This document shows positions 1 through 64,000 of a DNA stretch of 64,000 bases, piece after piece. Every line of letters begins with the position of its first letter. Position 1 is the stretch's first letter. The stretch spans positions 1 through 64,000 of the forward strand of contig JANQSE010000009.1 in the NCBI GenBank assembly GCA_028284195.1. The letters are read 5' to 3'. This DNA comes from Balneola sp. GTDB lineage: Bacteria > Bacteroidota > Rhodothermia > Balneolales > Balneolaceae. The position numbers were made by a program, and so were the translations under genes. The notes beneath the pieces are model-generated. The model was not told the DNA's origin. It saw only the letters and a program-made list of their open reading frames with translations, and ran no database searches.

Positions 1-1
1 A

Positions 2-98
2 CCATTGAATTTAGTCCAAGTTGGGATGAGTTGCTACGCAACTTTGTACTTAGCCCAGCCACGTTGAAGATGAAGAGCGGAGCGAATTCATCTTCAAC
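2..98. repeat. 97-bp direct repeat, copy 1 (identical copy at 1001-1097)
   Basis: ccattgaatttagtccaagttgggatgagttgctacgcaact...gcgaattcatcttcaac occurs identically at 2-98 and 1001-1097. Confidence 0.95.
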
Positions 99-211
99 GA
101 CCAGATAAGCTCTGTGAGCATACCCTTTCTAATTCATTCTAAGGTTACTGTTTCGCACTGAAATTTGCTTACAGCTCAGTATGCTCATTGAGCTTATCAT
201 TTGTTAGTTGC
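92..211. repeat. attC-like imperfect hairpin: CTTCAAC...GATAAGCTCTGTGAGCATAC / GTATGCTCATTGAGCTTATC...GTTAGTTGC
   Basis: Arms 104-123 and 179-198 are complementary with 2 mismatches and are bounded by AAC (96-98) and GTT (203-205). Confidence 0.5.
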
Positions 212-224
212 TTTTTATATCTCG

Positions 225-932
225 CTACTTTTCGCCATAAATTTGCTGAATTCCAGCTATGTCACCATTTTGCAGACCGTTCATTGAAAATTTAGATCCA
301 TCCGGAACCATAATGTTCTCGGAATTTACATGACCTAACCCTAAAACATGACCTATTTCGTGTAAGGCATTGATGTAAAATCCACTGCACGACTTTTCTC
401 TCGAATTCGCATCAAAGATCACATCTCCTTTCAGAATATTACAGGGTTCTTCCCGATAGTTTGGGAACGCCACTGCGGATTGAAAAATAGCTGCTAAATA
501 AAATTGAATATCGCTCTCACTATTTGCCGGCAATTCTTCAAATGTGATGTTAGTGACCATTTCCCATTCACCTAATGCCTGCCGTATTCTCTCTTGTGCA
601 CAATCCAGAATCTCGTCCCAAGATTCTGAGGGAACATTTGTTTGTCTGTGTGTATTAATTAAATGACCGGTTCCCTGAAAAGAGAATGTTATCGTACCAC
701 CTGGAGTCTGTGGTCCTGTTGCTTCAATTCCTGTTTCATCAAAGTCTTGATTTTCTCCCCATTTATAGCCAAAAAGACAATACTCTCCAACTCTACTACC
801 TGCGCATGCATCCAACCTTGAATTACATACAGAATAGGCGTCTGATTCATTGATGATTGGAATATCTTTTGAGCATCCATTTAGTAACAGTAGAAAGAGT
901 GCACTTAGTTGTATTTTGATATGTTTACCCAT
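225..932 (-). CDS. Matrixin-like zinc metalloprotease, predicted lipoprotein
   Basis: HEIGHVLGLGHVNSENIM fits HExxHxxGxxH plus a Met-turn (metzincin). Signal peptide has lipobox-like LLNGC. Confidence 0.85.
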   Translation of the reverse strand: MGKHIKIQLSALFLLLLNGCSKDIPIINESDAYSVCNSRLDACAGSRVGEYCLFGYKWGENQDFDETGIEATGPQTPGGTITFSFQGTGHLINTHRQTNVPSESWDEILDCAQERIRQALGEWEMVTNITFEELPANSESDIQFYLAAIFQSAVAFPNYREEPCNILKGDVIFDANSREKSCSGFYINALHEIGHVLGLGHVNSENIMVPDGSKFSMNGLQNGDIAGIQQIYGEK

Positions 933-964
933 GTTTATTCGTAATTATGCAGAGTTACGTTATT

Positions 965-1068
965 GCGACTAACGTGGCTGGGCTAAGTACAGTGGTTTCG
1001 CCATTGAATTTAGTCCAAGTTGGGATGAGTTGCTACGCAACTTTGTACTTAGCCCAGCCACGTTGAAG
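965..1068. repeat. attC-like hairpin: GCGACTAAC-GTGGCTGGGCTAAGTAC ... GTACTTAGCCCAGCCAC-GTTGAAG
   Basis: Perfect 20-bp arms at 971-990 and 1045-1064 with a 54-nt loop. AAC/GTT lie at the outer edges. Confidence 0.55.
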
Positions 1069-1097
1069 ATGAAGAGCGGAGCGAATTCATCTTCAAC
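1001..1097. repeat. 97-bp direct repeat, copy 2
   Basis: Identical to 2-98, offset 999 bp. Confidence 0.95.
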
Positions 1098-1156
1098 ATA
1101 AGAATAACACGCATGCTATTCATGTTATCCGGGTTTCATCTTTAAGTGTAATTGTT

Positions 1157-1183
1157 GTTATTCCTGTAATAAACAGGAATAAC
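1157..1183. repeat. Perfect 11-bp inverted repeat GTTATTCCTGT-aataa-ACAGGAATAAC
   Basis: Arms 1157-1167 and 1173-1183, loop of 5 nt. No strong T-run on either side. Confidence 0.8.
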
Positions 1184-1297
1184 ATGAAGAAAAGTGATTT
1201 ACTGCAAAAGTACAAGCGTCAGGTTATTCCGGAAGTAGTGGTGTGGAGTACATGCAGATAGGCTGTCATCGAACTACCTAATTTCCGGGAAGAATGC

Positions 1298-2002
1298 TCA
1301 CCTCATCTTAGGGTGATGGATCAGGTTTTTATACGCATGTACCATTAGCTCTTGAGAAGCTCCTGCAAAATACATCATAAAAACGGTGAGGTTAGCAATC
1401 TGAACTCTGAAATAACCATTCTCGCTATACTTTCTGGAAGAAACAGTCGCATCTTTTTGAATGATTTTAAAAGAAGATGTTTTCTGAATTTTTTGAATCA
1501 GATCGTAATCTTCCATAATCATATAATCTTCCCTAAACCCACCAAGTGAATTGAATAGTTTTTTGCTAATAAACAAGGTTTGATCTCCACCGCGGCACAT
1601 GATCCGATCGAAGCGGGTGCAATAAGCATTGATTCTAAGCAAGGGCGTAGGGTAGTGATCGAACTGGTATCGATAGCAGCCTGATTTATAGCCTTTTCTA
1701 AGAGCTTGATTGATATCATCCATAAAAGAAAGAGGAGGGATGGTATCTGCATGTACAAAATACAGAGTATTATGGGTGGCATGTTCGGCACCTGTGTTCA
1801 TTTGCGCTGCTCTTCCTTTTCTTTTTGAGGGAATGCAGGTAATTCCACAGCTTCTTACAACATCTACCGTATTATCTTGGCTTCCACCATCAACCACTAT
1901 GATTTCAGCTCCATCGAGCCCTGAAATCCCTTTACAGAGATGGCCCAGTAAATCCGAAATGGATTTTTCTTCGTTGTATGTTGGAATAATGATGCTTATC
2001 AC
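1298..2002 (-). CDS. Glycosyltransferase family 2 (resembles rSAM/selenodomain-associated transferase 2, TIGR04283)
   Basis: N-terminal SIIIPTYNEEKSI, IIVVDGGSQDNT, FVHADTIPP, GGFREDYMIMEDYDL. Confidence 0.85.
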   Translation of the reverse strand: MISIIIPTYNEEKSISDLLGHLCKGISGLDGAEIIVVDGGSQDNTVDVVRSCGITCIPSKRKGRAAQMNTGAEHATHNTLYFVHADTIPPLSFMDDINQALRKGYKSGCYRYQFDHYPTPLLRINAYCTRFDRIMCRGGDQTLFISKKLFNSLGGFREDYMIMEDYDLIQKIQKTSSFKIIQKDATVSSRKYSENGYFRVQIANLTVFMMYFAGASQELMVHAYKNLIHHPKMR

Positions 2003-2101
2003 ATCAGAGATTTTAAATTTTTGTGATGATATCGGAACTCATTTCCTTGATATTGAATTACGAAACTAAGTAAACCACAGGTTCAAACATAACCGATTTG
2101 T

Positions 2102-2905
2102 ATGAAAAGCTTTTTAAAGACGATTTTTACCGCAGGGTTTTTAGCCATCAACCTAATAGTATCTGCTCAGGAAGTTGATTCAGTAAAAACCGAACCAACG
2201 TATGCTGAACTATCCATGCAGTTGCTGCAAAATGTTCGCGAAGGCAAGCCTACCATGGAGATTGAGAATAAGCTGGCGAATATTTCTAAAGAAGAGTTGA
2301 ATGCAGATCTCGATACAGAATCAGAGAAGAAAGCTTTTTGGTTGAATGTATATAATGCGTATGTGCAGATACTGCTTACCGAGAAACCTGAATTATTTGA
2401 AGACCGAAATTCCTGGTTTGGGTATAATTTCTTTTCATCTCCACAAGTAACTATTGCAGGAAAAAAATTGAGTTTCGATGATATTGAGCATGGAATTATC
2501 AGAGATTCAAAGATCAAACTATCGCTGGGTTATTGGGATAAGTGGTTTCCGGGGGAATTTGAGAAAATGTTCCGGTGGGAGGAAGTTGACCCCCGGATTC
2601 ATTTCGCGTTGAACTGTGGAGCTAAAGCATGCCCTTACATCGCTATTTATGATCCTGAAAGAGTAGAGGAGCAATTGGATATTACTTCAAAGCAGTATTT
2701 AGAAAAAACTACCCAGTACGATGCTGAAAAAAACAAAGTAAAAGTAAATGCATTGATGAGCTGGTTTCGTGCAGATTTTGGCGGTAAAGACGGAGCAGTA
2801 GAAATGCTGAAGAAATATGAAATCATCCCGCAGGACGTTAATCCATCAGTGAGCTTCCTGGATTATGACTGGACATTGGAACTGGGGAATTACAAGGATA
2901 TTTGA
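2102..2905 (+). CDS. DUF547 domain-containing secreted protein
   Basis: KKAFWLNVYNAYVQ and RIHFALNCGAKACP motifs; N-terminal signal peptide. Confidence 0.85.
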   Translation: MKSFLKTIFTAGFLAINLIVSAQEVDSVKTEPTYAELSMQLLQNVREGKPTMEIENKLANISKEELNADLDTESEKKAFWLNVYNAYVQILLTEKPELFEDRNSWFGYNFFSSPQVTIAGKKLSFDDIEHGIIRDSKIKLSLGYWDKWFPGEFEKMFRWEEVDPRIHFALNCGAKACPYIAIYDPERVEEQLDITSKQYLEKTTQYDAEKNKVKVNALMSWFRADFGGKDGAVEMLKKYEIIPQDVNPSVSFLDYDWTLELGNYKDI

Positions 2906-2947
2906 TTTGATACCCAGGCTAATAATTTTAATTTATTAGCAAAACTT

Positions 2948-3940
2948 TTAAACCCCAACAGGTACATGCTCAGGTTTTGCATCTTTATAAGCTGGGCGTG
3001 GTTTTAATCCAAACAATTCAAACATGTGCATGTCTTCATCCAACTCATTATTGTTGGTGGTAAGTAATTTCTCCCCCGTAAAGATAGAATTGGCCCCAGC
3101 CATAAAACAAAGTGCCTGTTCTTCAAAACTCATACGCACCCGTCCGGCTGAAAGGCGAACCATTGATTGTGGCATAAGAATTCGAGCCGTTGCTATCATT
3201 CTGGCCATATCCCAGCTGGGTACTTTGGGTTGATCTTCCATTGGAGTTCCTTTTACAGCAATTAGTGCGTTTACAGGAACAGATTCAGGATGTTGATCCA
3301 AATTTGAGAGCGTATAGAGCAACCCAATTCGATCTTCGTGTGTTTCTCCCATCCCAATAATGCCACCGGAACAAACGGAGATATTATTATCCTGAACTTT
3401 TTTAATAGTATCTAAACGATCTTCGTATGTACGGGTAGTGATGATTTTTTTGTAAAAATCTTCGCTGGAATCAAGATTGTGATTGTAAGCGTACAATCCG
3501 GCTTCTTTCAATTTAGCAGCTTGTTCATCCGTCAACATTCCAAGCGTGGCACAAACTTCCAGCCCCATGTCTGATATTTCGGAAACCACATCCAGAACCT
3601 GGTCAAAATCTTTGTTCTTTCGGGCACTTCTCCATGCTGCACCCATGCAAAATCGGGTGCTTCCTGCCTGCTTGGCCCGTTCTGCAGAAGCAAGGATCAT
3701 TTCTTTAGGCATCATTTTCTCAGATTCAATTCCTGTATCATACCTGGCTGATTGAGGGCAGTAAGCGCAATCTTCTGAACATCCTCCGGTTTTAATTGAT
3801 AAAAGTGTACAAACTTGTATCTCTCCCGTTTCATGATATTCGCGATGAACCGTTGCCGCCCGATAGATAAGCTCCATTAATGGAGTATTGTAAATTTCAG
3901 TGATTTCTTCTTTAGTCCAATCGTTACGAATAGTTGGCAT
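2948..3940 (-). CDS. bioB: Biotin synthase
   Basis: Radical SAM motif GGCSEDCAYCPQSARYDTGIE and full-length BioB-like sequence. Confidence 0.97.
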   Translation of the reverse strand: MPTIRNDWTKEEITEIYNTPLMELIYRAATVHREYHETGEIQVCTLLSIKTGGCSEDCAYCPQSARYDTGIESEKMMPKEMILASAERAKQAGSTRFCMGAAWRSARKNKDFDQVLDVVSEISDMGLEVCATLGMLTDEQAAKLKEAGLYAYNHNLDSSEDFYKKIITTRTYEDRLDTIKKVQDNNISVCSGGIIGMGETHEDRIGLLYTLSNLDQHPESVPVNALIAVKGTPMEDQPKVPSWDMARMIATARILMPQSMVRLSAGRVRMSFEEQALCFMAGANSIFTGEKLLTTNNNELDEDMHMFELFGLKPRPAYKDAKPEHVPVGV

Positions 3941-4058
3941 AGAATCTGGTTTAATGATCTTTTAACAGTTCAAAAGTAAGAGGTATCGTTTCAAATGCCA
4001 ATCGGGAATTTCATTTATTTAGATTAGAAAAAACCCTATCGTAAAAAGAAAAGGAAGG

Positions 4059-4751
4059 ATGAAAGAGCTACTTATCTCAGGTAAATCTTCTTTTAAGATG
4101 GAAGTGCCCTATAAGCTTTACGAAATCGGAAAAAAAGAAAAGAAAAAACCCCTGATTGTTTATCTACACGGATACAGACAAAACATAAATCGGTTCGAGA
4201 AATTAGTGGAAGGGTTATTGGATATTGAAGCATATCATTTATTTATTCAGGGCCCTTATCCGGTTTATGATGAAACTCGAGCAAAAAAAGTTGAGGATTG
4301 GAGCAGAGCCTGGTATTTGTATGATGGGGAGCAAAACCAATTTGTGCAATCTTTAGAACTGGCTTCAGAGTTCATACAAGAGATCATAGATAGTATGCCT
4401 CCTAATATTGAGGTGTCCCGGTTATGTGTCTTTGGTTATTCAATGGGAGGTTATCTGGGCGGATACTTTGCTTTATCCAGATGGGAACATGTGAATGAGA
4501 GTATTATTATTGGAGCAAGGATTAAAACCGAAGCTTTTAAAGACTCTCTTAATGAGGCAGTTCATATACGATTTTTGGGATTACATGGGGCTAATGATAC
4601 AAACGTACTGCCCGAACCCCAGCAAAAAGAAATTGAAAAATTAAAAGCGGCAGGTTTTAAAGCAGATTTTAAATTACTGGATGAAGAACACAAACTTAGC
4701 AGGCCGTTTGTAGATTATTCTCGCAAATGGTTGAAAAGTATTGGGTATTGA
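4059..4751 (+). CDS. Alpha/beta hydrolase (phospholipase/carboxylesterase-like)
   Basis: YLHGYRQN, nucleophile elbow GYSMGGYLGG, and LGLHGANDTNV. Confidence 0.8.
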   Translation: MKELLISGKSSFKMEVPYKLYEIGKKEKKKPLIVYLHGYRQNINRFEKLVEGLLDIEAYHLFIQGPYPVYDETRAKKVEDWSRAWYLYDGEQNQFVQSLELASEFIQEIIDSMPPNIEVSRLCVFGYSMGGYLGGYFALSRWEHVNESIIIGARIKTEAFKDSLNEAVHIRFLGLHGANDTNVLPEPQQKEIEKLKAAGFKADFKLLDEEHKLSRPFVDYSRKWLKSIGY

Positions 4752-4763
4752 ATTTTTTAAACT

Positions 4764-4786
4764 AAAACTGAGGCTAGTTTTTTTTT
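4764..4786 (+). terminator. Putative intrinsic terminator
   Basis: AAAACT-gaggct-AGTTTT followed by a T-run just after the hydrolase stop codon. Confidence 0.45.
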
Positions 4787-4869
4787 CTAATCTTTATTAA
4801 GTTTTTTTAACTAATATTAGAGAAAGGTTTGGTTTCACACGGATATTAAATTCTGACTAGCTATAATAC

Positions 4870-5541
4870 ATGAATATACTCGTTATAGAAGATGATCCAT
4901 CGGTAAGGACTCTGGTAAAAGCCGTTCTTGAGCATAACGGAAACTCGGTAGAAACTGCGGAAACGATACATGATGGTCAGGCATTGGCTACAGAAGGCAA
5001 TTTCGAAATGATTGTTTTGGATTTGGGATTACCAGATGGTGATGGTTATGAAATGTGTAAAGAAATTAGAGATAAAGGTGTTACTACTCCGGTACTAATA
5101 CTCTCAGGCGAGCATGAAACGGACGTAAAAGTAAAGTGCCTGAAAGTTGGGGCTGATGATTATTTGACGAAGCCCTTTAATACAGAAGAGCTGCTTGCGA
5201 GGTTGGAAGCTATTCAGCGAAGAACTGAATCCTCCGGAGATCAAACACTGGTTTGTGGTGAATTGAAGGTCGATTTGCTTAAGCGTGAATTTAGTGTTAA
5301 TGGAGAAGTAGTACAGCTTACAAATAACGAATTCAATCTTCTGGTGTATTTTATTAAAAACAAGAATCGGATCATTACGCAAGAAGAACTCGCAGAAAAA
5401 GTGTGGGATATACATTTTGACACTCAAACAAACTATATAAATGTGTATATCAGCTATTTGAGAAAGAAAATCAGAGAGCATACCGAAACAGATTATATCG
5501 AAACGATCCGCAAGAAAGGATTCACCTTCCGGTGTGAATAA
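4870..5541 (+). CDS. OmpR/PhoB-family response regulator
   Basis: Receiver domain (EDD, VLDLGLPDGDG, KPF) plus winged helix. No adjacent histidine kinase. Confidence 0.92.
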   Translation: MNILVIEDDPSVRTLVKAVLEHNGNSVETAETIHDGQALATEGNFEMIVLDLGLPDGDGYEMCKEIRDKGVTTPVLILSGEHETDVKVKCLKVGADDYLTKPFNTEELLARLEAIQRRTESSGDQTLVCGELKVDLLKREFSVNGEVVQLTNNEFNLLVYFIKNKNRIITQEELAEKVWDIHFDTQTNYINVYISYLRKKIREHTETDYIETIRKKGFTFRCE

Positions 5542-5602
5542 ACCCGGGGCTTTCTTATAAGCCATGTTCATTTTGTGAGCAGCTTTTTTATATCTTGGAT
5601 TT

Positions 5603-6280
5603 ATGCAAGATGAATTGATAGAATATTTGCGTGGATTTGTTTCCGAAGCTCGCTGGAAACGCATTAATCAAGTACTCGAGAATCGCACGCAGCATATTAC
5701 GGTAGTACTGGAAGACATTTATCAACCACACAATGCCAGTGCAGTTTTGCGGAGTTGTGATGGTTTTGGGATTCAGGATGTACATATTATTGAGAACCGG
5801 AACCAATTTGATGTTTCATCAGAGGTAACAATAGGATCCGATCAATGGTTGACGCTGCATAGATATAACAAACCCGAACAAGATAATGTAGCGGCTTGTT
5901 TTGAACGTTTGAGAACAGATGGATATCAAATTATTGCAACCACACCTCATGAGTACGATTCTGACTTGAATACACTAAGTATAGAACAACCAACCGCATT
6001 GGTATTTGGAACAGAGCTAGAAGGTGTTACTGAACAGGTAATGAAACAAGCCGATGGCTACGTTAAGATACCTATGTTCGGGTTTAGCGAAAGCTTTAAT
6101 ATTTCTGTAAGTGCTGCCATTTGTTTATATGATACCTCTACAAGAGTAAGAAGCTCAGGAGTGAAATGGGAACTTAGCTGGCAAAAGAAACAAGATATGC
6201 TGCTTGAATGGCTAAAAAAATCGATAAAAGCAGGAGATCAGTTGGCAGAACAATGGATTAAAGAGCGCACTGCCGGTTAA
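5603..6280 (+). CDS. trmH: TrmH-family (SpoU) tRNA/rRNA 2'-O-methyltransferase, probably tRNA Gm18
   Basis: DIYQPHNASAVLRSCDGFGI, FGTELEGVTEQ, FGFSESFNISVSAAI. Confidence 0.85.
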   Translation: MQDELIEYLRGFVSEARWKRINQVLENRTQHITVVLEDIYQPHNASAVLRSCDGFGIQDVHIIENRNQFDVSSEVTIGSDQWLTLHRYNKPEQDNVAACFERLRTDGYQIIATTPHEYDSDLNTLSIEQPTALVFGTELEGVTEQVMKQADGYVKIPMFGFSESFNISVSAAICLYDTSTRVRSSGVKWELSWQKKQDMLLEWLKKSIKAGDQLAEQWIKERTAG

Positions 6281-6987
6281 ATTTTTTGGAATCCTTTATC
6301 CGGGAAATCTGCAGCTTTTCTGGTTTCTTTAAGCAAGTTATAAATTGCTAATTCAAGTTCTTTAGTAAGCTCTTTTTTCGGTAAAGATTTTGGAAAAGAA
6401 GTTGACGAACCGATGTTAATATACAATTCAGGTTTGCTGCCCCGAAATGAACGCAAGTAAAAGGCAATGGGTACAAAATCTGTTTTTTCACTTATGTTTT
6501 GATACAACCATGCAAGGCCGGATTTAAATTCAGGTTTCGAATCTGAAGCAGGGATAAGCTCTCCTTCAGGGTAAATAAACAGGCTGGCTTGATTTCTTTT
6601 CATTGATTGGAGCGCATAACGAAGTGAGCGGAGAGCGGCTTTAGGGTCGTCCAGGTTTATCGAAAATGCCCCTATCCGGGAAAAGAATGGATACTTCTTC
6701 ATTTGTTTATCCTCCATTAGTGCCCGGGGCTTTTGGTGAAATATTTTCCGATCTAGAAAGAGAGGGAGCAGTCCATCCCACCAAAGATTATGATTGCAAA
6801 AATAAACGGTTCTTGAGCTTATAGAAGGATAGTATTTCTGTTTGATCCAGACGCTATGAAACCTTCTTTTGATTAACCAACGTGTGTACGAATCAAAAAA
6901 CCAGATTATAAAACGGGATTCTTTTGCAGGTATAAAACTCAATGAATTCTTTTTGCAGATGATAGCAGGTTCTGCCTTATCTTTCAA
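6277..6987 (-). CDS. Lysophospholipid acyltransferase-like (PlsC family)
   Basis: FCNHNLWWDGLLP (NHxxxxD) and FIYPEGELIP motifs. Confidence 0.75.
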   Translation of the reverse strand: MKDKAEPAIICKKNSLSFIPAKESRFIIWFFDSYTRWLIKRRFHSVWIKQKYYPSISSRTVYFCNHNLWWDGLLPLFLDRKIFHQKPRALMEDKQMKKYPFFSRIGAFSINLDDPKAALRSLRYALQSMKRNQASLFIYPEGELIPASDSKPEFKSGLAWLYQNISEKTDFVPIAFYLRSFRGSKPELYINIGSSTSFPKSLPKKELTKELELAIYNLLKETRKAADFPDKGFQKI

Positions 6988-6989
6988 TT

Positions 6990-7649
6990 ATGAAGAAACA
7001 CAGAGGTAAACCAATCGTTCAGATTACCGATCCTGAAATAGATCGTTACTCAGAAAATCATACAACGCCAGAAAGTGAAGCTCTTAAAGAGCTTATTAAA
7101 TCCAGCGACGAGGCTCTTGAATATATCGACATGTTAAGTGGTAGAATTGTGGGCCAATTTTTGAAAATGATGGTACAAATTTCAAAGGCAAAGCGGATTC
7201 TTGAAATAGGTACATTTACCGGATATTCGGCCTTAATGATGGCTGAAGCATTGCCTGAAGATGGAGAGATGGTAACTTTGGAGATGAATTATAAATACCA
7301 GGAAATTGCTCAAAACCATTTTGATAGCTTTCCCAATGGTTCAAAGATTAAAGTGATAAAAGGAAATGCTCAGAAGACCATCACTACGTTAGAAGGGGAG
7401 TTCGATATGGTTTATTTAGATGGGGACAAATTACAATACGAGCATTATTACGGAGAATCGATGAAACGCCTGAAGCAGGGCGGTTTGATTATTGCCGATA
7501 ATGTGCTTTGGGATGGAATGGTACTTGATCCTGAAGATTCTAAATCCCGGGCTATTAAAAATTTTAATGCATTGGTAGCAAAAGACGAAAGGGTAGAACA
7601 GGTACTGCTTCCGGTTCGCGATGGCGTTAGTGTGATAAGGAAAAAATAG
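6990..7649 (+). CDS. Class I SAM-dependent O-methyltransferase (caffeoyl-CoA OMT-like)
   Basis: ILEIGTFTGYSALMMAEALP, MVYLDGDK, IIADNVLWDGMV. Confidence 0.9.
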   Translation: MKKHRGKPIVQITDPEIDRYSENHTTPESEALKELIKSSDEALEYIDMLSGRIVGQFLKMMVQISKAKRILEIGTFTGYSALMMAEALPEDGEMVTLEMNYKYQEIAQNHFDSFPNGSKIKVIKGNAQKTITTLEGEFDMVYLDGDKLQYEHYYGESMKRLKQGGLIIADNVLWDGMVLDPEDSKSRAIKNFNALVAKDERVEQVLLPVRDGVSVIRKK

Positions 7650-7657
7650 GGCTTAGA

Positions 7658-8503
7658 TTATTCCATAATCGATTTACACACATAATCCGGGATTATTCCC
7701 GTCGAACAGATTTGAGATTTATAACTGTCTTCCCGGGTATTTCCTGAAAGCACCAGCATGGTTTTGATCCCAAACTTGTTGCCGCCCAAAATGTCTGTCT
7801 TTAGTGTATCGCCAACCATGAGTATATCGTTTTTGTTGATGAACTCGTCTTTAGTTAATTGTTCATAGGCATACATAAACATCTGGGAATCCGGTTTTCC
7901 AAAATGGATGAATTTTTTCCCCAGCAGATTTTCAACCAGCTTAGCAATGCCTCCAGTAGCAATCGATACATCGTTACTTGAAACAGGATAGTAGTAATCA
8001 GAATTAGCCAGAATCACCGGCATATTTTTCTTTCTGAGAAGGTTTACTGTCTTGTTGATGTCGGTATTCCAATCAAAGCCTTCATCATCCAGGAAAACGC
8101 AGGCAGAAATTTCATCAAGATTTTCAAGATCTAAGTCGCGCACTGCAACATGCTCCAGGCCCGATTGCAGGATATAATCTGCTGAGTTTTCGGTTCCAAG
8201 ATATGCAATTTTTCCGCTGGTAATTTTTTGTTCCAGAAAATGTTTGGCCATCATCCCGGAAGTAAGCATTTCATGCAGCTCAATTCCCGGAAGGCCTAAT
8301 TCCATATATTTATCTATCTGTTGTTGCGGGCTCCGGGACGCATCGTTTGTAAGAACCCTGAACAATTTATTCTCTTTTCGGATGAACTCAAGCGTTTTTT
8401 GAGCTCCTTCAATCAATCCATTATGGTTTTTAATCACGCCGTAAGAATCCAGCATAATGACTTTAAATTGTTTGGCTAATTCAAAAAAAGAAGGATAGCT
8501 CAT
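7658..8503 (-). CDS. HAD superfamily class IIA hydrolase (TIGR01459/NagD-like)
   Basis: LDSYGVIKNHNGLIEGAQKTLE, VLTNDASRSP, HFGKPDSQMF, MVGDTLKTDILGG. Confidence 0.85.
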   Translation of the reverse strand: MSYPSFFELAKQFKVIMLDSYGVIKNHNGLIEGAQKTLEFIRKENKLFRVLTNDASRSPQQQIDKYMELGLPGIELHEMLTSGMMAKHFLEQKITSGKIAYLGTENSADYILQSGLEHVAVRDLDLENLDEISACVFLDDEGFDWNTDINKTVNLLRKKNMPVILANSDYYYPVSSNDVSIATGGIAKLVENLLGKKFIHFGKPDSQMFMYAYEQLTKDEFINKNDILMVGDTLKTDILGGNKFGIKTMLVLSGNTREDSYKSQICSTGIIPDYVCKSIME

Positions 8504-8504
8504 A

Positions 8505-9548
8505 TTATAATTCCAAAGCTTTTAATAAAGGTTCAGGGTTAAATGTATCATCCAGGGTGGGTAAATGTACTTCTAAAGCTTCTTTTTGTAGTTTGTTGGC
8601 AAATATCTCATGAAAAAAGAAACGCCCGTATTTGATCACATAATTCAGGATAAAAAATCTATACGCTTCTTTTAGAAACCATATTTCCCGTTCACTAAGG
8701 GCGAATACTTTGTGATATGATTTCAGGAAAGTAATGAATCGTTTTTCCATCATAACATCTACATTGTAAGTAAATATTGTTTTGTCGCCTATATCTGATG
8801 AAACACGGCTAAAAAAGTAGAAATCAAGCATCCGGGTACTCATTCTAAACCAATCATAATCCCAACGGGAAAAAAGCTTGAAGTTCTGTGTTACTGAAAA
8901 ATTGCCAATGTTCCAGTCTACAAATACCGGGATTGAATCAAGTTTTGCACCTTCAGTTTTTGCATAGTTATCCAGAAAAAGATCACAGTGTTTTTTGATC
9001 AGTTTTCGATGGACAGGGTAGGCATATTTACTGGATGAATCATCCAACAAATCAATTAGTTCATGGATGTCATCCTGCATGGTTTTGGACGACGCAGGCA
9101 GTGTTGATTTAACCGTATCGCAAGCTTTATGGAAATGAGCAGCTTCAACTCCTAGTTTCTGGACTTGACTCTCATTCAGGCGTTTAGGCAGTTTCTTTTT
9201 AATATGGATTGGACGATAAAAGACAACCCACGCATCAATAATTTCGTTCTGGAAACGATGTACAAATAACTTGTTTCCTTTCATTAATGAGCGGGCTAGA
9301 AAATTCTCGAATGGAGATGGAAGGTTGTTAGATAGCGTGTTTATGATGCTGTGATCTTCCACAAAATGTTCATACTTACCAAAATAAGACAGCTTAGCAA
9401 CTATGTAGTTTTTGTCTTTTAGTGTTATACGGTATACATGGTTAGTAGAAACTTTGGCACTTATATCAATAATGCGGATAATTTCCCTGGTTGGGTCATA
9501 TTCTTTCCAGGCTTCGCGGATAATGGTATCAAAATCAATAAATGCCAT
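8505..9548 (-). CDS. Aminoglycoside-phosphotransferase/choline-kinase-like protein
   Basis: PVFVDWNIGNFSV resembles a Brenner-type kinase loop, followed by SRWDYDW. Confidence 0.65.
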   Translation of the reverse strand: MAFIDFDTIIREAWKEYDPTREIIRIIDISAKVSTNHVYRITLKDKNYIVAKLSYFGKYEHFVEDHSIINTLSNNLPSPFENFLARSLMKGNKLFVHRFQNEIIDAWVVFYRPIHIKKKLPKRLNESQVQKLGVEAAHFHKACDTVKSTLPASSKTMQDDIHELIDLLDDSSSKYAYPVHRKLIKKHCDLFLDNYAKTEGAKLDSIPVFVDWNIGNFSVTQNFKLFSRWDYDWFRMSTRMLDFYFFSRVSSDIGDKTIFTYNVDVMMEKRFITFLKSYHKVFALSEREIWFLKEAYRFFILNYVIKYGRFFFHEIFANKLQKEALEVHLPTLDDTFNPEPLLKALEL

Positions 9549-10921
9549 TATATGATCTCAAAATAGCGTTTTAGTTCCCAGTTTGTTTGCTGTGGGTCAT
9601 ATTGTCTCCATTCCCATTCTCGCGTTTTTATAAAATGATCAACAAAGCTTTCTCCAAACAGTTTATTAGCTATTTCAGAGTTCTTCATTGCTGCGGTGGC
9701 CTGGTGCAGGTTAGAAGGTAATTGGGCTGTATCTTTGTCTGTATAAGCATTCCCCGAAGTTTGTGGCATGCTTAGCTTCATTTTTTTCTTAATTCCATAC
9801 AAGCCGGATGCAAGGCTTGCAGCAATGGTTAGGTAAGGGTTTGCATCTGCTCCCGGTACCCGGTTTTCTATCCGGGTGGAATTTTCTGATTGATTTATAA
9901 TTCGAAATGCAGTAGTTCGGTTTTCTATTCCCCAGCTTACAGTTGTGGGTGCCCATGAACCTTCTACAAATCGCTTATAGCTGTTTGTTGTTGGAGCATA
10001 TAAAGGAAGAATATGCGGGAGACAGTCTAATTGCCCTGCAAGGTATGATTCCATTAAAGAACTGATGCCATACTCTTTAGAATCATCATAAAACATATTT
10101 TTTGTTCCATCTTTATTCCAAAGGCTTTGATGGAGATGCCCGCTGCAGCCAGGCAGCTGCTTGTTCCATTTTGCCATAAAGCTGGCAGTAACGATATGTT
10201 CTGAGGCAATAGTTTTCACCATGGTTTTAAACAGTATTGCTTTATCTGCGGCAGAAAGAACATCGCCATACTTTATACAAGCTTCGTAAACTCCGTCTCC
10301 TGTTTCGGTGTGCAGGCCTTCCAGTGGTATATTGAAGGAACAGAGTTGTTCAAAAAGATCAGCTATGTATTCGTTATACTGAGATGATCTTAATATGGAA
10401 TAGCCAAACATGCCTGGGTATATGGGCTCAGGGTTTATATATCCTTTTTCTTTTAAAGATCGTGGAATTTCTCTGAAATTAAACCATTCAAACTCGGTTC
10501 CAATTTTTGGCGAATATCCCATCTTATGGAACTGAGCAACAATGTTCTTTAATAAAGTTCTTGGGCAAACCCCGGATAAGCTTTCAGATTGTTCAAAATC
10601 AGCAATAAAAAACAGCCGGTTTTCTTCCATTGGGTTTTTTCGAAGTGTACCAAGATCAAACGTAGCAACTGCATCCGGGTACCCGGTATGCCAGCCACTT
10701 ATTTCGCTGTTATCATAGCAAGCGTCATTTATATCCCAGCCAAAAATTACATTACAAAACCCAATTCCGTCATCCATTGATTGCAGGAACTTTTCCTTGC
10801 TGATGAGTTTGCCCCGCATAACTCCGTCAATATCAGTAATAGCAAATTTTATGTTAGAAAGTGTTGATTCTTTAACCAGGTCAACTACTTCTTTTTTTGT
10901 TATTGTTTGTTCAGTTTTCAT
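9548..10921 (-). CDS. Glutamine synthetase family ligase (GS-III/PuuA-like, substrate unknown)
   Basis: IGTEFEWFNF, CSGHLHQSLWNKDG, NRTTAFRI, NRVPGADANPYL. Confidence 0.9.
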   Translation of the reverse strand: MKTEQTITKKEVVDLVKESTLSNIKFAITDIDGVMRGKLISKEKFLQSMDDGIGFCNVIFGWDINDACYDNSEISGWHTGYPDAVATFDLGTLRKNPMEENRLFFIADFEQSESLSGVCPRTLLKNIVAQFHKMGYSPKIGTEFEWFNFREIPRSLKEKGYINPEPIYPGMFGYSILRSSQYNEYIADLFEQLCSFNIPLEGLHTETGDGVYEACIKYGDVLSAADKAILFKTMVKTIASEHIVTASFMAKWNKQLPGCSGHLHQSLWNKDGTKNMFYDDSKEYGISSLMESYLAGQLDCLPHILPLYAPTTNSYKRFVEGSWAPTTVSWGIENRTTAFRIINQSENSTRIENRVPGADANPYLTIAASLASGLYGIKKKMKLSMPQTSGNAYTDKDTAQLPSNLHQATAAMKNSEIANKLFGESFVDHFIKTREWEWRQYDPQQTNWELKRYFEII

Positions 10922-11127
10922 TGGGCTGAATATAGAAAAGCTGGGAAAAGTTTATAAGTACTAATCTCTTATTTTAAAATATAGATGGCGATTGAATATT
11001 GAATGCCTGAAGAAAAACCAACTATGCCAGCAGGTAGAAATATGGATCTAGAATTCTGAGATTGTATTTATCCATTAATTTGGAATAAAAAGTACGAGCA
11101 AGTTCCGGTGTTTGTATATCCGAAGGG

Positions 11128-11778
11128 CTAAAGTTCCAAATTCAGTGTAACACGTTCCTGTTTTTTCCTTTCGAATAAAGGCCAAAAGATTCCCAGAACC
11201 AGGATTGAAACTCCAATAGCATACATTATCCAGGCAATGGTTTTATGATGATCCATAAGATTGAGCATGTTCATCAGGTTAAAAAAATCATGCGCTGATT
11301 TTGGAAGCCCGCCAATTAAAGGCATTTGTCGCAGGTAAGCATCGCCACAGTAAGCGGCGGTTTCTAACCAGCTGAATCCCAGCCAGTACAAAGAAAATTG
11401 AGCTAGAAATTGCTGTCGGTTTCGCCAGGCAAAAACAAATACAAGAAAAGGGATTAATACCTGAAGTAATGTTCCTCCAAGCACAGTCAGAAATCTCCAT
11501 CCAAAAATTCCAAGAATAGAATGCCCGGCTTCATGCATAATCAGGTTCAGGTTATCAAGCAGGAAATAGAAAAGACCGAATCCCCAAACATGATCGTAAT
11601 TGACGGCAAAGAAAATATTGAATCGCAATGCCCACCAGAATTGCTTAATAATGAACCATGAACAGAAAAGAAGAACAATGGAAAACCACCATTTTGCCAG
11701 AAAAGGCAGAGCTTTCTCTTTCAAGTCATTGAGATTCATGGGAGGGAAGTTGCTTAAATTTCTTTTTGCCGGCCACAA
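11128..11778 (-). CDS. Polytopic membrane protein with HEAGH motif (possible M50B-like intramembrane metalloprotease)
   Basis: LNLIMHEAGHSILGIFGWRF within hydrophobic segments. True start may be the internal Met at 11739. Confidence 0.5.
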   Translation of the reverse strand: MWPAKRNLSNFPPMNLNDLKEKALPFLAKWWFSIVLLFCSWFIIKQFWWALRFNIFFAVNYDHVWGFGLFYFLLDNLNLIMHEAGHSILGIFGWRFLTVLGGTLLQVLIPFLVFVFAWRNRQQFLAQFSLYWLGFSWLETAAYCGDAYLRQMPLIGGLPKSAHDFFNLMNMLNLMDHHKTIAWIMYAIGVSILVLGIFWPLFERKKQERVTLNLEL

Positions 11779-12754
11779 AATATTTCCAGATGATGGAGAT
11801 GTTTATTTTGCCAGACAGTTTTTTTGGTTTTGAATGTGAAATCTGCCTTCTCTTTTTTTGAATTGCCTTCCATCCCATGATAAAATGCAGATGTGCTTTT
11901 GCAATAGAAGAAAACTCTTCTTGCTTACCCGACAGCAAGGATTTCCATGCCGCTACTATATCTAATAACCAACGGATTGGAAAGCGAAATAGCAGCTCTG
12001 GAACAGAATAATTCTTCCAGAGCATAAACAGGTTATTCCGGAAGTTGTAATACACTTTTCGGGGAGAGCCCATTGCTAAAGAACCACCTCCTAAGTGATA
12101 TACTACACTTTTTGGGGTGTACATGATTTTATGTCCGGCACGCTTTGTACGCCAGCATAAGTCAATTTCTTCCATATGGAATTCAAAATCTTCATCAAAG
12201 CCGCCAAGTTTTTCAAACACTTCTTTTTTTATGGCCAAAGCAGCTCCGCTTGCCCAGAATATTTCAGCCGGTTCGTCAAACTGTCCCTCATCTTTTTCAA
12301 CGGTATCAAAAATACGCCCGCGGCAAAACGGGTATCCGTATTTATCAATAAATCCTCCGGCAGCACCCGCATATTCAAAGTAATCGGGTTGTTCATAAGA
12401 GAGCATTTTTGGCTGGACGGCTCCCACAGTTTCGTCATCTTCAAATGCTTGGTTGATTTCATGCAGCCAGTCAGGTTCTGTTTTTACATCGTTATTTAGA
12501 AATAGCAGAACTTCTTTATTTGCATAAGCAACGGCTTTATTATTTCCGCCGCAGTATCCATAGTTATCATCAAAGGTTGCGATGATTACTTCCGGAAAGT
12601 GCTCGTTTACCCATTCCACTGTTCCATCACTAGATGCATTGTCAGCCAGGATAATCTCGAAATCGGGATAATCGGTAACGCAAACAGAAGGGAGGAAAGT
12701 TTTTAAATGATGAAGCCCGTTCCAGGTTACAATAATTATGCTGAATCCCTTCAA
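11726..12754 (-). CDS. Glycosyltransferase family 2 (rhamnosyltransferase-like)
   Basis: FSIIIVTWNGLHHLKTFLPSV, LADNASSDGTVEW, FLNNDVKTEPDWL, EEIDLCWR. Confidence 0.9.
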   Translation of the reverse strand: MKGFSIIIVTWNGLHHLKTFLPSVCVTDYPDFEIILADNASSDGTVEWVNEHFPEVIIATFDDNYGYCGGNNKAVAYANKEVLLFLNNDVKTEPDWLHEINQAFEDDETVGAVQPKMLSYEQPDYFEYAGAAGGFIDKYGYPFCRGRIFDTVEKDEGQFDEPAEIFWASGAALAIKKEVFEKLGGFDEDFEFHMEEIDLCWRTKRAGHKIMYTPKSVVYHLGGGSLAMGSPRKVYYNFRNNLFMLWKNYSVPELLFRFPIRWLLDIVAAWKSLLSGKQEEFSSIAKAHLHFIMGWKAIQKKRRQISHSKPKKLSGKINISIIWKYFVAGKKKFKQLPSHESQ

Positions 12755-12857
12755 AGAATATTTTATTTAGCCAGGTGTTAGAATTGTGTAGGAGAATTTA
12801 AGAAAATGTGCTTTCTTTGATTCCATTGTTTTACAATGAAGATGATACCAAAAAAGA

Positions 12858-13361
12858 ATGATCAAAATCGGGCTTATTTCTGATACACATGGCTATTTAG
12901 ACCCTCAGGTTCTCGATTACTTTTCTGACTGCGACGAAATTTGGCATGCCGGGGATTTTGGCCCCGTAGCTATTGCAGATCAGCTGAAGGAGGTGGCACC
13001 ATTAGTTGGAGTGTATGGAAATATAGACGGGCAGGATATTCGTTCTGAGTATCCTTTGCACCAGCGATTTGATAGAGAAGGGGTGGATATCTGGATGACA
13101 CATATTGGCGGCATACCCGGTAGATATTGTATTCCTATCCGCGAAGAGATACAGAATAATACGCCTGAGCTGTTTATTTGCGGCCATTCCCACGTTCTTA
13201 AAATAGCCCGCGACCAGGAGCTGAACAAAATGCTTTATATCAATCCCGGAGCAGCCGGCCGGCACGGGTTCCAAACCGAACGGACTATCGTGCGTTTTTC
13301 TATTGATTCCGGAAAAATTGAAAACGTGGAAGTAATTAATTTGGGCAGCCGGTCAGGATAG
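12858..13361 (+). CDS. YfcE/MJ0936-family metallophosphoesterase
   Basis: GLISDTHGY, WHAGDFG, GVYGNIDG, CGHSHV, YINPGA. Confidence 0.93.
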   Translation: MIKIGLISDTHGYLDPQVLDYFSDCDEIWHAGDFGPVAIADQLKEVAPLVGVYGNIDGQDIRSEYPLHQRFDREGVDIWMTHIGGIPGRYCIPIREEIQNNTPELFICGHSHVLKIARDQELNKMLYINPGAAGRHGFQTERTIVRFSIDSGKIENVEVINLGSRSG

Positions 13362-13592
13362 TTTTTGCCACAGATACACTAAGGCTCAAAGCTAATTCTG
13401 TCTTGTCATCTACAAGAATGAAAGCTTTTAAGATAGATTAAAACCACTAATTTTTACTCGAAATCTGTAGTCCAAAATATACCTACTAAGTATTTTATTA
13501 GATTTCTTGCTATTACAGATGTTGAATCCATACCAAAATGAATTCAGCATAAGGTTCAGCATGACGTTGCTAAAATCCCTATCATCTCGACC

Positions 13593-14411
13593 ATGGGAAA
13601 ATTGAAAAAATCACTATTCAGTACAGGTATAACGCTGTTCGTTTGCTATGTTGGGGTATGCATCTATTTCTATAACATTCAAACGGTGATACTCTTCAAG
13701 CCTTACCCGCTGCATGAAGAACATCAATACGGCTACAGTTTTGATTTCGAGGAGCGATATTTTGATGTTTCCGATGGAGAGAAGATTCATGCCATTCATG
13801 CGAAAGTTCAGGATTCGGCAAAAGGCCTGGTAATCTACTTCCATGGTAATGCGGGTAACAATGATACAAATCCGATCAAGTTCAATTTATTTATGGACCA
13901 AAACTATGATGTACTCTATCCGGATTATCGCGGGTTTGGTAAAAGTACCGGTAAGTTAAAAGATGAAGATGATCTTATAGGGGATATGAAGACAGTTTAT
14001 TCTGAAATGCTGGAGGAGTACGATGAAGAAAATATCTTTATTGTAGGATATTCGATGGGTTCCGGTGTGGCCGCTCAGGTTGCTGCAGCCAATAATCCGA
14101 AAGGGGTTATGATATGGACCCCTTATTACAGTATGATTGACATGAAGGATGCACAATACCCATTTTTGCCTTCTTTTCTAATGAAATTTCCACTAAGAAC
14201 AGATCTGGCCATTCAGGAAATTGAAGAACCAATTACCATTTTTTATGCTGAAAATGATGAAGTACTGCCTGTCAATCGAGCATTGAAATTGAATGAGTTT
14301 CTGGATGAAAACGATCAGTATTTCATATTAAAAGATCATCCGCATTATGGAGTGTACCGGAGTGAAGAAGTGCAAAGCCGCATTGCCGAAATTCTGGAGA
14401 GAAAATCGTAA
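13593..14411 (+). CDS. Alpha/beta hydrolase (BEM46-like), membrane-anchored
   Basis: YFHGNAGNN, DYRGFGKSTG, GYSMGSGVAAQ; N-terminal TM. Confidence 0.85.
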   Translation: MGKLKKSLFSTGITLFVCYVGVCIYFYNIQTVILFKPYPLHEEHQYGYSFDFEERYFDVSDGEKIHAIHAKVQDSAKGLVIYFHGNAGNNDTNPIKFNLFMDQNYDVLYPDYRGFGKSTGKLKDEDDLIGDMKTVYSEMLEEYDEENIFIVGYSMGSGVAAQVAAANNPKGVMIWTPYYSMIDMKDAQYPFLPSFLMKFPLRTDLAIQEIEEPITIFYAENDEVLPVNRALKLNEFLDENDQYFILKDHPHYGVYRSEEVQSRIAEILERKS

Positions 14412-15694
14412 TGGAATATATTTTAGCAGTCATAGCACTAATAGTTGGAGCCGCAGGCGGATTTTTTATTGCTCATTTCAGATCTAAATCCGAGAGCTCC
14501 CGGCTGGAAGAACGGAATACGAATCTGGATGAACAGCTTAAAGATGCCGAAACGAAGTTGGAAGCTGAATCGACTCGTGCGAACGAACTGGATAAAGAAC
14601 TGGCCGAGTTAAATGCTGATCACCGAAATCTTCAGGAAAAGCTTACCGAGCAGAAGCAGGAACTGGCCGAAATGCAGAAGCAGCTTAAGGTTCAGTTTGA
14701 GAATCTTGCGAATAAAATTCTGGATGAAAAAGCTGAAAAATTCTCCAAGCAAAACAAAGAAAGCCTGGATCAGCTACTAAACCCGCTGGGAGTTAAACTG
14801 GAAGAGTTTAAGAAGAAGGTAGAAGAGACATATAACGAAGAAAACAGGCAACGGGCTACACTAAAAGAACAGATCAAGCAAATGGCGGAGCTCAATCAAA
14901 AAATGAGTGATGATGCACAAAACCTTACTAAAGCTTTAAAAGGAGATAGTAAGGCGCAGGGAAATTGGGGAGAGGTAATTCTGGAACGAATTCTTGAGAA
15001 ATCCGGACTTACAAAGGGTCGCGAATATGAAGTTCAGACTTCAGTTACTACTGAAGAAGGCAAGAGACTTCAACCGGATGTAGTGGTTCATTTACCGGAT
15101 GAGAAGTTTCTGATCATCGACTCTAAAGTGGCACTAACTGCATATGAACGCTTCTCTTCATCTGAAGATGATAACGAAACTGAGAACATGTTGAAGCAGC
15201 ATATTTTTTCCATTCGTACTCATGTAAAAACATTGAGCGAGAAAAACTATCAGTTAATTCATGGAGATCGCAGTCCTGATTTTGTGTTGCTGTTTATTCC
15301 TATTGAATCGGCTTTTGGGGTGGCTCTTCAAAACGATTCGAATTTGTACTACGAGGCATTTGAACGCAACATTGTAATTGTGAGCCCTTCCACATTATTG
15401 GCTACACTTGCTACCATAGACAGCGTTTGGAAGCAGGAATATCAGAATAAAAATGCGTTGGAAATAGCTCAGCGCGGTGGAGCTTTATATGATAAGTTTG
15501 TGGGTTTTGTGGAAAGCATGGAAGATGTGGGACAGCGTATCCGTCAAACTCAGGATAGTTATGACACCGCTATGAACCGCTTGCAAACAGGATCGGGTAA
15601 TTTAGTTGGCCAGGCAGAGAAATTGAGAAAACTGGGAGCAAAAGCTACTAAGAAACTTCCCAAAGGCCTGGACGGGGATGAAGAAGAAAGTTAG
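14411..15694 (+). CDS. rmuC: DNA recombination protein RmuC
   Basis: N-terminal TM, long coiled coil, then GNWGEVILERILEKSGL, QPDVVVHLPDEKFLIIDSKVAL. Confidence 0.95.
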   Translation: MEYILAVIALIVGAAGGFFIAHFRSKSESSRLEERNTNLDEQLKDAETKLEAESTRANELDKELAELNADHRNLQEKLTEQKQELAEMQKQLKVQFENLANKILDEKAEKFSKQNKESLDQLLNPLGVKLEEFKKKVEETYNEENRQRATLKEQIKQMAELNQKMSDDAQNLTKALKGDSKAQGNWGEVILERILEKSGLTKGREYEVQTSVTTEEGKRLQPDVVVHLPDEKFLIIDSKVALTAYERFSSSEDDNETENMLKQHIFSIRTHVKTLSEKNYQLIHGDRSPDFVLLFIPIESAFGVALQNDSNLYYEAFERNIVIVSPSTLLATLATIDSVWKQEYQNKNALEIAQRGGALYDKFVGFVESMEDVGQRIRQTQDSYDTAMNRLQTGSGNLVGQAEKLRKLGAKATKKLPKGLDGDEEES

Positions 15695-15701
15695 TTCATT
15701 G

Positions 15702-16592
15702 TTATTTGTTAGTGGATGTACCATTACCAAATAACGAACACATAATATAAAATCCTTTCATAACCGAGAGGTTTAATCCGCACTTTTTTACCAAATCCTG
15801 CTCCATTTCTTTATAGCTGATTTGTTGGGCTATCTGGTATTCTTTTTCAATTAATACATCTTCAAAGCCTTTTCGGTTAAGAGGGAGTTTGATGGATTCT
15901 CCAACCAAAGCCACTCCACTTGTGAACATAGATCTGTGGAAGATATTCAAATCATCAAGCGAGAAGAGTGTGGAGATCAGCTTATGGTCAGGACAAAATT
16001 CTTTGATCTCATTCAATACATTTTTTGCATCGTAAAGCGACAAATAATCAAAAAAACCTTCAGCAATAAACAAAGTACTCTTATTTTGGTCAAAGTCCGG
16101 ATGATTCCCCAAAACTTCTTGTAAAGACTGTTGTGTTACATCCAAAGCACATAGGTGTAATGCCGAATTAATACAGCCCTCATTTTCTAAAAAAGAACAC
16201 TTGGAACTAATCATTGCAGGTGTATCAATTTCAAAACAATGAATTTTTTTGTTACTCCAAAAGCTTCCCAAATGATCCAGCCCTGATCCCAATACAACTA
16301 ACTGAGAGTATCCTTCTGTTAGAGATTGCTTTATAATTTGATCTATGTAGTATTTTCGTGAAACAATATGCATTAGATCGCCAGGAAGTAATAACTCTTC
16401 CCACCAGACAAAGAAATTTCTCCAGAACGGAGAGGCCAGTGCTTTCGAATTCCAACTCAAATGTTTAGGAAGATATTTCACCATTTTCTGGTAAAACTTC
16501 AAAATAGCAGGATCGAATTTTTGTCCCAGTTTTGGATTAAGGGTTAACCCATAAAATTTGATAGCAATGTATGCAGCGGTATGTGAAAGCAT
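15702..16592 (-). CDS. Leucine carboxyl methyltransferase (LCM/PPM1)-family SAM methyltransferase
   Basis: QLVVLGSGLDHLG, CFEIDTPAM, LFIAEGFFDYL. Confidence 0.75.
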   Translation of the reverse strand: MLSHTAAYIAIKFYGLTLNPKLGQKFDPAILKFYQKMVKYLPKHLSWNSKALASPFWRNFFVWWEELLLPGDLMHIVSRKYYIDQIIKQSLTEGYSQLVVLGSGLDHLGSFWSNKKIHCFEIDTPAMISSKCSFLENEGCINSALHLCALDVTQQSLQEVLGNHPDFDQNKSTLFIAEGFFDYLSLYDAKNVLNEIKEFCPDHKLISTLFSLDDLNIFHRSMFTSGVALVGESIKLPLNRKGFEDVLIEKEYQIAQQISYKEMEQDLVKKCGLNLSVMKGFYIMCSLFGNGTSTNK

Positions 16593-16650
16593 ATTACGCA
16601 GGATAAGGTCTTCCTATAAAGAACAAGCATAATGAGGGTACAATCATCAA

Positions 16651-17346
16651 TCAGTAGTCAAAGAAATTCCATGGCTGTACGTTGGGGATCGGTGCTTCAA
16701 AGGTCATATTTTTTTTAAGAGTAGGGTGTTCAAAAGAAAGACGAACTGCCCGTAAACCAAGCTCTTTTCCCGTTTTGCTGCCCTTTTCACCATATCGGTA
16801 ATCGCCAAATAATGGATGCGCTTCTTTTGCCAATTGTACACGAATTTGATGAGAGCGACCGGTTTGTAAATCAACTTCAATCAGGCTGTAGTGTGCGTTT
16901 TGCTTTAGGGTTTTAAACCGGAGTCGGGCTTCTTTGGCACGGCCTCTTTTCGATTTGTAAGCAGCTACGTGATTGCTCTTGAGATCCTTTTCCAGAAAGT
17001 GGATCAACTCAGCCGAAGAAGGTGTCATTCCCTCTGCCATTGCCCAATACGTTTTACTAATGGATCTTTTTCTTACTTGCTCTGACAGGCGTGCGGCTGC
17101 TTTCGATGTTTTTGCGAGGACCATAACGCCGCTTACCGGACGATCCAATCTGTGAACCAACCCAAGCCACACATTACCGGGTTTGTTATACTTTTTCTTG
17201 ATGTATTTCTTGCATAGTGTGAGTACATCGGCATGTCCCGTACGGTCTTCCTGAGATAAAACTCCGGCAGGTTTATCAATCACCAGTAAATGATTATCCT
17301 CATATATAATCGGGATGTTGGGCCTTGTTTGGGTCGATTTTTTCAT
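16651..17346 (-). CDS. RluA-family pseudouridine synthase
   Basis: VHRLDRPVSGVMVLAKT, LQTGRSHQIRVQ. Confidence 0.93.
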   Translation of the reverse strand: MKKSTQTRPNIPIIYEDNHLLVIDKPAGVLSQEDRTGHADVLTLCKKYIKKKYNKPGNVWLGLVHRLDRPVSGVMVLAKTSKAAARLSEQVRKRSISKTYWAMAEGMTPSSAELIHFLEKDLKSNHVAAYKSKRGRAKEARLRFKTLKQNAHYSLIEVDLQTGRSHQIRVQLAKEAHPLFGDYRYGEKGSKTGKELGLRAVRLSFEHPTLKKNMTFEAPIPNVQPWNFFDY

Positions 17347-17487
17347 TATTAATAGTAAAGATACCGACTTAATACATGTATATACAGTGTTAGTTCATAT
17401 GGAGCTGTTGGTTTACCTAAACAAAAGCAAGAAACAGAGATTTATAATTAGTTACATTATCACGCTAACTATTTATAGGGATAATAG

Positions 17488-18321
17488 ATGAAAAAGAATA
17501 TTTACGATTCAAAAGGAAAACTCAAGGAAGAACACTACGAAGCTGAGTTAGCAAAACTGCAAGCCGAATTAGTAAAGCTTCAATACTGGATCAAAGAAAA
17601 AGGGCTCAAAGTCTGTGTAATTTTTGAGGGAAGGGATGCAGCTGGAAAGGGTGGAGTAATTAAACGAATTACAGAAGTGTTAAGTCCCAGGGTGGTTCGT
17701 ATAGCTGCTTTACCAAAGCCAACAGAGCGTGAATCGAGGCAGTGGTATTTCCAGCGTTACGTGAAAGAGTTACCTGCTGAAGGGGAGATGGTACTTTTCG
17801 ATCGTAGTTGGTACAATCGTGCGGGAGTAGAAAAAGTAATGGGTTTTTGCACGGAAGAAGAACACAAGGAGTTCTTAATCAGTACTCCACAATTCGAAGA
17901 AATGATCCAGCGATCCGGCATCATTCTTATCAAATACTGGTTTTCAATCAGTGATAAAGAACAGAAAAGAAGATTTGAAGCGCGGAACGAAAATCCAATG
18001 AAACGCTGGAAACTAAGCCCGATGGATTTGAAAGCCCGAACCCACTGGGTAGATTATTCCCGTGCGAAAGACGAAATGTTTAAGCATACCGATACGGAAA
18101 AATCACCCTGGTATGTGGTAAATGCTGATATAAAACGTCATGCCCGTTTAAATTGTATCAGCCATCTCTTGGGTCAAATTGATTATGAAGACCTGACTCC
18201 AGATCCGATTGAGTTCCCTAAAATCAGCAAGCCTGTAGATTATGAACGTCCACCAATCAAGAATATGAATTGGGTGCCTGCTAAGTTTGGAGAAAATCCT
18301 TTGGATGATAAGCGGAGTTGA
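17488..18321 (+). CDS. ppk2: Polyphosphate kinase 2
   Basis: FEGRDAAGKGGVIKRI, FDRSWYNRAGVEKVMGFC. Confidence 0.95.
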   Translation: MKKNIYDSKGKLKEEHYEAELAKLQAELVKLQYWIKEKGLKVCVIFEGRDAAGKGGVIKRITEVLSPRVVRIAALPKPTERESRQWYFQRYVKELPAEGEMVLFDRSWYNRAGVEKVMGFCTEEEHKEFLISTPQFEEMIQRSGIILIKYWFSISDKEQKRRFEARNENPMKRWKLSPMDLKARTHWVDYSRAKDEMFKHTDTEKSPWYVVNADIKRHARLNCISHLLGQIDYEDLTPDPIEFPKISKPVDYERPPIKNMNWVPAKFGENPLDDKRS

Positions 18322-18331
18322 TTTTGCTTAC

Positions 18332-18901
18332 TCAAGGATAGATGTAGGGCTCCTGCAGTTTTAGTTTCACTGAATAAGGCTCTTCTTGCGACCCAAGTAT
18401 TGCATTCACTTCGAGAACTTGGTAGTTACAACCCGAATTAGAATTAAAAGACAAAATTACGTTTCCATCTAATACTTCTTCGGCTGAATCGCCTAGAAAG
18501 ATGAGCGGATTTTTCTGATTGAGAGTTAGCTCCTGCCTGCCATCTGGCTCAAATACGAAAGGGTAAGATCCTCTTTCAATGATGGCATTTTGCCATTCTG
18601 TTTCTGTAAAATCATCAAATTCCGAGGTTGAAATTAGTTTGTCAAAGTCAGCAAATACGATGGTATAAGTTTCATTGCTAAGGTTAATACTCCAGCTGCC
18701 CAGTTTATCAATACTGTATAAATATTCGGAATTTGTACCTGTATTGGGTTCTATATTAACTCCGGGAGTTTGTGCCACATCATTAATTGTCCAGGTCAAA
18801 AGCCCGGCATTTTTATAACATATCTCCGGGATGTCATCAACATTGTTAGAAAAACATGTTGATACTGCTGAAGCGATGATTAAAAAAGCTGTTTTGTACA
18901 A
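18332..18901 (-). CDS. Hypothetical secreted protein
   Basis: Intact ORF with short N-terminal signal. No recognised family. Confidence 0.6.
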   Translation of the reverse strand: MYKTAFLIIASAVSTCFSNNVDDIPEICYKNAGLLTWTINDVAQTPGVNIEPNTGTNSEYLYSIDKLGSWSINLSNETYTIVFADFDKLISTSEFDDFTETEWQNAIIERGSYPFVFEPDGRQELTLNQKNPLIFLGDSAEEVLDGNVILSFNSNSGCNYQVLEVNAILGSQEEPYSVKLKLQEPYIYP

Positions 18902-19144
18902 AATCTTGTTTTGGTGAATGTACAGTTGCAGGCTTGAACGATCCCGCCAGAAATCTATTTCATTCTAACGGTACTGAAGCTGCAGCTTCTTATTCTGATT
19001 TGCAAAAAACAATAAATAACCCACAACTAGTTTAAAAAATCATCCAGATCCCGACTGCTGTTGGGAGAGGGGTGATTGGAATGGGCAGGCTCATCGCTCC
19101 ACTCTGAGTGATTTTTCCGGGTCTTTACGAGGAGTATTTATTGA

Positions 19145-19333
19145 CTTAGGGTTGAAGGTTTTATCGATGAAGTAATCTCCTTAATGAAGGCATTTAGTGA
19201 AACAGATGGGGGTGCCGAGTCGAATTTCAATAATGTCTTTGGCACAATCCAACTTCTTCGCAATGACTACTTTTCCGATGTGCAGTATTATTTTCTGGAT
19301 AGATGCAGGCGGAACGACACTGGTTTAAATTGA
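19145..19333 (+). pseudogene. Possible gene remnant (C-terminal fragment)
   Basis: In-frame LRVEGFIDEVISLMKAFSETDGGAESNFNNVFGTIQLLRNDYFSDVQYYFLDRCRRNDTGLN* reads protein-like, but no intact upstream ORF exists. Confidence 0.25.
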
Positions 19334-19358
19334 GGAGAAATTTATCCCAGCTAAAACT

Positions 19359-20039
19359 TCAATCATAACTATGTTTGGGATACCAGTCTGTTCCTCTTCC
19401 TTCAGGCGTTAGGTCAAAGACATTCCACATTGGCCAGATCATATCTACATGGCGCATATGCTGCCCTTCGGTGGGTGGTGCATAAAATAACTCTGAAGTA
19501 TAAAAGTGTCGTATTTCAGAGTTTTCTTTTACAAAGACATGAGCAACCGGAAGCTGATTTCCATCAGCAGATTCTGCAAAATAATCACTATTGAATGTGT
19601 TATTGAAGGAAGAAAGAAACGTAATGTTACTCCAGTTTCGGCTGTCAGCCCATTTTTTAAGTTTACCAGCAGGGGCTTTAGCTACTACCGCAAAGTTAAC
19701 TCTGTCTTTAATATGTGGAGCTTGCCCATTTAAACCATCTATGATGGAAGTGCAGCTTGTACATGGCTTTTCCTGATCGGGCCGGAACATGAAGTTATAT
19801 ACCAGAAGGCTTTGTTTGCTTTCTTGAAAAAGATTGGAAAACAGGATTTCAGTTCCAGTTTCAGCATCTTCAAAAATATAATCTTCTTTAAGGGCACCAC
19901 CATGGGGAAGAGACCGCCTTAATTGGGCAACCTCTTCTATTTTTGCTCTTAGTTCAATCTCTGTTTTAAGAAGCTGATCTCTTTTTTCACGATAGGTATC
20001 CGATTCGTTCGGGAAACGGATGTTATGTAATGTATTCAT
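19359..20039 (-). CDS. DUF899 family (thioredoxin-like) protein
   Basis: ELRAKIEEVAQLRRSLPHGG, CTSCTSIIDGLNG, GRGTDWYP. Confidence 0.85.
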   Translation of the reverse strand: MNTLHNIRFPNESDTYREKRDQLLKTEIELRAKIEEVAQLRRSLPHGGALKEDYIFEDAETGTEILFSNLFQESKQSLLVYNFMFRPDQEKPCTSCTSIIDGLNGQAPHIKDRVNFAVVAKAPAGKLKKWADSRNWSNITFLSSFNNTFNSDYFAESADGNQLPVAHVFVKENSEIRHFYTSELFYAPPTEGQHMRHVDMIWPMWNVFDLTPEGRGTDWYPKHSYD

Positions 20040-20064
20040 AAGAGGAATTTTAAGATGTTAAAAC

Positions 20065-20286
20065 TTATCCGTTTTCCCAATAATGATCCGCTTTTTGAAT
20101 CCTGTTGGGCAATAACTTGAATAAAAATTTAGCTACGGGATTTGAAAAAAGATAGGTTTTTCCGTCAGCGGTAATGCTATGCTTCCCACCATCTACATTT
20201 AGTTTTCCCGTGCTAACGGCGAATGCACAATGTCCATCATAAGCCACTTTTTTATCTTGATTAGAAGCTTCCATTTTGATCTCCAT
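20065..20286 (-). CDS. YHS-domain-like small protein
   Basis: VAYDGHCAFAVSTGK...DGKTYLFSNP...IQKADHYWE resembles the YHS pattern. Confidence 0.55.
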   Translation of the reverse strand: MEIKMEASNQDKKVAYDGHCAFAVSTGKLNVDGGKHSITADGKTYLFSNPVAKFLFKLLPNRIQKADHYWENG

Positions 20287-20328
20287 TTTATTGATTAGAT
20301 TTTTTCTGAGTTTGATATGTTCATTTAT

Positions 20329-20760
20329 CTAAGAAACTGCCATCACCCCTGAAAGGCGTTCCAGGATCACTGTCCATCCATTAGTATGATTTTCCACCAT
20401 TTGGTCGTTTGGTAAAAACTCATGCACAAGTTTTACTTCCGTTCCACCTTCTGTTTCCGTCAGTGTTATGGTAACCAGTGTGTCATCTACAGCCTGAGAG
20501 TTCCAGCTAAACACAATTTTATCGTTTGGAGTTACTTCTTTGTAAGTACCTGTATGAGTGTAGGTTTCGCCTTCTCCATTATGCATATCAACCTGGTAGC
20601 TACCACCAAGCTTGGTATCACTTTTTACGGTGGAGCTCCAGCCATCCGGTCCGGCACAAAACCATTTTGCCATTATCTCTTCATCGGTTAGTGCTTTAAA
20701 GATGGTTGCTTTATCTGCGTTAATTGTTTTAGAAACAGTTAGTGATTTGTCATTCGCCAT
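20329..20760 (-). CDS. SRPBCC/AHSA1-family protein
   Basis: INADKATIFKALTDEEIMAKWF, GTYKEVTPNDKIVFSW, HEFLPNDQMVENHTNGWTVILERL. Confidence 0.88.
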   Translation of the reverse strand: MANDKSLTVSKTINADKATIFKALTDEEIMAKWFCAGPDGWSSTVKSDTKLGGSYQVDMHNGEGETYTHTGTYKEVTPNDKIVFSWNSQAVDDTLVTITLTETEGGTEVKLVHEFLPNDQMVENHTNGWTVILERLSGVMAVS

Positions 20761-20762
20761 GT

Positions 20763-21077
20763 TTAATCCTTTTTTGTTTGTGTGATAAATGTATCCAATT
20801 CGTCTAAGCGTGCTTTCCAGAATACTTTATACTTTTCAATGAGCTCTTGTACTTCGTTTAGTGGTTCGTAATTCATTCTACACGTATAGCTTCTGCCTAT
20901 TTTTTCTTTTTCTATCAGATTCGATTTTTCAAGAACCTTGAGATGTTTTGAAACTGCTGCCAAAGACATATTATAGGGTTCAGCGATTTCATTTACGGTT
21001 AGTTCCTGTTCTGATAACCGAAGAAGAATAGATCTTCGGGTAGAATCAGCCAGTGCATGAAAAGTAGTGTCAAGCAT
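20763..21077 (-). CDS. ArsR-family transcriptional regulator
   Basis: HALADSTRRSILLRLSEQELTVNEIA, MSLAAVSKHLKVLEKSNLI. Confidence 0.92.
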   Translation of the reverse strand: MLDTTFHALADSTRRSILLRLSEQELTVNEIAEPYNMSLAAVSKHLKVLEKSNLIEKEKIGRSYTCRMNYEPLNEVQELIEKYKVFWKARLDELDTFITQTKKD

Positions 21078-21081
21078 AGGT

Positions 21082-21147
21082 ATTTAACTAGTTGGTTGAA
21101 TGTTAGTTTAAGAAAGGAATTAGAAACATTCAACCGATTGGTTGAAT
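21082..21147. promoter_or_regulatory. Two candidate ArsR operators (ATTYAACY-N4-GGTTGAAT)
   Basis: ATTCAACC-gatt-GGTTGAAT (perfect 8-bp arms) at 21128-21147 and ATTTAACT-agtt-GGTTGAAT at 21082-21101, immediately upstream of the ArsR start. Confidence 0.6.
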
Positions 21148-21322
21148 AAAATTTATGTGTGAAAAGCTTGTAACATTTTTGATCGGAGAAAGCTAACCGG
21201 TGAGCACTCATCAATATTTTTTAATCAAATTTAGTTTCCAATTTGGGAATCGAAGTGTGCCGGTTGTTTCAGGAATTTGTATTTTTATGTCCATTAGTAG
21301 CTAACAAATTTTCAGTTTTATT

Positions 21323-22027
21323 ATGATCGATCAGGCACAACTTACCTCTGAAGAAATTAAAAGCATCCAGGCCACATTCATTAATAAAGTATATGTGTGG
21401 ATGGGATTGGCTCTTACCATTACCGGGATTGTAGCAATGCGGGTTGCCGATTCTGGTGTTTTCATGGGTATGTTTATTGGAACATCCAGCGCAATGCCAT
21501 TTTATATTCTTTTGTTCATCGAGTTGGCTTTGGTTTGGTGGATGTCATCAAGGATCGATTCTATGAGTTCAGGCTTTGCTACGGCATTGTTTGTGCTCTA
21601 TTCTGCTTTAAATGGGGTTACATTGTCTGTATTATTTTATGTGTACACAAGTGCATCTATCGCTTCTACATTTTTTATAACCGCAGGAACATTTGGGGCA
21701 ACCAGTGCTTTTGGTTATTTCACCAAAAAAGATCTTAGTTCAATAGGTGGTTTCTTGTATATGGCTTTAATTGGATTGATTATTGCCAGTGTGGTAAACT
21801 GGTTTCTTGCCAGCCCAATGTTATATTGGATCATCAGTTATGCAGGAGTAGCAATTTTTATCGGATTAACTGCCTATGATACTCAGAAGATTAAGAAAAT
21901 GAGCCTGCAACTGGATGCGAACTCTGAAGCAGGAAAGAAAGGAGCAGTAATGGGGGCATTGGCTCTGTATCTGGATTTTATCAACATGTTTATTTTCCTG
22001 CTCAGGATTTTTGGGAGTAGAAGATAA
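21323..22027 (+). CDS. Bax inhibitor-1/YccA family membrane protein
   Basis: Seven hydrophobic segments, ITAGTFGATSAFGYFTKKDLSSIG, LYLDFINMFIFLLRIFG. Confidence 0.93.
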   Translation: MIDQAQLTSEEIKSIQATFINKVYVWMGLALTITGIVAMRVADSGVFMGMFIGTSSAMPFYILLFIELALVWWMSSRIDSMSSGFATALFVLYSALNGVTLSVLFYVYTSASIASTFFITAGTFGATSAFGYFTKKDLSSIGGFLYMALIGLIIASVVNWFLASPMLYWIISYAGVAIFIGLTAYDTQKIKKMSLQLDANSEAGKKGAVMGALALYLDFINMFIFLLRIFGSRR

Positions 22028-22090
22028 CTTATTTCTTTACTACAGAGATCTTGAAAATTTATTAGGCTGTTTTCTGCTTTCTTTGTGGTG

Positions 22091-22618
22091 TTAACCTCTA
22101 TCCAATTTCTTTCGCTCTTCTTCATAATCTTCATTGCTTACTAAACCTTGCTGCCATAGTCCGGTCAGGTAATCTAACCGGTCGAGCATTCCTGGATCGT
22201 GAGAAGGAGCGTTGGGTTTAATTTGGTGGCTTGTATCGGCTTTTGTTTTTTGATAAGCAATGGCTTTTTCAATATTCAAAAGCAGTTGTTTTGGTTTTTC
22301 AATCCCGATTAAGGTGATAGAATGTACTTTTGTCTGCAAAATAATATCACCAATATCAAAGAGGCGTTGAGTAGCCGATTGCATGATTGAACTTTGCACG
22401 ATATCCAGGAGGAGGATGCTTTCATGCTTCCCATTTTTAACTACTGAAATGGAATTATCTGTAATCTGAAATTTTAGATTGACTTTTTTTTGATGTGCAA
22501 ACCATAGAATTAGAATTCCGATACCAATTGGGAGCAACAACAAGCCTAATAAATACCACCAGAAGAAATTTTTCCATGAGGGGGCGAGCTCAATATGTTT
22601 TTCTTTGTCATGGTTCAT
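22091..22618 (-). CDS. Membrane protein with C-terminal SHOCT-like domain
   Basis: RLDYLTGLWQQGLVSNEDYEEERKKL at C-terminus; N-terminal TM. Confidence 0.65.
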   Translation of the reverse strand: MNHDKEKHIELAPSWKNFFWWYLLGLLLLPIGIGILILWFAHQKKVNLKFQITDNSISVVKNGKHESILLLDIVQSSIMQSATQRLFDIGDIILQTKVHSITLIGIEKPKQLLLNIEKAIAYQKTKADTSHQIKPNAPSHDPGMLDRLDYLTGLWQQGLVSNEDYEEERKKLDRG

Positions 22619-22699
22619 ACAAAAATATAGTATTTATACTTCTTTGGTTAAACGTTAGCTCGAAAACCTTGGCAAAAAACCTTCTTCAATCTTTAGATA

Positions 22700-23410
22700 T
22701 TGGTATATTTGTTTCGTCAAAAAAATGACAACGAAAAACAAAAGCATCAAATTTTGAAAGCCTGGAAATATATTGTAGCCGTTGGAATGACAATTGTAAT
22801 AGCCAGCGGTTTTCTTATCTCGGTACCTGACATCCCAATTTTGGAACAAACTTCGCGAAATCTTTTTTTCCACGTTCCTATGTGGATGGCGATGTTTTCC
22901 ATGTTTAGCATCAGTTTTTATTACAGTATCAGGTATTTGAACAATCCTGAAATACAGTTCGATATTAAAGCAGAATCTGCGGCGAGTGTAGGAATTGTAT
23001 TCGGTATTTGCGGACTAATGACCGGATCGCTTTGGGCACGGTTTACCTGGGGTACATGGTGGACGTTTGCAGAGCCCAAAATGAACCTTGCCGCCTTAGC
23101 AGTTATGATCTACTACGCATATTTTGTATTGCGTTCTGCTTTTGATGATGGGGAAAAAAGAGCAAAGCTGTCAGCGGTGTATAACATCTTTGCAGTTACC
23201 ACGATCCCTTTTTTATTGTATGTAGTTCCCAGGCAGTTAGAAAGTTTACACCCCGGCGCGGAAGGGAATCCGGCTTTTAGTGAAATTACAGCTCCTGAGT
23301 TGCGCTACATTTTATACCCGGCATTTATAGGGTTTATTGCATTAGCTTTTTGGATATATGATGTAGTTCATCGTCATAAAATGGTACAATATCATTCAGA
23401 AAATTCGTAG
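22700..23410 (+). CDS. ccmC: Cytochrome c biogenesis protein CcmC (heme exporter)
   Basis: RNLFFHVPMWMAMF, TWGTWWTFAEPKMN; followed by ccmD/E/F-like genes. Confidence 0.88.
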   Translation: MVYLFRQKNDNEKQKHQILKAWKYIVAVGMTIVIASGFLISVPDIPILEQTSRNLFFHVPMWMAMFSMFSISFYYSIRYLNNPEIQFDIKAESAASVGIVFGICGLMTGSLWARFTWGTWWTFAEPKMNLAALAVMIYYAYFVLRSAFDDGEKRAKLSAVYNIFAVTTIPFLLYVVPRQLESLHPGAEGNPAFSEITAPELRYILYPAFIGFIALAFWIYDVVHRHKMVQYHSENS

Positions 23411-23420
23411 TTTTTAACCA

Positions 23421-23681
23421 ATGAAATTTAGCACGCAAGATGCATCTCAGGCTGCTGTTGATACACTCACATCCAACTATGCGGATAAGTGGGACGGAGC
23501 CGGACAAATCGATCAAACAAACGCATTTATTCAGTTTATGTATTCAAACGATCTAATTTATGTAGTGCTGGGAGTAACTCTCATCATTTGGTTTGTACTG
23601 CTGGTTTTTCTTTTCAGACTAGATAGAAAAGTCTCCACCCTGGAAAACAAAATTAACCCTTCAAAAAACCATGAAGCCTAA
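23421..23681 (+). CDS. CcmD-like small membrane protein
   Basis: One TM, position between ccmC and ccmE. Confidence 0.6.
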   Translation: MKFSTQDASQAAVDTLTSNYADKWDGAGQIDQTNAFIQFMYSNDLIYVVLGVTLIIWFVLLVFLFRLDRKVSTLENKINPSKNHEA

Positions 23682-24066
23682 ACTTATCATCGGAATTTTC
23701 GCCATTATCGGCTTTACTTCATTATTGATGTACAATCTTGGAGAAAGTATTAGTACCTACACTACATTTGACAAAGCCCCGGACATGAAAGTGGCTCATG
23801 TTGCCGGAGTTTGGGATCAATCAAAAGAGCATGGCTTTTCTATGGAAACCAAGATTTTTTCGTTTTACATGAAAGACGAAAGTGGAAACAGCCGAAGGGT
23901 AGTTTATTCAAAACCAAAGCCAAATAATTTTGAACAGGCAGACCGGTTGGTTGTTATTGGAGAGATGAGGGGAGATACATTTTATGCCAACGACATGTTA
24001 ATGAAATGCCCATCTAAATATAATGATGGGGATCCGGCTCAGTTTATAAATGCTTCTGAAGGCTAA
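23671..24066 (+). CDS. ccmE: Cytochrome c maturation protein CcmE-like (heme chaperone)
   Basis: N-terminal TM, OB-fold-size domain, RLVVIGEMRGDTFYANDMLMKCPSKY, synteny. Confidence 0.85.
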   Translation: MKPKLIIGIFAIIGFTSLLMYNLGESISTYTTFDKAPDMKVAHVAGVWDQSKEHGFSMETKIFSFYMKDESGNSRRVVYSKPKPNNFEQADRLVVIGEMRGDTFYANDMLMKCPSKYNDGDPAQFINASEG

Positions 24067-24069
24067 CAC

Positions 24070-26547
24070 ATGATTGGTCTTATCGGCAAGATTCTACTTA
24101 CGCTTTCTTTTCTTTCCGGGGTAGTGTCTATGTGCCTTTATTTCCAGGGGGCAAAGAATGATGATACTGCAAAACTGAAAATTGGTAACTGGTTGTTTGG
24201 TGCTAAAGGAGCTTTCCTGGTGGCAGCTTCGGGTTTGCTGGTGTATCTGCTGTTTACCCATCAGTTTCAATATTATTATGTATTCAATTATACCAGTTTA
24301 GATCTGCATCCAAAGTACTTGTGGTCGGCATTTTATGGTGGGCAGGAAGGCAGCTTTATGATATGGATATTCTTTTCGTGGTTAATCGGTTTCGGATTAA
24401 TGAAGTGGACAAGAGAGCCATACAAAGCACCGGTATTATTTTTCTTAACCCTCACACAGGTTTTTCTGCTTTCAATGGTATTGGGATGGGATATCGGAAA
24501 TATCAAAATCGGTTCATCTCCATTCAGAACGTTAGTAGAGGAAATGCCAGATGCACCATTTATTCAGGCAAATCCGGATTTTGTTCCCCAGGATGGCTCC
24601 GGGCTTAACGACCTGTTGAAAAGCCCCTGGATGATGATCCATCCCCCAATTGTATTTGTGGGTTTTGCATTAATGACCGTTCCATATTGTTTTGCAATGG
24701 CAGCACTATGGAAACAAAAATATAATGAGTGGATTGGCCCCGCTTTACCGTGGACACTTACCGGAAATGTAATTTTGCTAACGGCTATTTTTTTAGGCGG
24801 CTATTGGGCATATGTAACACTTTCTTTTGGCGGGTACTGGGCGTGGGATCCGGTTGAAAATGCTTCTCTGGTTCCTTGGCTTATAGGTACAGCCGGAATT
24901 CATACAATGATTATACAGCGAAAAAGCTCGGTAGCACAAAAATCATCCATTTTTTTTGCGATTCTGGCATATGTAGTGGTGATCTATGAAACCTTTCTCA
25001 CCAAATCGGGAATTCTGGCAGATTCTTCGGTGCATAGCTTTACCGATCTTGGTTTATATAACCAGTTGCTCCTGTTTGTGATCGTAACTACAGGGATTGG
25101 AGCTGCTTTGTTTTTATGGAGGTACAAAGAACTTCCCACGCAGGAAAAGGAGTCCCAAATTCTTACCAGAGAATTCATGACATTTACGGGAGCAATGCTC
25201 CTGTTCATATTGGGGTTGGTGATTATTTTGGGAACAAGTTCGCCAATTATAGGATTGCTTTTCAATGACAATCCCACGCCGCCGGAAACCAGTTTTTATA
25301 ACCAATGGAGCATGCCTATTGCCATGCTAATGGCGGTATTTACTGTACTGGGACAATACTTATTTTGGAAGAAATATAATTGGGAAACACTATCTTCGGC
25401 GTTGATAAATCCGCTTTTGGTTACTTCGGTTTTTACGCTGGCATCTGCAATATTTGGACAGGTCAGAGAGCCATATTATATCCTGTATATGTTTACAGCG
25501 TACTTTGCCGTAGTTGGGAACGGGTGGGTGATTGCTCAGTTATGCATCAAAAAACCTAAGCTAATTGGTGGTTCGGTAACGCATGTTGGCTTTGGTATTT
25601 TATTGATAGGGATACTTGCTTCATCGGTATATAATGAACCTATGCTGGATGGACGTATTGCTCAATACAACGAGAATGTGAAGCAAGGTAATGTAAAAGA
25701 TGAAATGGGTTTTACCGTTACTGAGCCGGTTTTATTTTTAGAGCTTAAGCTAAAGGAACCCAAGATTGTCAACGACAAATACATTGTTACTTATGTTGGA
25801 TTTGATATTGAAGATCAAAACCGGCCGGGTCAGCAAACCTATAAGTTGTTATTTGAACCACTTGACGGAGGCGATCCTTTCTACATGTACCCTGAAGTGT
25901 ATCCAATGCTGGCTACATCCACACAAGAGAATGTGCAATGGTCGGTAGATCCGGATGTTCGCTCGGGTTTATTGAGTGATATCTATCTGTATGTGGCGGG
26001 AAGTTCATATATCAAACAACGAAATGATATGATTGCCCGGCGCGCAAATGTGAACCCGGTTGGTGTTCAGGATGAAGTACCTGAAATACAAACTATTCAG
26101 TTCGAAAAAGGGGAAACGATTACTGTTGGCGGTTTCGAAATGAATTTTATCGACTACGCAATGGAAGACACTGCGGCATTACCGCCAAGCACTACCATTG
26201 GTGTACGGGCTCAGGTTCAGGTTCATCATATAGCCAGCGGCCAACGCTTTTTACTGGAACCATTGTTTGCTTTATATAATGATGAAGAAGGGAAAACCTT
26301 TGTGTTTTCACCACCAGTTGATCTACCGGGCTTCGATATTTCATTCAGTTTTTCCAAAGTACGCCCTGAGACAGGAGAGATCGATCTGAGCATAACCGGA
26401 TTAGACGAAGAATATAAAAGCGAATGGATTTTAGTTGTTGCAGAACAAAAGCCGTTTATCTCTGTTGTATGGCTGGGTACTTTTCTTCTCATGATTGGAT
26501 TTACAGTTTCCATTTTCCGACATTGGGGAAGAGAACGGAAGAAATAA
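24070..26547 (+). CDS. ccmF: Cytochrome c-type biogenesis protein CcmF
   Basis: GGYWAWDPVENASLVPWL, HPPIVFVGFALMTVPYCFA, many TMs. Confidence 0.95.
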   Translation: MIGLIGKILLTLSFLSGVVSMCLYFQGAKNDDTAKLKIGNWLFGAKGAFLVAASGLLVYLLFTHQFQYYYVFNYTSLDLHPKYLWSAFYGGQEGSFMIWIFFSWLIGFGLMKWTREPYKAPVLFFLTLTQVFLLSMVLGWDIGNIKIGSSPFRTLVEEMPDAPFIQANPDFVPQDGSGLNDLLKSPWMMIHPPIVFVGFALMTVPYCFAMAALWKQKYNEWIGPALPWTLTGNVILLTAIFLGGYWAYVTLSFGGYWAWDPVENASLVPWLIGTAGIHTMIIQRKSSVAQKSSIFFAILAYVVVIYETFLTKSGILADSSVHSFTDLGLYNQLLLFVIVTTGIGAALFLWRYKELPTQEKESQILTREFMTFTGAMLLFILGLVIILGTSSPIIGLLFNDNPTPPETSFYNQWSMPIAMLMAVFTVLGQYLFWKKYNWETLSSALINPLLVTSVFTLASAIFGQVREPYYILYMFTAYFAVVGNGWVIAQLCIKKPKLIGGSVTHVGFGILLIGILASSVYNEPMLDGRIAQYNENVKQGNVKDEMGFTVTEPVLFLELKLKEPKIVNDKYIVTYVGFDIEDQNRPGQQTYKLLFEPLDGGDPFYMYPEVYPMLATSTQENVQWSVDPDVRSGLLSDIYLYVAGSSYIKQRNDMIARRANVNPVGVQDEVPEIQTIQFEKGETITVGGFEMNFIDYAMEDTAALPPSTTIGVRAQVQVHHIASGQRFLLEPLFALYNDEEGKTFVFSPPVDLPGFDISFSFSKVRPETGEIDLSITGLDEEYKSEWILVVAEQKPFISVVWLGTFLLMIGFTVSIFRHWGRERKK

Positions 26548-26569
26548 CCAACATTCAATTTTTCAAACT

Positions 26570-27274
26570 ATGAATTCGGCTTTAGGGCATTTATTTCACA
26601 AATATAGATGGTTGTTGCTTGTTCCCTGTTGGTTATTGGTGATTGAAGTTAGTAACGCGCAGAATGTTTTATTTGAGGGATCAGAAACTGTTTCCCAAAA
26701 CCTTCCATCTCCCCGCGGAGCGTTGCTCCGTTCTTTTGTAGTTCCGGGCTGGGGGCATAATTATGTTAACAGCGATAACTGGACGAGAGGAAAAATTCAT
26801 CTGGCAGCCGATGTAGTTATGATTGTAAGCTATTTTGGGCTTAATGTCAGAGCAAACCGGCTTGAAAATTCATTACAAACATTGGCAAGATCTAAAGCAG
26901 GAGTAAGCTTATCGGGTCGTAACAGGGATTTTGAGCTGGCTATTGCAAATTTTAATAGCCTGGCCGAGTATAACGACTTCCAACTTCGTTCGAGAAGATG
27001 GAACGAGATTTTACCTGATACCCCTGAAAATCGGTGGCAGTGGCAAGGCACTAGTGATCGCCAGGAATTTCAGGATACCAGGGATCGAATTGCCAATTCA
27101 AAAAACCAATTACCAACGCTGCTTACCCTTATGGTTGCCAACCGGCTGCTAAGTGGAATTAATGCATTTACCAGAGCACGCAATATGATACAGAATCCCC
27201 CGGAAGCCTCAGTCAGCTATCTGAATGAGTTTGGGCAGCCGGGTATTACAGCAAAGGTAAAGTTTAGTTTCTAA
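26570..27274 (+). CDS. Hypothetical secreted/membrane protein
   Basis: The ORF at 26495 overlaps ccmF; Met at 26570 (MNSALGHLFHKYRWLLLVPCWLLVIEVSNAQ) begins a signal peptide. LLRSFVVPGWGH segment. Confidence 0.65.
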   Translation: MNSALGHLFHKYRWLLLVPCWLLVIEVSNAQNVLFEGSETVSQNLPSPRGALLRSFVVPGWGHNYVNSDNWTRGKIHLAADVVMIVSYFGLNVRANRLENSLQTLARSKAGVSLSGRNRDFELAIANFNSLAEYNDFQLRSRRWNEILPDTPENRWQWQGTSDRQEFQDTRDRIANSKNQLPTLLTLMVANRLLSGINAFTRARNMIQNPPEASVSYLNEFGQPGITAKVKFSF

Positions 27275-27347
27275 TTTTTTGATAGTGCTGATGGGGTTAC
27301 ACCAAAGCTGCCGGCGCGTTAAAAAAGAAATCTATATAAACAAGATT

Positions 27348-27881
27348 ATGAAAAAAACTCTGCTATTTATTTTATTTGCCGGTTATTCGGCAGCAATCTA
27401 TGCCCAAAAAGGAGCAAATCCAATTATCAAAAATTTTGGAACGATTTATGAAATAAAAGATGCTGTTAATCCGGATCCAAGTATTATCTACAAGATCGTT
27501 GTGGATTTAAAAACGACTCAGAGAGACAAAGAAAGTATAAACCCCGGGTTGAATAATGTGGCCAGAATGTTGAACCTGCATGGATTAGGAGGAGTAAAAG
27601 CCGAAAACCTTAAAATAGCAGTTGCTATTCATGGTGGGGCAACCGATGTAATTCTTACAAACGAAGCTTACCGGAGCCGGTACGAATTAGACAATCCAAA
27701 TCTTAAGCTTATCAGCGAATTGAAAGAAGCAGGTGTAGATTTATATGTTTGCGGACAATCTTTATTGGGTAGGAAGTATGAGCATGGAGAAGTGAACAAA
27801 GAGATAAAAATTGGGCTTTCTATGCTTACTGTAGTTACAACCCATCTACATAAAGGATACCATCAAATGGTGTTTAATTAG
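27348..27881 (+). CDS. DsrE-like secreted protein
   Basis: Signal peptide from MKKTLLFILFAGYSAAIYAQ at 27348; VAIHGGATDVIL and GVDLYVCGQSL. Confidence 0.7.
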   Translation: MKKTLLFILFAGYSAAIYAQKGANPIIKNFGTIYEIKDAVNPDPSIIYKIVVDLKTTQRDKESINPGLNNVARMLNLHGLGGVKAENLKIAVAIHGGATDVILTNEAYRSRYELDNPNLKLISELKEAGVDLYVCGQSLLGRKYEHGEVNKEIKIGLSMLTVVTTHLHKGYHQMVFN

Positions 27882-28052
27882 TTTTTAAAGCTGAGTAAAT
27901 CTGGCAGCTCTTTTTTAACCTTCACTTCTCTATTTCTTAAAGTAGTAGAAACTCACCTACAGAAAGAACCCTGTTCAATAATAGTGAAGCCAAATTCAAT
28001 TAAAGAGTTTTCCTCTATGGGAGGAGGGGAGTTGAGTTCGATTGCCAAATTC

Positions 28053-28080
28053 CCTGCCCGCAAGCAAACCTACAGGCAGG
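28053..28080. repeat. Inverted repeat CCTGCC...GGCAGG in long intergenic region
   Basis: cctgcccgcaagcaaacctacaggcagg. Confidence 0.4.
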
Positions 28081-28115
28081 TGGGTTGGTTAAGGTTGACA
28101 ATTCTTAAGAAACTC

Positions 28116-29666
28116 TCAATTGCCGCCGTTACGGTTCGCTTTTCTTGGAGTTGGCCAAGTCATTCTTTCGCCGGTTCTGCGTGAAATTGGCAGAATTGCC
28201 CGGTCACGTGGGAATTTCTCAGGATCTTCGCTGGCCATATAAGTGAGAATTGCAGTTAAAATTGCATTATTTCTTACATCATCGAATACAATTTTATCAT
28301 AAGTGTCGCGATTGGTATGCCATGTATAATTCCAATAGCCCCAACTTAACGAGCTAAGAGAAAACCCAGGTGCTCCGGCTGCTACAAACGATGCATAATC
28401 AGATCCGCCGCCACCCGGTGTTCCTGGAAATGTTGTTTCAATGTGACGCTTAATATCATTTGGTACCGGTTCAAGCCAGCGTCCCATAAATTCGTAGGCA
28501 TGTAAAAATCCTTGCCCTGAAATACGTACTACCCGTCCGGTTCCATTGTCCTGATTGAACAGTGCCTGAAGCCCCTCAACAACTTCAGGGTTGTCTTCAA
28601 CAAATGCACGCGATCCATTTAACCCTTGCTCCTCGCTTCCCCAAAGGCCTACAATTATAGTTCTTTTTGGGTTTGGATATACGGTTTTAAGAATACGCGC
28701 TGCTTCCATCATAGTAATAGAACCGGTACCGTTATCAGTAGCACCTGTGCCTCCATCCCATGAATCGTAGTGAGCGGAAAGAATGATGTATTCATCTGGT
28801 TTTTCTGATCCGGGAATGGTTGCAATGGTATTAAAAGTCTCAACTCTGCCTAAATCCTTAGATGTTGCGTTGACTTTGATTTTAGGCTTGCTTCCATGTT
28901 TGGTTAAACGGTATAGCAATCCATAATCTTCTAAAGAAACATCAACGGTCGGGATTTTCTTGGTTCTGGAACTAAAAATCTTATTCACTCCAAATCCGGA
29001 AGACCAACGCGATTGAATGATACCAACTGCTCCTGCATCTTCTAATGCAGCTATGATGGTTCTTGAGTTATATCCGGTGTTGTTTATGTTTTCTCTCCAA
29101 GCCCGCGTTTGTGCCTGGCGGCTGTCTTTCATTTTCTGGAACGATTCTTCTGTTGCAAATTCTTCCCAGTTATAATCGGGCCTGCCGGTTGGCTGCGGCA
29201 TAGATACCAATACATACTTGCCCTTCACATTCTTCAGCCATGCCTCAAATTCTTCTTTGTCTGCTATTTCAGGAATAATTGCTGTTTCGGCTTCAACGCC
29301 GCCTTTTTTTGTTCCGGGGCTCCAGGCAAGTATCATTCCTTCCATACTTACTGTTCGGGGATGGGTAAGATCCACATGAGTAGTACCGCGTTCCCAACCT
29401 TTCCACTCCCCAAATTGTTGATTTTTGGCATCAATACCCCATTCTTTAAAAGTATCTACTGCCCAATTATGAGCTTTTAGTTGTTGTGGAGTTCCCACAA
29501 GGCGAGGGCCTATTACATCAAGAAGCTCATGCGCTAATTTTTCGAGGTGGGAGTTTTCTGTAGCTTCCTTCACAATTTTTTCCACCATTTGATCGGTAGT
29601 TTGCGCAAAAACCCTAGTAGTTGTTAGCACGAGTAATGCTACGATCAGTTGCAACGTTCTTTTCAC
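28116..29666 (-). CDS. M28-family metallopeptidase (PA-domain aminopeptidase), secreted
   Basis: SAHYDSWDGGTGATDNGTG, WGSEEQGLNGSRAF, signal peptide. Confidence 0.92.
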   Translation of the reverse strand: MKRTLQLIVALLVLTTTRVFAQTTDQMVEKIVKEATENSHLEKLAHELLDVIGPRLVGTPQQLKAHNWAVDTFKEWGIDAKNQQFGEWKGWERGTTHVDLTHPRTVSMEGMILAWSPGTKKGGVEAETAIIPEIADKEEFEAWLKNVKGKYVLVSMPQPTGRPDYNWEEFATEESFQKMKDSRQAQTRAWRENINNTGYNSRTIIAALEDAGAVGIIQSRWSSGFGVNKIFSSRTKKIPTVDVSLEDYGLLYRLTKHGSKPKIKVNATSKDLGRVETFNTIATIPGSEKPDEYIILSAHYDSWDGGTGATDNGTGSITMMEAARILKTVYPNPKRTIIVGLWGSEEQGLNGSRAFVEDNPEVVEGLQALFNQDNGTGRVVRISGQGFLHAYEFMGRWLEPVPNDIKRHIETTFPGTPGGGGSDYASFVAAGAPGFSLSSLSWGYWNYTWHTNRDTYDKIVFDDVRNNAILTAILTYMASEDPEKFPRDRAILPISRRTGERMTWPTPRKANRNGGN

Positions 29667-29867
29667 AATTTAATCCGGTTAGTTAATATTTTGCGGCTGT
29701 GAATATATCTAAGAATCGGTTAAAAGGATGAGTAGGAAAACGTTTTTTAACGTTTGGATATATGAACTGATTTGGTGATTCAGCTTTAAATCAGGAGTTG
29801 TATGCACATTTTGGTATTACAAACTGATGCAGTGATAGATGTGGTTATAAAGAACAATTAAGACGCC

Positions 29868-30968
29868 CTATCTGGATCTGGTCTTCAAAAAAGGGATAAT
29901 CTGTTCTTTCAATAAAGGAAAGATCGCTTCTTTATAACGTCTTCTTGGTGTTGTATTAAGTGTGGTAGACGTTATTATTATCACGGAATCGAGTTCGGGG
30001 ATCATAAATATATATTGACCGCCATTGCCCCAGGCAAAAAAGACGCTATATCCTCCAATTTTTTGGTTCCACCACTGGTAGCCGTACCCGTATGGATTGT
30101 ACCTGCTGTTGGTATATGTTTTAAACGAATCGAAAATCCATGCTTTAGATATGAGCTGTCGGTTATTATAAACTCCTTCATCAAGCAGCATTCTGCCAAT
30201 CTTTAGCATATAATCAGGTTTAAGGGCCATGTTATTTCCACCCATGTAATTTCCCTGCGGATCTTTATCCCAGCCGCCAACGGTTATACCTAACGGGTCA
30301 AAGAGATATTTTTCTGCGAAGGTTTTGGTATTCATTCCAGAAGCTTTAGAAATAATAACAGAAAGCAGGTGAGAGGTGCCTGTGCTATATACCATTTGTC
30401 CTCCAGTTTCGGTAACAAAATCTTGGTTGAGAGCATATTCAACCCAATTGTCACTAATCACCCAGGCTCCGTAATTTTCTGAACTCGTAGATCGCAATCC
30501 TGCCTGCATTGTCAACAAATGTTTAACGGTAATGCTTTCTTTTAATGAATCGGGGTTCCGGTGAAAGTAATCTGGGAAATAAGTTTTAATTGGCTCATTA
30601 ATGGAAGGAACAAAACCCTCTTCGATTGCAATACCCATAAGTAAGCCAATAATACTTTTAGAAGCGGATTTAATGTTAAAAGCCTGATTGATATTTCTGC
30701 CTTTATAGGGTTTCCGGATCAGCACTTTACTATTTTGAGAAACAATGAGTGTTCTTAAGGTGGTGATATTCCCCGCCTGTTTTATAATGTTTGAAATAAG
30801 AACAGAGTCAGGTTGTTGAGCTCGTAATAATCCGGATGAAAGACAGAACAAAAGGAGAAAAATGAACCTTAGAATAGTTTTAGCTCGTCGAACTCTTGAA
30901 TTTAAAAGTAACCGGTATTTGATTTTTCTGCGGAGTTCCAATATGATAGAGTTCCCATTCTGAATCAT
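29868..30968 (-). CDS. Serine hydrolase, class C beta-lactamase-like
   Basis: IKSASKSIIGLLMG (SxxK), VYSTGTSHLLS, YGYGYQWW. Real start probably downstream of 30968 at a non-ATG codon near ...KTILRFIFLLLFCLSSG. Confidence 0.85.
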   Translation of the reverse strand: MIQNGNSIILELRRKIKYRLLLNSRVRRAKTILRFIFLLLFCLSSGLLRAQQPDSVLISNIIKQAGNITTLRTLIVSQNSKVLIRKPYKGRNINQAFNIKSASKSIIGLLMGIAIEEGFVPSINEPIKTYFPDYFHRNPDSLKESITVKHLLTMQAGLRSTSSENYGAWVISDNWVEYALNQDFVTETGGQMVYSTGTSHLLSVIISKASGMNTKTFAEKYLFDPLGITVGGWDKDPQGNYMGGNNMALKPDYMLKIGRMLLDEGVYNNRQLISKAWIFDSFKTYTNSRYNPYGYGYQWWNQKIGGYSVFFAWGNGGQYIFMIPELDSVIIITSTTLNTTPRRRYKEAIFPLLKEQIIPFLKTRSR

Positions 30969-31146
30969 AATTAAGGATACGGTCTCTCAAAATATTTACC
31001 AAGTCTTCTGAGCTCCCGTTTTCAGAATGCCAGTCAAAGGTTTCCACTCTGAATTTGAGGTTTCTTTTTTCGCCATTAACCCGGATATCCAGATTAGCGA
31101 CTTTTTTTACATTAGGGATGGTGAATTGGACGCGTACATTTTGCAT
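30880..31146 (-). CDS. Hypothetical small protein in the ABC transporter operon
   Basis: ORF MQNVRVQFTIPNVKKVANLDIRVNG... starts just after the ATPase gene and overlaps the upstream extension of the next ORF. Confidence 0.55.
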   Translation of the reverse strand: MQNVRVQFTIPNVKKVANLDIRVNGEKRNLKFRVETFDWHSENGSSEDLVNILRDRILNYDSEWELYHIGTPQKNQIPVTFKFKSSTS

Positions 31147-31148
31147 GA

Positions 31149-31832
31149 TTATTTCTCGCATGGGTTATTTTTGGTAATGGCTCCATCCTGAAGATTGATA
31201 ATCCGTTTTCCGTATGATGCCATTTCATCAGAATGGGTTACCTGAATGATGGTAACTCCATCTTCTTCATTCAGTCTTTGAAATATCTCCATGATCTCCC
31301 TGCTTTGATCGGAATGTAGATTTCCGGTCGGTTCATCTGCCAGGATAAGTTTGGGGCTGCCAATTAAAGCGCGGGCTACACCCACAAGCTGTTGCTGGCC
31401 GCCGGATAGTTGGTTTGGAAACAGATCTTTTTTTGCCACCATGCTAAATCTATCCAGGATATCTGCCACCATGCTTTTTCTTTGTGCACCTTTAACTTTT
31501 CGGTAAAGGAGAGGCATTTCGATGTTCTCGTAAACCGTAAGCTCATCAATCAAATGATATGCCTGGAACACAAATCCAATATATGATTTATGATACTCTG
31601 ATTTTTGCTTTTCGCTGAGATTATGAACCGGTTCATCAAAGAAATAGTATTCTCCTTCATCTGCATCATCAAGGAAACCTATAATGTTTAGCAGGGTGGA
31701 TTTTCCTGCTCCACTCGGCCCCATAATACTTGCAAAATCTCCTTCCTCAATATCCAGGTCGATTCCTTTTAGTATAAAGTTTCTTTGTAGTTTTTTGTCG
31801 ATATAACGATCTATGTCTCTTAGTTTTATCAT
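31149..31832 (-). CDS. ABC transporter ATP-binding protein (MacB/LolD type)
   Basis: Walker [10 protein letters not shown], signature [15 protein letters not shown], Walker [12 protein letters not shown]. Confidence 0.95.
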
Positions 31833-31836
31833 ATGT

Positions 31837-34218
31837 TTATTCGCTTTTAAGACTGTCCACAGGGTTGGTAAGTGCGGCTTTAACAGATTGCCAGCTCACG
31901 GTCATAAGGGTAGCAATCAGAGCCAGCAGAGCAGTGTAAATGAATACCGCAACACCAATGTTGATTTGGTAGGCAAAGTTTTGGAGCCATTCATTCATCA
32001 CATACCATGCCAAAGGGCTCCCAATTACAAAGCCAATCCCTACAAGTTTCAAAAAATCGGATGAAAGCAAAGCTACTATACTTGCTACCGAAGCTCCCAA
32101 CACTTTTCGAATTCCTATTTCCTTAGCACGTTTTTCTATGAGAAAAGAAGAGAGCCCTACCAATCCAAGGCAGGCAATGAAAATGGCAAGCCCGGAGAAC
32201 AAAGAGAGTAAGTTCCGTGTTTCTATTTCGGATTTATATAGTGCATCCAGTTGCTGATCCATAAACAGGAATTCAAAAGGACGATGAGGAGCTATTTCTT
32301 CCCATACATTTTCTAAGGCATTTAGTGTGCCCTGAATATTAGAGGGATTTACCTTGACTAAAAGATGGTTGTGCATGTTTTTGTTCATGAACAATGCCAA
32401 TGGCTCCACTTGTTCTTTTAGAGAAGCAAAATTGAAATCTTTGATTACACCTACTATTTCGCCTTCACGATTACCTAACACATTGAATTTTTTGCCAATG
32501 GCTTCTTTCGGAGTCCATCCATATGCGCTGACCAGTGTTTCGTTTAATAAATAAACATATCCTTGTTCGTAAGAATAATTTGGGTTAGAAGGGAATCCAT
32601 TTCCGGAAATCAGGTCAATATTTAACGTATTAATCAAATCTCTGTCTGCAGCTCCCGCATTAATTAGAATTCGTTGAGTACCTGGCATATGCTCGGATTG
32701 ATATCCGCCAAAAACTTTGCCCGGGATGTTCGACATATACGTTGCGTTTATAACGCCAGGTTGCCTGAGAATCTCAGATTTTAGAAGCTCTCTTTTTGGA
32801 TTCAGGTCTCTGTCGTTTGTAGGAAGCACAATAACTTCCTCTTTATCAAAACCGAGAGACTTGTTTAGTACAAAGTCAGTTTGCATGTAAATAACAGCAG
32901 TGCCAATAATCAAGAAAGTAGAAATAGTAAATTGGAACGCAACCAATCCTTTTCTCAGAAAATCCCCGGAGCTTTTTTTATTTAAAAGTCCTTTTAAAAC
33001 CTGAACCGGATTGTATGATGAGAGGAGTAAAGCAGGGTAACTGCCGGCGAATAGTGTAGTAACCAGCGTGATACCAATAAGCAGGTACATAACATTTAGA
33101 TCGGTAAGAATATTAAACTCTATGTTTTGCCCCATCAGGTTAAAGAAGGCATCTTTACATACTTCAACAAGAATTACCGCTATTGCAATAGAGATTAAAG
33201 TGAGGATAATGGATTCTCCATAAAACTGTTTAACCAGTTGAGATTTTACAGCTCCTAATGCCTTTCTGATACCTACTTCAGCACCTCTGCGGGCTGAACG
33301 GGCTGTAGCAAGGTTTATATAGTTTATAATGCCAATTATTAGAATCAGAAATGCCAGAAGGGAAAACCCGTATACCTGTTGTATATTCCCCATAACTGCG
33401 ACATCTGAATCAGAGTCGCTTTGTAAGTAAATGTCCTTTAATGGAGTAAAAGAAAGGGTAAAATCACGCTCTTCGGGCAAATTAGTATCCAGAAATTCAT
33501 TAACTCTGGCTTGTAACATCTCTTTAGAACTTTTAGGATTTAAAAGAAGGTAAGTGAAAAAGTTCGCCGACTGAAGTTCAGTATCTGAGAGTTGAGACCA
33601 GTTGCTGCGGGTGTTAAGGGAAGCCAGATAATCGAAACTGAAATGAGAATTAGAAGGAGTGTTTTGCACAACGCCTGTAATATTGAAATCGATAGCCTGT
33701 GAAAAAATGCGGGCATTTATGGTTTTACCAATCACATCTAACGAGCCAAATAACTGGATGGCTTTCGACTCAGTTAATACAATAGACCGGGGATTTATCA
33801 GAGCAGTTTTTGAGTTTCCGGCAATAAGTTGAAATGAAAAAATGTCGAAGAAACTTGAGTCGGCATATAAGAAACTCTCTTCCTGGAATTTTTTATTTTC
33901 GATGCTGATGATGACAGGATTGTACCTGGTTGGATCGTACAACCTAATCCAGCGTTCTATATCAGAGGTGACAGAATTAATAGTGGGTGCAATCATAGAG
34001 GGAGTAACTGCGCTTTTTCGATCTTCAGTAATTAACTCTACCCGGACAATACGGTCAGCATTTTCATGAAAGCCATCATAACTGAGCTGATGTTTTACAA
34101 AAATGAGTATGAGCAGGCACAGCCCAATCCCAATGGAAAGCCCGGAAATATTTATAAACGAATATCCCTTATGTTTTTTGAGGTTTCGCAGCGCAATCTT
34201 GATGTAGTTTTTTAGCAT
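31837..34218 (-). CDS. ABC transporter permease (MacB_PCD/FtsX), paralog 1
   Basis: LKNYIKIALRNLKKHKGYSFINISGLSIG; KEIGIRKVLGASVASI; C-terminal AALTNPVDSLKSE. Confidence 0.93.
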   Translation of the reverse strand: MLKNYIKIALRNLKKHKGYSFINISGLSIGIGLCLLILIFVKHQLSYDGFHENADRIVRVELITEDRKSAVTPSMIAPTINSVTSDIERWIRLYDPTRYNPVIISIENKKFQEESFLYADSSFFDIFSFQLIAGNSKTALINPRSIVLTESKAIQLFGSLDVIGKTINARIFSQAIDFNITGVVQNTPSNSHFSFDYLASLNTRSNWSQLSDTELQSANFFTYLLLNPKSSKEMLQARVNEFLDTNLPEERDFTLSFTPLKDIYLQSDSDSDVAVMGNIQQVYGFSLLAFLILIIGIINYINLATARSARRGAEVGIRKALGAVKSQLVKQFYGESIILTLISIAIAVILVEVCKDAFFNLMGQNIEFNILTDLNVMYLLIGITLVTTLFAGSYPALLLSSYNPVQVLKGLLNKKSSGDFLRKGLVAFQFTISTFLIIGTAVIYMQTDFVLNKSLGFDKEEVIVLPTNDRDLNPKRELLKSEILRQPGVINATYMSNIPGKVFGGYQSEHMPGTQRILINAGAADRDLINTLNIDLISGNGFPSNPNYSYEQGYVYLLNETLVSAYGWTPKEAIGKKFNVLGNREGEIVGVIKDFNFASLKEQVEPLALFMNKNMHNHLLVKVNPSNIQGTLNALENVWEEIAPHRPFEFLFMDQQLDALYKSEIETRNLLSLFSGLAIFIACLGLVGLSSFLIEKRAKEIGIRKVLGASVASIVALLSSDFLKLVGIGFVIGSPLAWYVMNEWLQNFAYQINIGVAVFIYTALLALIATLMTVSWQSVKAALTNPVDSLKSE

Positions 34219-34233
34219 GATTATTCTCTTTTT

Positions 34234-36678
34234 TTATTCGTTTCTCAGATTTTCTACTGGATTTTGAAGAGCTGCTTTTACTGATTGCCAGCTAATAGTA
34301 AAAACAGCGATAGCCAATGCTGATATACCTGCAACCAGAAATATTTCAACTCCCAAATCAATTTTATATGTGAATGCTTGTAGCCATTTATCAACAAAGT
34401 AGTAGGCGGCTGGAACTGCCAATACGAATCCGATGACAACCAATTTTATAAAGTCTTTGGTTAGCAGCTGTACGAGGTTAGCTACTGATGCGCCCATTAC
34501 TTTACGAATAGATATCTCTTTATTTCTCCTTTGAGATGCCAGAGATGCTAAACCGAACAATCCAAAACAAGCCAGCAGAATAGAAATACCAGTTGCAAGC
34601 TTCATAATCAGGTTCCAGCGTTGTTCATCCTCATACTGCCGCTGGAGAAGGTTGTTCATAAAATGGTATTCGAATACTTCGCTTGGGAAAAGGTCATTCC
34701 ATAGCAATCTTAAATCATTGATAGTTTCGGAGAAGTTTGCGTTGCTTGTTTTAACATAAATTGTTGAGGGCTCGTTATAATCCTTATTCTCGATATGTGT
34801 TATCAGCATTGGATCTATACTATTGAAAAACGATGCGTAATGAAAATCCTCAACTACAGCAAGTACTTTATATCCATCGTAAGGACCATTAAAATTTTTA
34901 CTTTTATCTTCAATGACCTTTCCCACCGGGTTTTCCCAGCCAGCATACTCAGCAAAGGTTTTATTTATAATCACGCCTTTTTTGATATCTGAAAGTTTAT
35001 CAGAAGTAAAGTTTTCCCCTTCAAATATCTTAATGCCCATAGTATTGATAAAATGTTCATCTGCAGCTTCTACTACTATGCCGTTATTAGGAAAGCCTTC
35101 AAGATTTGTGGCTGACATCATTGATGCTAATCCGCTTTCCACATACTTGCTAAAGTAGCTCGCAGAAACAGATGCATTTGAAACTGAGGTCATTAATCTA
35201 GCCTGTCTTGCAAATTCAGCAGCATTTTTCTTGAGTATATCACTGTTCTCATCTAATGAGATAGAAATAATCTGCTCAGGTTCATAACCAAGGTCTTTAG
35301 TGAGCATGTATTGGAATTGCTGCTGCATAGTTACCGTAAAAATCAGGAAGCCAATAGAAAGGCCAAACTGGATCACAATTAAGGTTTTTACGATTAAGGG
35401 AGTTTTTTGTGCTGAACGTCCTGTAGTTCCGATTCCGGATTTTTGTAATCTTGGAATAGCTAATGCAGGATAGCTTCCGGTGATTAACGTGATAAGAACT
35501 AAAAGTCCACCCAAAACTATCCAAAGCAGCGGGTCTTGAAGCAACCCAACACTTATAGGTTTTTGTATGGCTTGTTGAAAGTAAGGTACTAAGAGTTCTG
35601 AAAGTACAATACCAATTAAGAAAGCAATAAAGCAGGTAATAAATACCTCACCAAAGAATTGTTGACTGATATGCTTTTTTTCCGCTCCTGAGGTTACACG
35701 TATTCCAATTTCGTTTGCCCGATTAGCTGCCCGGCTAAGTGTGAGACTGATAAAATTTATACCAGCGATGGCAAGAATTACCAATGCAATTCCGCCAAGT
35801 ATAAAAGTGTAGAGGCGATTTCCGGTTTTAAACAGGTACCCTCCTATACCATTATTAAAATAAACCTCAGTTAAAGGTTGAAGTTTCATCACCTGTTTCA
35901 TGCGCCGGGCCATTGCTCCATAGTGAGTTTCCACGAACTGTGGGAACTTTGCTTCTAACGCCGTCTTTTCTGTTTTAGAATTAAGTAATACCCATGTTTG
36001 GAAGCTTCCTACAAACCATGATTCTCTCAATTGTTTGGCACTTTCTTCATTTTCTGTTAGAAACACCGACTCAACTGGCAGAACAATATCGAACGAAAGG
36101 CTGGAGTTTTTAGGTACTTCTTTGGCTATTCCCGAGACGGTATAATAATGTTCATTACCATTCATCCTAAGGGTTAAAACCTTACCTATTGATGAAGTAT
36201 TACCAAAAACAGATTGGGCAAAACCTTCTGAAATAACTATGCTATTTGGAGTACTTAGAACATTTTTTTTACTACCCTCTGTTAATCGAAAAGAAAACAG
36301 ATCAAAGAAATTTTCATCAGCAAAGAGAGCGGTTTGAGAAAAAAACTTTTCTTTCTCCTTATATTGTATTTCTCTTTGGGCTAACCGAACAACCGCTTTA
36401 ATTTCAGGGAAAGATGCTTTTACCTCACCTCCAAGCAGAAAGGAGTTTACCGGGCTTTTTCGAATGGTACCAGAAAATGAGTCATGCCTTTCATTATATA
36501 TTCTGAAAATGTTGTCCTTATTCTTATGGAAGTTGTTGTAAGAAAGTTCCAACCGGACAAAAAGAACAAGTAGAATGCAGCAGGCAATACCTGCTGCTAA
36601 ACCACTAATGCTTATAGCAGAATCAATTTTATTCTTAAAAAGATTACGAAGGGCAATTTTAAAATAATTTTTTAGCAT
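34234..36678 (-). CDS. ABC transporter permease (MacB_PCD/FtsX), paralog 2
   Basis: LKNYFKIALRNLFKNK; KEISIRKVMGASVANL; C-terminal AALQNPVENLRNE. Confidence 0.93.
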   Translation of the reverse strand: MLKNYFKIALRNLFKNKIDSAISISGLAAGIACCILLVLFVRLELSYNNFHKNKDNIFRIYNERHDSFSGTIRKSPVNSFLLGGEVKASFPEIKAVVRLAQREIQYKEKEKFFSQTALFADENFFDLFSFRLTEGSKKNVLSTPNSIVISEGFAQSVFGNTSSIGKVLTLRMNGNEHYYTVSGIAKEVPKNSSLSFDIVLPVESVFLTENEESAKQLRESWFVGSFQTWVLLNSKTEKTALEAKFPQFVETHYGAMARRMKQVMKLQPLTEVYFNNGIGGYLFKTGNRLYTFILGGIALVILAIAGINFISLTLSRAANRANEIGIRVTSGAEKKHISQQFFGEVFITCFIAFLIGIVLSELLVPYFQQAIQKPISVGLLQDPLLWIVLGGLLVLITLITGSYPALAIPRLQKSGIGTTGRSAQKTPLIVKTLIVIQFGLSIGFLIFTVTMQQQFQYMLTKDLGYEPEQIISISLDENSDILKKNAAEFARQARLMTSVSNASVSASYFSKYVESGLASMMSATNLEGFPNNGIVVEAADEHFINTMGIKIFEGENFTSDKLSDIKKGVIINKTFAEYAGWENPVGKVIEDKSKNFNGPYDGYKVLAVVEDFHYASFFNSIDPMLITHIENKDYNEPSTIYVKTSNANFSETINDLRLLWNDLFPSEVFEYHFMNNLLQRQYEDEQRWNLIMKLATGISILLACFGLFGLASLASQRRNKEISIRKVMGASVANLVQLLTKDFIKLVVIGFVLAVPAAYYFVDKWLQAFTYKIDLGVEIFLVAGISALAIAVFTISWQSVKAALQNPVENLRNE

Positions 36679-36684
36679 AATGCT

Positions 36685-39096
36685 CTATTCGCTTTTAAGG
36701 CTTTCAACGGGGTTGGCTAATGCGGCCTTTACACATTTATAACCAACGGTTAGTATTACTATAATGAGCGTGCCTGCCAGGGCAGTTCCAAAAATTCCAA
36801 ACCCAAGATTTATCTTGTATGCAAATTCAGCCAGCCATTGCTGCATTAAGTAGTAAGAAACAGGTGCTGCAATTGCGAAAGAGATGAGAGTTAGTACCGA
36901 AAATTCGTTCGCAAATATTTTCAGGATGTCCAAAACATCGGCACCAAGTACTTTTCGCACGCCAATTTCTTTAGTGCGTGTTGCTGCCATGTAAGAGATT
37001 AGCCCAAATAAACCCAGGCAGCCAATTAGTATGGCAACCACGGTAAAAATGTTCATGATCCGAGCTGTTTGCTGTTCGTCTTCATACATTTCAGCAATGC
37101 TGTCGTCCAGGAAGGAGTATTCGAATACAAAATCAGGGAATATCTGGTTGTAGGCTTTTTCTATGCTTGCTATAGCTTCCTGTATTCTTGAGGAGTTGAT
37201 TTTGATCCCAACCAGGTGATACCTTCTGTTTACGCTGATAACAACCGGGCTAAGTCCCTTGTGTAGAGATTGGGTGTTAAAATCTTTTACAACACCTACA
37301 ACCGGAGCTTCTCTTCTCCAAATAGATAATGGCTTACCCAGTATTTGATCATAGTTTTCATGGTAACCTAATTGCGAAGCCAGTGATTCGTTTATCAGAT
37401 ACATATTAACGGTATCAGATGGAGCCAGGCTTGTACCTGCAAGAATAGTAAGCCCATATGTATCTACAAATTCTTCATCTACATATTTTATTTGGGCATT
37501 ATTTTCTGTTCTAACGGTATCGTTAATAAATGTATAGTTGCCTCCCCATATATTGCTGTTCATAGCTCCGGTATTTGAGAAACTCATATTAAGCACAGAA
37601 CTTTCTCTGCTAAGAAGGTTTCTTAATGAATTCACGGATTGCTCGCTGTAATCAGGGATGGGTATTTCAACCAAAGCGTTTTTCTCAAAGCCTAATTCTT
37701 TGTTTAAAAAGAAATCGATTTGGGTGGCAATTACTATGGTTCCGATAATCAGTATCTGTGTAATGGTGAACTGCACAACCGTAAGGCTTCGCCGTAATGT
37801 AATGCCTTTCCCATAGCTGGAGTTGATTTTATTTCGGATAGCATCAATAGGGCTAAAACCTGATAAATGCTGAGCCGGATACCAGCCTGCAGCCAGGGTT
37901 ACTATCACAAACAAGCTTCCCAGAAAAAGTAGCATTGCCCCGTTCGAAAGAAGATTTAGTTCCGGATTAAACCCTAAAACAGGTTCAGTATATCTCAGCA
38001 AAAGTTCTGTGAACCCAACGCTAAGAACTAATGCCAAAAATGTGGTTAAAGCGGTTTCTGCTAAAAAATGGAACGTTAATTCTGCTTTGGTACCGCCCAG
38101 TGTTTTTCTCAACCCAACTTCTTTCGAACGTTTTACTGCAATTGCTGTATTTAAATTGATGAAATTAATACAAGCAGTAATCAAAAGCAGAAACCCTATA
38201 ATCCCGAGGGTAATTAAAATTCTTTTTTCCACAACACGTCCGCTGTAGGTAGAAAAACGGCTGTCGAAATGGAAGTCAGCAAGCGGTTGAAGGAAAAACT
38301 TGACTTCAGTTACTCTGTCCTCATCTGTATATTTTGCAATAAGAGGTTTAAGCTGTGCATTTATATCTTCAGGATGAACACCCCGTTCAAGTTTTAAATA
38401 AGTTTGTAATGAACTTGAATTGCTGTTCCAGCTGTCCATGGCTCTGGAGTTACCATTTCGATTTCTGGAATGAGAAGATGCTAAAAAAGTGAAGGGGAAA
38501 TCGGTAGTTTCAGGAAAGTCTTTTACCAGTCCTGTGATCTGCAGGTCGTACATACTGCCGGTATTTAAGACTAATTGTTTGCCAATTACATCAAGGCTGC
38601 CGAACATTTTTTGAGCGAAACTCTCGGTAATTACAACTGAGTTTGGAGCTACAAGGGCATTATCAGGATTGCCTGAGATCCATTGGTAGTTAAAGATGTT
38701 GAAGTAGTCTTGTTCAACGAAGGCGGCATTTTCTTCTTTAAACTTTTTTTCGAGTCTTCCTTTCGAATAAAACGTTACTACCGGATCATTGGCATTATTA
38801 TTGTCGATAATTGAAACATGCTCTATGCCCGTTACTTCGTTTTCTATAGTGCTGGCAAGGGGGTAGGGGCCGCCGCGATCGTAACCAATTTTACCTGAAG
38901 TATTGGTTTCGCGAACTACCCGGTAAATACGATCGCTATTTTCGTGCCATTTGTCGAAGCTTAGATCATACTGAATAATCAGAAAAATTATAATCGAGCA
39001 TACCATGCCCAAAGTAAGCCCGCCAACATTGATTGATGTGTGGCTTTTATTTTTTAATAAGTTTCTGAATGCAATCTTGATGTAATTTTTTAGCAT
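36685..39096 (-). CDS. ABC transporter permease (MacB_PCD/FtsX), paralog 3
   Basis: LKNYIKIAFRNLLKNKSHTSINVGGL; KEIGVRKVLGADVLDI; AALANPVESLKSE. Confidence 0.93.
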   Translation of the reverse strand: MLKNYIKIAFRNLLKNKSHTSINVGGLTLGMVCSIIIFLIIQYDLSFDKWHENSDRIYRVVRETNTSGKIGYDRGGPYPLASTIENEVTGIEHVSIIDNNNANDPVVTFYSKGRLEKKFKEENAAFVEQDYFNIFNYQWISGNPDNALVAPNSVVITESFAQKMFGSLDVIGKQLVLNTGSMYDLQITGLVKDFPETTDFPFTFLASSHSRNRNGNSRAMDSWNSNSSSLQTYLKLERGVHPEDINAQLKPLIAKYTDEDRVTEVKFFLQPLADFHFDSRFSTYSGRVVEKRILITLGIIGFLLLITACINFINLNTAIAVKRSKEVGLRKTLGGTKAELTFHFLAETALTTFLALVLSVGFTELLLRYTEPVLGFNPELNLLSNGAMLLFLGSLFVIVTLAAGWYPAQHLSGFSPIDAIRNKINSSYGKGITLRRSLTVVQFTITQILIIGTIVIATQIDFFLNKELGFEKNALVEIPIPDYSEQSVNSLRNLLSRESSVLNMSFSNTGAMNSNIWGGNYTFINDTVRTENNAQIKYVDEEFVDTYGLTILAGTSLAPSDTVNMYLINESLASQLGYHENYDQILGKPLSIWRREAPVVGVVKDFNTQSLHKGLSPVVISVNRRYHLVGIKINSSRIQEAIASIEKAYNQIFPDFVFEYSFLDDSIAEMYEDEQQTARIMNIFTVVAILIGCLGLFGLISYMAATRTKEIGVRKVLGADVLDILKIFANEFSVLTLISFAIAAPVSYYLMQQWLAEFAYKINLGFGIFGTALAGTLIIVILTVGYKCVKAALANPVESLKSE

Positions 39097-39109
39097 GATG
39101 ATTCCTCAA

Positions 39110-41494
39110 TTATTCATTTTTAAGACTTTCAACGGGGTTGGCCAGGGCAGCCTTTACTGTTTGATATCCGATAGTCAGAAATGCTATCAGCACTGTAAGG
39201 ATCCCAGCCCCAACAAATATGGAAATGCCCGGTGCATTGCTGTAAGCAAAGCTTTTTAACCATTCATTAATCAGGAAGTAGGCCAGAGGGGCTCCCACCA
39301 AAAAGCCTACAAAAACCAATTTTATAAAATGGAAAGACAGAACTTGTACCAGGCCTGTGATAGAAGCACCTAACACCTTTCTAATGCCAATTTCTTTTTT
39401 ACGGTTTATAACTGTGAACGAAACCAGCCCGAGCAGCCCTAAACAGGCGATAAAAAGAGTCAGGTATGTGAAGTACCTGAGCATCTCGGCAATTACAACT
39501 TCGGTTGTGTACTCATCGGCAATATCCTCTTCCAGGAAGTAATGCCAGGCCGGGATGCCATTATTGAACGCCTTAATCACCTCGTCGATTTGTTCTGTTA
39601 AGGGTGCTATTTCTGCGTTTCGCAGCTTTATGGATATATCAAAGAATCTGCCCGGGTCAGAGAAAAGTACCAAAGGTTGAATGGTTGTATGCAGGGTTTC
39701 GAAATGGAAGTCTTTTACTACCCCAACAACTTCATATTTTCTTGGTGCTTCATCATTAAACCGTTGGGTAATTGTTTTTCCAATCGGCTGTTCCCAGCCA
39801 AACTTTCTGGCAGCAGCTTCATTTATAATGATGGAACTAACAGTATCTGAAGCCAGGTTAATGGAAAAGTCGCGGCCTTGTATAAGTTCAATTTCAAACT
39901 GGGTAAGAAAATAAGGGTCAACCGAGTAATTGTTTATACGCAAGCCATCTTCCTGCAAATTGCCTTCGGGATAAAACTGTGTACGCCTTCCGGCTTCTTC
40001 TCCCGGAATATTAGAGCTGTAAGACACTTCGGCTACGCCGGGGATTTTGAAAAGCTCGCCTCTGATGGTTTCCATTTCCTGTATCGATCTGCTTCCCGGA
40101 ATGGTTGATACATACATATCACTTTGTTGAAACCCCAGGTCTTTTTCTTTGATGTATGTGAGTTGGTTTTCAACAGAAGCAGAGCTTATAATTAGAAAAA
40201 TTGCTACTGAAAATTGTGTAACTACCAGGGAGTTTTTCATCCATGATTTCCCATTCTCGGTTACCTGATCGCCTTTTAATACTTTAACCGGGCGGAAGGC
40301 CGACATAAAGAATGCCGGATACGCTCCTGCTAAGGTTCCAACTAACACAACAATTGCTGCTATAGAAAAAAGGTAAAATGGATTAGAAAGATAATTTGCG
40401 GTTACACTCCAGTCGGCAATATCGTTGAACCAGGGCAGGGCAAGTTCAACCAATACAATGGCAATAATAACAGCGAGAGTGGAAAGCAGCAAAGCTTCGG
40501 CAACAAACTGAAAAACCAGCTGTTTTTTGTAAGCCCCAAGTACTTTTCGAACCCCAATTTCGCGGGCACGTTTCATGCCTTGGGCGGTAGCCAGGTTAAT
40601 GAAATTGATACATGCTATAAATAAAATGAGCAGCCCGATTGCCGCAAAAATGTAGATGTAAGAGATTTCTAAAGAATCCCATCGCTGGCCATAAAGATCA
40701 GAATGAAGGAAAAGGTCTTCAAGATCCACAAGATAAGGCCGGTATCTTTTCACATAGTCTTCGCCCACGTTTTTGGCTACAAAATCAGAGAAACCTGCTT
40801 CAATACTCTCTGGGTTTGCTCCTTCCCGAAGCAGAATATATGTGAACAGATTATGGGACCTCCAGTTGTTTATTTCCGGATAGTCGTTTTCATCCAAAGA
40901 GCTGAAAGAGGCTAATGCGTTATAATAGAAGCTATTTTGGGGATGCCGTTTTGCCAGCACGCCGGTTATTTCAAAAGGTTCATCATCAACAAGTAAAAAC
41001 TTGCCTATCGGGTTTTCATCTGCAAAGTATCGAATGGACATATCTTCCGTTAGCACAATACTGTTTGGCCTGCTTAAAGCTCCTTCAGCAGTGCCATATT
41101 TAAAAGGGTAAGTGAATACTTCAAAAATACCTTCATCAACATAAGTGATGCCTTGGCGCAGAATTTTTTTTCCATATCGCACATTTCCGCCGTTGTCGAG
41201 AAGCCGAACCGATTTTTCTATTTCAGGAAATTCCTGCTTTAGCTGATTTCCCCACGGTGCGGGAGAAATCCCTACATCTAAAACACTGCCATTTTGTTGA
41301 GTTATTGCATCTGCCAGTAGGTATATGCGATCGCTGTTTTCGTGATGCTTGTCCATAGTTACGGCATACTGGATAAGCAAAACAAGGAACAGGCAAATGC
41401 CCATTCCGATAGCAAGCCCGGCGGTATTAATGAATGTATATCCTTTTTGCTTGGATAAATTTCTGAAAGCGATTTTGAAGTAGTTTTTTAGCAT
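39110..41494 (-). CDS. ABC transporter permease (MacB_PCD/FtsX), paralog 4
   Basis: LKNYFKIAFRNLSKQKGYTFINTAGLAIG; KEIGIRKVLGASITGL; AALANPVESLKNE. Confidence 0.93.
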   Translation of the reverse strand: MLKNYFKIAFRNLSKQKGYTFINTAGLAIGMGICLFLVLLIQYAVTMDKHHENSDRIYLLADAITQQNGSVLDVGISPAPWGNQLKQEFPEIEKSVRLLDNGGNVRYGKKILRQGITYVDEGIFEVFTYPFKYGTAEGALSRPNSIVLTEDMSIRYFADENPIGKFLLVDDEPFEITGVLAKRHPQNSFYYNALASFSSLDENDYPEINNWRSHNLFTYILLREGANPESIEAGFSDFVAKNVGEDYVKRYRPYLVDLEDLFLHSDLYGQRWDSLEISYIYIFAAIGLLILFIACINFINLATAQGMKRAREIGVRKVLGAYKKQLVFQFVAEALLLSTLAVIIAIVLVELALPWFNDIADWSVTANYLSNPFYLFSIAAIVVLVGTLAGAYPAFFMSAFRPVKVLKGDQVTENGKSWMKNSLVVTQFSVAIFLIISSASVENQLTYIKEKDLGFQQSDMYVSTIPGSRSIQEMETIRGELFKIPGVAEVSYSSNIPGEEAGRRTQFYPEGNLQEDGLRINNYSVDPYFLTQFEIELIQGRDFSINLASDTVSSIIINEAAARKFGWEQPIGKTITQRFNDEAPRKYEVVGVVKDFHFETLHTTIQPLVLFSDPGRFFDISIKLRNAEIAPLTEQIDEVIKAFNNGIPAWHYFLEEDIADEYTTEVVIAEMLRYFTYLTLFIACLGLLGLVSFTVINRKKEIGIRKVLGASITGLVQVLSFHFIKLVFVGFLVGAPLAYFLINEWLKSFAYSNAPGISIFVGAGILTVLIAFLTIGYQTVKAALANPVESLKNE

Positions 41495-41530
41495 AGCGGT
41501 AGAGTTTAAAATTGGTGTTGACAGAGGCAG

Positions 41531-42220
41531 TTACACATGAAAACCTTCCTGCATATTTTCAGTAACCACGTGTCCATCAAATAGGTGAATTACTCTCATA
41601 GCATAATCAGCATCATGAGGAGAGTGGGTTACCATTACAATAGTTGTGCCTTGCTCATTTAATTCGGCCAGTACTTTCATTACCTCATTTCCGTGATCGG
41701 AATCAAGATTACCGGTTGGCTCATCGGCAAGTATCAGTTTTGCGTTAGCAACAACAGCTCTGGCAATAGCTACCCGCTGCTGCTGTCCGCCGGATAACTG
41801 CTGTGGGAAATGATTGCGACGATGCATCATACTCATTCTTTCAAGAGCTGCTTCGGCTTTTTCTTTCCGTTCGTCGGCAGAAATTCCTAAATACAGAAGA
41901 GGAAGCTCTACGTTTTCAAAAACAGTAAGCTCATCAATCAGGTTAAAACTTTGGAAGATGAACCCGATGTTTCCTTTTCGTAATTGAGCGCGTTCTCTTT
42001 CAGAATGTTGAGAAACCTCGTGCCCCAAAAAATGGTATTCACCTGATGTTGGGTTATCAAGTAGCCCCATAATGTTGAGCAGGGTAGATTTACCACAGCC
42101 GGATGGGCCCATAATGGCTACAAATTCTCCTTCTTTGATCTCGATATTGACATTGTTGAGTGCCGTAGTTTCAACTTCTTCTGTTGAATAGATTTTTTTA
42201 AGGTTTTTTGCTTGTATCAT
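41531..42220 (-). CDS. ABC transporter ATP-binding protein (MacB/LolD type)
   Basis: [37 protein letters not shown]. Confidence 0.96.
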   Translation of the reverse strand: MIQAKNLKKIYSTEEVETTALNNVNIEIKEGEFVAIMGPSGCGKSTLLNIMGLLDNPTSGEYHFLGHEVSQHSERERAQLRKGNIGFIFQSFNLIDELTVFENVELPLLYLGISADERKEKAEAALERMSMMHRRNHFPQQLSGGQQQRVAIARAVVANAKLILADEPTGNLDSDHGNEVMKVLAELNEQGTTIVMVTHSPHDADYAMRVIHLFDGHVVTENMQEGFHV

Positions 42221-42252
42221 GGTTTTGTTGGTTTGATTTGTATAGAATGTTG

Positions 42253-42294
42253 GTATTTAGTACTCAGTTACAGTCAAAACTGAGTACTAAATAC
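42253..42294. repeat. Perfect 17-bp inverted repeat between adaptor and ATPase genes
   Basis: GTATTTAGTACTCAGTT (42253-42269) / AACTGAGTACTAAATAC (42278-42294), 8-nt loop, no following T-run on the minus strand. Confidence 0.9.
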
Positions 42295-43544
42295 TACTTT
42301 AGCTCCAATACCTCATTATCTCCAAAAGTATCATAGCCGGATGTGATTACTCTGTCTCCAGCCTCTAAGCCGGAAAGCACTTCGTAATATTCAGGGTTTT
42401 GACGTCCTAATCGCAGATCCTGGCGTACTGCTTTACTGCCATCTTCATTCAGTTTAAAAACCCAGTTTCCTCCGGTTGTCTGGTAAAAACCGCCCTTTGC
42501 AAGCAATAACGCATCAGAAGCATCGCTGAGTTCTAAACGAATTCGTGCGGTTTGTCCGCGTCGTAATCCTGAAGGGGTGGCTCCTGTAAACTCCATATCA
42601 ACCTGGAACTGCCCGTTATTGATAACAGGATACACCTTGGTAATAATCAGATTATGAGTGTTCCCTGCAAAATTGAATGAACCTTCCAGTCCGGTGGTTA
42701 TTCGGGATAAATGAAATTCATCAATGCTTACACGAATTTTGTAGCTATCCAGTATATCAACCTGGCCAATTCTTTCGCCTCTGTTTATAGACTGGCCTTG
42801 CTGCAGTTCTACCGTGGTTAGCTGTCCGTTAATTGGGGCAGTTACAATAAGGTTATCTAAGATAGATTGTACCCCATCCAGGCTTCTGAACATTCTTTTT
42901 TCAGATTCATCCAGCTGCCGGAGTTGATTGATAGTTTGTACAGAGTCTTTTCGGTAAGATTCAGAGCTTATCTGATATCTTGTTTTTTGATACTCAAAAT
43001 TTTCTTTTGCCTGATGGTACTCCTGCTTTGATGTAAGCTCTTTTTCATACAGCGATTTTTGTCGTTCAAATTCGGGAGCAGCAAGATTTAACTGATTCCC
43101 GATGCTGATTAATTGCTCTTTAAGACGCAGGTTGTTTTGTTCCAGATTAAGCCGTGAGTTTCTAACATTATTTATCTGGTCATATAAACTGGCTTCTTGC
43201 TGAAGCACGCTAAGCTGTAGGGAGGAGTTAGTAAGAACTGCGATAGTATCGCCGGGCTGTACATTAGTGCCAGACTCAAGGTTTACAGATTTAATAACTC
43301 CCCCTTCCAGCGCATCAAGGTAAATAGTTCGGATAGGCTGCACGGTTCCGGAAACCTGAATAAATTCCTGAAAAGAATCTTTTGAAACGGTAGAAATGGT
43401 AAGTTTGTCTCGTTCTACATTTAAGGTGGATTTGAAATCAACGAAAGCAAAATTATAGATGATAAAACCCGTAATGAACACACCTGTTACGATGTAGCCA
43501 ATTCGTTTAGGTGTCCATGTTTTCTTTTCAATCTTCTTGTCCAT
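42294..43544 (-). CDS. Efflux periplasmic adaptor (HlyD/MacA-like membrane fusion protein)
   Basis: N-terminal TM, VSGTVQPIRTIYLDALEGGVIKSVNLESGTNVQPGDTIAVL, coiled coil, LIVTAPINGQL. Confidence 0.93.
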   Translation of the reverse strand: MDKKIEKKTWTPKRIGYIVTGVFITGFIIYNFAFVDFKSTLNVERDKLTISTVSKDSFQEFIQVSGTVQPIRTIYLDALEGGVIKSVNLESGTNVQPGDTIAVLTNSSLQLSVLQQEASLYDQINNVRNSRLNLEQNNLRLKEQLISIGNQLNLAAPEFERQKSLYEKELTSKQEYHQAKENFEYQKTRYQISSESYRKDSVQTINQLRQLDESEKRMFRSLDGVQSILDNLIVTAPINGQLTTVELQQGQSINRGERIGQVDILDSYKIRVSIDEFHLSRITTGLEGSFNFAGNTHNLIITKVYPVINNGQFQVDMEFTGATPSGLRRGQTARIRLELSDASDALLLAKGGFYQTTGGNWVFKLNEDGSKAVRQDLRLGRQNPEYYEVLSGLEAGDRVITSGYDTFGDNEVLELK

Positions 43545-43645
43545 TCAAAAAATATTTTATTCGTCATTATATAAGTCAACTACTATGCCAAAGCTTATGA
43601 GTCTCTCTAAATACACTGTTTTTAGCAAAAAAGTAGGATTTTAGT

Positions 43646-43680
43646 GTTCGTTTTGATACACTTGGTGTACGATATCGAAC
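43646..43680. promoter_or_regulatory. Candidate operator/enhancer palindrome in divergent region
   Basis: GTTCGttttGATACAC-TTG-GTGTACgaTATCGAAC, with core TACAC-TTG-GTGTA, between the divergent adaptor and sigma-54 regulator genes. Confidence 0.45.
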
Positions 43681-43790
43681 AGTCATAGAATTATGAAATA
43701 TCCCTTAATTCAGTTTAAAACCAGCCTCCGCCGGGTACGAGTATTTTAGGTACAGTGTTTGATATAGACGAGAGCAACTAACAATTAGAA

Positions 43791-45167
43791 ATGAGCCCAA
43801 AGAAAGGAAAAATACTTGTTGTTGATGACGATGGGGATGTGTTGCAGGCTGCCCGTTTATTTCTAAAACAGCATGTGCAGTCCATCGAAACAGAAAAAGA
43901 TCCAAAATCCATACCTACGTTGCTAAAGAACAACCGGTACGATCTGATTCTTCTTGATATGAATTTTACAGAAGATGTAAGCAGCGGCAAAGAAGGGTTC
44001 TTCTGGCTCAGGAAGATCCTGGAAATGGATCCATCAATTGCGGTGATATTGATTACTGCATACGGCGATATTGACAAAGCAGTAAAAGCGGTGAAAGAAG
44101 GAGCTACCGATTTTGTTTTAAAGCCATGGAAAAATGAAAAGTTGCTGGCAACGGTAATGGCGGCCATGCAGCTTACTGATTCGAAGAGAGAAGTAGCCGA
44201 ATTAAAAGAGACTCAAAAGCAATTGAGTAGCGATATCGATTATCACTACAAAGAAATTATAGGTAGAAGTCCGGCTATGCTGGATGTATTCAATACCATT
44301 GAGAAAGTGGCGGCAACTGATGCCAACGTGTTGATTCTGGGAGAAAATGGAACGGGTAAGGAAATGATAGCTCGTGCTTTGCATAGACGTTCGCAGCGAA
44401 AAGAACGTGTATTTATCAGCGTAGATATGGGCGCAATTTCTGAAACACTGTTTGAAAGTGAATTATTTGGATATACTAAAGGGGCATTTACCGATGCCAA
44501 AGAAGATAAAGCCGGCAGGTTTGAAGTTGCCAATGGAGGAACGCTTTTTCTTGATGAAATTGGAAATTTACCTATGCCGCTGCAAGCCAAATTACTTACT
44601 GTTTTGCAGAACAGGCAGGTAACCCGGGTTGGAGCTGTTACTCCAAAATCAATTGATATTCGTTTAGTGTGTGCCACTAATACTTCTTTAAAAGACATGG
44701 TTGCGGAATCAACTTTTCGCCAGGATTTGCTTTTTCGAATAAATACGATTGAAATTCATTTGCCGCCATTACGCAATAGGATTGAAGATATAAATGATAT
44801 AGCTGCCCATTTCGTAACGCTGTATTCAAAGAAGTACAAGAAGCAGATATCAGCTATTGATAAAGAAGCACTGGCCAAGCTCGAAAAATATCATTGGCCA
44901 GGAAATGTAAGGGAATTGCAACATGCTGTTGAAAGAGCCATAATAATGGCCGAAAAGGAAACTCTTACCGCTTCTGACTTTATGCTTGCCCAAAGCAAAG
45001 AACATACAGAACAGGTTTCTTTCAACGATTACAATCTTGAAGAAGTAGAAAAAATGATATTAAGAAAAGCCCTGTTAAAACATGAAGGCAATATTTCGAA
45101 AGCGGCAGACGAACTTGGTTTAACCCGGGCTTCTTTATATCGAAGAATGGATAAATACGGACTCTAA
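43791..45167 (+). CDS. Sigma-54-dependent response regulator (NtrC family)
   Basis: Receiver domain, GENGTGKEMIARALH, ELFGYTKGAFTDA, C-terminal Fis-like HTH. Confidence 0.96.
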   Translation: MSPKKGKILVVDDDGDVLQAARLFLKQHVQSIETEKDPKSIPTLLKNNRYDLILLDMNFTEDVSSGKEGFFWLRKILEMDPSIAVILITAYGDIDKAVKAVKEGATDFVLKPWKNEKLLATVMAAMQLTDSKREVAELKETQKQLSSDIDYHYKEIIGRSPAMLDVFNTIEKVAATDANVLILGENGTGKEMIARALHRRSQRKERVFISVDMGAISETLFESELFGYTKGAFTDAKEDKAGRFEVANGGTLFLDEIGNLPMPLQAKLLTVLQNRQVTRVGAVTPKSIDIRLVCATNTSLKDMVAESTFRQDLLFRINTIEIHLPPLRNRIEDINDIAAHFVTLYSKKYKKQISAIDKEALAKLEKYHWPGNVRELQHAVERAIIMAEKETLTASDFMLAQSKEHTEQVSFNDYNLEEVEKMILRKALLKHEGNISKAADELGLTRASLYRRMDKYGL

Positions 45168-45176
45168 AGCCAGGGT

Positions 45177-46541
45177 ATGCTAAAGAATCTGAGAATAGGA
45201 GTAATAATACGTGTGCTGTTACTTGGGCTAAGCATGGCATTAGAAGTTTATCTGATTATGGCAACCAATTACTATGTAAGTATGGTTTTGATTGGGATCC
45301 TGATTTTAGGGCAGATTGTAAACCTGATTATATATGTAGAAACCACCAACAAGAATTTAACCCGTTTTTTTGAGGCCATAAGTTATAATGACTTTTCTCA
45401 GAGTTTTACAAAATCAGGCCAGGGGAAATCGTTACAATCGTTGAATGCAGCTTTCAATGACATTATTCAAAAGTTTAATTTAGAAAGATCGAAAAGCGAA
45501 GAAAGTTATTTATACCTGCAAACGGTAGTGCAGCATATTGGCATCGGGCTGTTCTCTTTCAACAGCTCCGGAGAAATTGAACTGCTAAATACCGCAGCTA
45601 AAAAATTATTGGGAACCGCTGTATTCAGGAATATTTCTCAGCTAAAGCAGATAAGCGAACCACTATACAAAGCGGTGAAAGATTTAAAAAGTGGATCCCG
45701 GACTTTAGTGAGGCTTGCAGTTAATAACCGGGATTTGCAAGTGGCTATTTTTGCTACTGAATTTCGGGCAAAAGGTGATTTGTATAAAATTGTTTCATTA
45801 AATAACATTTCTTCAGAATTGGAAGAAAAGGAAATGGAAGCCTGGCAGAATCTTACTCAGGTTCTCGCACACGAAATTATGAATTCCATTACTCCCATAG
45901 CCTCGCTCTCTGATACAGTAAACTCTGTATTAACACACAACCTGCTTTCAGAAAATAATAACGGCGGTATTTCTGATGAAACGCTGGATGATGTTCGCCA
46001 GGCTTTAGATACCATTAACAAGCGTAGCCTGGGTTTAATGAGGTTTGTAGATTCTTATCGCAATATCACCCAAATTCCTAATCCGGTATTTGAGATCACC
46101 GAACTAAAAGAGATTGTTGAACGGGTATTAAACTTAATGAAAGGCGAAGCTTTATCAAGGTCTGTAGAAGTAGAGCTTCGGTTCGAAGCAGACTCAGTAG
46201 AGGTAAAAGCAGACGTCCAATTAATAGAACAATCTTTGATTAATGTAGTTAAAAACGCATTTAAGGTACTGGGCGGAATACCCGAACCTAAAGTGGCTGT
46301 TCGCTGCGGGATTGACGAATTTGGGCATGGCTTTGTAGATGTAGAAGACAACGGGCCGGGTGTCCAGCAGGCAGCCTTGGAAAAGATATTTGTACCGTTC
46401 TATACCACCAGCAAGAACACAGGAGAAGAAGGAACCGGGATCGGGCTAAGTCTGTCAAGGCAGATTATGAGGCTGCATAATGGCACTTTGTTTCTTCTGG
46501 AGTCGAAACCCGGGAAAACAGTTTTTCGATTACGGTTTTAA
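45177..46541 (+). CDS. Sensor histidine kinase (NtrY-like)
   Basis: TM segments, QVLAHEIMNSITPIASL H-box, DNGPGV, GTGIGLSLSRQIM. Confidence 0.95.
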   Translation: MLKNLRIGVIIRVLLLGLSMALEVYLIMATNYYVSMVLIGILILGQIVNLIIYVETTNKNLTRFFEAISYNDFSQSFTKSGQGKSLQSLNAAFNDIIQKFNLERSKSEESYLYLQTVVQHIGIGLFSFNSSGEIELLNTAAKKLLGTAVFRNISQLKQISEPLYKAVKDLKSGSRTLVRLAVNNRDLQVAIFATEFRAKGDLYKIVSLNNISSELEEKEMEAWQNLTQVLAHEIMNSITPIASLSDTVNSVLTHNLLSENNNGGISDETLDDVRQALDTINKRSLGLMRFVDSYRNITQIPNPVFEITELKEIVERVLNLMKGEALSRSVEVELRFEADSVEVKADVQLIEQSLINVVKNAFKVLGGIPEPKVAVRCGIDEFGHGFVDVEDNGPGVQQAALEKIFVPFYTTSKNTGEEGTGIGLSLSRQIMRLHNGTLFLLESKPGKTVFRLRF

Positions 46542-49150
46542 AAAAACAGCTTTAGCTTAAAACTGGTTTGTCTTTCCAGGTCGTAAATACTCGCAAAACC
46601 TAAAACAGCTTGGCCTGTATGTGTACTAATGCCTTGTTTAATGGCAGAGTACCAGGGGTTTTGGGTATCTAAAAGATTGTACACCGAGAATAACAGCTCA
46701 ATTTTCTTACGGGCTCTTTGAGCATACTCATATTTTATAGAAGCATCTACCCGGGAGTAATTATCTAATCTTGAATCAAGATTCTGACGGCGGGAAACTA
46801 AGATATTTGGAGTGCCCGTAGCGAACGTCCACGAGCTGTACAAACTCCATCCTTTGGGTAGGTTTAAATCCGAAATCAACGAGAATTGATGCCTTTTGTC
46901 ATAATCGGTATAAAAAGGCTCGCCATTGTTAAGAACCCTGTTTTCCATTTGTATAGACGAAAGAGTATAAGTAGAAGCCAGGTTCCATCGGTGTATTCTT
47001 TTTTTGGCCAGAAATTCCACACCCTTCGATTCTCCCTTGTTGTTGAATAGAAAAGGAAATTCGCCACCTTCAAAAGATTGAGAAATTGCAGTACCTGAAA
47101 GGCTGTGAATACGCAGATTTTTGTACTGCTTAAAATAGCCTTCTACCTGTAAATAAAATGCAGAACCAGGCCTGATCCGGATATTAGCGGTATAATAATC
47201 AACAGAGGAAGGGGGTTGGTCTTCATTTGCCATAATCCAGAAATCAGTACTATTGATGCCTGTAAAATCCAGCCGGTGTAGAAATTGATGATTTTTACTA
47301 TACCCCAAACCCATAGAAAAGGCCGATTCGGGAAAGAATTGCGCCTTTATACGCGGAGACCATTTTGTATATGTTCCGTTGCTGAAATAGTACATCCGTC
47401 CGCCAAGTGTAAGATGCGCTTGTTTAGATTTGTTGAAATCGAGCTGTGAAAACACATCTATCAGCTGGCTTGTTCTTCTGCTTCGGAATGACCGGTCATC
47501 AAAACTAAGCTCCTGGTAAGTTACTTCAAAGTCGCTGTACGCAATACCGAAATCGAGATCAGAATTTAAAAACGACTTTTTGAAATATTGGTTAAAATGA
47601 ATCTCCTGCAGGTCGTTTTTAAGCGAAAGCGGTAGTACTTCTACTTGTGGCCTGCGGCGGTTGTTATCTGTTTCTACCCTTTGAAAGACATTATCTTCTT
47701 TAAAATAGCTGGAAAAATAATCGCTGAAACCAATCAGGGTTTCTGAAATTAAATGGTTGCCAAACGAGGCGTTATAAGAAAGGTTGAACATCTTATTTGA
47801 CCATTCATTCGAGGTGTTGAATTCTAAAGGCTGCCGGACAGGGCCTCTCTCATAAGTTTGAGAAGCATTATCTTTGCCGAGGTAAGAACTTAGTACGATT
47901 TGTGCTCCGTTCTGTAATTCCATGTACAGCTTACCATGTATGTCATAAAACACTGCGTTGGAGGAAAGTCTTCGAATACGCCTGTTTTCTCTTTTTACAA
48001 TAGAATCGGACTGAAAATCGAAAGCCCGGTCTATATCTAACCCATAATCAATAATTGTTTGATTGTTAAACCAATTTACGTTGTCGATGTATGAATGCCT
48101 TCCGGAAAACAGGAAACTGGCCTTGCCGGGAATTAAAGGCCCTTCGATAGAGGAGCTAACCGATGTGTTACTAAGACCAGCTGTGGCAGAGAATTTTTGA
48201 AGATTCCCTGTTTTAGTGAGAAACGAAAGTGTGCCGCCAAGGGGCGCGCGGTATTGCGCAGGGGTAATATCATAGAAAAAACCACTGGTACGAAGAACAT
48301 CGCCGTTTAAACCATCTAACAACCCGAATAAATGGCTTTGGTTGTAAAGCGTTAATCCATCCAATAAAATCCTGAATCCATCCGAGGAACTTCCGCGAAC
48401 ATTCAGCCCGTCATTAATTATAGGCCCGGAAAGTACCGATGGTAGCGTTTGCAGTGCCTGTATTACGTTGTTGTCACCCATCGGGCTAAATGCGCCTGCT
48501 TTCAAAAGCTTGCTGTACACAGTATCTGCCGGGGAGAAGAGAGAAGTACCGTTTACTATGATTTCATTCCCGCCGTAAGGCGCGGGTTCCAGGCGTACCG
48601 CAATATCTTTCCAGTTTTGTGATTCCAGCAGGCTTAGCGTAACTCGTTCAGGCTCATATCCAACAAATGAAAATAATAATGTGATGTGTTCCTCAGCAGC
48701 CGAAACAGATGCGTTAAATACTCCATTATCAGAAGAGGCAGTTCCGGTGATTTGCCCGTTCTCAAACCAGGAAATGGTGGAATATGGAAGCCTGTCTCCG
48801 GAGGCCGCATCAATAACATACCCTGATATGTGTGCGGTAGTTGTTTGATTTACGGCCTGGGTTTTAAATAATAATGCCTGGTTTCTTTCTTCGTCAATTT
48901 GAAGCCCGATGTTAAACTTTCGAAGTTCGTTTTCGAGTTCGCCATAGACAGCAGGTATTTGGGTAGACACCTGTACTTTTACGTCAGAGATTAAAGCCTC
49001 ACGATAAAGAAACCTCATATCCGAAGAATTCTCAATTTGTTTGATAACATTAAGCAGAGGCCTCTTTTCCGGAACCTGCTTTTGAGCGGATATATCCGAA
49101 GCTAAGCTCCAAAAAATTGCAGTAGCGGCTATATGCATTAAGGTTTTCAT
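46538..49150 (-). CDS. TonB-dependent receptor with STN-like N-terminus and carboxypeptidase-like regulatory domain
   Basis: ISGYVIDAASGDRLPYSTI, plug-like LNVRGSSSDGFRILLDGLTLYN, C-terminal beta-barrel ending in F. Confidence 0.88.
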   Translation of the reverse strand: MKTLMHIAATAIFWSLASDISAQKQVPEKRPLLNVIKQIENSSDMRFLYREALISDVKVQVSTQIPAVYGELENELRKFNIGLQIDEERNQALLFKTQAVNQTTTAHISGYVIDAASGDRLPYSTISWFENGQITGTASSDNGVFNASVSAAEEHITLLFSFVGYEPERVTLSLLESQNWKDIAVRLEPAPYGGNEIIVNGTSLFSPADTVYSKLLKAGAFSPMGDNNVIQALQTLPSVLSGPIINDGLNVRGSSSDGFRILLDGLTLYNQSHLFGLLDGLNGDVLRTSGFFYDITPAQYRAPLGGTLSFLTKTGNLQKFSATAGLSNTSVSSSIEGPLIPGKASFLFSGRHSYIDNVNWFNNQTIIDYGLDIDRAFDFQSDSIVKRENRRIRRLSSNAVFYDIHGKLYMELQNGAQIVLSSYLGKDNASQTYERGPVRQPLEFNTSNEWSNKMFNLSYNASFGNHLISETLIGFSDYFSSYFKEDNVFQRVETDNNRRRPQVEVLPLSLKNDLQEIHFNQYFKKSFLNSDLDFGIAYSDFEVTYQELSFDDRSFRSRRTSQLIDVFSQLDFNKSKQAHLTLGGRMYYFSNGTYTKWSPRIKAQFFPESAFSMGLGYSKNHQFLHRLDFTGINSTDFWIMANEDQPPSSVDYYTANIRIRPGSAFYLQVEGYFKQYKNLRIHSLSGTAISQSFEGGEFPFLFNNKGESKGVEFLAKKRIHRWNLASTYTLSSIQMENRVLNNGEPFYTDYDKRHQFSLISDLNLPKGWSLYSSWTFATGTPNILVSRRQNLDSRLDNYSRVDASIKYEYAQRARKKIELLFSVYNLLDTQNPWYSAIKQGISTHTGQAVLGFASIYDLERQTSFKLKLFF

Positions 49151-49156
49151 GCAACC

Positions 49157-50128
49157 TTAATTTAGTGGAATAAATGAAAAGCTTTGTGCATTTACTTCCC
49201 GGAAAGCTCCACCTAATATTACTCCAAGATCGGATAATGTTGATGATATTTCCTGTAAAGAAATACTTCCTGAAATTAGCTCATCCGGAGTTTCGGCTTG
49301 TGAAATGTCGATCGTAATGTTGAAATGATGCTCCAGTTCTGAAATTACATCTCTTAAAGGGGTTCTGTTTAATGTAATTGTATTTTGCAGCCAATCTGTA
49401 TAATTGGAGATTTCTGCTGTTTCCGGTGCGCTAATTCCTCTTTCAGAAATTTCTGCTTTTTCTCCCGGTTTTAAAATTACAGGGGAAACGTTGTTGCTTT
49501 CAAGCCGGACACTTCCTTCTTCTAAAAATACACTGGTTTTGTTTCCCCATGTACTTACGTTAAACCGGGTACCTAAAACGGTAATAGTTCCAATGCCTGC
49601 TTGTACAGAAAATGGACGTTCAGCATCTTTTGCTACTGTAAAAAAGGCTTCTCCGTTAATTTTGTAAGCTCTTTGGTTGTTGCCGGTATTTACTTCATAT
49701 AACTCAGAGTTTGGGCGAAGTGAGATCTGTGACCCATCAGAAAGCTGTACCATTTTAATGCCGGATCCACTGCTTGCAATTAAGTTTGGTTGTGATGGGT
49801 TAACGAGCCAGAAGATTCCAAGAAAAGCGGCAATTAACACGGTAGCGGCAGCAGCCCAAATCCACGTATTCGAGCTTTTTTTAGTAAGTGGAGTAACGGC
49901 AGCATGTTGCCTGAGTGTGGTTTCTTTATAAACATTGTTCCAGATGTCGTCAGATTCACTGCTGAGCTTTGTAATCTCATGAAGCTCTTTGGTTCTGTAA
50001 TCAAGTAAAAACTGAATTAAGGAATCTTGAAATTCAGAGGTACCTTTTCCTGACTCTAAAACTCTACCCAGTTCTTTTGCAAGAATAAGGTCTTGGTCAT
50101 TTTCAGGTAAAAGATTTGCAGATTCCAT
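49157..50128 (-). CDS. FecR-family anti-sigma/transmembrane regulator
   Basis: KINGEAFFTVAKDAERPFSVQAGIGTITVLGTRFNVSTW, DUF4974-like C-terminus. Confidence 0.93.
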   Translation of the reverse strand: MESANLLPENDQDLILAKELGRVLESGKGTSEFQDSLIQFLLDYRTKELHEITKLSSESDDIWNNVYKETTLRQHAAVTPLTKKSSNTWIWAAAATVLIAAFLGIFWLVNPSQPNLIASSGSGIKMVQLSDGSQISLRPNSELYEVNTGNNQRAYKINGEAFFTVAKDAERPFSVQAGIGTITVLGTRFNVSTWGNKTSVFLEEGSVRLESNNVSPVILKPGEKAEISERGISAPETAEISNYTDWLQNTITLNRTPLRDVISELEHHFNITIDISQAETPDELISGSISLQEISSTLSDLGVILGGAFREVNAQSFSFIPLN

Positions 50129-50195
50129 GATAGTTTAAATTTAAACATGAAAGGCAGACTGTTCATCAGCCTGCCTTTCGGGGTTGAGTGGATAT

Positions 50196-51098
50196 TTATT
50201 CTTCAGCTCCACCATCTTTTAATGAGAAGCGAACAACTTTTGCAACTTTCTTAAATCGAAGTAGCGCAGTGCCATCGCCTTCAAATTCGATGGTTCCTTC
50301 TACAACTTTTTCGTCGTTTCTGTCACCAAGGGTTTTGGTAAGAGTCATGCTGTAATTTAACGTTCCAAGTACGCCTTGTTCCAGGTTGCCATTGGCTGCT
50401 ACAGAGTCTTTATCGATAGTTACGTTGATGAATTCGATGTCAACAACATAGTTTCTTGAAGCTTCAAGGCTGTCTTTTGTAATACCTGATGCGTTTCCTT
50501 CAGCATGGTGGGTACCATCTATACTTACAACACTGCTTGTGCTGTGTAAGCCTGCAATTGCGAATGTATCAACCCGCGCAAATTCAGAATTTCTTTTTCT
50601 GGAATTCACAAATCCGCTTTTGTTGGATGTAAAGTCAACACTTTCGATAGAGTCCCGGTTAGCACGGGGACGAGTGATAAAACTGCCTTCTGGTGATTTA
50701 AAGATATAAGTATTTAACAGAGAAACACCTTTACTGAATTCGCCATTATTCACATTACGGTTGTATTGTAGGGTATGAGTTCCGGTTTCAGGGTCGTAGC
50801 TGTACGAATAGTTTGATTCTCTGCCACGGCCGGTTCTATCATCATCTGGCATGGCTTTGTTACGGTTGTCGCCATAAGAAATGCCACTTTCATCTGCAGT
50901 GGATACTGCATCATAAATACTATTCATTACTCCGGAATTATCTGACGATACAGTTTCGCCGATAATTTGGGTTGCCAGTTCGATATCTTCATCAGATAAA
51001 GATTCAACTTCGTTATTTACCGCAGAACAAGCTGCGAATGTAACCATCAGGCTTGCACCCAACAGCGTTAGTTTTGATTTGTAGTTTAGAGATTTCAT
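50196..51098 (-). CDS. Hypothetical lipoprotein in sigma/FecR locus
   Basis: Internal Met at 51098 starts MKSLNYKSKLTLLGASLMVTFAACSA, with a lipobox-like Cys; preferred over the upstream ATG at 51167. Confidence 0.75.
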   Translation of the reverse strand: MKSLNYKSKLTLLGASLMVTFAACSAVNNEVESLSDEDIELATQIIGETVSSDNSGVMNSIYDAVSTADESGISYGDNRNKAMPDDDRTGRGRESNYSYSYDPETGTHTLQYNRNVNNGEFSKGVSLLNTYIFKSPEGSFITRPRANRDSIESVDFTSNKSGFVNSRKRNSEFARVDTFAIAGLHSTSSVVSIDGTHHAEGNASGITKDSLEASRNYVVDIEFINVTIDKDSVAANGNLEQGVLGTLNYSMTLTKTLGDRNDEKVVEGTIEFEGDGTALLRFKKVAKVVRFSLKDGGAEE

Positions 51099-51223
51099 AA
51101 TTAATCCTCTTTTTGTTTGGTTAAAGACTGTTCGTCGTTTGTCTTTAGTACACACGAGGTTTTCCATCCCCCTAAAAAAAGGTTAAAAAATTTCTGAAAT
51201 CAAAAATCATTGTCGACAACATT

Positions 51224-51841
51224 CTAACGGTACTTTTCTAAAGCTATTCTCATATCCTTTAACGCCAGCCCCATGTGGTTTTCTACTGTTTTGATGGAAA
51301 CATCTAGAACTTTTGCAGTTTCTTTGTAGGTAAATTCCTGAATAAAGCACATCCTGAAAACTTCCTGCCTTTTCTCCGGCATAGCTGAAATAGCTTTTTC
51401 AATGGCTTTATTTAATTCTTTGACTTTTTCTTCTTTCTCATGGCTATCATCTGCTTCATCTTCAGTGCTTGCTTCTTGCAATCTAGCTTCTTCATCGAAC
51501 TTGGAATGGTCGCGAAATAAGTTCAGCATTCGTGTATAGGCAATCCTGAACAGAAATGAGCGAAGGGATTTTTCCACATCTATTTCAGTACGTTTCTCCC
51601 AGATCATTACAAATGCCTGTTGTACTAAATCTTTAGCGGCTTCTTTTGCTGTGCCCCGTTTAATAAGAAAATTCAGAAGAAATACATTGTAGCGATCGAA
51701 AAACTCTTTAAAGGCTTCATGATCTCCATTTTTGATCTTAACTGCGAGTTCAGGATCATTTAGTTCTTTGGATTGATCGGAAGCAAGAAGAAATATGAGC
51801 TGTAAAAGTAAACTGTTCATAGCGGAATATAATTGCAACAA
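51224..51841 (-). CDS. ECF-type RNA polymerase sigma factor
   Basis: Region 2 AKDLVQQAFVMIWEKR; region 4 MPEKRQEVFRMCFIQEFTYKETAKVLDVSIKTVENHM. Confidence 0.95.
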   Translation of the reverse strand: MLQLYSAMNSLLLQLIFLLASDQSKELNDPELAVKIKNGDHEAFKEFFDRYNVFLLNFLIKRGTAKEAAKDLVQQAFVMIWEKRTEIDVEKSLRSFLFRIAYTRMLNLFRDHSKFDEEARLQEASTEDEADDSHEKEEKVKELNKAIEKAISAMPEKRQEVFRMCFIQEFTYKETAKVLDVSIKTVENHMGLALKDMRIALEKYR

Positions 51842-51882
51842 ATACCAATGAACAATCGAAGATTTATTCTAAATTCAGAGAG

Positions 51883-52692
51883 ATGAAGTATCTGGTTTTA
51901 ATTTGCTCATTATTAGTTTCTATGAATACGTCTGCTCAGGAAGGCTCGGTAGAAGTATATCACACTGAGATTAAGGAAGGAGTAAGGATATTTGGCAAGA
52001 ACAAAAATATTTACCCGGTTACGATCCAGCTTAGTGCAAAAACCGAGAATATGCGATCGCTAAAAAACCTGCCGTTAATAAAAGTAATTCCAGGAAACAG
52101 AGAAATTGCACTTACTGATCTGGTGCCTGTGGATGATTCCAAGTCCTGGAATATGCGTTACAGTTACGTTTTTTACATGGGAAGTATAAACGCAGAACAC
52201 AATCCCAATTTTGCTTACCGGTTGCCTTTTAAGAAAGGGCAAACGTATAGATTGGATCAGGGTTTTGGTGGAAGTTTTTCCCATTCGGGAGACAGCAAGT
52301 ATTCTCTGGATTTTAATATGGAAATTGGCACGGATATATACGCAGCCCGGGCAGGCCTGGTAGTAGAAACTGAAGATAGATACACCGAAGGTGGAGGGGA
52401 CCGTAAGTTTCTGGAAAAAGCTAATCGAATTTTAATACTGCATAATGACGGGACTTGGGCACAGTACACGCACCTTAAAAAGAATGGTGTGTTTGTAAAG
52501 GTAGGGGACCGGGTAAGAGCAGGACAGCGAATAGGTGCTTCCGGAGCCACAGGATATGCAACCGGGCCGCATCTTCATTTTTCGGTAATGAAAACAAAGC
52601 CGGGCGGAGGGTTTATTACCATTCCTGTTAAGTTCAAAACCAGAAAAGGTATAGTAATGCTTAAAGAGGGGGAGAGTTATACAGGGTATTAG
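51883..52692 (+). CDS. M23-family metallopeptidase (peptidoglycan DD-metalloendopeptidase-like)
   Basis: HSGDSKYSLDF, GTDIYAARAGLV, GATGYATGPHLHFSV. Confidence 0.92.
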   Translation: MKYLVLICSLLVSMNTSAQEGSVEVYHTEIKEGVRIFGKNKNIYPVTIQLSAKTENMRSLKNLPLIKVIPGNREIALTDLVPVDDSKSWNMRYSYVFYMGSINAEHNPNFAYRLPFKKGQTYRLDQGFGGSFSHSGDSKYSLDFNMEIGTDIYAARAGLVVETEDRYTEGGGDRKFLEKANRILILHNDGTWAQYTHLKKNGVFVKVGDRVRAGQRIGASGATGYATGPHLHFSVMKTKPGGGFITIPVKFKTRKGIVMLKEGESYTGY

Positions 52693-52720
52693 TGCAAAAA
52701 CGTCAATATTGAATATTGAT

Positions 52721-53659
52721 TCACTTCTTATTTTCCTCTTTAAACTCATCCAGCGATAATCCTTTCATAACCGCATCATAGCTGGAAATATCCTTAGGCA
52801 GGATAATATCGTTCTTATTCTGTCCCAACCCGGATAATGTACCCAGGTATTTTTCAGCAAGACGAAGTTTCATGGCTTCTGTACCCATAGGAGCTGACAG
52901 AGCATCCGCAATTTGTTCGATAGAAACAGCCGTTGCTTCTGCAATGGCTTCAATTTCTTTGGCCACACCTTCCGCTTCATTAATACGGCGCTGTTTTTCT
53001 GCTTCAGAAATATTAATCATCTCAGCTTTAAGGCCTTCACCGTCATTTTCTTTACTTCCAAGTACACCTTCTGATTTTGCAATAACTGCACGGCGATCCC
53101 TTTCAGCCGTCATCTGGCGCTCCATCGCTTTTTGTACCGTTCTTGGGGTAAGGATATTTTTTATCTCGTAACGATGAACTTTAATACCCCAAGGCAGTTC
53201 CATTTCGCTGAGCACTTTTACCACTTCTTTACTCATGAAGGCACGTTCCTCAAAAGTCTGATCCAAATCCATTAAACCTATAACCGAACGGGTGGTGGTT
53301 TGCGCAAGTTGAATGGCTGCATATCGGTAATTGGTAACCCCGTAGCTGGCATTTACCGGATCAGTTACGCTGAGGTAAATCACTCCATCTACTTCTACCT
53401 TTACATTGTCTTTGGTGAAACATTCCTGTGGTTCCACTTCGATAGTTTCTTCTCTTAAATCCTGCTTGTACACTACTTTATCAACGAAGGGAACCAGGGC
53501 ATGAAAACCCGGCCCTAACGTTTTATGATAATTACCGAGACGTTCTACAATGTAAGAATACTGATTAGGTACTAATCGGAGCGACTTAATGATCTTAAAG
53601 ATCAGGAACAGAACAAAAAGGCCAACAAGAATCTGGCTTACAATTTCGACAATTTCCAT
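52721..53659 (-). CDS. SPFH/Band 7 (stomatin-like) protein
   Basis: VERLGNYHKTLGPGFHALVPFVDKV, NASYGVTNYRYAAIQLAQTTTRSVIG. Confidence 0.95.
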   Translation of the reverse strand: MEIVEIVSQILVGLFVLFLIFKIIKSLRLVPNQYSYIVERLGNYHKTLGPGFHALVPFVDKVVYKQDLREETIEVEPQECFTKDNVKVEVDGVIYLSVTDPVNASYGVTNYRYAAIQLAQTTTRSVIGLMDLDQTFEERAFMSKEVVKVLSEMELPWGIKVHRYEIKNILTPRTVQKAMERQMTAERDRRAVIAKSEGVLGSKENDGEGLKAEMINISEAEKQRRINEAEGVAKEIEAIAEATAVSIEQIADALSAPMGTEAMKLRLAEKYLGTLSGLGQNKNDIILPKDISSYDAVMKGLSLDEFKEENKK

Positions 53660-53662
53660 AGC

Positions 53663-54604
53663 TTATTCTCCTTTTAGTTCTTTGTGGTTCGAATCTTTTG
53701 TGTGATCGCTCACTTTGCTTACCCCTTCAAAAAAGGTTTTTAGATTGGCAGTTTCGGTAGGTAATACCGAAACATTGGTTTGTTTAAGAATTTTTCCGAA
53801 TTGCTCGATGTACTGTTCTACCAGTTTGGTTTTAACGGCAAGCTCTCCACCCGGTTTTTGCATGGCTTCAGCAATTCGCTTTACACCGTTTGCAGTAGCC
53901 GTTGCAATTAACTCAATTTCTTTTGCTTTACCGGTAGCTTCGTTAATTCTTTTTTGTCGGGATCCCTCAGAAACAAGAACCTGGCTTTTTCGTTCACCTT
54001 CCGATTCATTAATTCGGGCCTGACGGAAACCTTCTGAATGGGTGATTTCTGCTCTTTTTTCCCGTTCGGCTTCCATCTGTTTTTCCATGGTATCTACAAT
54101 CTCATTGGATGGGCGGATGTTCTTAATTTCATACCGAAGCACTTTAATCCCCCAGGGATCTGCTGCTTTATCAATTTCCCGGACAATATTTTCATTCATT
54201 TTTTCCCGTTCAGAAAAGGTATCATCAAGGGTAATTTTACCTACTTCACTACGCATAGTGGTTTGTGCAAGATTAATTGCCGCTGCTTGATAGTTAGAAA
54301 TACCATAGCTGGCTTTGTAAGCATCCATTACTTTTATATATACTAGCCCATCTACCGCAACCTCAATATTATCTTTGGTTATACAGGTTTGGCTGGGAAC
54401 GTCCAGCACTTGCTCACGCATCTCTCTTCGGTAAGCAGGCTGATCCGCAAAAGGAATCAGAAAATGAAATCCTGGTTTCAGGTTCTTCTTAAATTTACCA
54501 AGCCGTTCCTGAATTACTTCTTCCCGCATTTCCACGATGATAAATAACCGTGTAAGAATGAAGTAAAGAATAACAAGTGTGATGAGAATGCTTGTCCAAA
54601 ACAT
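53663..54604 (-). CDS. SPFH/Band 7 (stomatin-like) protein, paralog
   Basis: QERLGKFKKNLKPGFHFLIPFADQP, KASYGISNYQAAAINLAQTTMRSEVG. Confidence 0.95.
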   Translation of the reverse strand: MFWTSILITLVILYFILTRLFIIVEMREEVIQERLGKFKKNLKPGFHFLIPFADQPAYRREMREQVLDVPSQTCITKDNIEVAVDGLVYIKVMDAYKASYGISNYQAAAINLAQTTMRSEVGKITLDDTFSEREKMNENIVREIDKAADPWGIKVLRYEIKNIRPSNEIVDTMEKQMEAEREKRAEITHSEGFRQARINESEGERKSQVLVSEGSRQKRINEATGKAKEIELIATATANGVKRIAEAMQKPGGELAVKTKLVEQYIEQFGKILKQTNVSVLPTETANLKTFFEGVSKVSDHTKDSNHKELKGE

Positions 54605-54612
54605 AAGGTTCT

Positions 54613-55107
54613 TTAGTTTTTTTCTTTGAGTTTTTGCGATTGAGGTTCTTTTATTTGATCAACCGGTTCTACAATCCAAGTGGTATTATCCCGGTATTTG
54701 ATGCGTACTTTTTTCCCGGAAGGAACTTCTCCCTCAATAGTTCGTGCTTGCCATGAAATTCCCTGAAAGCGAATTCTGCCCTCATTATTAAATTCATTGA
54801 CAGGTTCAACCACTTCCACAATTTGATCCATGGCTTCATAGTCCTCATCGGCGAGCTTAAACGAAGTTTCACCTTTTAAATACTTACGGATTATGGGCAT
54901 CGCAAGAATGCTTATGGCAGCAGAAGTAAATACCCATGCCATAGTTGCAGTAATTGGGTCTTCCAGAAATCCAAGAAAACGAGCAAGTGCTACAAGCAAA
55001 CCGCTGGCACCTAAAATCAATGCCATTCCACTTGGAACAAGGAATTCCAGCAGCATCAGAAGTATCCCGCCAATTAAAAAAATCCAGGTGAGTAGCTCGC
55101 TATCCAT
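54613..55107 (-). CDS. NfeD-family membrane protein
   Basis: MDSELLTWIFLIGGILLMLLEFLVPSGM...; C-terminal OB-fold EGRIRFQGISWQARTIEGEVPSGKKVRI. Start assigned at the internal Met, 55107. Confidence 0.85.
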   Translation of the reverse strand: MDSELLTWIFLIGGILLMLLEFLVPSGMALILGASGLLVALARFLGFLEDPITATMAWVFTSAAISILAMPIIRKYLKGETSFKLADEDYEAMDQIVEVVEPVNEFNNEGRIRFQGISWQARTIEGEVPSGKKVRIKYRDNTTWIVEPVDQIKEPQSQKLKEKN

Positions 55108-55328
55108 GGCTCTGTGATGAATTTTACCGTCTTTAGTAGATAGTAAATTGATCAATAAAAATCTCAACAAGTTGGCATTATTTTTGTGTTTATTTGATTC
55201 GAATAAAATCACTAATGTCATTCAAAGGCTGCTGCCTGCCTTAGGTATTCCTATGGGAGAAAGGTCCTCGAATCTTCATGAGAAAATATTTGTAGATTCT
55301 TCGCTATTACTCAGAATGATCAGCTGGT

Positions 55329-57116
55329 ATGCCCGATAAAGAAGAAAAAAAGAATTATTCCATTACCTCTCTAAAAGAGACGCTTGTAAAAATATTTGCG
55401 CTAAGTAAACCATACAGGAGGCGCTTTTACTTTGCGACCGTTGTGGTTTTGCTTGCATCAGGGATTTGGCTAACCGTTCCACTTGGTTTGAGAGAATTAC
55501 TTGATGCAGTTTTTGATAAAGGAGATGAAAGCCTACTGAACCTTTTGGCTGTTGGATTGATTGGTTTGTTTATACTACAAGCTTTGTTCAGTTTTGCAGG
55601 GAACTATCATCTTGAGTGGGTGGGAGAGCGGGTTGTTACCGATTTGAGAAAGAAAGTATATGAGCATTTACATCGTCTGGGCTTTCGTTTTTTTGCTGAA
55701 CGCAGGTTAGGAGAAATTACATCTAGGCTTACAAATGATGTAGGTTCCATCCGAACCGCACTTACCGACTCTCTTCCACAGTTACTCACTATTTCTTTTT
55801 CGCTGATAGGTTCAGTCTCGTTAATGGTCGCCTTGAACTGGAGGTTGAGCGCAGTGATATTTGTTACTGTTCCATTTGTGACCATTGCCACCCGATATTT
55901 TGGTCAGAAGATTCGAAAGCTTTCCCGGGGGATTCAAGACGATCTCGCAGATTCTACAGCAGTGGCAGAAGACGCGTTGGGAGCTGTTCGGCTGGTAAAA
56001 GCATTTGTACGGGAAACCTATGAGGTAACACGTTATTCCGATTCTATAGAAAAGCTATTTACAACGGTTCGAAAGAAAGTAGTACTCACTCAATTGTTTT
56101 GGTCGGGCGTTGGGATTATGTTTATGGGTACGCTCGTGGTAATTTTCTGGTATGGAGGGAAGGAGGTACTCGCCGAACGACTAAGTGCCGGCGACTTGGT
56201 TGCATTTATTATTTATGCCTTGAATATATCCCGCTCAATCAGCCAAACTTCCAGATTATATACAGCAGTGAATACAGCCGCTGGGGCTTCGGAACGAATT
56301 TTTGAATTGTTGGAAGAAATCCCTGAAATAGAAGATAAGCCTGATGCCAAAGAACTTTTGGAAGTTAAAGGAGAGGTTGAGTTTAGAGGAGTCGGTTTTC
56401 AATATGAAGAAGATCGCCCGGTTTTAAGAGATATAAACTTTAATGCCAGAGCAGGAGAGACGATTGCATTAGTTGGGCCAAGCGGAGCAGGAAAAACGAC
56501 TCTATTAAATCTGATCCCAAGATTTTATGATGTACAGAAAGGTGAGATTTTGTTGGATCAGGTTTCAATTTCAGATTTGAAAGTGAAACCATTCAGAGAA
56601 CACATCTCCATTGTGCCTCAGGAAGTTCATCTGTTTAGTACAAGCATAAAAGATAATTTGAGATATGGTAAACTTGATGCTTCAGATGAAGAGCTTATCC
56701 AGGCTGCAACGGATGCTAATGCCCACGATTTTATAATGGAAAACCCGGGTGGTTATGACTCCTTGATTGGAGAGAAGGGAGTAAAACTAAGTGGGGGACA
56801 AAGGCAGCGAATAGCTATTGCTCGTGCTATTCTGAAAGATCCTGAGATTCTTCTATTGGATGAAGCTACGTCTTCGCTTGACTCTGAATCTGAAGCACAG
56901 GTGCAGGAAGCGTTAAACCGATTGATGAAAGGAAGAACTACTTTTGTAATTGCTCACCGTCTTTCCACTATACAAAACGCAAATCGTATTTTAGTGTTGG
57001 ATAAGGGTGAAATTGTAGAAGAAGGAACACATCATGAACTGTTAACCAAAGGAGGTTTGTACAGCCATTTGTATGAATTACAGTTTCGGGATTTGGCCGG
57101 AGAGAGTTTGGGTTGA
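55329..57116 (+). CDS. ABC transporter, fused TMD-NBD (MsbA-like exporter)
   Basis: GPSGAGKTTLLN, LSGGQRQRIAIARAIL, LLLDEATSSLDSES. Confidence 0.95.
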   Translation: MPDKEEKKNYSITSLKETLVKIFALSKPYRRRFYFATVVVLLASGIWLTVPLGLRELLDAVFDKGDESLLNLLAVGLIGLFILQALFSFAGNYHLEWVGERVVTDLRKKVYEHLHRLGFRFFAERRLGEITSRLTNDVGSIRTALTDSLPQLLTISFSLIGSVSLMVALNWRLSAVIFVTVPFVTIATRYFGQKIRKLSRGIQDDLADSTAVAEDALGAVRLVKAFVRETYEVTRYSDSIEKLFTTVRKKVVLTQLFWSGVGIMFMGTLVVIFWYGGKEVLAERLSAGDLVAFIIYALNISRSISQTSRLYTAVNTAAGASERIFELLEEIPEIEDKPDAKELLEVKGEVEFRGVGFQYEEDRPVLRDINFNARAGETIALVGPSGAGKTTLLNLIPRFYDVQKGEILLDQVSISDLKVKPFREHISIVPQEVHLFSTSIKDNLRYGKLDASDEELIQAATDANAHDFIMENPGGYDSLIGEKGVKLSGGQRQRIAIARAILKDPEILLLDEATSSLDSESEAQVQEALNRLMKGRTTFVIAHRLSTIQNANRILVLDKGEIVEEGTHHELLTKGGLYSHLYELQFRDLAGESLG

Positions 57117-57174
57117 CGAGGTTATTTTAGAAAAATCAAAAACAACTGATTCGACTAGGAAAAGAATTAAGGCG

Positions 57175-57885
57175 AACCCATCCCTGTCCCTTCCCTTAAC
57201 TAAGGGAAGGGGACGTGTTAATCAAATACTTATAGTTTAAGAGTTTCCCTCCCTGATCTTAGGGAGGGAACATGGGTGGGTCACAGAAAGAAGTAAACTG
57301 GGTGGTTCAGAAAAAAACGGAATAAACTATTTCCATTTTAAGATGAATTAACTACTGTTCTGCATGGACTTGTCTAAAAAAGGTATCACAGAATTAGCAA
57401 GAGAGTTAAGAAAAAATCAAACTCCTTCAGAAAAACTGCTTTGGGAATCTATCAGAAAGAGAAAGCTTAACGGATTACGGTTTGTACGAGAGAAACCATT
57501 TGTGCATACCCAATATGAAACAAAAAGGTACTTCTATATCGCAGACTTTTATTGTGCCGAGCATAAGCTGGTTATTGAACTGGATGGAAAGATCCACGAT
57601 TCTCAAAAGGATTACGACTTTCAAAGAACAGAAGTGTTAAAAAGTTTGGGGCTGAAAATTCTAAGAATTAAGAACTTGGAGACTTAGGATCTGTTCGTCG
57701 AAAAATTTTGAATGCAGTGAGGAAATAACCCATCCCTGTCTGCTCCCGAGCGGACTTGGAATAGGGTTCTGAATAACAAGAAAAGCTAGTCTTTGCGAGT
57801 AGTCTGAATCGCACCAAAGTTATCAACAGCACTCGAAGAAGCCTGTTTACCGTATGTTACTATGGAAGGGGAGGGTTGGGGTGGG
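57175..57885. mobile_element. Putative palindrome-flanked DUF559 cassette
   Basis: aacccatccctgtc at 57175-57188 and 57727-57740; CCCTTCCCTTA-ac-TAAGGGAAGGG and TTCCCTCCCT-gatctt-AGGGAGGGAA before the ORF; ggaaggggagggttggggtggg after it. Confidence 0.45.
57364..57687 (+). CDS. DUF559 domain protein (PD-(D/E)XK/Vsr-like nuclease fold), possibly C-terminally truncated
   Basis: LRKNQTPSEKLLWESIRKRKLNGLRFVREKPF...YIADFYCAEHKLVIELDGKIH. Confidence 0.88.
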   Translation: MDLSKKGITELARELRKNQTPSEKLLWESIRKRKLNGLRFVREKPFVHTQYETKRYFYIADFYCAEHKLVIELDGKIHDSQKDYDFQRTEVLKSLGLKILRIKNLET

Positions 57886-57899
57886 ATCAAAAAAAAGCC

Positions 57900-58955
57900 C
57901 TAATCATTATACACCCTTATCACATCCGAATAACTCATATCCGTTAAAAGTCCCCGCTTATCAAGTTCAGTTAAATAACTTACGGGGACTCCGCTTGTGT
58001 AAAGGCCTATAATACCTGAATAAGAATAAGTGTCAATAAACCCTGCTTTTTCCAGATCGGTTAAGTATTCAGTAGTAACTCCACTGCTATGCATTCCTAT
58101 GATGCCGGAGTATGAGAACTTATCAAGCATATTTGCAGAACTGAGCTGATCCAAAAACTCAATACTTACTCCGCTACTTGAAAGGCCAATTAATCCGGAG
58201 TAAGAAAACTTATCCAGATATCCGCCCTGCTCCATCAACGAAAGGTACTCGGTAGAAACTCCTGCATTGTACATCCCGATCAATGCCGAATAAGAGAACT
58301 TATCCAGAAACTCGCCGGTTTGCATCTGGTCTAAATACTGGGTGGTAACCCCACCGTTGTAGAGCCCAATAATGGCAGAATAGGAGAAATCATTTAAATA
58401 CCCGGCGGTACTCATTTGATCTAAATATGCAATGGGTACTCCCCCGTTGTATAAGCCAATAATTGCTGAGTAAGAAAAATCATCTAGGTACCCGGCTGCT
58501 TCTAAGCTTTCCAGATAAGAAATTGGAACACCGCTATTATAAAGTGCCTGGATTCCCGAAGACGAAATTTGATTGGTAAATCCTTTTTCGGTGGCTTCTT
58601 GCAAATAATCAAGATAAGAGTCTGGTACGCCTTGCTGGTTAGATAATCTTTCAGGTAACGGAACAGGAGGAGGTAGAGGAGCCTGAACAGCGGCTTGACC
58701 TTGGGTAACTACATTTGTTTGGCTGCCACTATCTGTAATAAGCCACGAAAAGGGGCCAAAAGTGAAAAGCCATACTAACGAAATAACCCCAAAAATTGAT
58801 AACGCGGCTAAATTTCTTTTTGCAGAGGGTTTTGGTATGGATTGCTCTTCATCAAATCCATCTTCGATTTCTTCTGATGATTTTTCGTGCAAGTAGGAAT
58901 CCAGATCAAAATCTTCATCTCTTCTCAAGTCATTTTTAAATCTCTGGCTGCTCAT
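57900..58955 (-). CDS. Single-TM protein with 30-residue repeats (FSYSxIIGLYxxGV type), about 8 units
   Basis: Repeats YLDQMSTAGYLNDFSYSAIIGLYNGGVTTQ etc.; TM AALSIFGVISLVWLFTF; N-terminal DFDLDSYLHE. Confidence 0.85.
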   Translation of the reverse strand: MSSQRFKNDLRRDEDFDLDSYLHEKSSEEIEDGFDEEQSIPKPSAKRNLAALSIFGVISLVWLFTFGPFSWLITDSGSQTNVVTQGQAAVQAPLPPPVPLPERLSNQQGVPDSYLDYLQEATEKGFTNQISSSGIQALYNSGVPISYLESLEAAGYLDDFSYSAIIGLYNGGVPIAYLDQMSTAGYLNDFSYSAIIGLYNGGVTTQYLDQMQTGEFLDKFSYSALIGMYNAGVSTEYLSLMEQGGYLDKFSYSGLIGLSSSGVSIEFLDQLSSANMLDKFSYSGIIGMHSSGVTTEYLTDLEKAGFIDTYSYSGIIGLYTSGVPVSYLTELDKRGLLTDMSYSDVIRVYND

Positions 58956-60443
58956 GTTATTGTCCTTCTAGTTGGTATGCACTAACTACTGATGATGAAG
59001 ACATATCGTTTAACAAGCCCTTATCATCCAGTGTTTTAAGGAAGCTTACCGGAACATCATTCTGGTATAACCTGACAACCGATGTACTCCCGAAGTTATT
59101 CAAATACCCACCGGCAGCTAAATCTTCGACATACTCTTTAGGAACATTATTTTGATATAACCTGGTAATAGAAGTGCTGCCAAAGTTATTAAGTAACCCT
59201 GCGTTCTTAAAGCTTTCTATGTATTCAAACGGAACCTGATTCTCATAAAAACGGGTTATAGAAGTGCCTCCAAATTCATTCATCATTCCGGCTGTTTTAA
59301 ACCGTTCGATATATTCGAATGGCACTTGATTTTGATACAAACGTGAGATAGAAGTGCTTCCAAAGTCGTTCAACAATCCTGCACTGTTTAATTGTTGGAT
59401 ATATTCTATCGGTATCTGGTTCTGATATAGTCTTGAAATTGACGTGCTTCCAAAATTATTCAGCATGCCAGCTTTTCCAAATTGGTCGATATATTCTACA
59501 GGAACATTGTTCTGGTATAAACGAGTTGATCCGCTTCCTCCAAAATCATCTAAATAACCATATTCTTTTAGTTGAGACAGGTAATCGGTATAGCTGATTC
59601 CTAAATCATTTGAATTTGCATTAAAGTTGTCATTAAAATTAAAGTCGAAGTTAAAACCTTCGATTGATGGAGGCGGGGGAGGAACCGGAAATGCAGTACC
59701 CTGGCCTGAACCTTGAAAGAATGCTGTTTGTCCGTCTTGTGTAGAAATAACCTGACTTTCCTGGCCGAAAAATGAGAATGGATCACTCACAAAAAACCAT
59801 ACTGCAGGTACTAAAACAACTAACAGTGCAATGAGGTTGCGTTTTGTGGTTGGTTGAGGCGCACCAAAATCTTCTTCATCAAAGTCGTGCTCAGTGCCAG
59901 CTTGTTCAGTTATATACGCATCCAGATCAAAATCGGGATCATCATTTCGGTTCAGGTCATTTTTAAATTTTTGAGTACCCATGTTACATCCTAATTATTT
60001 TCACTTTTATATAATTCAACTACAGAAACAAAATTCAGATCGTTATACAGGTCTTTTTGCTTAAGTTCGTCAAGAAATTCGGTTGTAACTCCTGCTTTAT
60101 AGTATTCAGTTATTGCAATAAAATTTAAATCATTCAGGTAACCGCTCTGGCTCAGTTTCGAGAGATATTCCATCGAAACATTATTTTTGTAAAGTTCTGA
60201 AATCCCAATGAAATTTATATTCTCAAGAAACCCGCCTTCATCAAGCTGGTTTATATAACTAAATGGAACGTTGTTTTTGTAAAGTTCTGAAATGGCTATA
60301 AAGTTAAAATCGTCCAGATATCCGGCTGCGTCAACTTGTTCTAAGTATTCAATAGGAACTTTAGCGTTGTATAGCTGTGTAGCATCAAAAGTGGATAGTT
60401 TGTTGTCCCCAATTAAGCCTTTCTGTTTTAATTCAGCTAAATA
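57903..60443 (-). repeat. Coding 90-bp-period repeat arrays (three blocks: 57903-58616, 58960-59583, 59994-60443)
   Basis: 30-aa units counted in the three ORF translations. Confidence 0.85.
58957..59982 (-). CDS. Single-TM protein with 30-residue repeats (FGSTSISRLYQNQVP type), about 7 units
   Basis: Repeats YIQQLNSAGLLNDFGSTSISRLYQNQVPFE etc.; TM LIALLVVLVPAVWFF; N-terminal DFDLDAYITE. Confidence 0.85.
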   Translation of the reverse strand: MGTQKFKNDLNRNDDPDFDLDAYITEQAGTEHDFDEEDFGAPQPTTKRNLIALLVVLVPAVWFFVSDPFSFFGQESQVISTQDGQTAFFQGSGQGTAFPVPPPPPSIEGFNFDFNFNDNFNANSNDLGISYTDYLSQLKEYGYLDDFGGSGSTRLYQNNVPVEYIDQFGKAGMLNNFGSTSISRLYQNQIPIEYIQQLNSAGLLNDFGSTSISRLYQNQVPFEYIERFKTAGMMNEFGGTSITRFYENQVPFEYIESFKNAGLLNNFGSTSITRLYQNNVPKEYVEDLAAGGYLNNFGSTSVVRLYQNDVPVSFLKTLDDKGLLNDMSSSSVVSAYQLEGQ

Positions 60444-60857
60444 ATCGGTGGCACTGGGTAAGGTAACCAGCTCAGGCAATTTGGCTAATTCATCCTGAAT
60501 AACTCTTTCCAATTCCTCTGCATCAACGTCAGGGATTTGTATATCAGGAATCTCAATATCCGGGATATCAATTACTATTCTATTTCCTGATTGTTCAACC
60601 GCAACCGGAGTGGCTTGCTCGGTACCAAAGACACTATCGAAGGCTTGTTTAGGGCTCCAGTCGTGGTACCATAAAAAGGCGGTTCCTAAAAGTGCTGCTC
60701 CTAAAATTGCATTCTTTAGAAAAGATCCCGCAGGCTCTTCTTCTATAGGTTTTTGAGATTGTGTTGGCCGCTGCGACTGTTCATCCAGGTAGGAGTCTAA
60801 GTCGAAATTTTCATCTTCTTGTCTTTTTTTAAATCTGCCCTGTTGTTCCATGTCCAT
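59991..60857 (-). CDS. Single-TM protein with 30-residue repeats (NFIAISELYKNNV type), about 5 units
   Basis: Repeats YLEQVDAAGYLDDFNFIAISELYKNNVPFS etc.; TM AILGAALLGTAFLWY; N-terminal NFDLDSYLDE. Confidence 0.85.
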   Translation of the reverse strand: MDMEQQGRFKKRQEDENFDLDSYLDEQSQRPTQSQKPIEEEPAGSFLKNAILGAALLGTAFLWYHDWSPKQAFDSVFGTEQATPVAVEQSGNRIVIDIPDIEIPDIQIPDVDAEELERVIQDELAKLPELVTLPSATDYLAELKQKGLIGDNKLSTFDATQLYNAKVPIEYLEQVDAAGYLDDFNFIAISELYKNNVPFSYINQLDEGGFLENINFIGISELYKNNVSMEYLSKLSQSGYLNDLNFIAITEYYKAGVTTEFLDELKQKDLYNDLNFVSVVELYKSENN

Positions 60858-60971
60858 GATGTTCCAAATTTTTCCGTAGGACGAGTTAACAACGTATATT
60901 GTTTCAGTATTTTTTACGTCAAACAGATTATGTAGATTGTTCCATTAACTAATAAACAACCAAATCATGAT

Positions 60972-61925
60972 ATGAAAAAGCCGCTACTATTGTTCACCAT
61001 ATTTTTACTTACTGTTGTATCTGAAGCTGCATTGGCCCAGCTTCCGGTATCGGTAGAATATCCCCGTGCAAGCCCGAAAGAAACCCGCAGCATTACCATA
61101 GGCTACACAACCATTAGTTTTGAATATAGCTCTGTAGGAATAAAAGGCAGAGAAATCTGGGGAGAGCTGGTTCCTTACGGCCGTGTATGGAGAACGGGTG
61201 CCAACGAGAATACTCTTTTTACAGTAACTGATGATGTGTTAGTAAATGGAGAAAAACTTAAAGCAGGAACATACGGTCTGCACACTATTCCGGGTGAGGA
61301 GGAATGGATACTTATATTTTCGAATTTCAGTGAAGCCTGGGGTAGTTATTTTTATGATGAAAGTGAGGACGCACTACGCATTACCGTGAGCTCCGAAGAA
61401 ATGGACAGCAAATACGAGTGGATGAAGTTCTCGTTCAGTAATTACACTTCAACCTCGGTTGATATTTCATTGAAATGGGCACACCTGAAAGTACCTTTTA
61501 AGGTAGAAATACCTATGGAAACTACATTTGCCAATTTGGCTAAACAATTTCGAACACTTCCGGCATTTGGCTGGCAGGGATGGGTTCAGGGAGCTACGTA
61601 TTTGCAGAACAACGATTATAAACTTGATGTAGCACTGGATTGGGCAAACCGGGGACTGCAAAGGGAACGAAATGTGCAAACTGCCGGGTTGCATGCAAAA
61701 CTTTTGGTTTTGAATGGCAAAAAAGAAGAAGGATTAAAAGCCGCTTCCGAAATGACAAAAGAGTGGGCTGATGATTGGAGATCATATTATTCTGCTGCTG
61801 AGATCTACGAGGTGGCTGAAGATGTAAAACAAGCAAAAAAGGCATATAAAAAGGCAATTGATATAGCTGGTAACGATCGTACTAAAGCAGTTCTTCAAAG
61901 AAGGCTGGATGCTTTAGAAAATTGA
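60972..61925 (+). CDS. DUF2911 domain-containing secreted protein
   Basis: GREIWGELVPYGRVWRTGANENTLFTVTDDVLVNGEKLKAGTYGLHTIPGEEEWILIFS. Confidence 0.93.
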   Translation: MKKPLLLFTIFLLTVVSEAALAQLPVSVEYPRASPKETRSITIGYTTISFEYSSVGIKGREIWGELVPYGRVWRTGANENTLFTVTDDVLVNGEKLKAGTYGLHTIPGEEEWILIFSNFSEAWGSYFYDESEDALRITVSSEEMDSKYEWMKFSFSNYTSTSVDISLKWAHLKVPFKVEIPMETTFANLAKQFRTLPAFGWQGWVQGATYLQNNDYKLDVALDWANRGLQRERNVQTAGLHAKLLVLNGKKEEGLKAASEMTKEWADDWRSYYSAAEIYEVAEDVKQAKKAYKKAIDIAGNDRTKAVLQRRLDALEN

Positions 61926-61935
61926 GCAATTAACA

Positions 61936-62892
61936 TTACCAGGGAAGGTTATTCAAATCTACATTTCCACCGGTAATTATAATCCCAACCCTGTGGCCTT
62001 TAAACCGCTCTTTGTTGTTGAACAATGCAGCAACGGGAACTGCACAGGATGGTTCGATGATTATATTCATTCGTTCCCATATAAACCGCATGGCAGAGAT
62101 TATATCTTCCTCACTTACAGTAAGTATATCATCAACGTGTTTTTTTATTATCCCAAATGGAAGTTCTCCGAGCGAAGTTCGCAAACCATCGGCAATGGTT
62201 TTAGTACTGTAAACCGGTTCAAGTTTGCCGCTTTTAAAAGAACGAAAAGCGTCATCTGCTTCTTCGGGTTCGGCTCCTATTATCTGTATATCCGGGTTAA
62301 TTGATTTTGCTGCCAAAGCAGTACCGCTCAAAAGTCCGCCGCCGCCAACAGGGGGCATAATAACATTCAGGTCAGGGTGTTCTTCCAGAAGTTCCAGTGC
62401 CGATGTTCCCTGCCCGGCTATAATGCGGGCATCATTATAAGGATGGACAGGCGTAGCTCCTGTTTGCATAATTACATCTGCCAGTGTAGATTCTCTGGCT
62501 TCCAGGCTGGCTTCGCAAAAAGTTACTTCAGCACCATAATTTTTAACAGCTGCTACTTTTACTTTCGGTGCATTTTCGGGCATTACAACATATGCTTTAA
62601 TACCTCTGATTTTAGCCGCCAATGCCAAAGCCTGCGCATGATTGCCCGATGAATGCGTGCCAACACCTTTTTTTGCTTCTTGTTCAGGCAGTGTTAAAAC
62701 TGCATTGCAAGCTCCGCGAAACTTAAATGCCCCCACTTTTTGCAGGTTTTCGCATTTAAAGAAAACAGAAGCTTCGGTGCGGTCATTAACTATTGAGCTG
62801 GTTAAAACCGGAGTACAATGTGCATAAGGTTTAATTACCTGATGTGCTGCTTTAATGTCAGCTATGGTGGGAGCGGAAAGAATATCGATCAT
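61936..62892 (-). CDS. PLP-dependent threonine/serine dehydratase (or serine racemase)
   Basis: KVGAFKFRGACNA, THSSGNHAQALA, PPVGGGGLLSG. Confidence 0.92.
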   Translation of the reverse strand: MIDILSAPTIADIKAAHQVIKPYAHCTPVLTSSIVNDRTEASVFFKCENLQKVGAFKFRGACNAVLTLPEQEAKKGVGTHSSGNHAQALALAAKIRGIKAYVVMPENAPKVKVAAVKNYGAEVTFCEASLEARESTLADVIMQTGATPVHPYNDARIIAGQGTSALELLEEHPDLNVIMPPVGGGGLLSGTALAAKSINPDIQIIGAEPEEADDAFRSFKSGKLEPVYSTKTIADGLRTSLGELPFGIIKKHVDDILTVSEEDIISAMRFIWERMNIIIEPSCAVPVAALFNNKERFKGHRVGIIITGGNVDLNNLPW

Positions 62893-63042
62893 TGGTATAA
62901 ATAGTTTAGCTAAAGTAAGCAGATTGAAGATCTATTACCCGGTGTTTTAAAAGAAATGAAAGGTGTAAAAGTTAGAAAATCCGGTTCTGTTTCATGCGTA
63001 TAAACTTCTAATTTTGGCTGGTTCAAAAATCAGGAGCTTACA

Positions 63043-64000
63043 TTGCAAAAAATTATCATCGTATTGGCTGCGGTTACCAGTATTACAAACGGACTGCTGG
63101 CACAAGAAACATTAAAGCTAACCAGGATAGATTCTCCCATAATTCTGGATGGAAAAATTATTGAACCTGTTTGGGATATTATCCCGAAATATGAACCCAT
63201 CCAATATGAACCTGTATTTCAGGGAGAAATGAGCGAAAAAACAGTATTCCAGGTTGGCTACGATGATAATTATATATATGTAGCCGGCCAACTGTACACC
63301 CAGGATCCCTCTACAATAACTACAAACTCTTTAACACGAGATAAATACAGTAGTGATGATGTTTTTGCCATAGTTATTGATGGTTTTAATGATAATCAGA
63401 ATGCAACCTGGTTTTTTACAAACCCTGATGGCGTTCGTTTTGATTTTGCTGTTTCGAACGATGCAGATTTTAGTGGTGGCAGGAATGCAATTAATGATAG
63501 CTGGAATACATTTTGGGATGTAGAAACCACGCAAACCAATGAGGGTTGGTTTGCAGAAATGAGGATCCCTTTTTCAAGTATTGGAATTCAGGAAAACGAT
63601 AATATTGCTGAGATGGGCATTATTGTATATCGATGGATTACAAAACTAAATGAACGGCATATTTATCCGGCGATACCACCAAACTGGAACCTGGGCAATG
63701 CAAAACCATCTCAGGCTCAGGATTTTATACTTCAAGGGGTTAGGTCAAAAAAACCATTGTACATAACTCCCTATGGTTTAACGGGACTAACAAGAACCAG
63801 CAGTCTTAAATCAGATTCTTCAGCATATATTTATGATAACGATATTCAAAGCGAGATTGGTTTTGATCTTAAATATAATGTAACAAGTAATCTTACCCTG
63901 GATGCAACGGTAAATACCGATTTTGCCCAGGTTGAAGCTGATGACCAGCAATTAAATCTATCTCGTTTTTCTCTTTTCTTTCCTGAAAAGAGACAGTTTT
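63043..64000 (+). CDS. DUF5916-like protein with N-terminal carbohydrate-binding-like domain, 3' truncated by window
   Basis: TTG start preceded by aggag; LQKIIIVLAAVTSITNGLLAQETLKLTRIDSPIILDGKIIEPVWD...VNTDFAQVEADDQQLNLSRFSLFFPEKRQF open to window end. Missing from the supplied ORF track. Confidence 0.85.
   Translation, partial: MQKIIIVLAAVTSITNGLLAQETLKLTRIDSPIILDGKIIEPVWDIIPKYEPIQYEPVFQGEMSEKTVFQVGYDDNYIYVAGQLYTQDPSTITTNSLTRDKYSSDDVFAIVIDGFNDNQNATWFFTNPDGVRFDFAVSNDADFSGGRNAINDSWNTFWDVETTQTNEGWFAEMRIPFSSIGIQENDNIAEMGIIVYRWITKLNERHIYPAIPPNWNLGNAKPSQAQDFILQGVRSKKPLYITPYGLTGLTRTSSLKSDSSAYIYDNDIQSEIGFDLKYNVTSNLTLDATVNTDFAQVEADDQQLNLSRFSLFFPEKRQF

Follow-up and report, generated by a model that had tools for sequence, protein, structure and literature searches.

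A probable decayed platform of an integron-like cassette system with a short tyrosine recombinase at a contig start in Balneola

The start of contig C15 of a Balneola sp. genome very probably carries the decayed platform of an integron-like cassette system that is driven by a short tyrosine recombinase, a sister of the integron integrase IntI without its additional domain. We refer to the whole stretch of DNA analysed, the first 64 kb (64,000 nt) of C15, as the window. We further consider it reasonably likely that this system forms a second integron class, sister to that already known and present in a large share of Bacteroidota, which recombines folded single-stranded sites without the additional domain and chooses the strand by one conserved G·T wobble rather than by extrahelical bases. 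As judged from sequence, intact platforms consist of an integrase, an attI, and arrays of mostly one-gene cassettes that end in a hairpin site with AAC and GTT as its borders. The cassette arrays themselves are solidly established, and from their features we infer recombination of folded single strands by the short integrase.

The window contains a direct repeat of 97 nt with 100% identity (2–98 and 1001–1097) and two hairpins, one 100% complementary over 21 bp (971–991/1044–1064) and one 90% complementary (104–123/179–198), with AAC/GTT edges at 971–973/1062–1064 and 96–98/203–205, respectively. These structures, which an earlier note on this DNA had described, are real and far above chance (our structure finder returns 0.31 hits per 10 kb on shuffled sequence). 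No match to Rfam at gathering cut-offs was found within the window. Many more full or partial copies of the repeat are present in the 2.68-Mb genome (E below 1e-8): contigs C4, C13, C15, C17, and C19 begin in it and C8 ends in it. Since the first base of C15, and thus of the window, falls inside the repeat, the missing left part reflects an assembly break within the repeat.

The polarity of all related arrays implies that the window cassettes are read on the minus strand, in the order attI (1183 to 1094), mini-cassette (1096–972), matrixin cassette (972–97), and a second mini-cassette cut by the contig end (Table 1). The earlier note had instead placed a reverse-oriented matrixin gene, bracketed by the 97-bp repeat, in an 859-bp unit at 203–1062. 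That unit has the wrong strand and boundaries, as the matrixin cassette spans approximately 97–972 on the minus strand with its attC at 96–205; the repeat is part of a separate gene-less cassette and not the border of the matrixin unit; and, with the array read on the minus strand, the matrixin gene has the usual cassette orientation, its attC lying downstream of the gene.

Table 1 Features of the cassette array at the start of the window.
Feature	Coordinates	Strand	Evidence
Part of second gene-less mini-cassette, cut by contig start	2..98	-	97 nt identical to 1001–1097
attC of matrixin cassette, type B, atypical; AAC 96–98, GTT 203–205 on plus strand	96..205	-	Finder score 26.8
Matrixin gene cassette including its own attC; boundaries G^TT on minus strand	97..972	-	Analogy with all related arrays
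Matrixin-like (M10) zinc metalloprotease, 235 aa, lipoprotein-like N-terminus	225..932	-	ORF; Pfam PF00413 56.9 bits; HEIGHVLGLGH
Mini-cassette site: perfectly paired 21-bp hairpin, AAC/GTT ends	971..1064	-	Copies in other Balneola arrays, single orientation
Gene-less mini-cassette, first after attI	972..1096	-	Copies in G000, G002, G003, G004, and G006 at 94–100%
attI, adjoins integrase start	1094..1183	.	89/90 identical to attI of intact C17 platform
5' integrase remnant, ~13 codons, MKKSDLLQKYKRQ	1184..1222	+	Aligned with C17; frame stops shortly after

From its start codon at 1184 (plus strand), to the right of the window attI, the integrase gene matches for ~13 codons before giving way to unrelated sequence. 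Behind the same attI, the source genome has other truncated integrase starts at C4:120 and C19:120, besides a more distant one at C17:110438, and the attI block is conserved 5' of the integrase in G001, G003, G004, G017, and G020. The matrixin attC scores 28.7 bits (E=0.0016) with our covariance model R1, from whose training set it is absent; its bottom strand is not the more stable strand, and the ends of the matrixin cassette are complementary at 5/8 positions. Given this atypical attC and the lack of an intact integrase, the window copy may be a relic; as an attC cluster without an intact neighbouring integrase, the window copy (and this copy only) classifies as a CALIN. Because the window integrase is broken, the window array would be movable only with the C17 integrase in trans.

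The intact platform of the source genome (G000) encodes a 280-aa tyrosine recombinase at C17:11797–12636, beside an attI and an array with type-B sites. The search for an integrase and further repeat copies and sites that the earlier note advised thus yielded both more sites and an intact integrase. Short integrases are ~280 aa long; in many Bacteroidota an N-terminal extension brings them to ~360 aa. The spacing from KGxKDR to HxLRH is 58–59 residues in all 78 short-integrase loci in which it was measurable and 100 in full-length IntI, a comparison in which we left uncounted one IntI row, a partial PDB sequence with this region cut out. The short integrase is therefore without the ~42-residue IntI-specific additional domain. 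It scores 199.6 bits with TIGR02249, below the cut-off of 265, and among NCBIfam models it is matched best by the XerA-type NF040815 (219.1 bits, cut-off 220). An AlphaFold model of moderate quality (pLDDT 76, pTM 0.49), which we use as support only, has IntI4 and XerA as its best PDB matches.

Phylogeny places the short proteins next to IntI. A first tree grouped the two at 97 (SH-aLRT), apart from Xer and XerA, with one divergent row (L138) outside both clades. In a second tree, from which we left out L138, L140, and one XerA with long branches as well as nine near-copies, the short proteins form a clade (87/95) that is sister to IntI (100/98; joint 100/99) and separate from XerA and XerC/D. 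By tree placement the short integrase thus falls outside the IntI clade, as its sister, and shows no grouping with XerC, XerD, or XerA. The additional domain may have been absent from the common ancestor of the two clades or may have been lost in the short lineage. The source genome contains only below-cut-off matches to canonical IntI, and these are the short integrase itself, XerD, and XerC, the latter two encoded away from the short-integrase platform. The suggestion that the window is the edge of an integron or CALIN therefore holds insofar as attI and a truncated integrase adjoin the cassettes, but not as a canonical integron, since the cognate integrase is without the IntI-specific domain and the sites are without extrahelical bases.

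The sites that we term type B have the make-up of attC, with AAC/GTT cores, an unpaired spacer between core and stem, and an imperfect stem. We trained R1 on 27 of them (23 from Balneolaceae and 4 from two other loci), and at classical IntI loci it gave no significant match (best 24.6 bits, E=0.014). R1 matches occur in 127 of 248 Bacteroidota genomes: in 51/56 with the short integrase only, in 18/21 with both integrases, in 10/50 with IntI only, and in 48/121 with neither above threshold. The association of short integrase and type-B site has a Fisher P=3e-17 over the 248 genomes, a value that is uncorrected for shared ancestry. On these sequence-level counts, site type follows integrase type, and the 48 genomes with sites and neither integrase may hold integrases that have diverged, been lost, or been split by contig ends. 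Canonical IntI is itself common, with 71/248 Bacteroidota genomes over the family cut-off, above what the surveys we consulted suggest.

These counts bear on whether the window is instead part of an ordinary integron or CALIN whose cassettes were moved, in the past or at present, by canonical IntI, with the short integrase an unrelated neighbour. Many relatives do have canonical IntI, and the AAC/GTT cores and cassette organisation are the same, but both G000 and G017 have arrays and no IntI above cut-off, and type-B sites track the short integrase and not IntI. In G003, which has both systems at separate loci, IntI sits with ten classical attC, a different site type, and the short integrase with type-B sites. 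We consider this alternative very unlikely, and canonical IntI as the server of type-B sites is rejected by co-occurrence and site type.

The stems of type-B sites covary strongly, at 0.626 versus 0.152 after shuffling in the 27-site set and 0.694 versus 0.161 in a set of 112 sites, the weakest of which score ~31 bits. On the bottom strand, 26/27 and 112/112 sites have a G·T pair at the same stem position (the latter an upper estimate, as those sites were found with a model favouring G·T), and the neighbouring pairs vary freely. We saw no conserved bulge of extrahelical bases in Balneola type-B stems, the fixed G·T pair being present instead; by eye, some Flavobacterium sites may have an extra base. 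Because the top strand has an A·C mismatch at the wobble position, folding favours the bottom strand in 31/33 sites, a bias not shared by classical sites of the same family (bottom strand more stable in 10/36). Long stems that covary with free sequence, an unpaired core–stem spacer, and a strand-specific wobble would be unexpected for a sequence-read double-stranded site, which makes it very unlikely that the sites recombine as ordinary Xer/dif-like double strands with hairpins that are incidental or have another role, for example as terminators, even though the integrase keeps an Xer-size catalytic domain and is without the IntI domain tied to folded attC.

In the mechanism that we favour, the short integrase would bind the folded bottom strand of attC and, by analogy with IntI, would exchange it at G^TT with a double-stranded attI. 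Strand recognition would depend on the fixed wobble position, where the bottom strand has G·T and the top strand an A·C mismatch. Several observations count against this explanation: the 48/121 genomes that have sites and neither integrase, the weak window attC, and a mini-cassette hairpin without the wobble. In addition, the domain missing from the short integrase is reported to be essential in IntI (PMC8138268).

The cassettes resemble those of integrons in their ends and orientation. In a sample of 70 cassettes from 11 array segments, the two ends of a cassette are complementary at 5.27/8 positions, compared with 2.77 when the pairing is shuffled (2000 shuffles, maximum 3.37) and 2.86 across a site. 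The largest ORF has the sense orientation in 60 cassettes and the antisense orientation in 4, and the other 6 have none. As in integrons, the arrays are thus made up mainly of single-gene cassettes that share one orientation and have paired ends. One cassette of ~9.7 kb (L033 423–9661, G000:C17) is an MZA-type defence system, its six genes encoding MzaB, MzaC, MzaD, and MzaE homologues together with a Vsr-like nuclease and a C5 methyltransferase. Other cassettes encode an Erm(F)-like 23S rRNA methylase (L185 8944–10160, G219; 225 against a broad Erm cut-off of 212), a MerTP mercury transport protein (L104 13019–14353, Flavobacterium enshiense), HchA, and a TrlF-family ATPase.

Homologues 74–78% identical to the short integrase lie beside arrays in other Balneolaceae, among them arrays of 13 sites within 15 kb (G017) and of 7 type-B sites plus 5 mini-cassettes (G004). 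The integrases of G001 and G004 differ by one residue, and their DNA is 98.1% identical over 943 bp, a homology that stops exactly at CAAC|ATAAG of attI; beyond it the cassettes differ, the sole common part being a distal 1.4-kb block (93.5%). Unit content thus varies between related genomes from the exact attI boundary, as the earlier note had anticipated for a cassette array, and these alignments indicate that cassettes turn over at attI. Flavobacterium has its array downstream of the integrase, and the attI there is likely a conserved block ending AGTT, ~100 bp past the integrase stop. This block, the conserved ~90-bp attI block described above, and the G001/G004 boundary all point to an attI next to the integrase as the insertion point. 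Sites lie on the integrase strand when upstream of it and on the opposite strand when downstream (two hits, L104 3411 and L143 6415, are exceptions), so that in either layout the reading direction points away from the platform. The array beside the short integrase of G203 reaches superintegron size, its sites extending over >60 kb (G203:C13 1071–66370). The family range includes Calditrichota, Ignavibacteriota, Fidelibacterota, and Marinicella. The gammaproteobacterium Marinicella pacifica (L087) has a short integrase (8001–8840, 51% identical) and a type-B site (7184–7306), likely a transfer between phyla.

The mini-cassette, 126 bp long and gene-less, has a perfectly paired hairpin and is first after attI in both the window and G004; on C4 and C19 it is represented at the contig end by its inner part, directly beside attI. 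Its ends, GAAGATGA and TCATCTTC, are complementary at 8/8 positions. Copies are near-identical within one genome and share 94–97% identity across Balneola species, and two other genera contain weaker relatives. Its hairpin is without the wobble and is not recognised by R1, and reading by eye revealed no promoter. An inner 36-nt palindrome is found in both orientations in G000, the 94-nt hairpin in one only; the palindromes at G000:C4:40415 and C8:94395, compared with window 62–99, possibly reflect local inversion. The simplest guess is that the mini-cassette is a selfish or spacer cassette using the same integrase. Its high copy number, lack of a gene, and near-identity within the genome would also suit a selfish palindromic or MITE-like element whose spread across the genome merely happened to bring it beside cassettes, but the copies occupy the place between an attC and the cassette that follows, have the same edges (AAC/GTT), share one orientation, and are repeatedly next to attI, and such an element would account at most for the mini-unit and not for the arrays; we reject it for the array as a whole and give it very little credence, as a minor rival for the mini-unit.

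Together, these results describe what is apparently an undescribed, widespread sister lineage of integrons in Bacteroidota; we found no account of a short-integrase cassette system in the open-access literature searched, a scope outside which preprints and most subscription papers fall. IntI is defined by its additional domain (PMC2426708, PMC9668308), which is regarded as essential to integron integrases and is used to find them; for Bacteroidetes proper, IntegronFinder 2.0 lists one complete integron, that of Salinibacter ruber (PMC9024848). Set against that one integron, type-B sites in 127/248 genomes point to a large cassette pool, apparently unannotated, that includes the defence system, the Erm(F)-like methylase, and mercury transport. 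A sister lineage without the additional domain yet with attI, cassettes, and folded sites would make the origin of integrons and strand selection directly testable.

The system shares with sedentary chromosomal integrons that have canonical IntI (e.g. Vibrio, Xanthomonas) an attI beside the integrase, sense-oriented cassette arrays, AAC/GTT cores, folded-stem attC, complementary cassette ends, and turnover at attI. It differs from them in an integrase of a sister clade without the additional domain, in attC stems with a fixed G·T and no conserved bulges where ordinary integron sites have bulged bases, and in arrays that lie downstream of the integrase in many Bacteroidota. Like a CALIN (a cluster of attC without an integrase; IntegronFinder, PMC9024848), the window array has no intact integrase, but it keeps an attI and an integrase start, and its sites are of another type. 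Like XerA, XerC, and XerD, the short integrase is a short, simple tyrosine recombinase, with a XerA-type model as its best NCBIfam match, but it belongs to a separate clade with IntI and is linked to cassette arrays. Short proteins may be among the members of the 'Integron-like' tyrosine recombinase subgroup of PMC8138268, whose available text gives no cassette arrays, attI, or site type for insertion-less members, whereas the short integrases described here come with all three.

Follow-up and report, generated by a model that had tools for sequence, protein, structure and literature searches.

Three adjacent genes of a Balneola sp. contig form an operon in which an uncatalogued repeat, found before on BlaR1-type proteases, occurs in a new, free-standing arrangement. 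Both the architecture of the encoded proteins (P0001–P0003) and their homology are well supported; on present evidence, the operon does not amount to a system of a categorically new kind. The alpha-solenoid repeat defined here goes unrecognised in Pfam, NCBIfam and PDB searches, and it ties the extracytoplasmic part of some BlaR1/M56 sensor proteases to membrane-anchored proteins that stand alone. P0001–P0003 are small, have a single transmembrane (TM) helix and lack Cys in all three solenoids, and thus offer a tractable route to what the repeat binds.

Gene organization and repeat fold

In the window (the whole stretch of 64,000 nucleotides that was analysed), P0003, P0002 and P0001 are adjacent minus-strand ORFs transcribed in this order from 60857 to 57900, with gaps of 8 and then 1 bp (Table 1). 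The initial annotation had described three neighbouring same-strand genes separated by 1–8 bp, and the ORF positions are exactly as given there. Judging by its orthologs, the true start of P0003 is probably the second ATG, at 60851. Close copies of the cluster genes display dN/dS values of 0.04–0.13, which shows that purifying selection acts on functional proteins. Downstream, directly next to the operon, lies a DUF559/MTES_1575-type nuclease-like ORF (57364–57687, plus strand), a nearby relative of which occurs only at locus L039 among the compared clusters.

Table 1. Features of the operon, in window coordinates
Feature	Position	Strand	Description
P0001	57900..58955	-	Third and last gene; 351 aa; units of 'SYSAIIGLY' form (position 4 type)
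P0001 conserved cytoplasmic motif DFDLDSYLHEK	58881..58913	-	Pattern match 58884–58910; helix 18–26 in the model
P0001 predicted TM helix, residues 45–65	58761..58823	-	AlphaFold2 model and hydropathy
P0001 alpha-solenoid, residues 112–351	57903..58622	-	8 units of 30 aa; repeat HMM; pLDDT ~90 or higher
P0002	58957..59982	-	Second gene; 341 aa; units of 'GSTSISRLY' form (position 2 type)
P0002 repeats, residues 132–337	58972..59589	-	7 units; repeat HMM
P0003	59991..60857	-	First gene; 288 aa; units of 'NFIAISELY' form (position 1 type)
P0003 predicted TM helix, residues 45–64	60666..60725	-	Hydropathy; low confidence in the model
P0003 repeats, residues 136–285	60003..60452	-	5 units; repeat HMM and model

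With a family-derived repeat HMM, P0001, P0002 and P0003 show 8, 7 and 5 units, all in a strict register of 30 residues. The i-E values are <1e-9 for most units, the first units of P0001 (2e-6) and P0003 (0.036) being weaker. The counts of ~30-aa units read earlier from the sequence are therefore the same by HMM, and the numbers of helix pairs predicted by AlphaFold2 for P0001 and P0003 agree. In the P0001 model, the repeat region forms a helix-pair alpha-solenoid with one pair per repeat, and the N-terminal tail, apart from one short helix, and the linker are disordered; the repeat region of P0003 adopts a like fold (pLDDT ~90). The P0001 solenoid is acidic, with 8 K+R versus 28 D+E. The idea of an expandable repeat is right in that the number of units differs between genera, but within a genus units are mostly orthologous by position. 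Mean unit identity there is 0.6–0.7 on the diagonal versus 0.3–0.5 off it, indicating that the arrays are not quickly expanding.

No Pfam or NCBIfam model (LED_rpt, HEAT and others) matches P0001–P0003 over its curated cut-off, PF05569 (Peptidase M56) has no match in them and no solved structure matches in a PDB sequence search; across Pfam, NCBIfam and PDB, no single characterised repeat family thus accounts for all three. Foldseek against solved structures yields no significant analogue, the PHROGs (phage) and PADLOC (defence) profile libraries give nothing useful, and no description of the repeat was found in the literature. Among relatives, the sole match over a cut-off is BTB_2 in L054 (25.1 versus 21.4 bits); it covers 35 residues of repeat and was for this reason judged spurious.

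Membrane topology and the N-terminal motif

In hydropathy profiles of 74 family members, the median of the best window is 1.83 and that of the runner-up 0.8, indicating one TM helix per protein. K and R are richer on the N side of this helix in 58 of the 74 members (mean 2.57 before, 0.58 after), and by the positive-inside rule this bias favours an outward C-terminus. In M56 proteins, the repeats are extracytoplasmic by BlaR1 topology. The positive-inside rule and this analogy together favour an extracytoplasmic location for the repeats of P0001–P0003 as well. An acidic N-terminus and a single TM helix per protein, both proposed at the outset, are borne out; the proposed Pro/Gly/Asn-rich linker does not extend to P0003, where an IPDIxIPD segment takes this place. 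The linkers are disordered in prediction and differ from paralog to paralog.

Common to the paralogs is the tail motif FDLDxY[IL]xE, carried by the short predicted helix and probably serving a common cytoplasmic partner. A degenerate DNA pattern for FDLDxYIxE gives 38 matches in 39 genomes, 36 of them inside the family, and a reversed-pattern control gives none. The sole two matches outside the family (G017:C50:124872 and G012:C2:530511) are stray, and a partner system reached through other proteins with this motif was discarded.

Distribution, paralog types and surface strips

Of 59 related genomes sampled, 21 contain relatives; at E values up to 1e-10, relatives occur in 28 of 92 Balneolaceae genomes, in 8 of 21 genera. 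Those named belong to Balneola, Gracilimonas and unclassified Balneolaceae, which marks the window as part of a Balneolaceae genome. In the contig search, P0001 alone as query retrieves none of them and an alignment as query does. Synteny across several Balneolaceae genera shows that conservation of the gene set goes beyond this strain. Clusters comprise one to four paralogs, with single-gene clusters in genomes G010, G288 and G290. Such variation of copy number and membership between genera argues against the fixed three-component complex suggested earlier. Four position types recur, namely type 1 (P0003), type 2 (P0002), type 4 (P0001) and a type 3 that is missing from the window. Type 3 proteins have ~250 aa, a linker rich in LEGLENLE and no more than one or two units; in clusters of the same and of other genera, the gene is placed between those of types 2 and 4, and it was probably lost in the lineage of the window. 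In the family tree, type 1 and the stand-alone paralog are well separated, and support is weak for the deeper branches of types 2 and 4. The genome itself encodes a fourth close paralog (C17:136669-137643), adjoining a gene that is glycosyltransferase-like by inspection, and a fifth, divergent one (C4:156780-157469).

Residues 20–26 of the unit are near-identical in all internal units and orthologs of one type and different between types. This strip reads S-Y-S-x-I-I-G in type 4 (S20 at 97%, S22 at 98%, G26 at 95%), G-[SG]-T-S-I-S-[RT] in type 2 (G20 and S23 at 100%) and S-F-V-x-I-[ST]-E in type 1 (F21 at 100%, E26 at 84%). One motif reiterated along a rod suggests a multivalent face.

Genomic neighbourhood

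On one side, clusters usually border on an oppositely oriented ABC transporter gene, beyond which lie an NfeD-like gene and a pair of stomatin-like genes, and on the other side on a DUF2911 or threonine dehydratase gene (NfeD, stomatin and dehydratase neighbours were named by inspection). Positions 52721–57116 of the window hold the two stomatin-like genes, the NfeD-like gene and the ABC transporter, a neighbourhood kept in nearly all compared genomes. The ABC transporter, stomatin-like pair, NfeD-like and DUF2911 neighbours are largely a matter of synteny and carry little functional information. A gene combining CarboxypepD_reg and vWA/YfbK lies beside many clusters, in some on the same strand (L038 11791–13680, L039–L044, L049 and L074). 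As a partner, this gene (beside ~10 clusters) was rejected, since its full-length form is absent from the genome under study and hence is not essential.

Kinship with the repeats of BlaR1/M56 proteins

Nine proteins of other Bacteroidota with 29-residue repeats carry the Pfam Peptidase_M56 (BlaR1) domain, and the small genes adjoining repeat-bearing M56 genes are Penicillinase_R (BlaI) repressors in all four cases scanned. With two-unit profiles, hhalign aligns the repeats of this family with those of M56 proteins at E 2.2e-10 (score 56, 33% identity); 60 column-permuted versions score at most 10.7 and a reversed one 6.3. The common pattern, GVxPxYIxxLxxxGYxxLSxxxLIxLxxx, thus extends beyond composition at the profile level. 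The initial annotation had pointed to a likeness to BlaR1/M56-associated repeats, and these profile alignments together with the Pfam M56 and Penicillinase_R domains verify it. The profile of the divergent paralog, referred to as C-type, finds P0001 at E 7.8e-5 and M56 repeats at E values as low as 9e-20; judged by sequence profiles, this single-TM protein is a bridge between the free-standing and M56 repeat groups. The repeat is absent from all 30 M56 loci of Balneolales scanned, so that these genomes show no sensor partner, and no M56-type repeat was found in a plasmid search.

Other arrangements exist in Bacteroidota. Repeat-only proteins of 316–535 aa with apparent signal peptides and without M56 occur at L120 4601–5788, L121 3572–6414 and L122 4175–5125. 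Those of L120 and L121 adjoin repeat-bearing M56/BlaI genes and share an extra domain with the sensor, and may represent sensor–partner pairs. A 1174-aa M56 protein (L129 948–4472, plus strand) combines DUF4097, HEAT repeats and a few 29-aa repeats.

Possible roles

The reading preferred here, tentative and at just short of an even chance, is that P0001–P0003 are membrane-anchored periplasmic solenoid scaffolds that bind proteins and are docked to a shared cytoplasmic partner; genes, repeats, homology, predicted fold, conservation and motif come from computation, and we infer sidedness in the membrane, the binding and the partner. Each would be a single-pass inner-membrane protein with a cytoplasmic N-terminus and a periplasmic C-terminus, in which a disordered extracytoplasmic linker would bear a rod-like alpha-solenoid of 5–8 helix pairs. 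The paralog-specific strip, repeated in every unit, would offer its multivalent face to one partner or to the other paralogs, and FDLDxY[IL]xE in the disordered acidic tails would dock all paralogs on a single cytoplasmic partner that they share. Two findings are also consistent with sensing, namely the homology to M56 sensors in their extracytoplasmic part and the conservation of a short cytoplasmic motif across paralogs. The solenoids would then detect an extracytoplasmic signal, as M56 repeats presumably do, and the tail would hold an anti-sigma- or antirepressor-like regulator that is freed on binding. This reading by analogy with BlaR1 is, together with the envelope platform described next, the main rival, and it is unlikely: a single sensor is not usually made of tandem paralogs whose surfaces differ, and ORF maps and the representative proteins read or scanned showed no gene for a sigma factor, BlaI or a protease among the neighbours conserved beside the clusters, the PF03965 (BlaI/MecI) scan taking in part of these neighbours.

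Adjacency of the genes with minimal gaps, and distinct strips that are partly charge-complementary (E26 in P0003 versus R26 in P0002 units), would suit an envelope assembly in which the paralogs bind each other by their strips and build a hetero-oligomeric inner-membrane platform directed towards the outer membrane. This too seems improbable, given that the R/E pairing is lost in other genera (G221, G017, G032 and G012), which leaves it as a lead only, and that one-gene clusters occur. In the envelope scaffold of repeat rods originally envisaged, location and scaffold are supported by predicted topology and fold, and adhesion is unsupported. Adhesion or surface display, with the solenoids outside the cell, is very unlikely: repeat rods on stalk-like linkers recall stalked adhesins in general layout only, the proteins have no signal peptide, lipobox or sorting domain but an internal TM helix (~45–50 residues in), and the units are position-conserved under strong purifying selection, whereas adhesins usually vary. 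Nucleic-acid binding by a TALE-like superhelix of helix pairs can practically be dismissed, as the Foldseek likeness that suggests it is weak and non-significant (BurrH 4cj9, E 0.13, prob 0.91, TM-score 0.25; TALE 4hpz, E 2.7), and the solenoid is acidic and predicted to be extracytoplasmic. Beyond the preferred scaffold reading, a broader proposal is doubtful as a whole, namely an undescribed Balneolaceae envelope system with as many as four single-pass solenoid proteins, inherited together and distinct in their strips, which would be tied by their common motif to one cytoplasmic partner, have a common ancestry with the BlaR1-sensor repeats and serve as a multivalent array for assembly or sensing in the periplasm.

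Comparison with known systems

TALE and BurrH are, by Foldseek, the closest solved natural solenoids to P0001, at a statistically non-significant level. They are DNA-binding and built of units of 33–35 residues, as against 30 in P0001–P0003, and no sequence similarity was found between them. The main text of a screen for TALE-like repeats (PMC5472282) makes no mention of M56, BlaR1 or Bacteroidetes.

A homologous repeat is found at the C-terminus of Bacteroidota BlaR1/M56 proteins with adjoining BlaI genes (L120, 908 aa; L121, 900 aa; L123–L129). Its unit has 29 residues instead of 30, and neither version has a Pfam model. In the M56 group, the repeat forms part of a fusion with a multi-TM metalloprotease, often via an extra domain, whereas in P0001–P0003 it is free-standing on a single TM helix, with a conserved acidic tail and tandem paralogs. 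The C-type paralog (L037 in this genome; also L069–L073 and L090–L116) resembles P0001–P0003 in its short N-tail, one TM helix and repeats, and differs from them in its 29-residue-type units, its occurrence as a single gene in another conserved neighbourhood and its lack of FDLDxYIxE.
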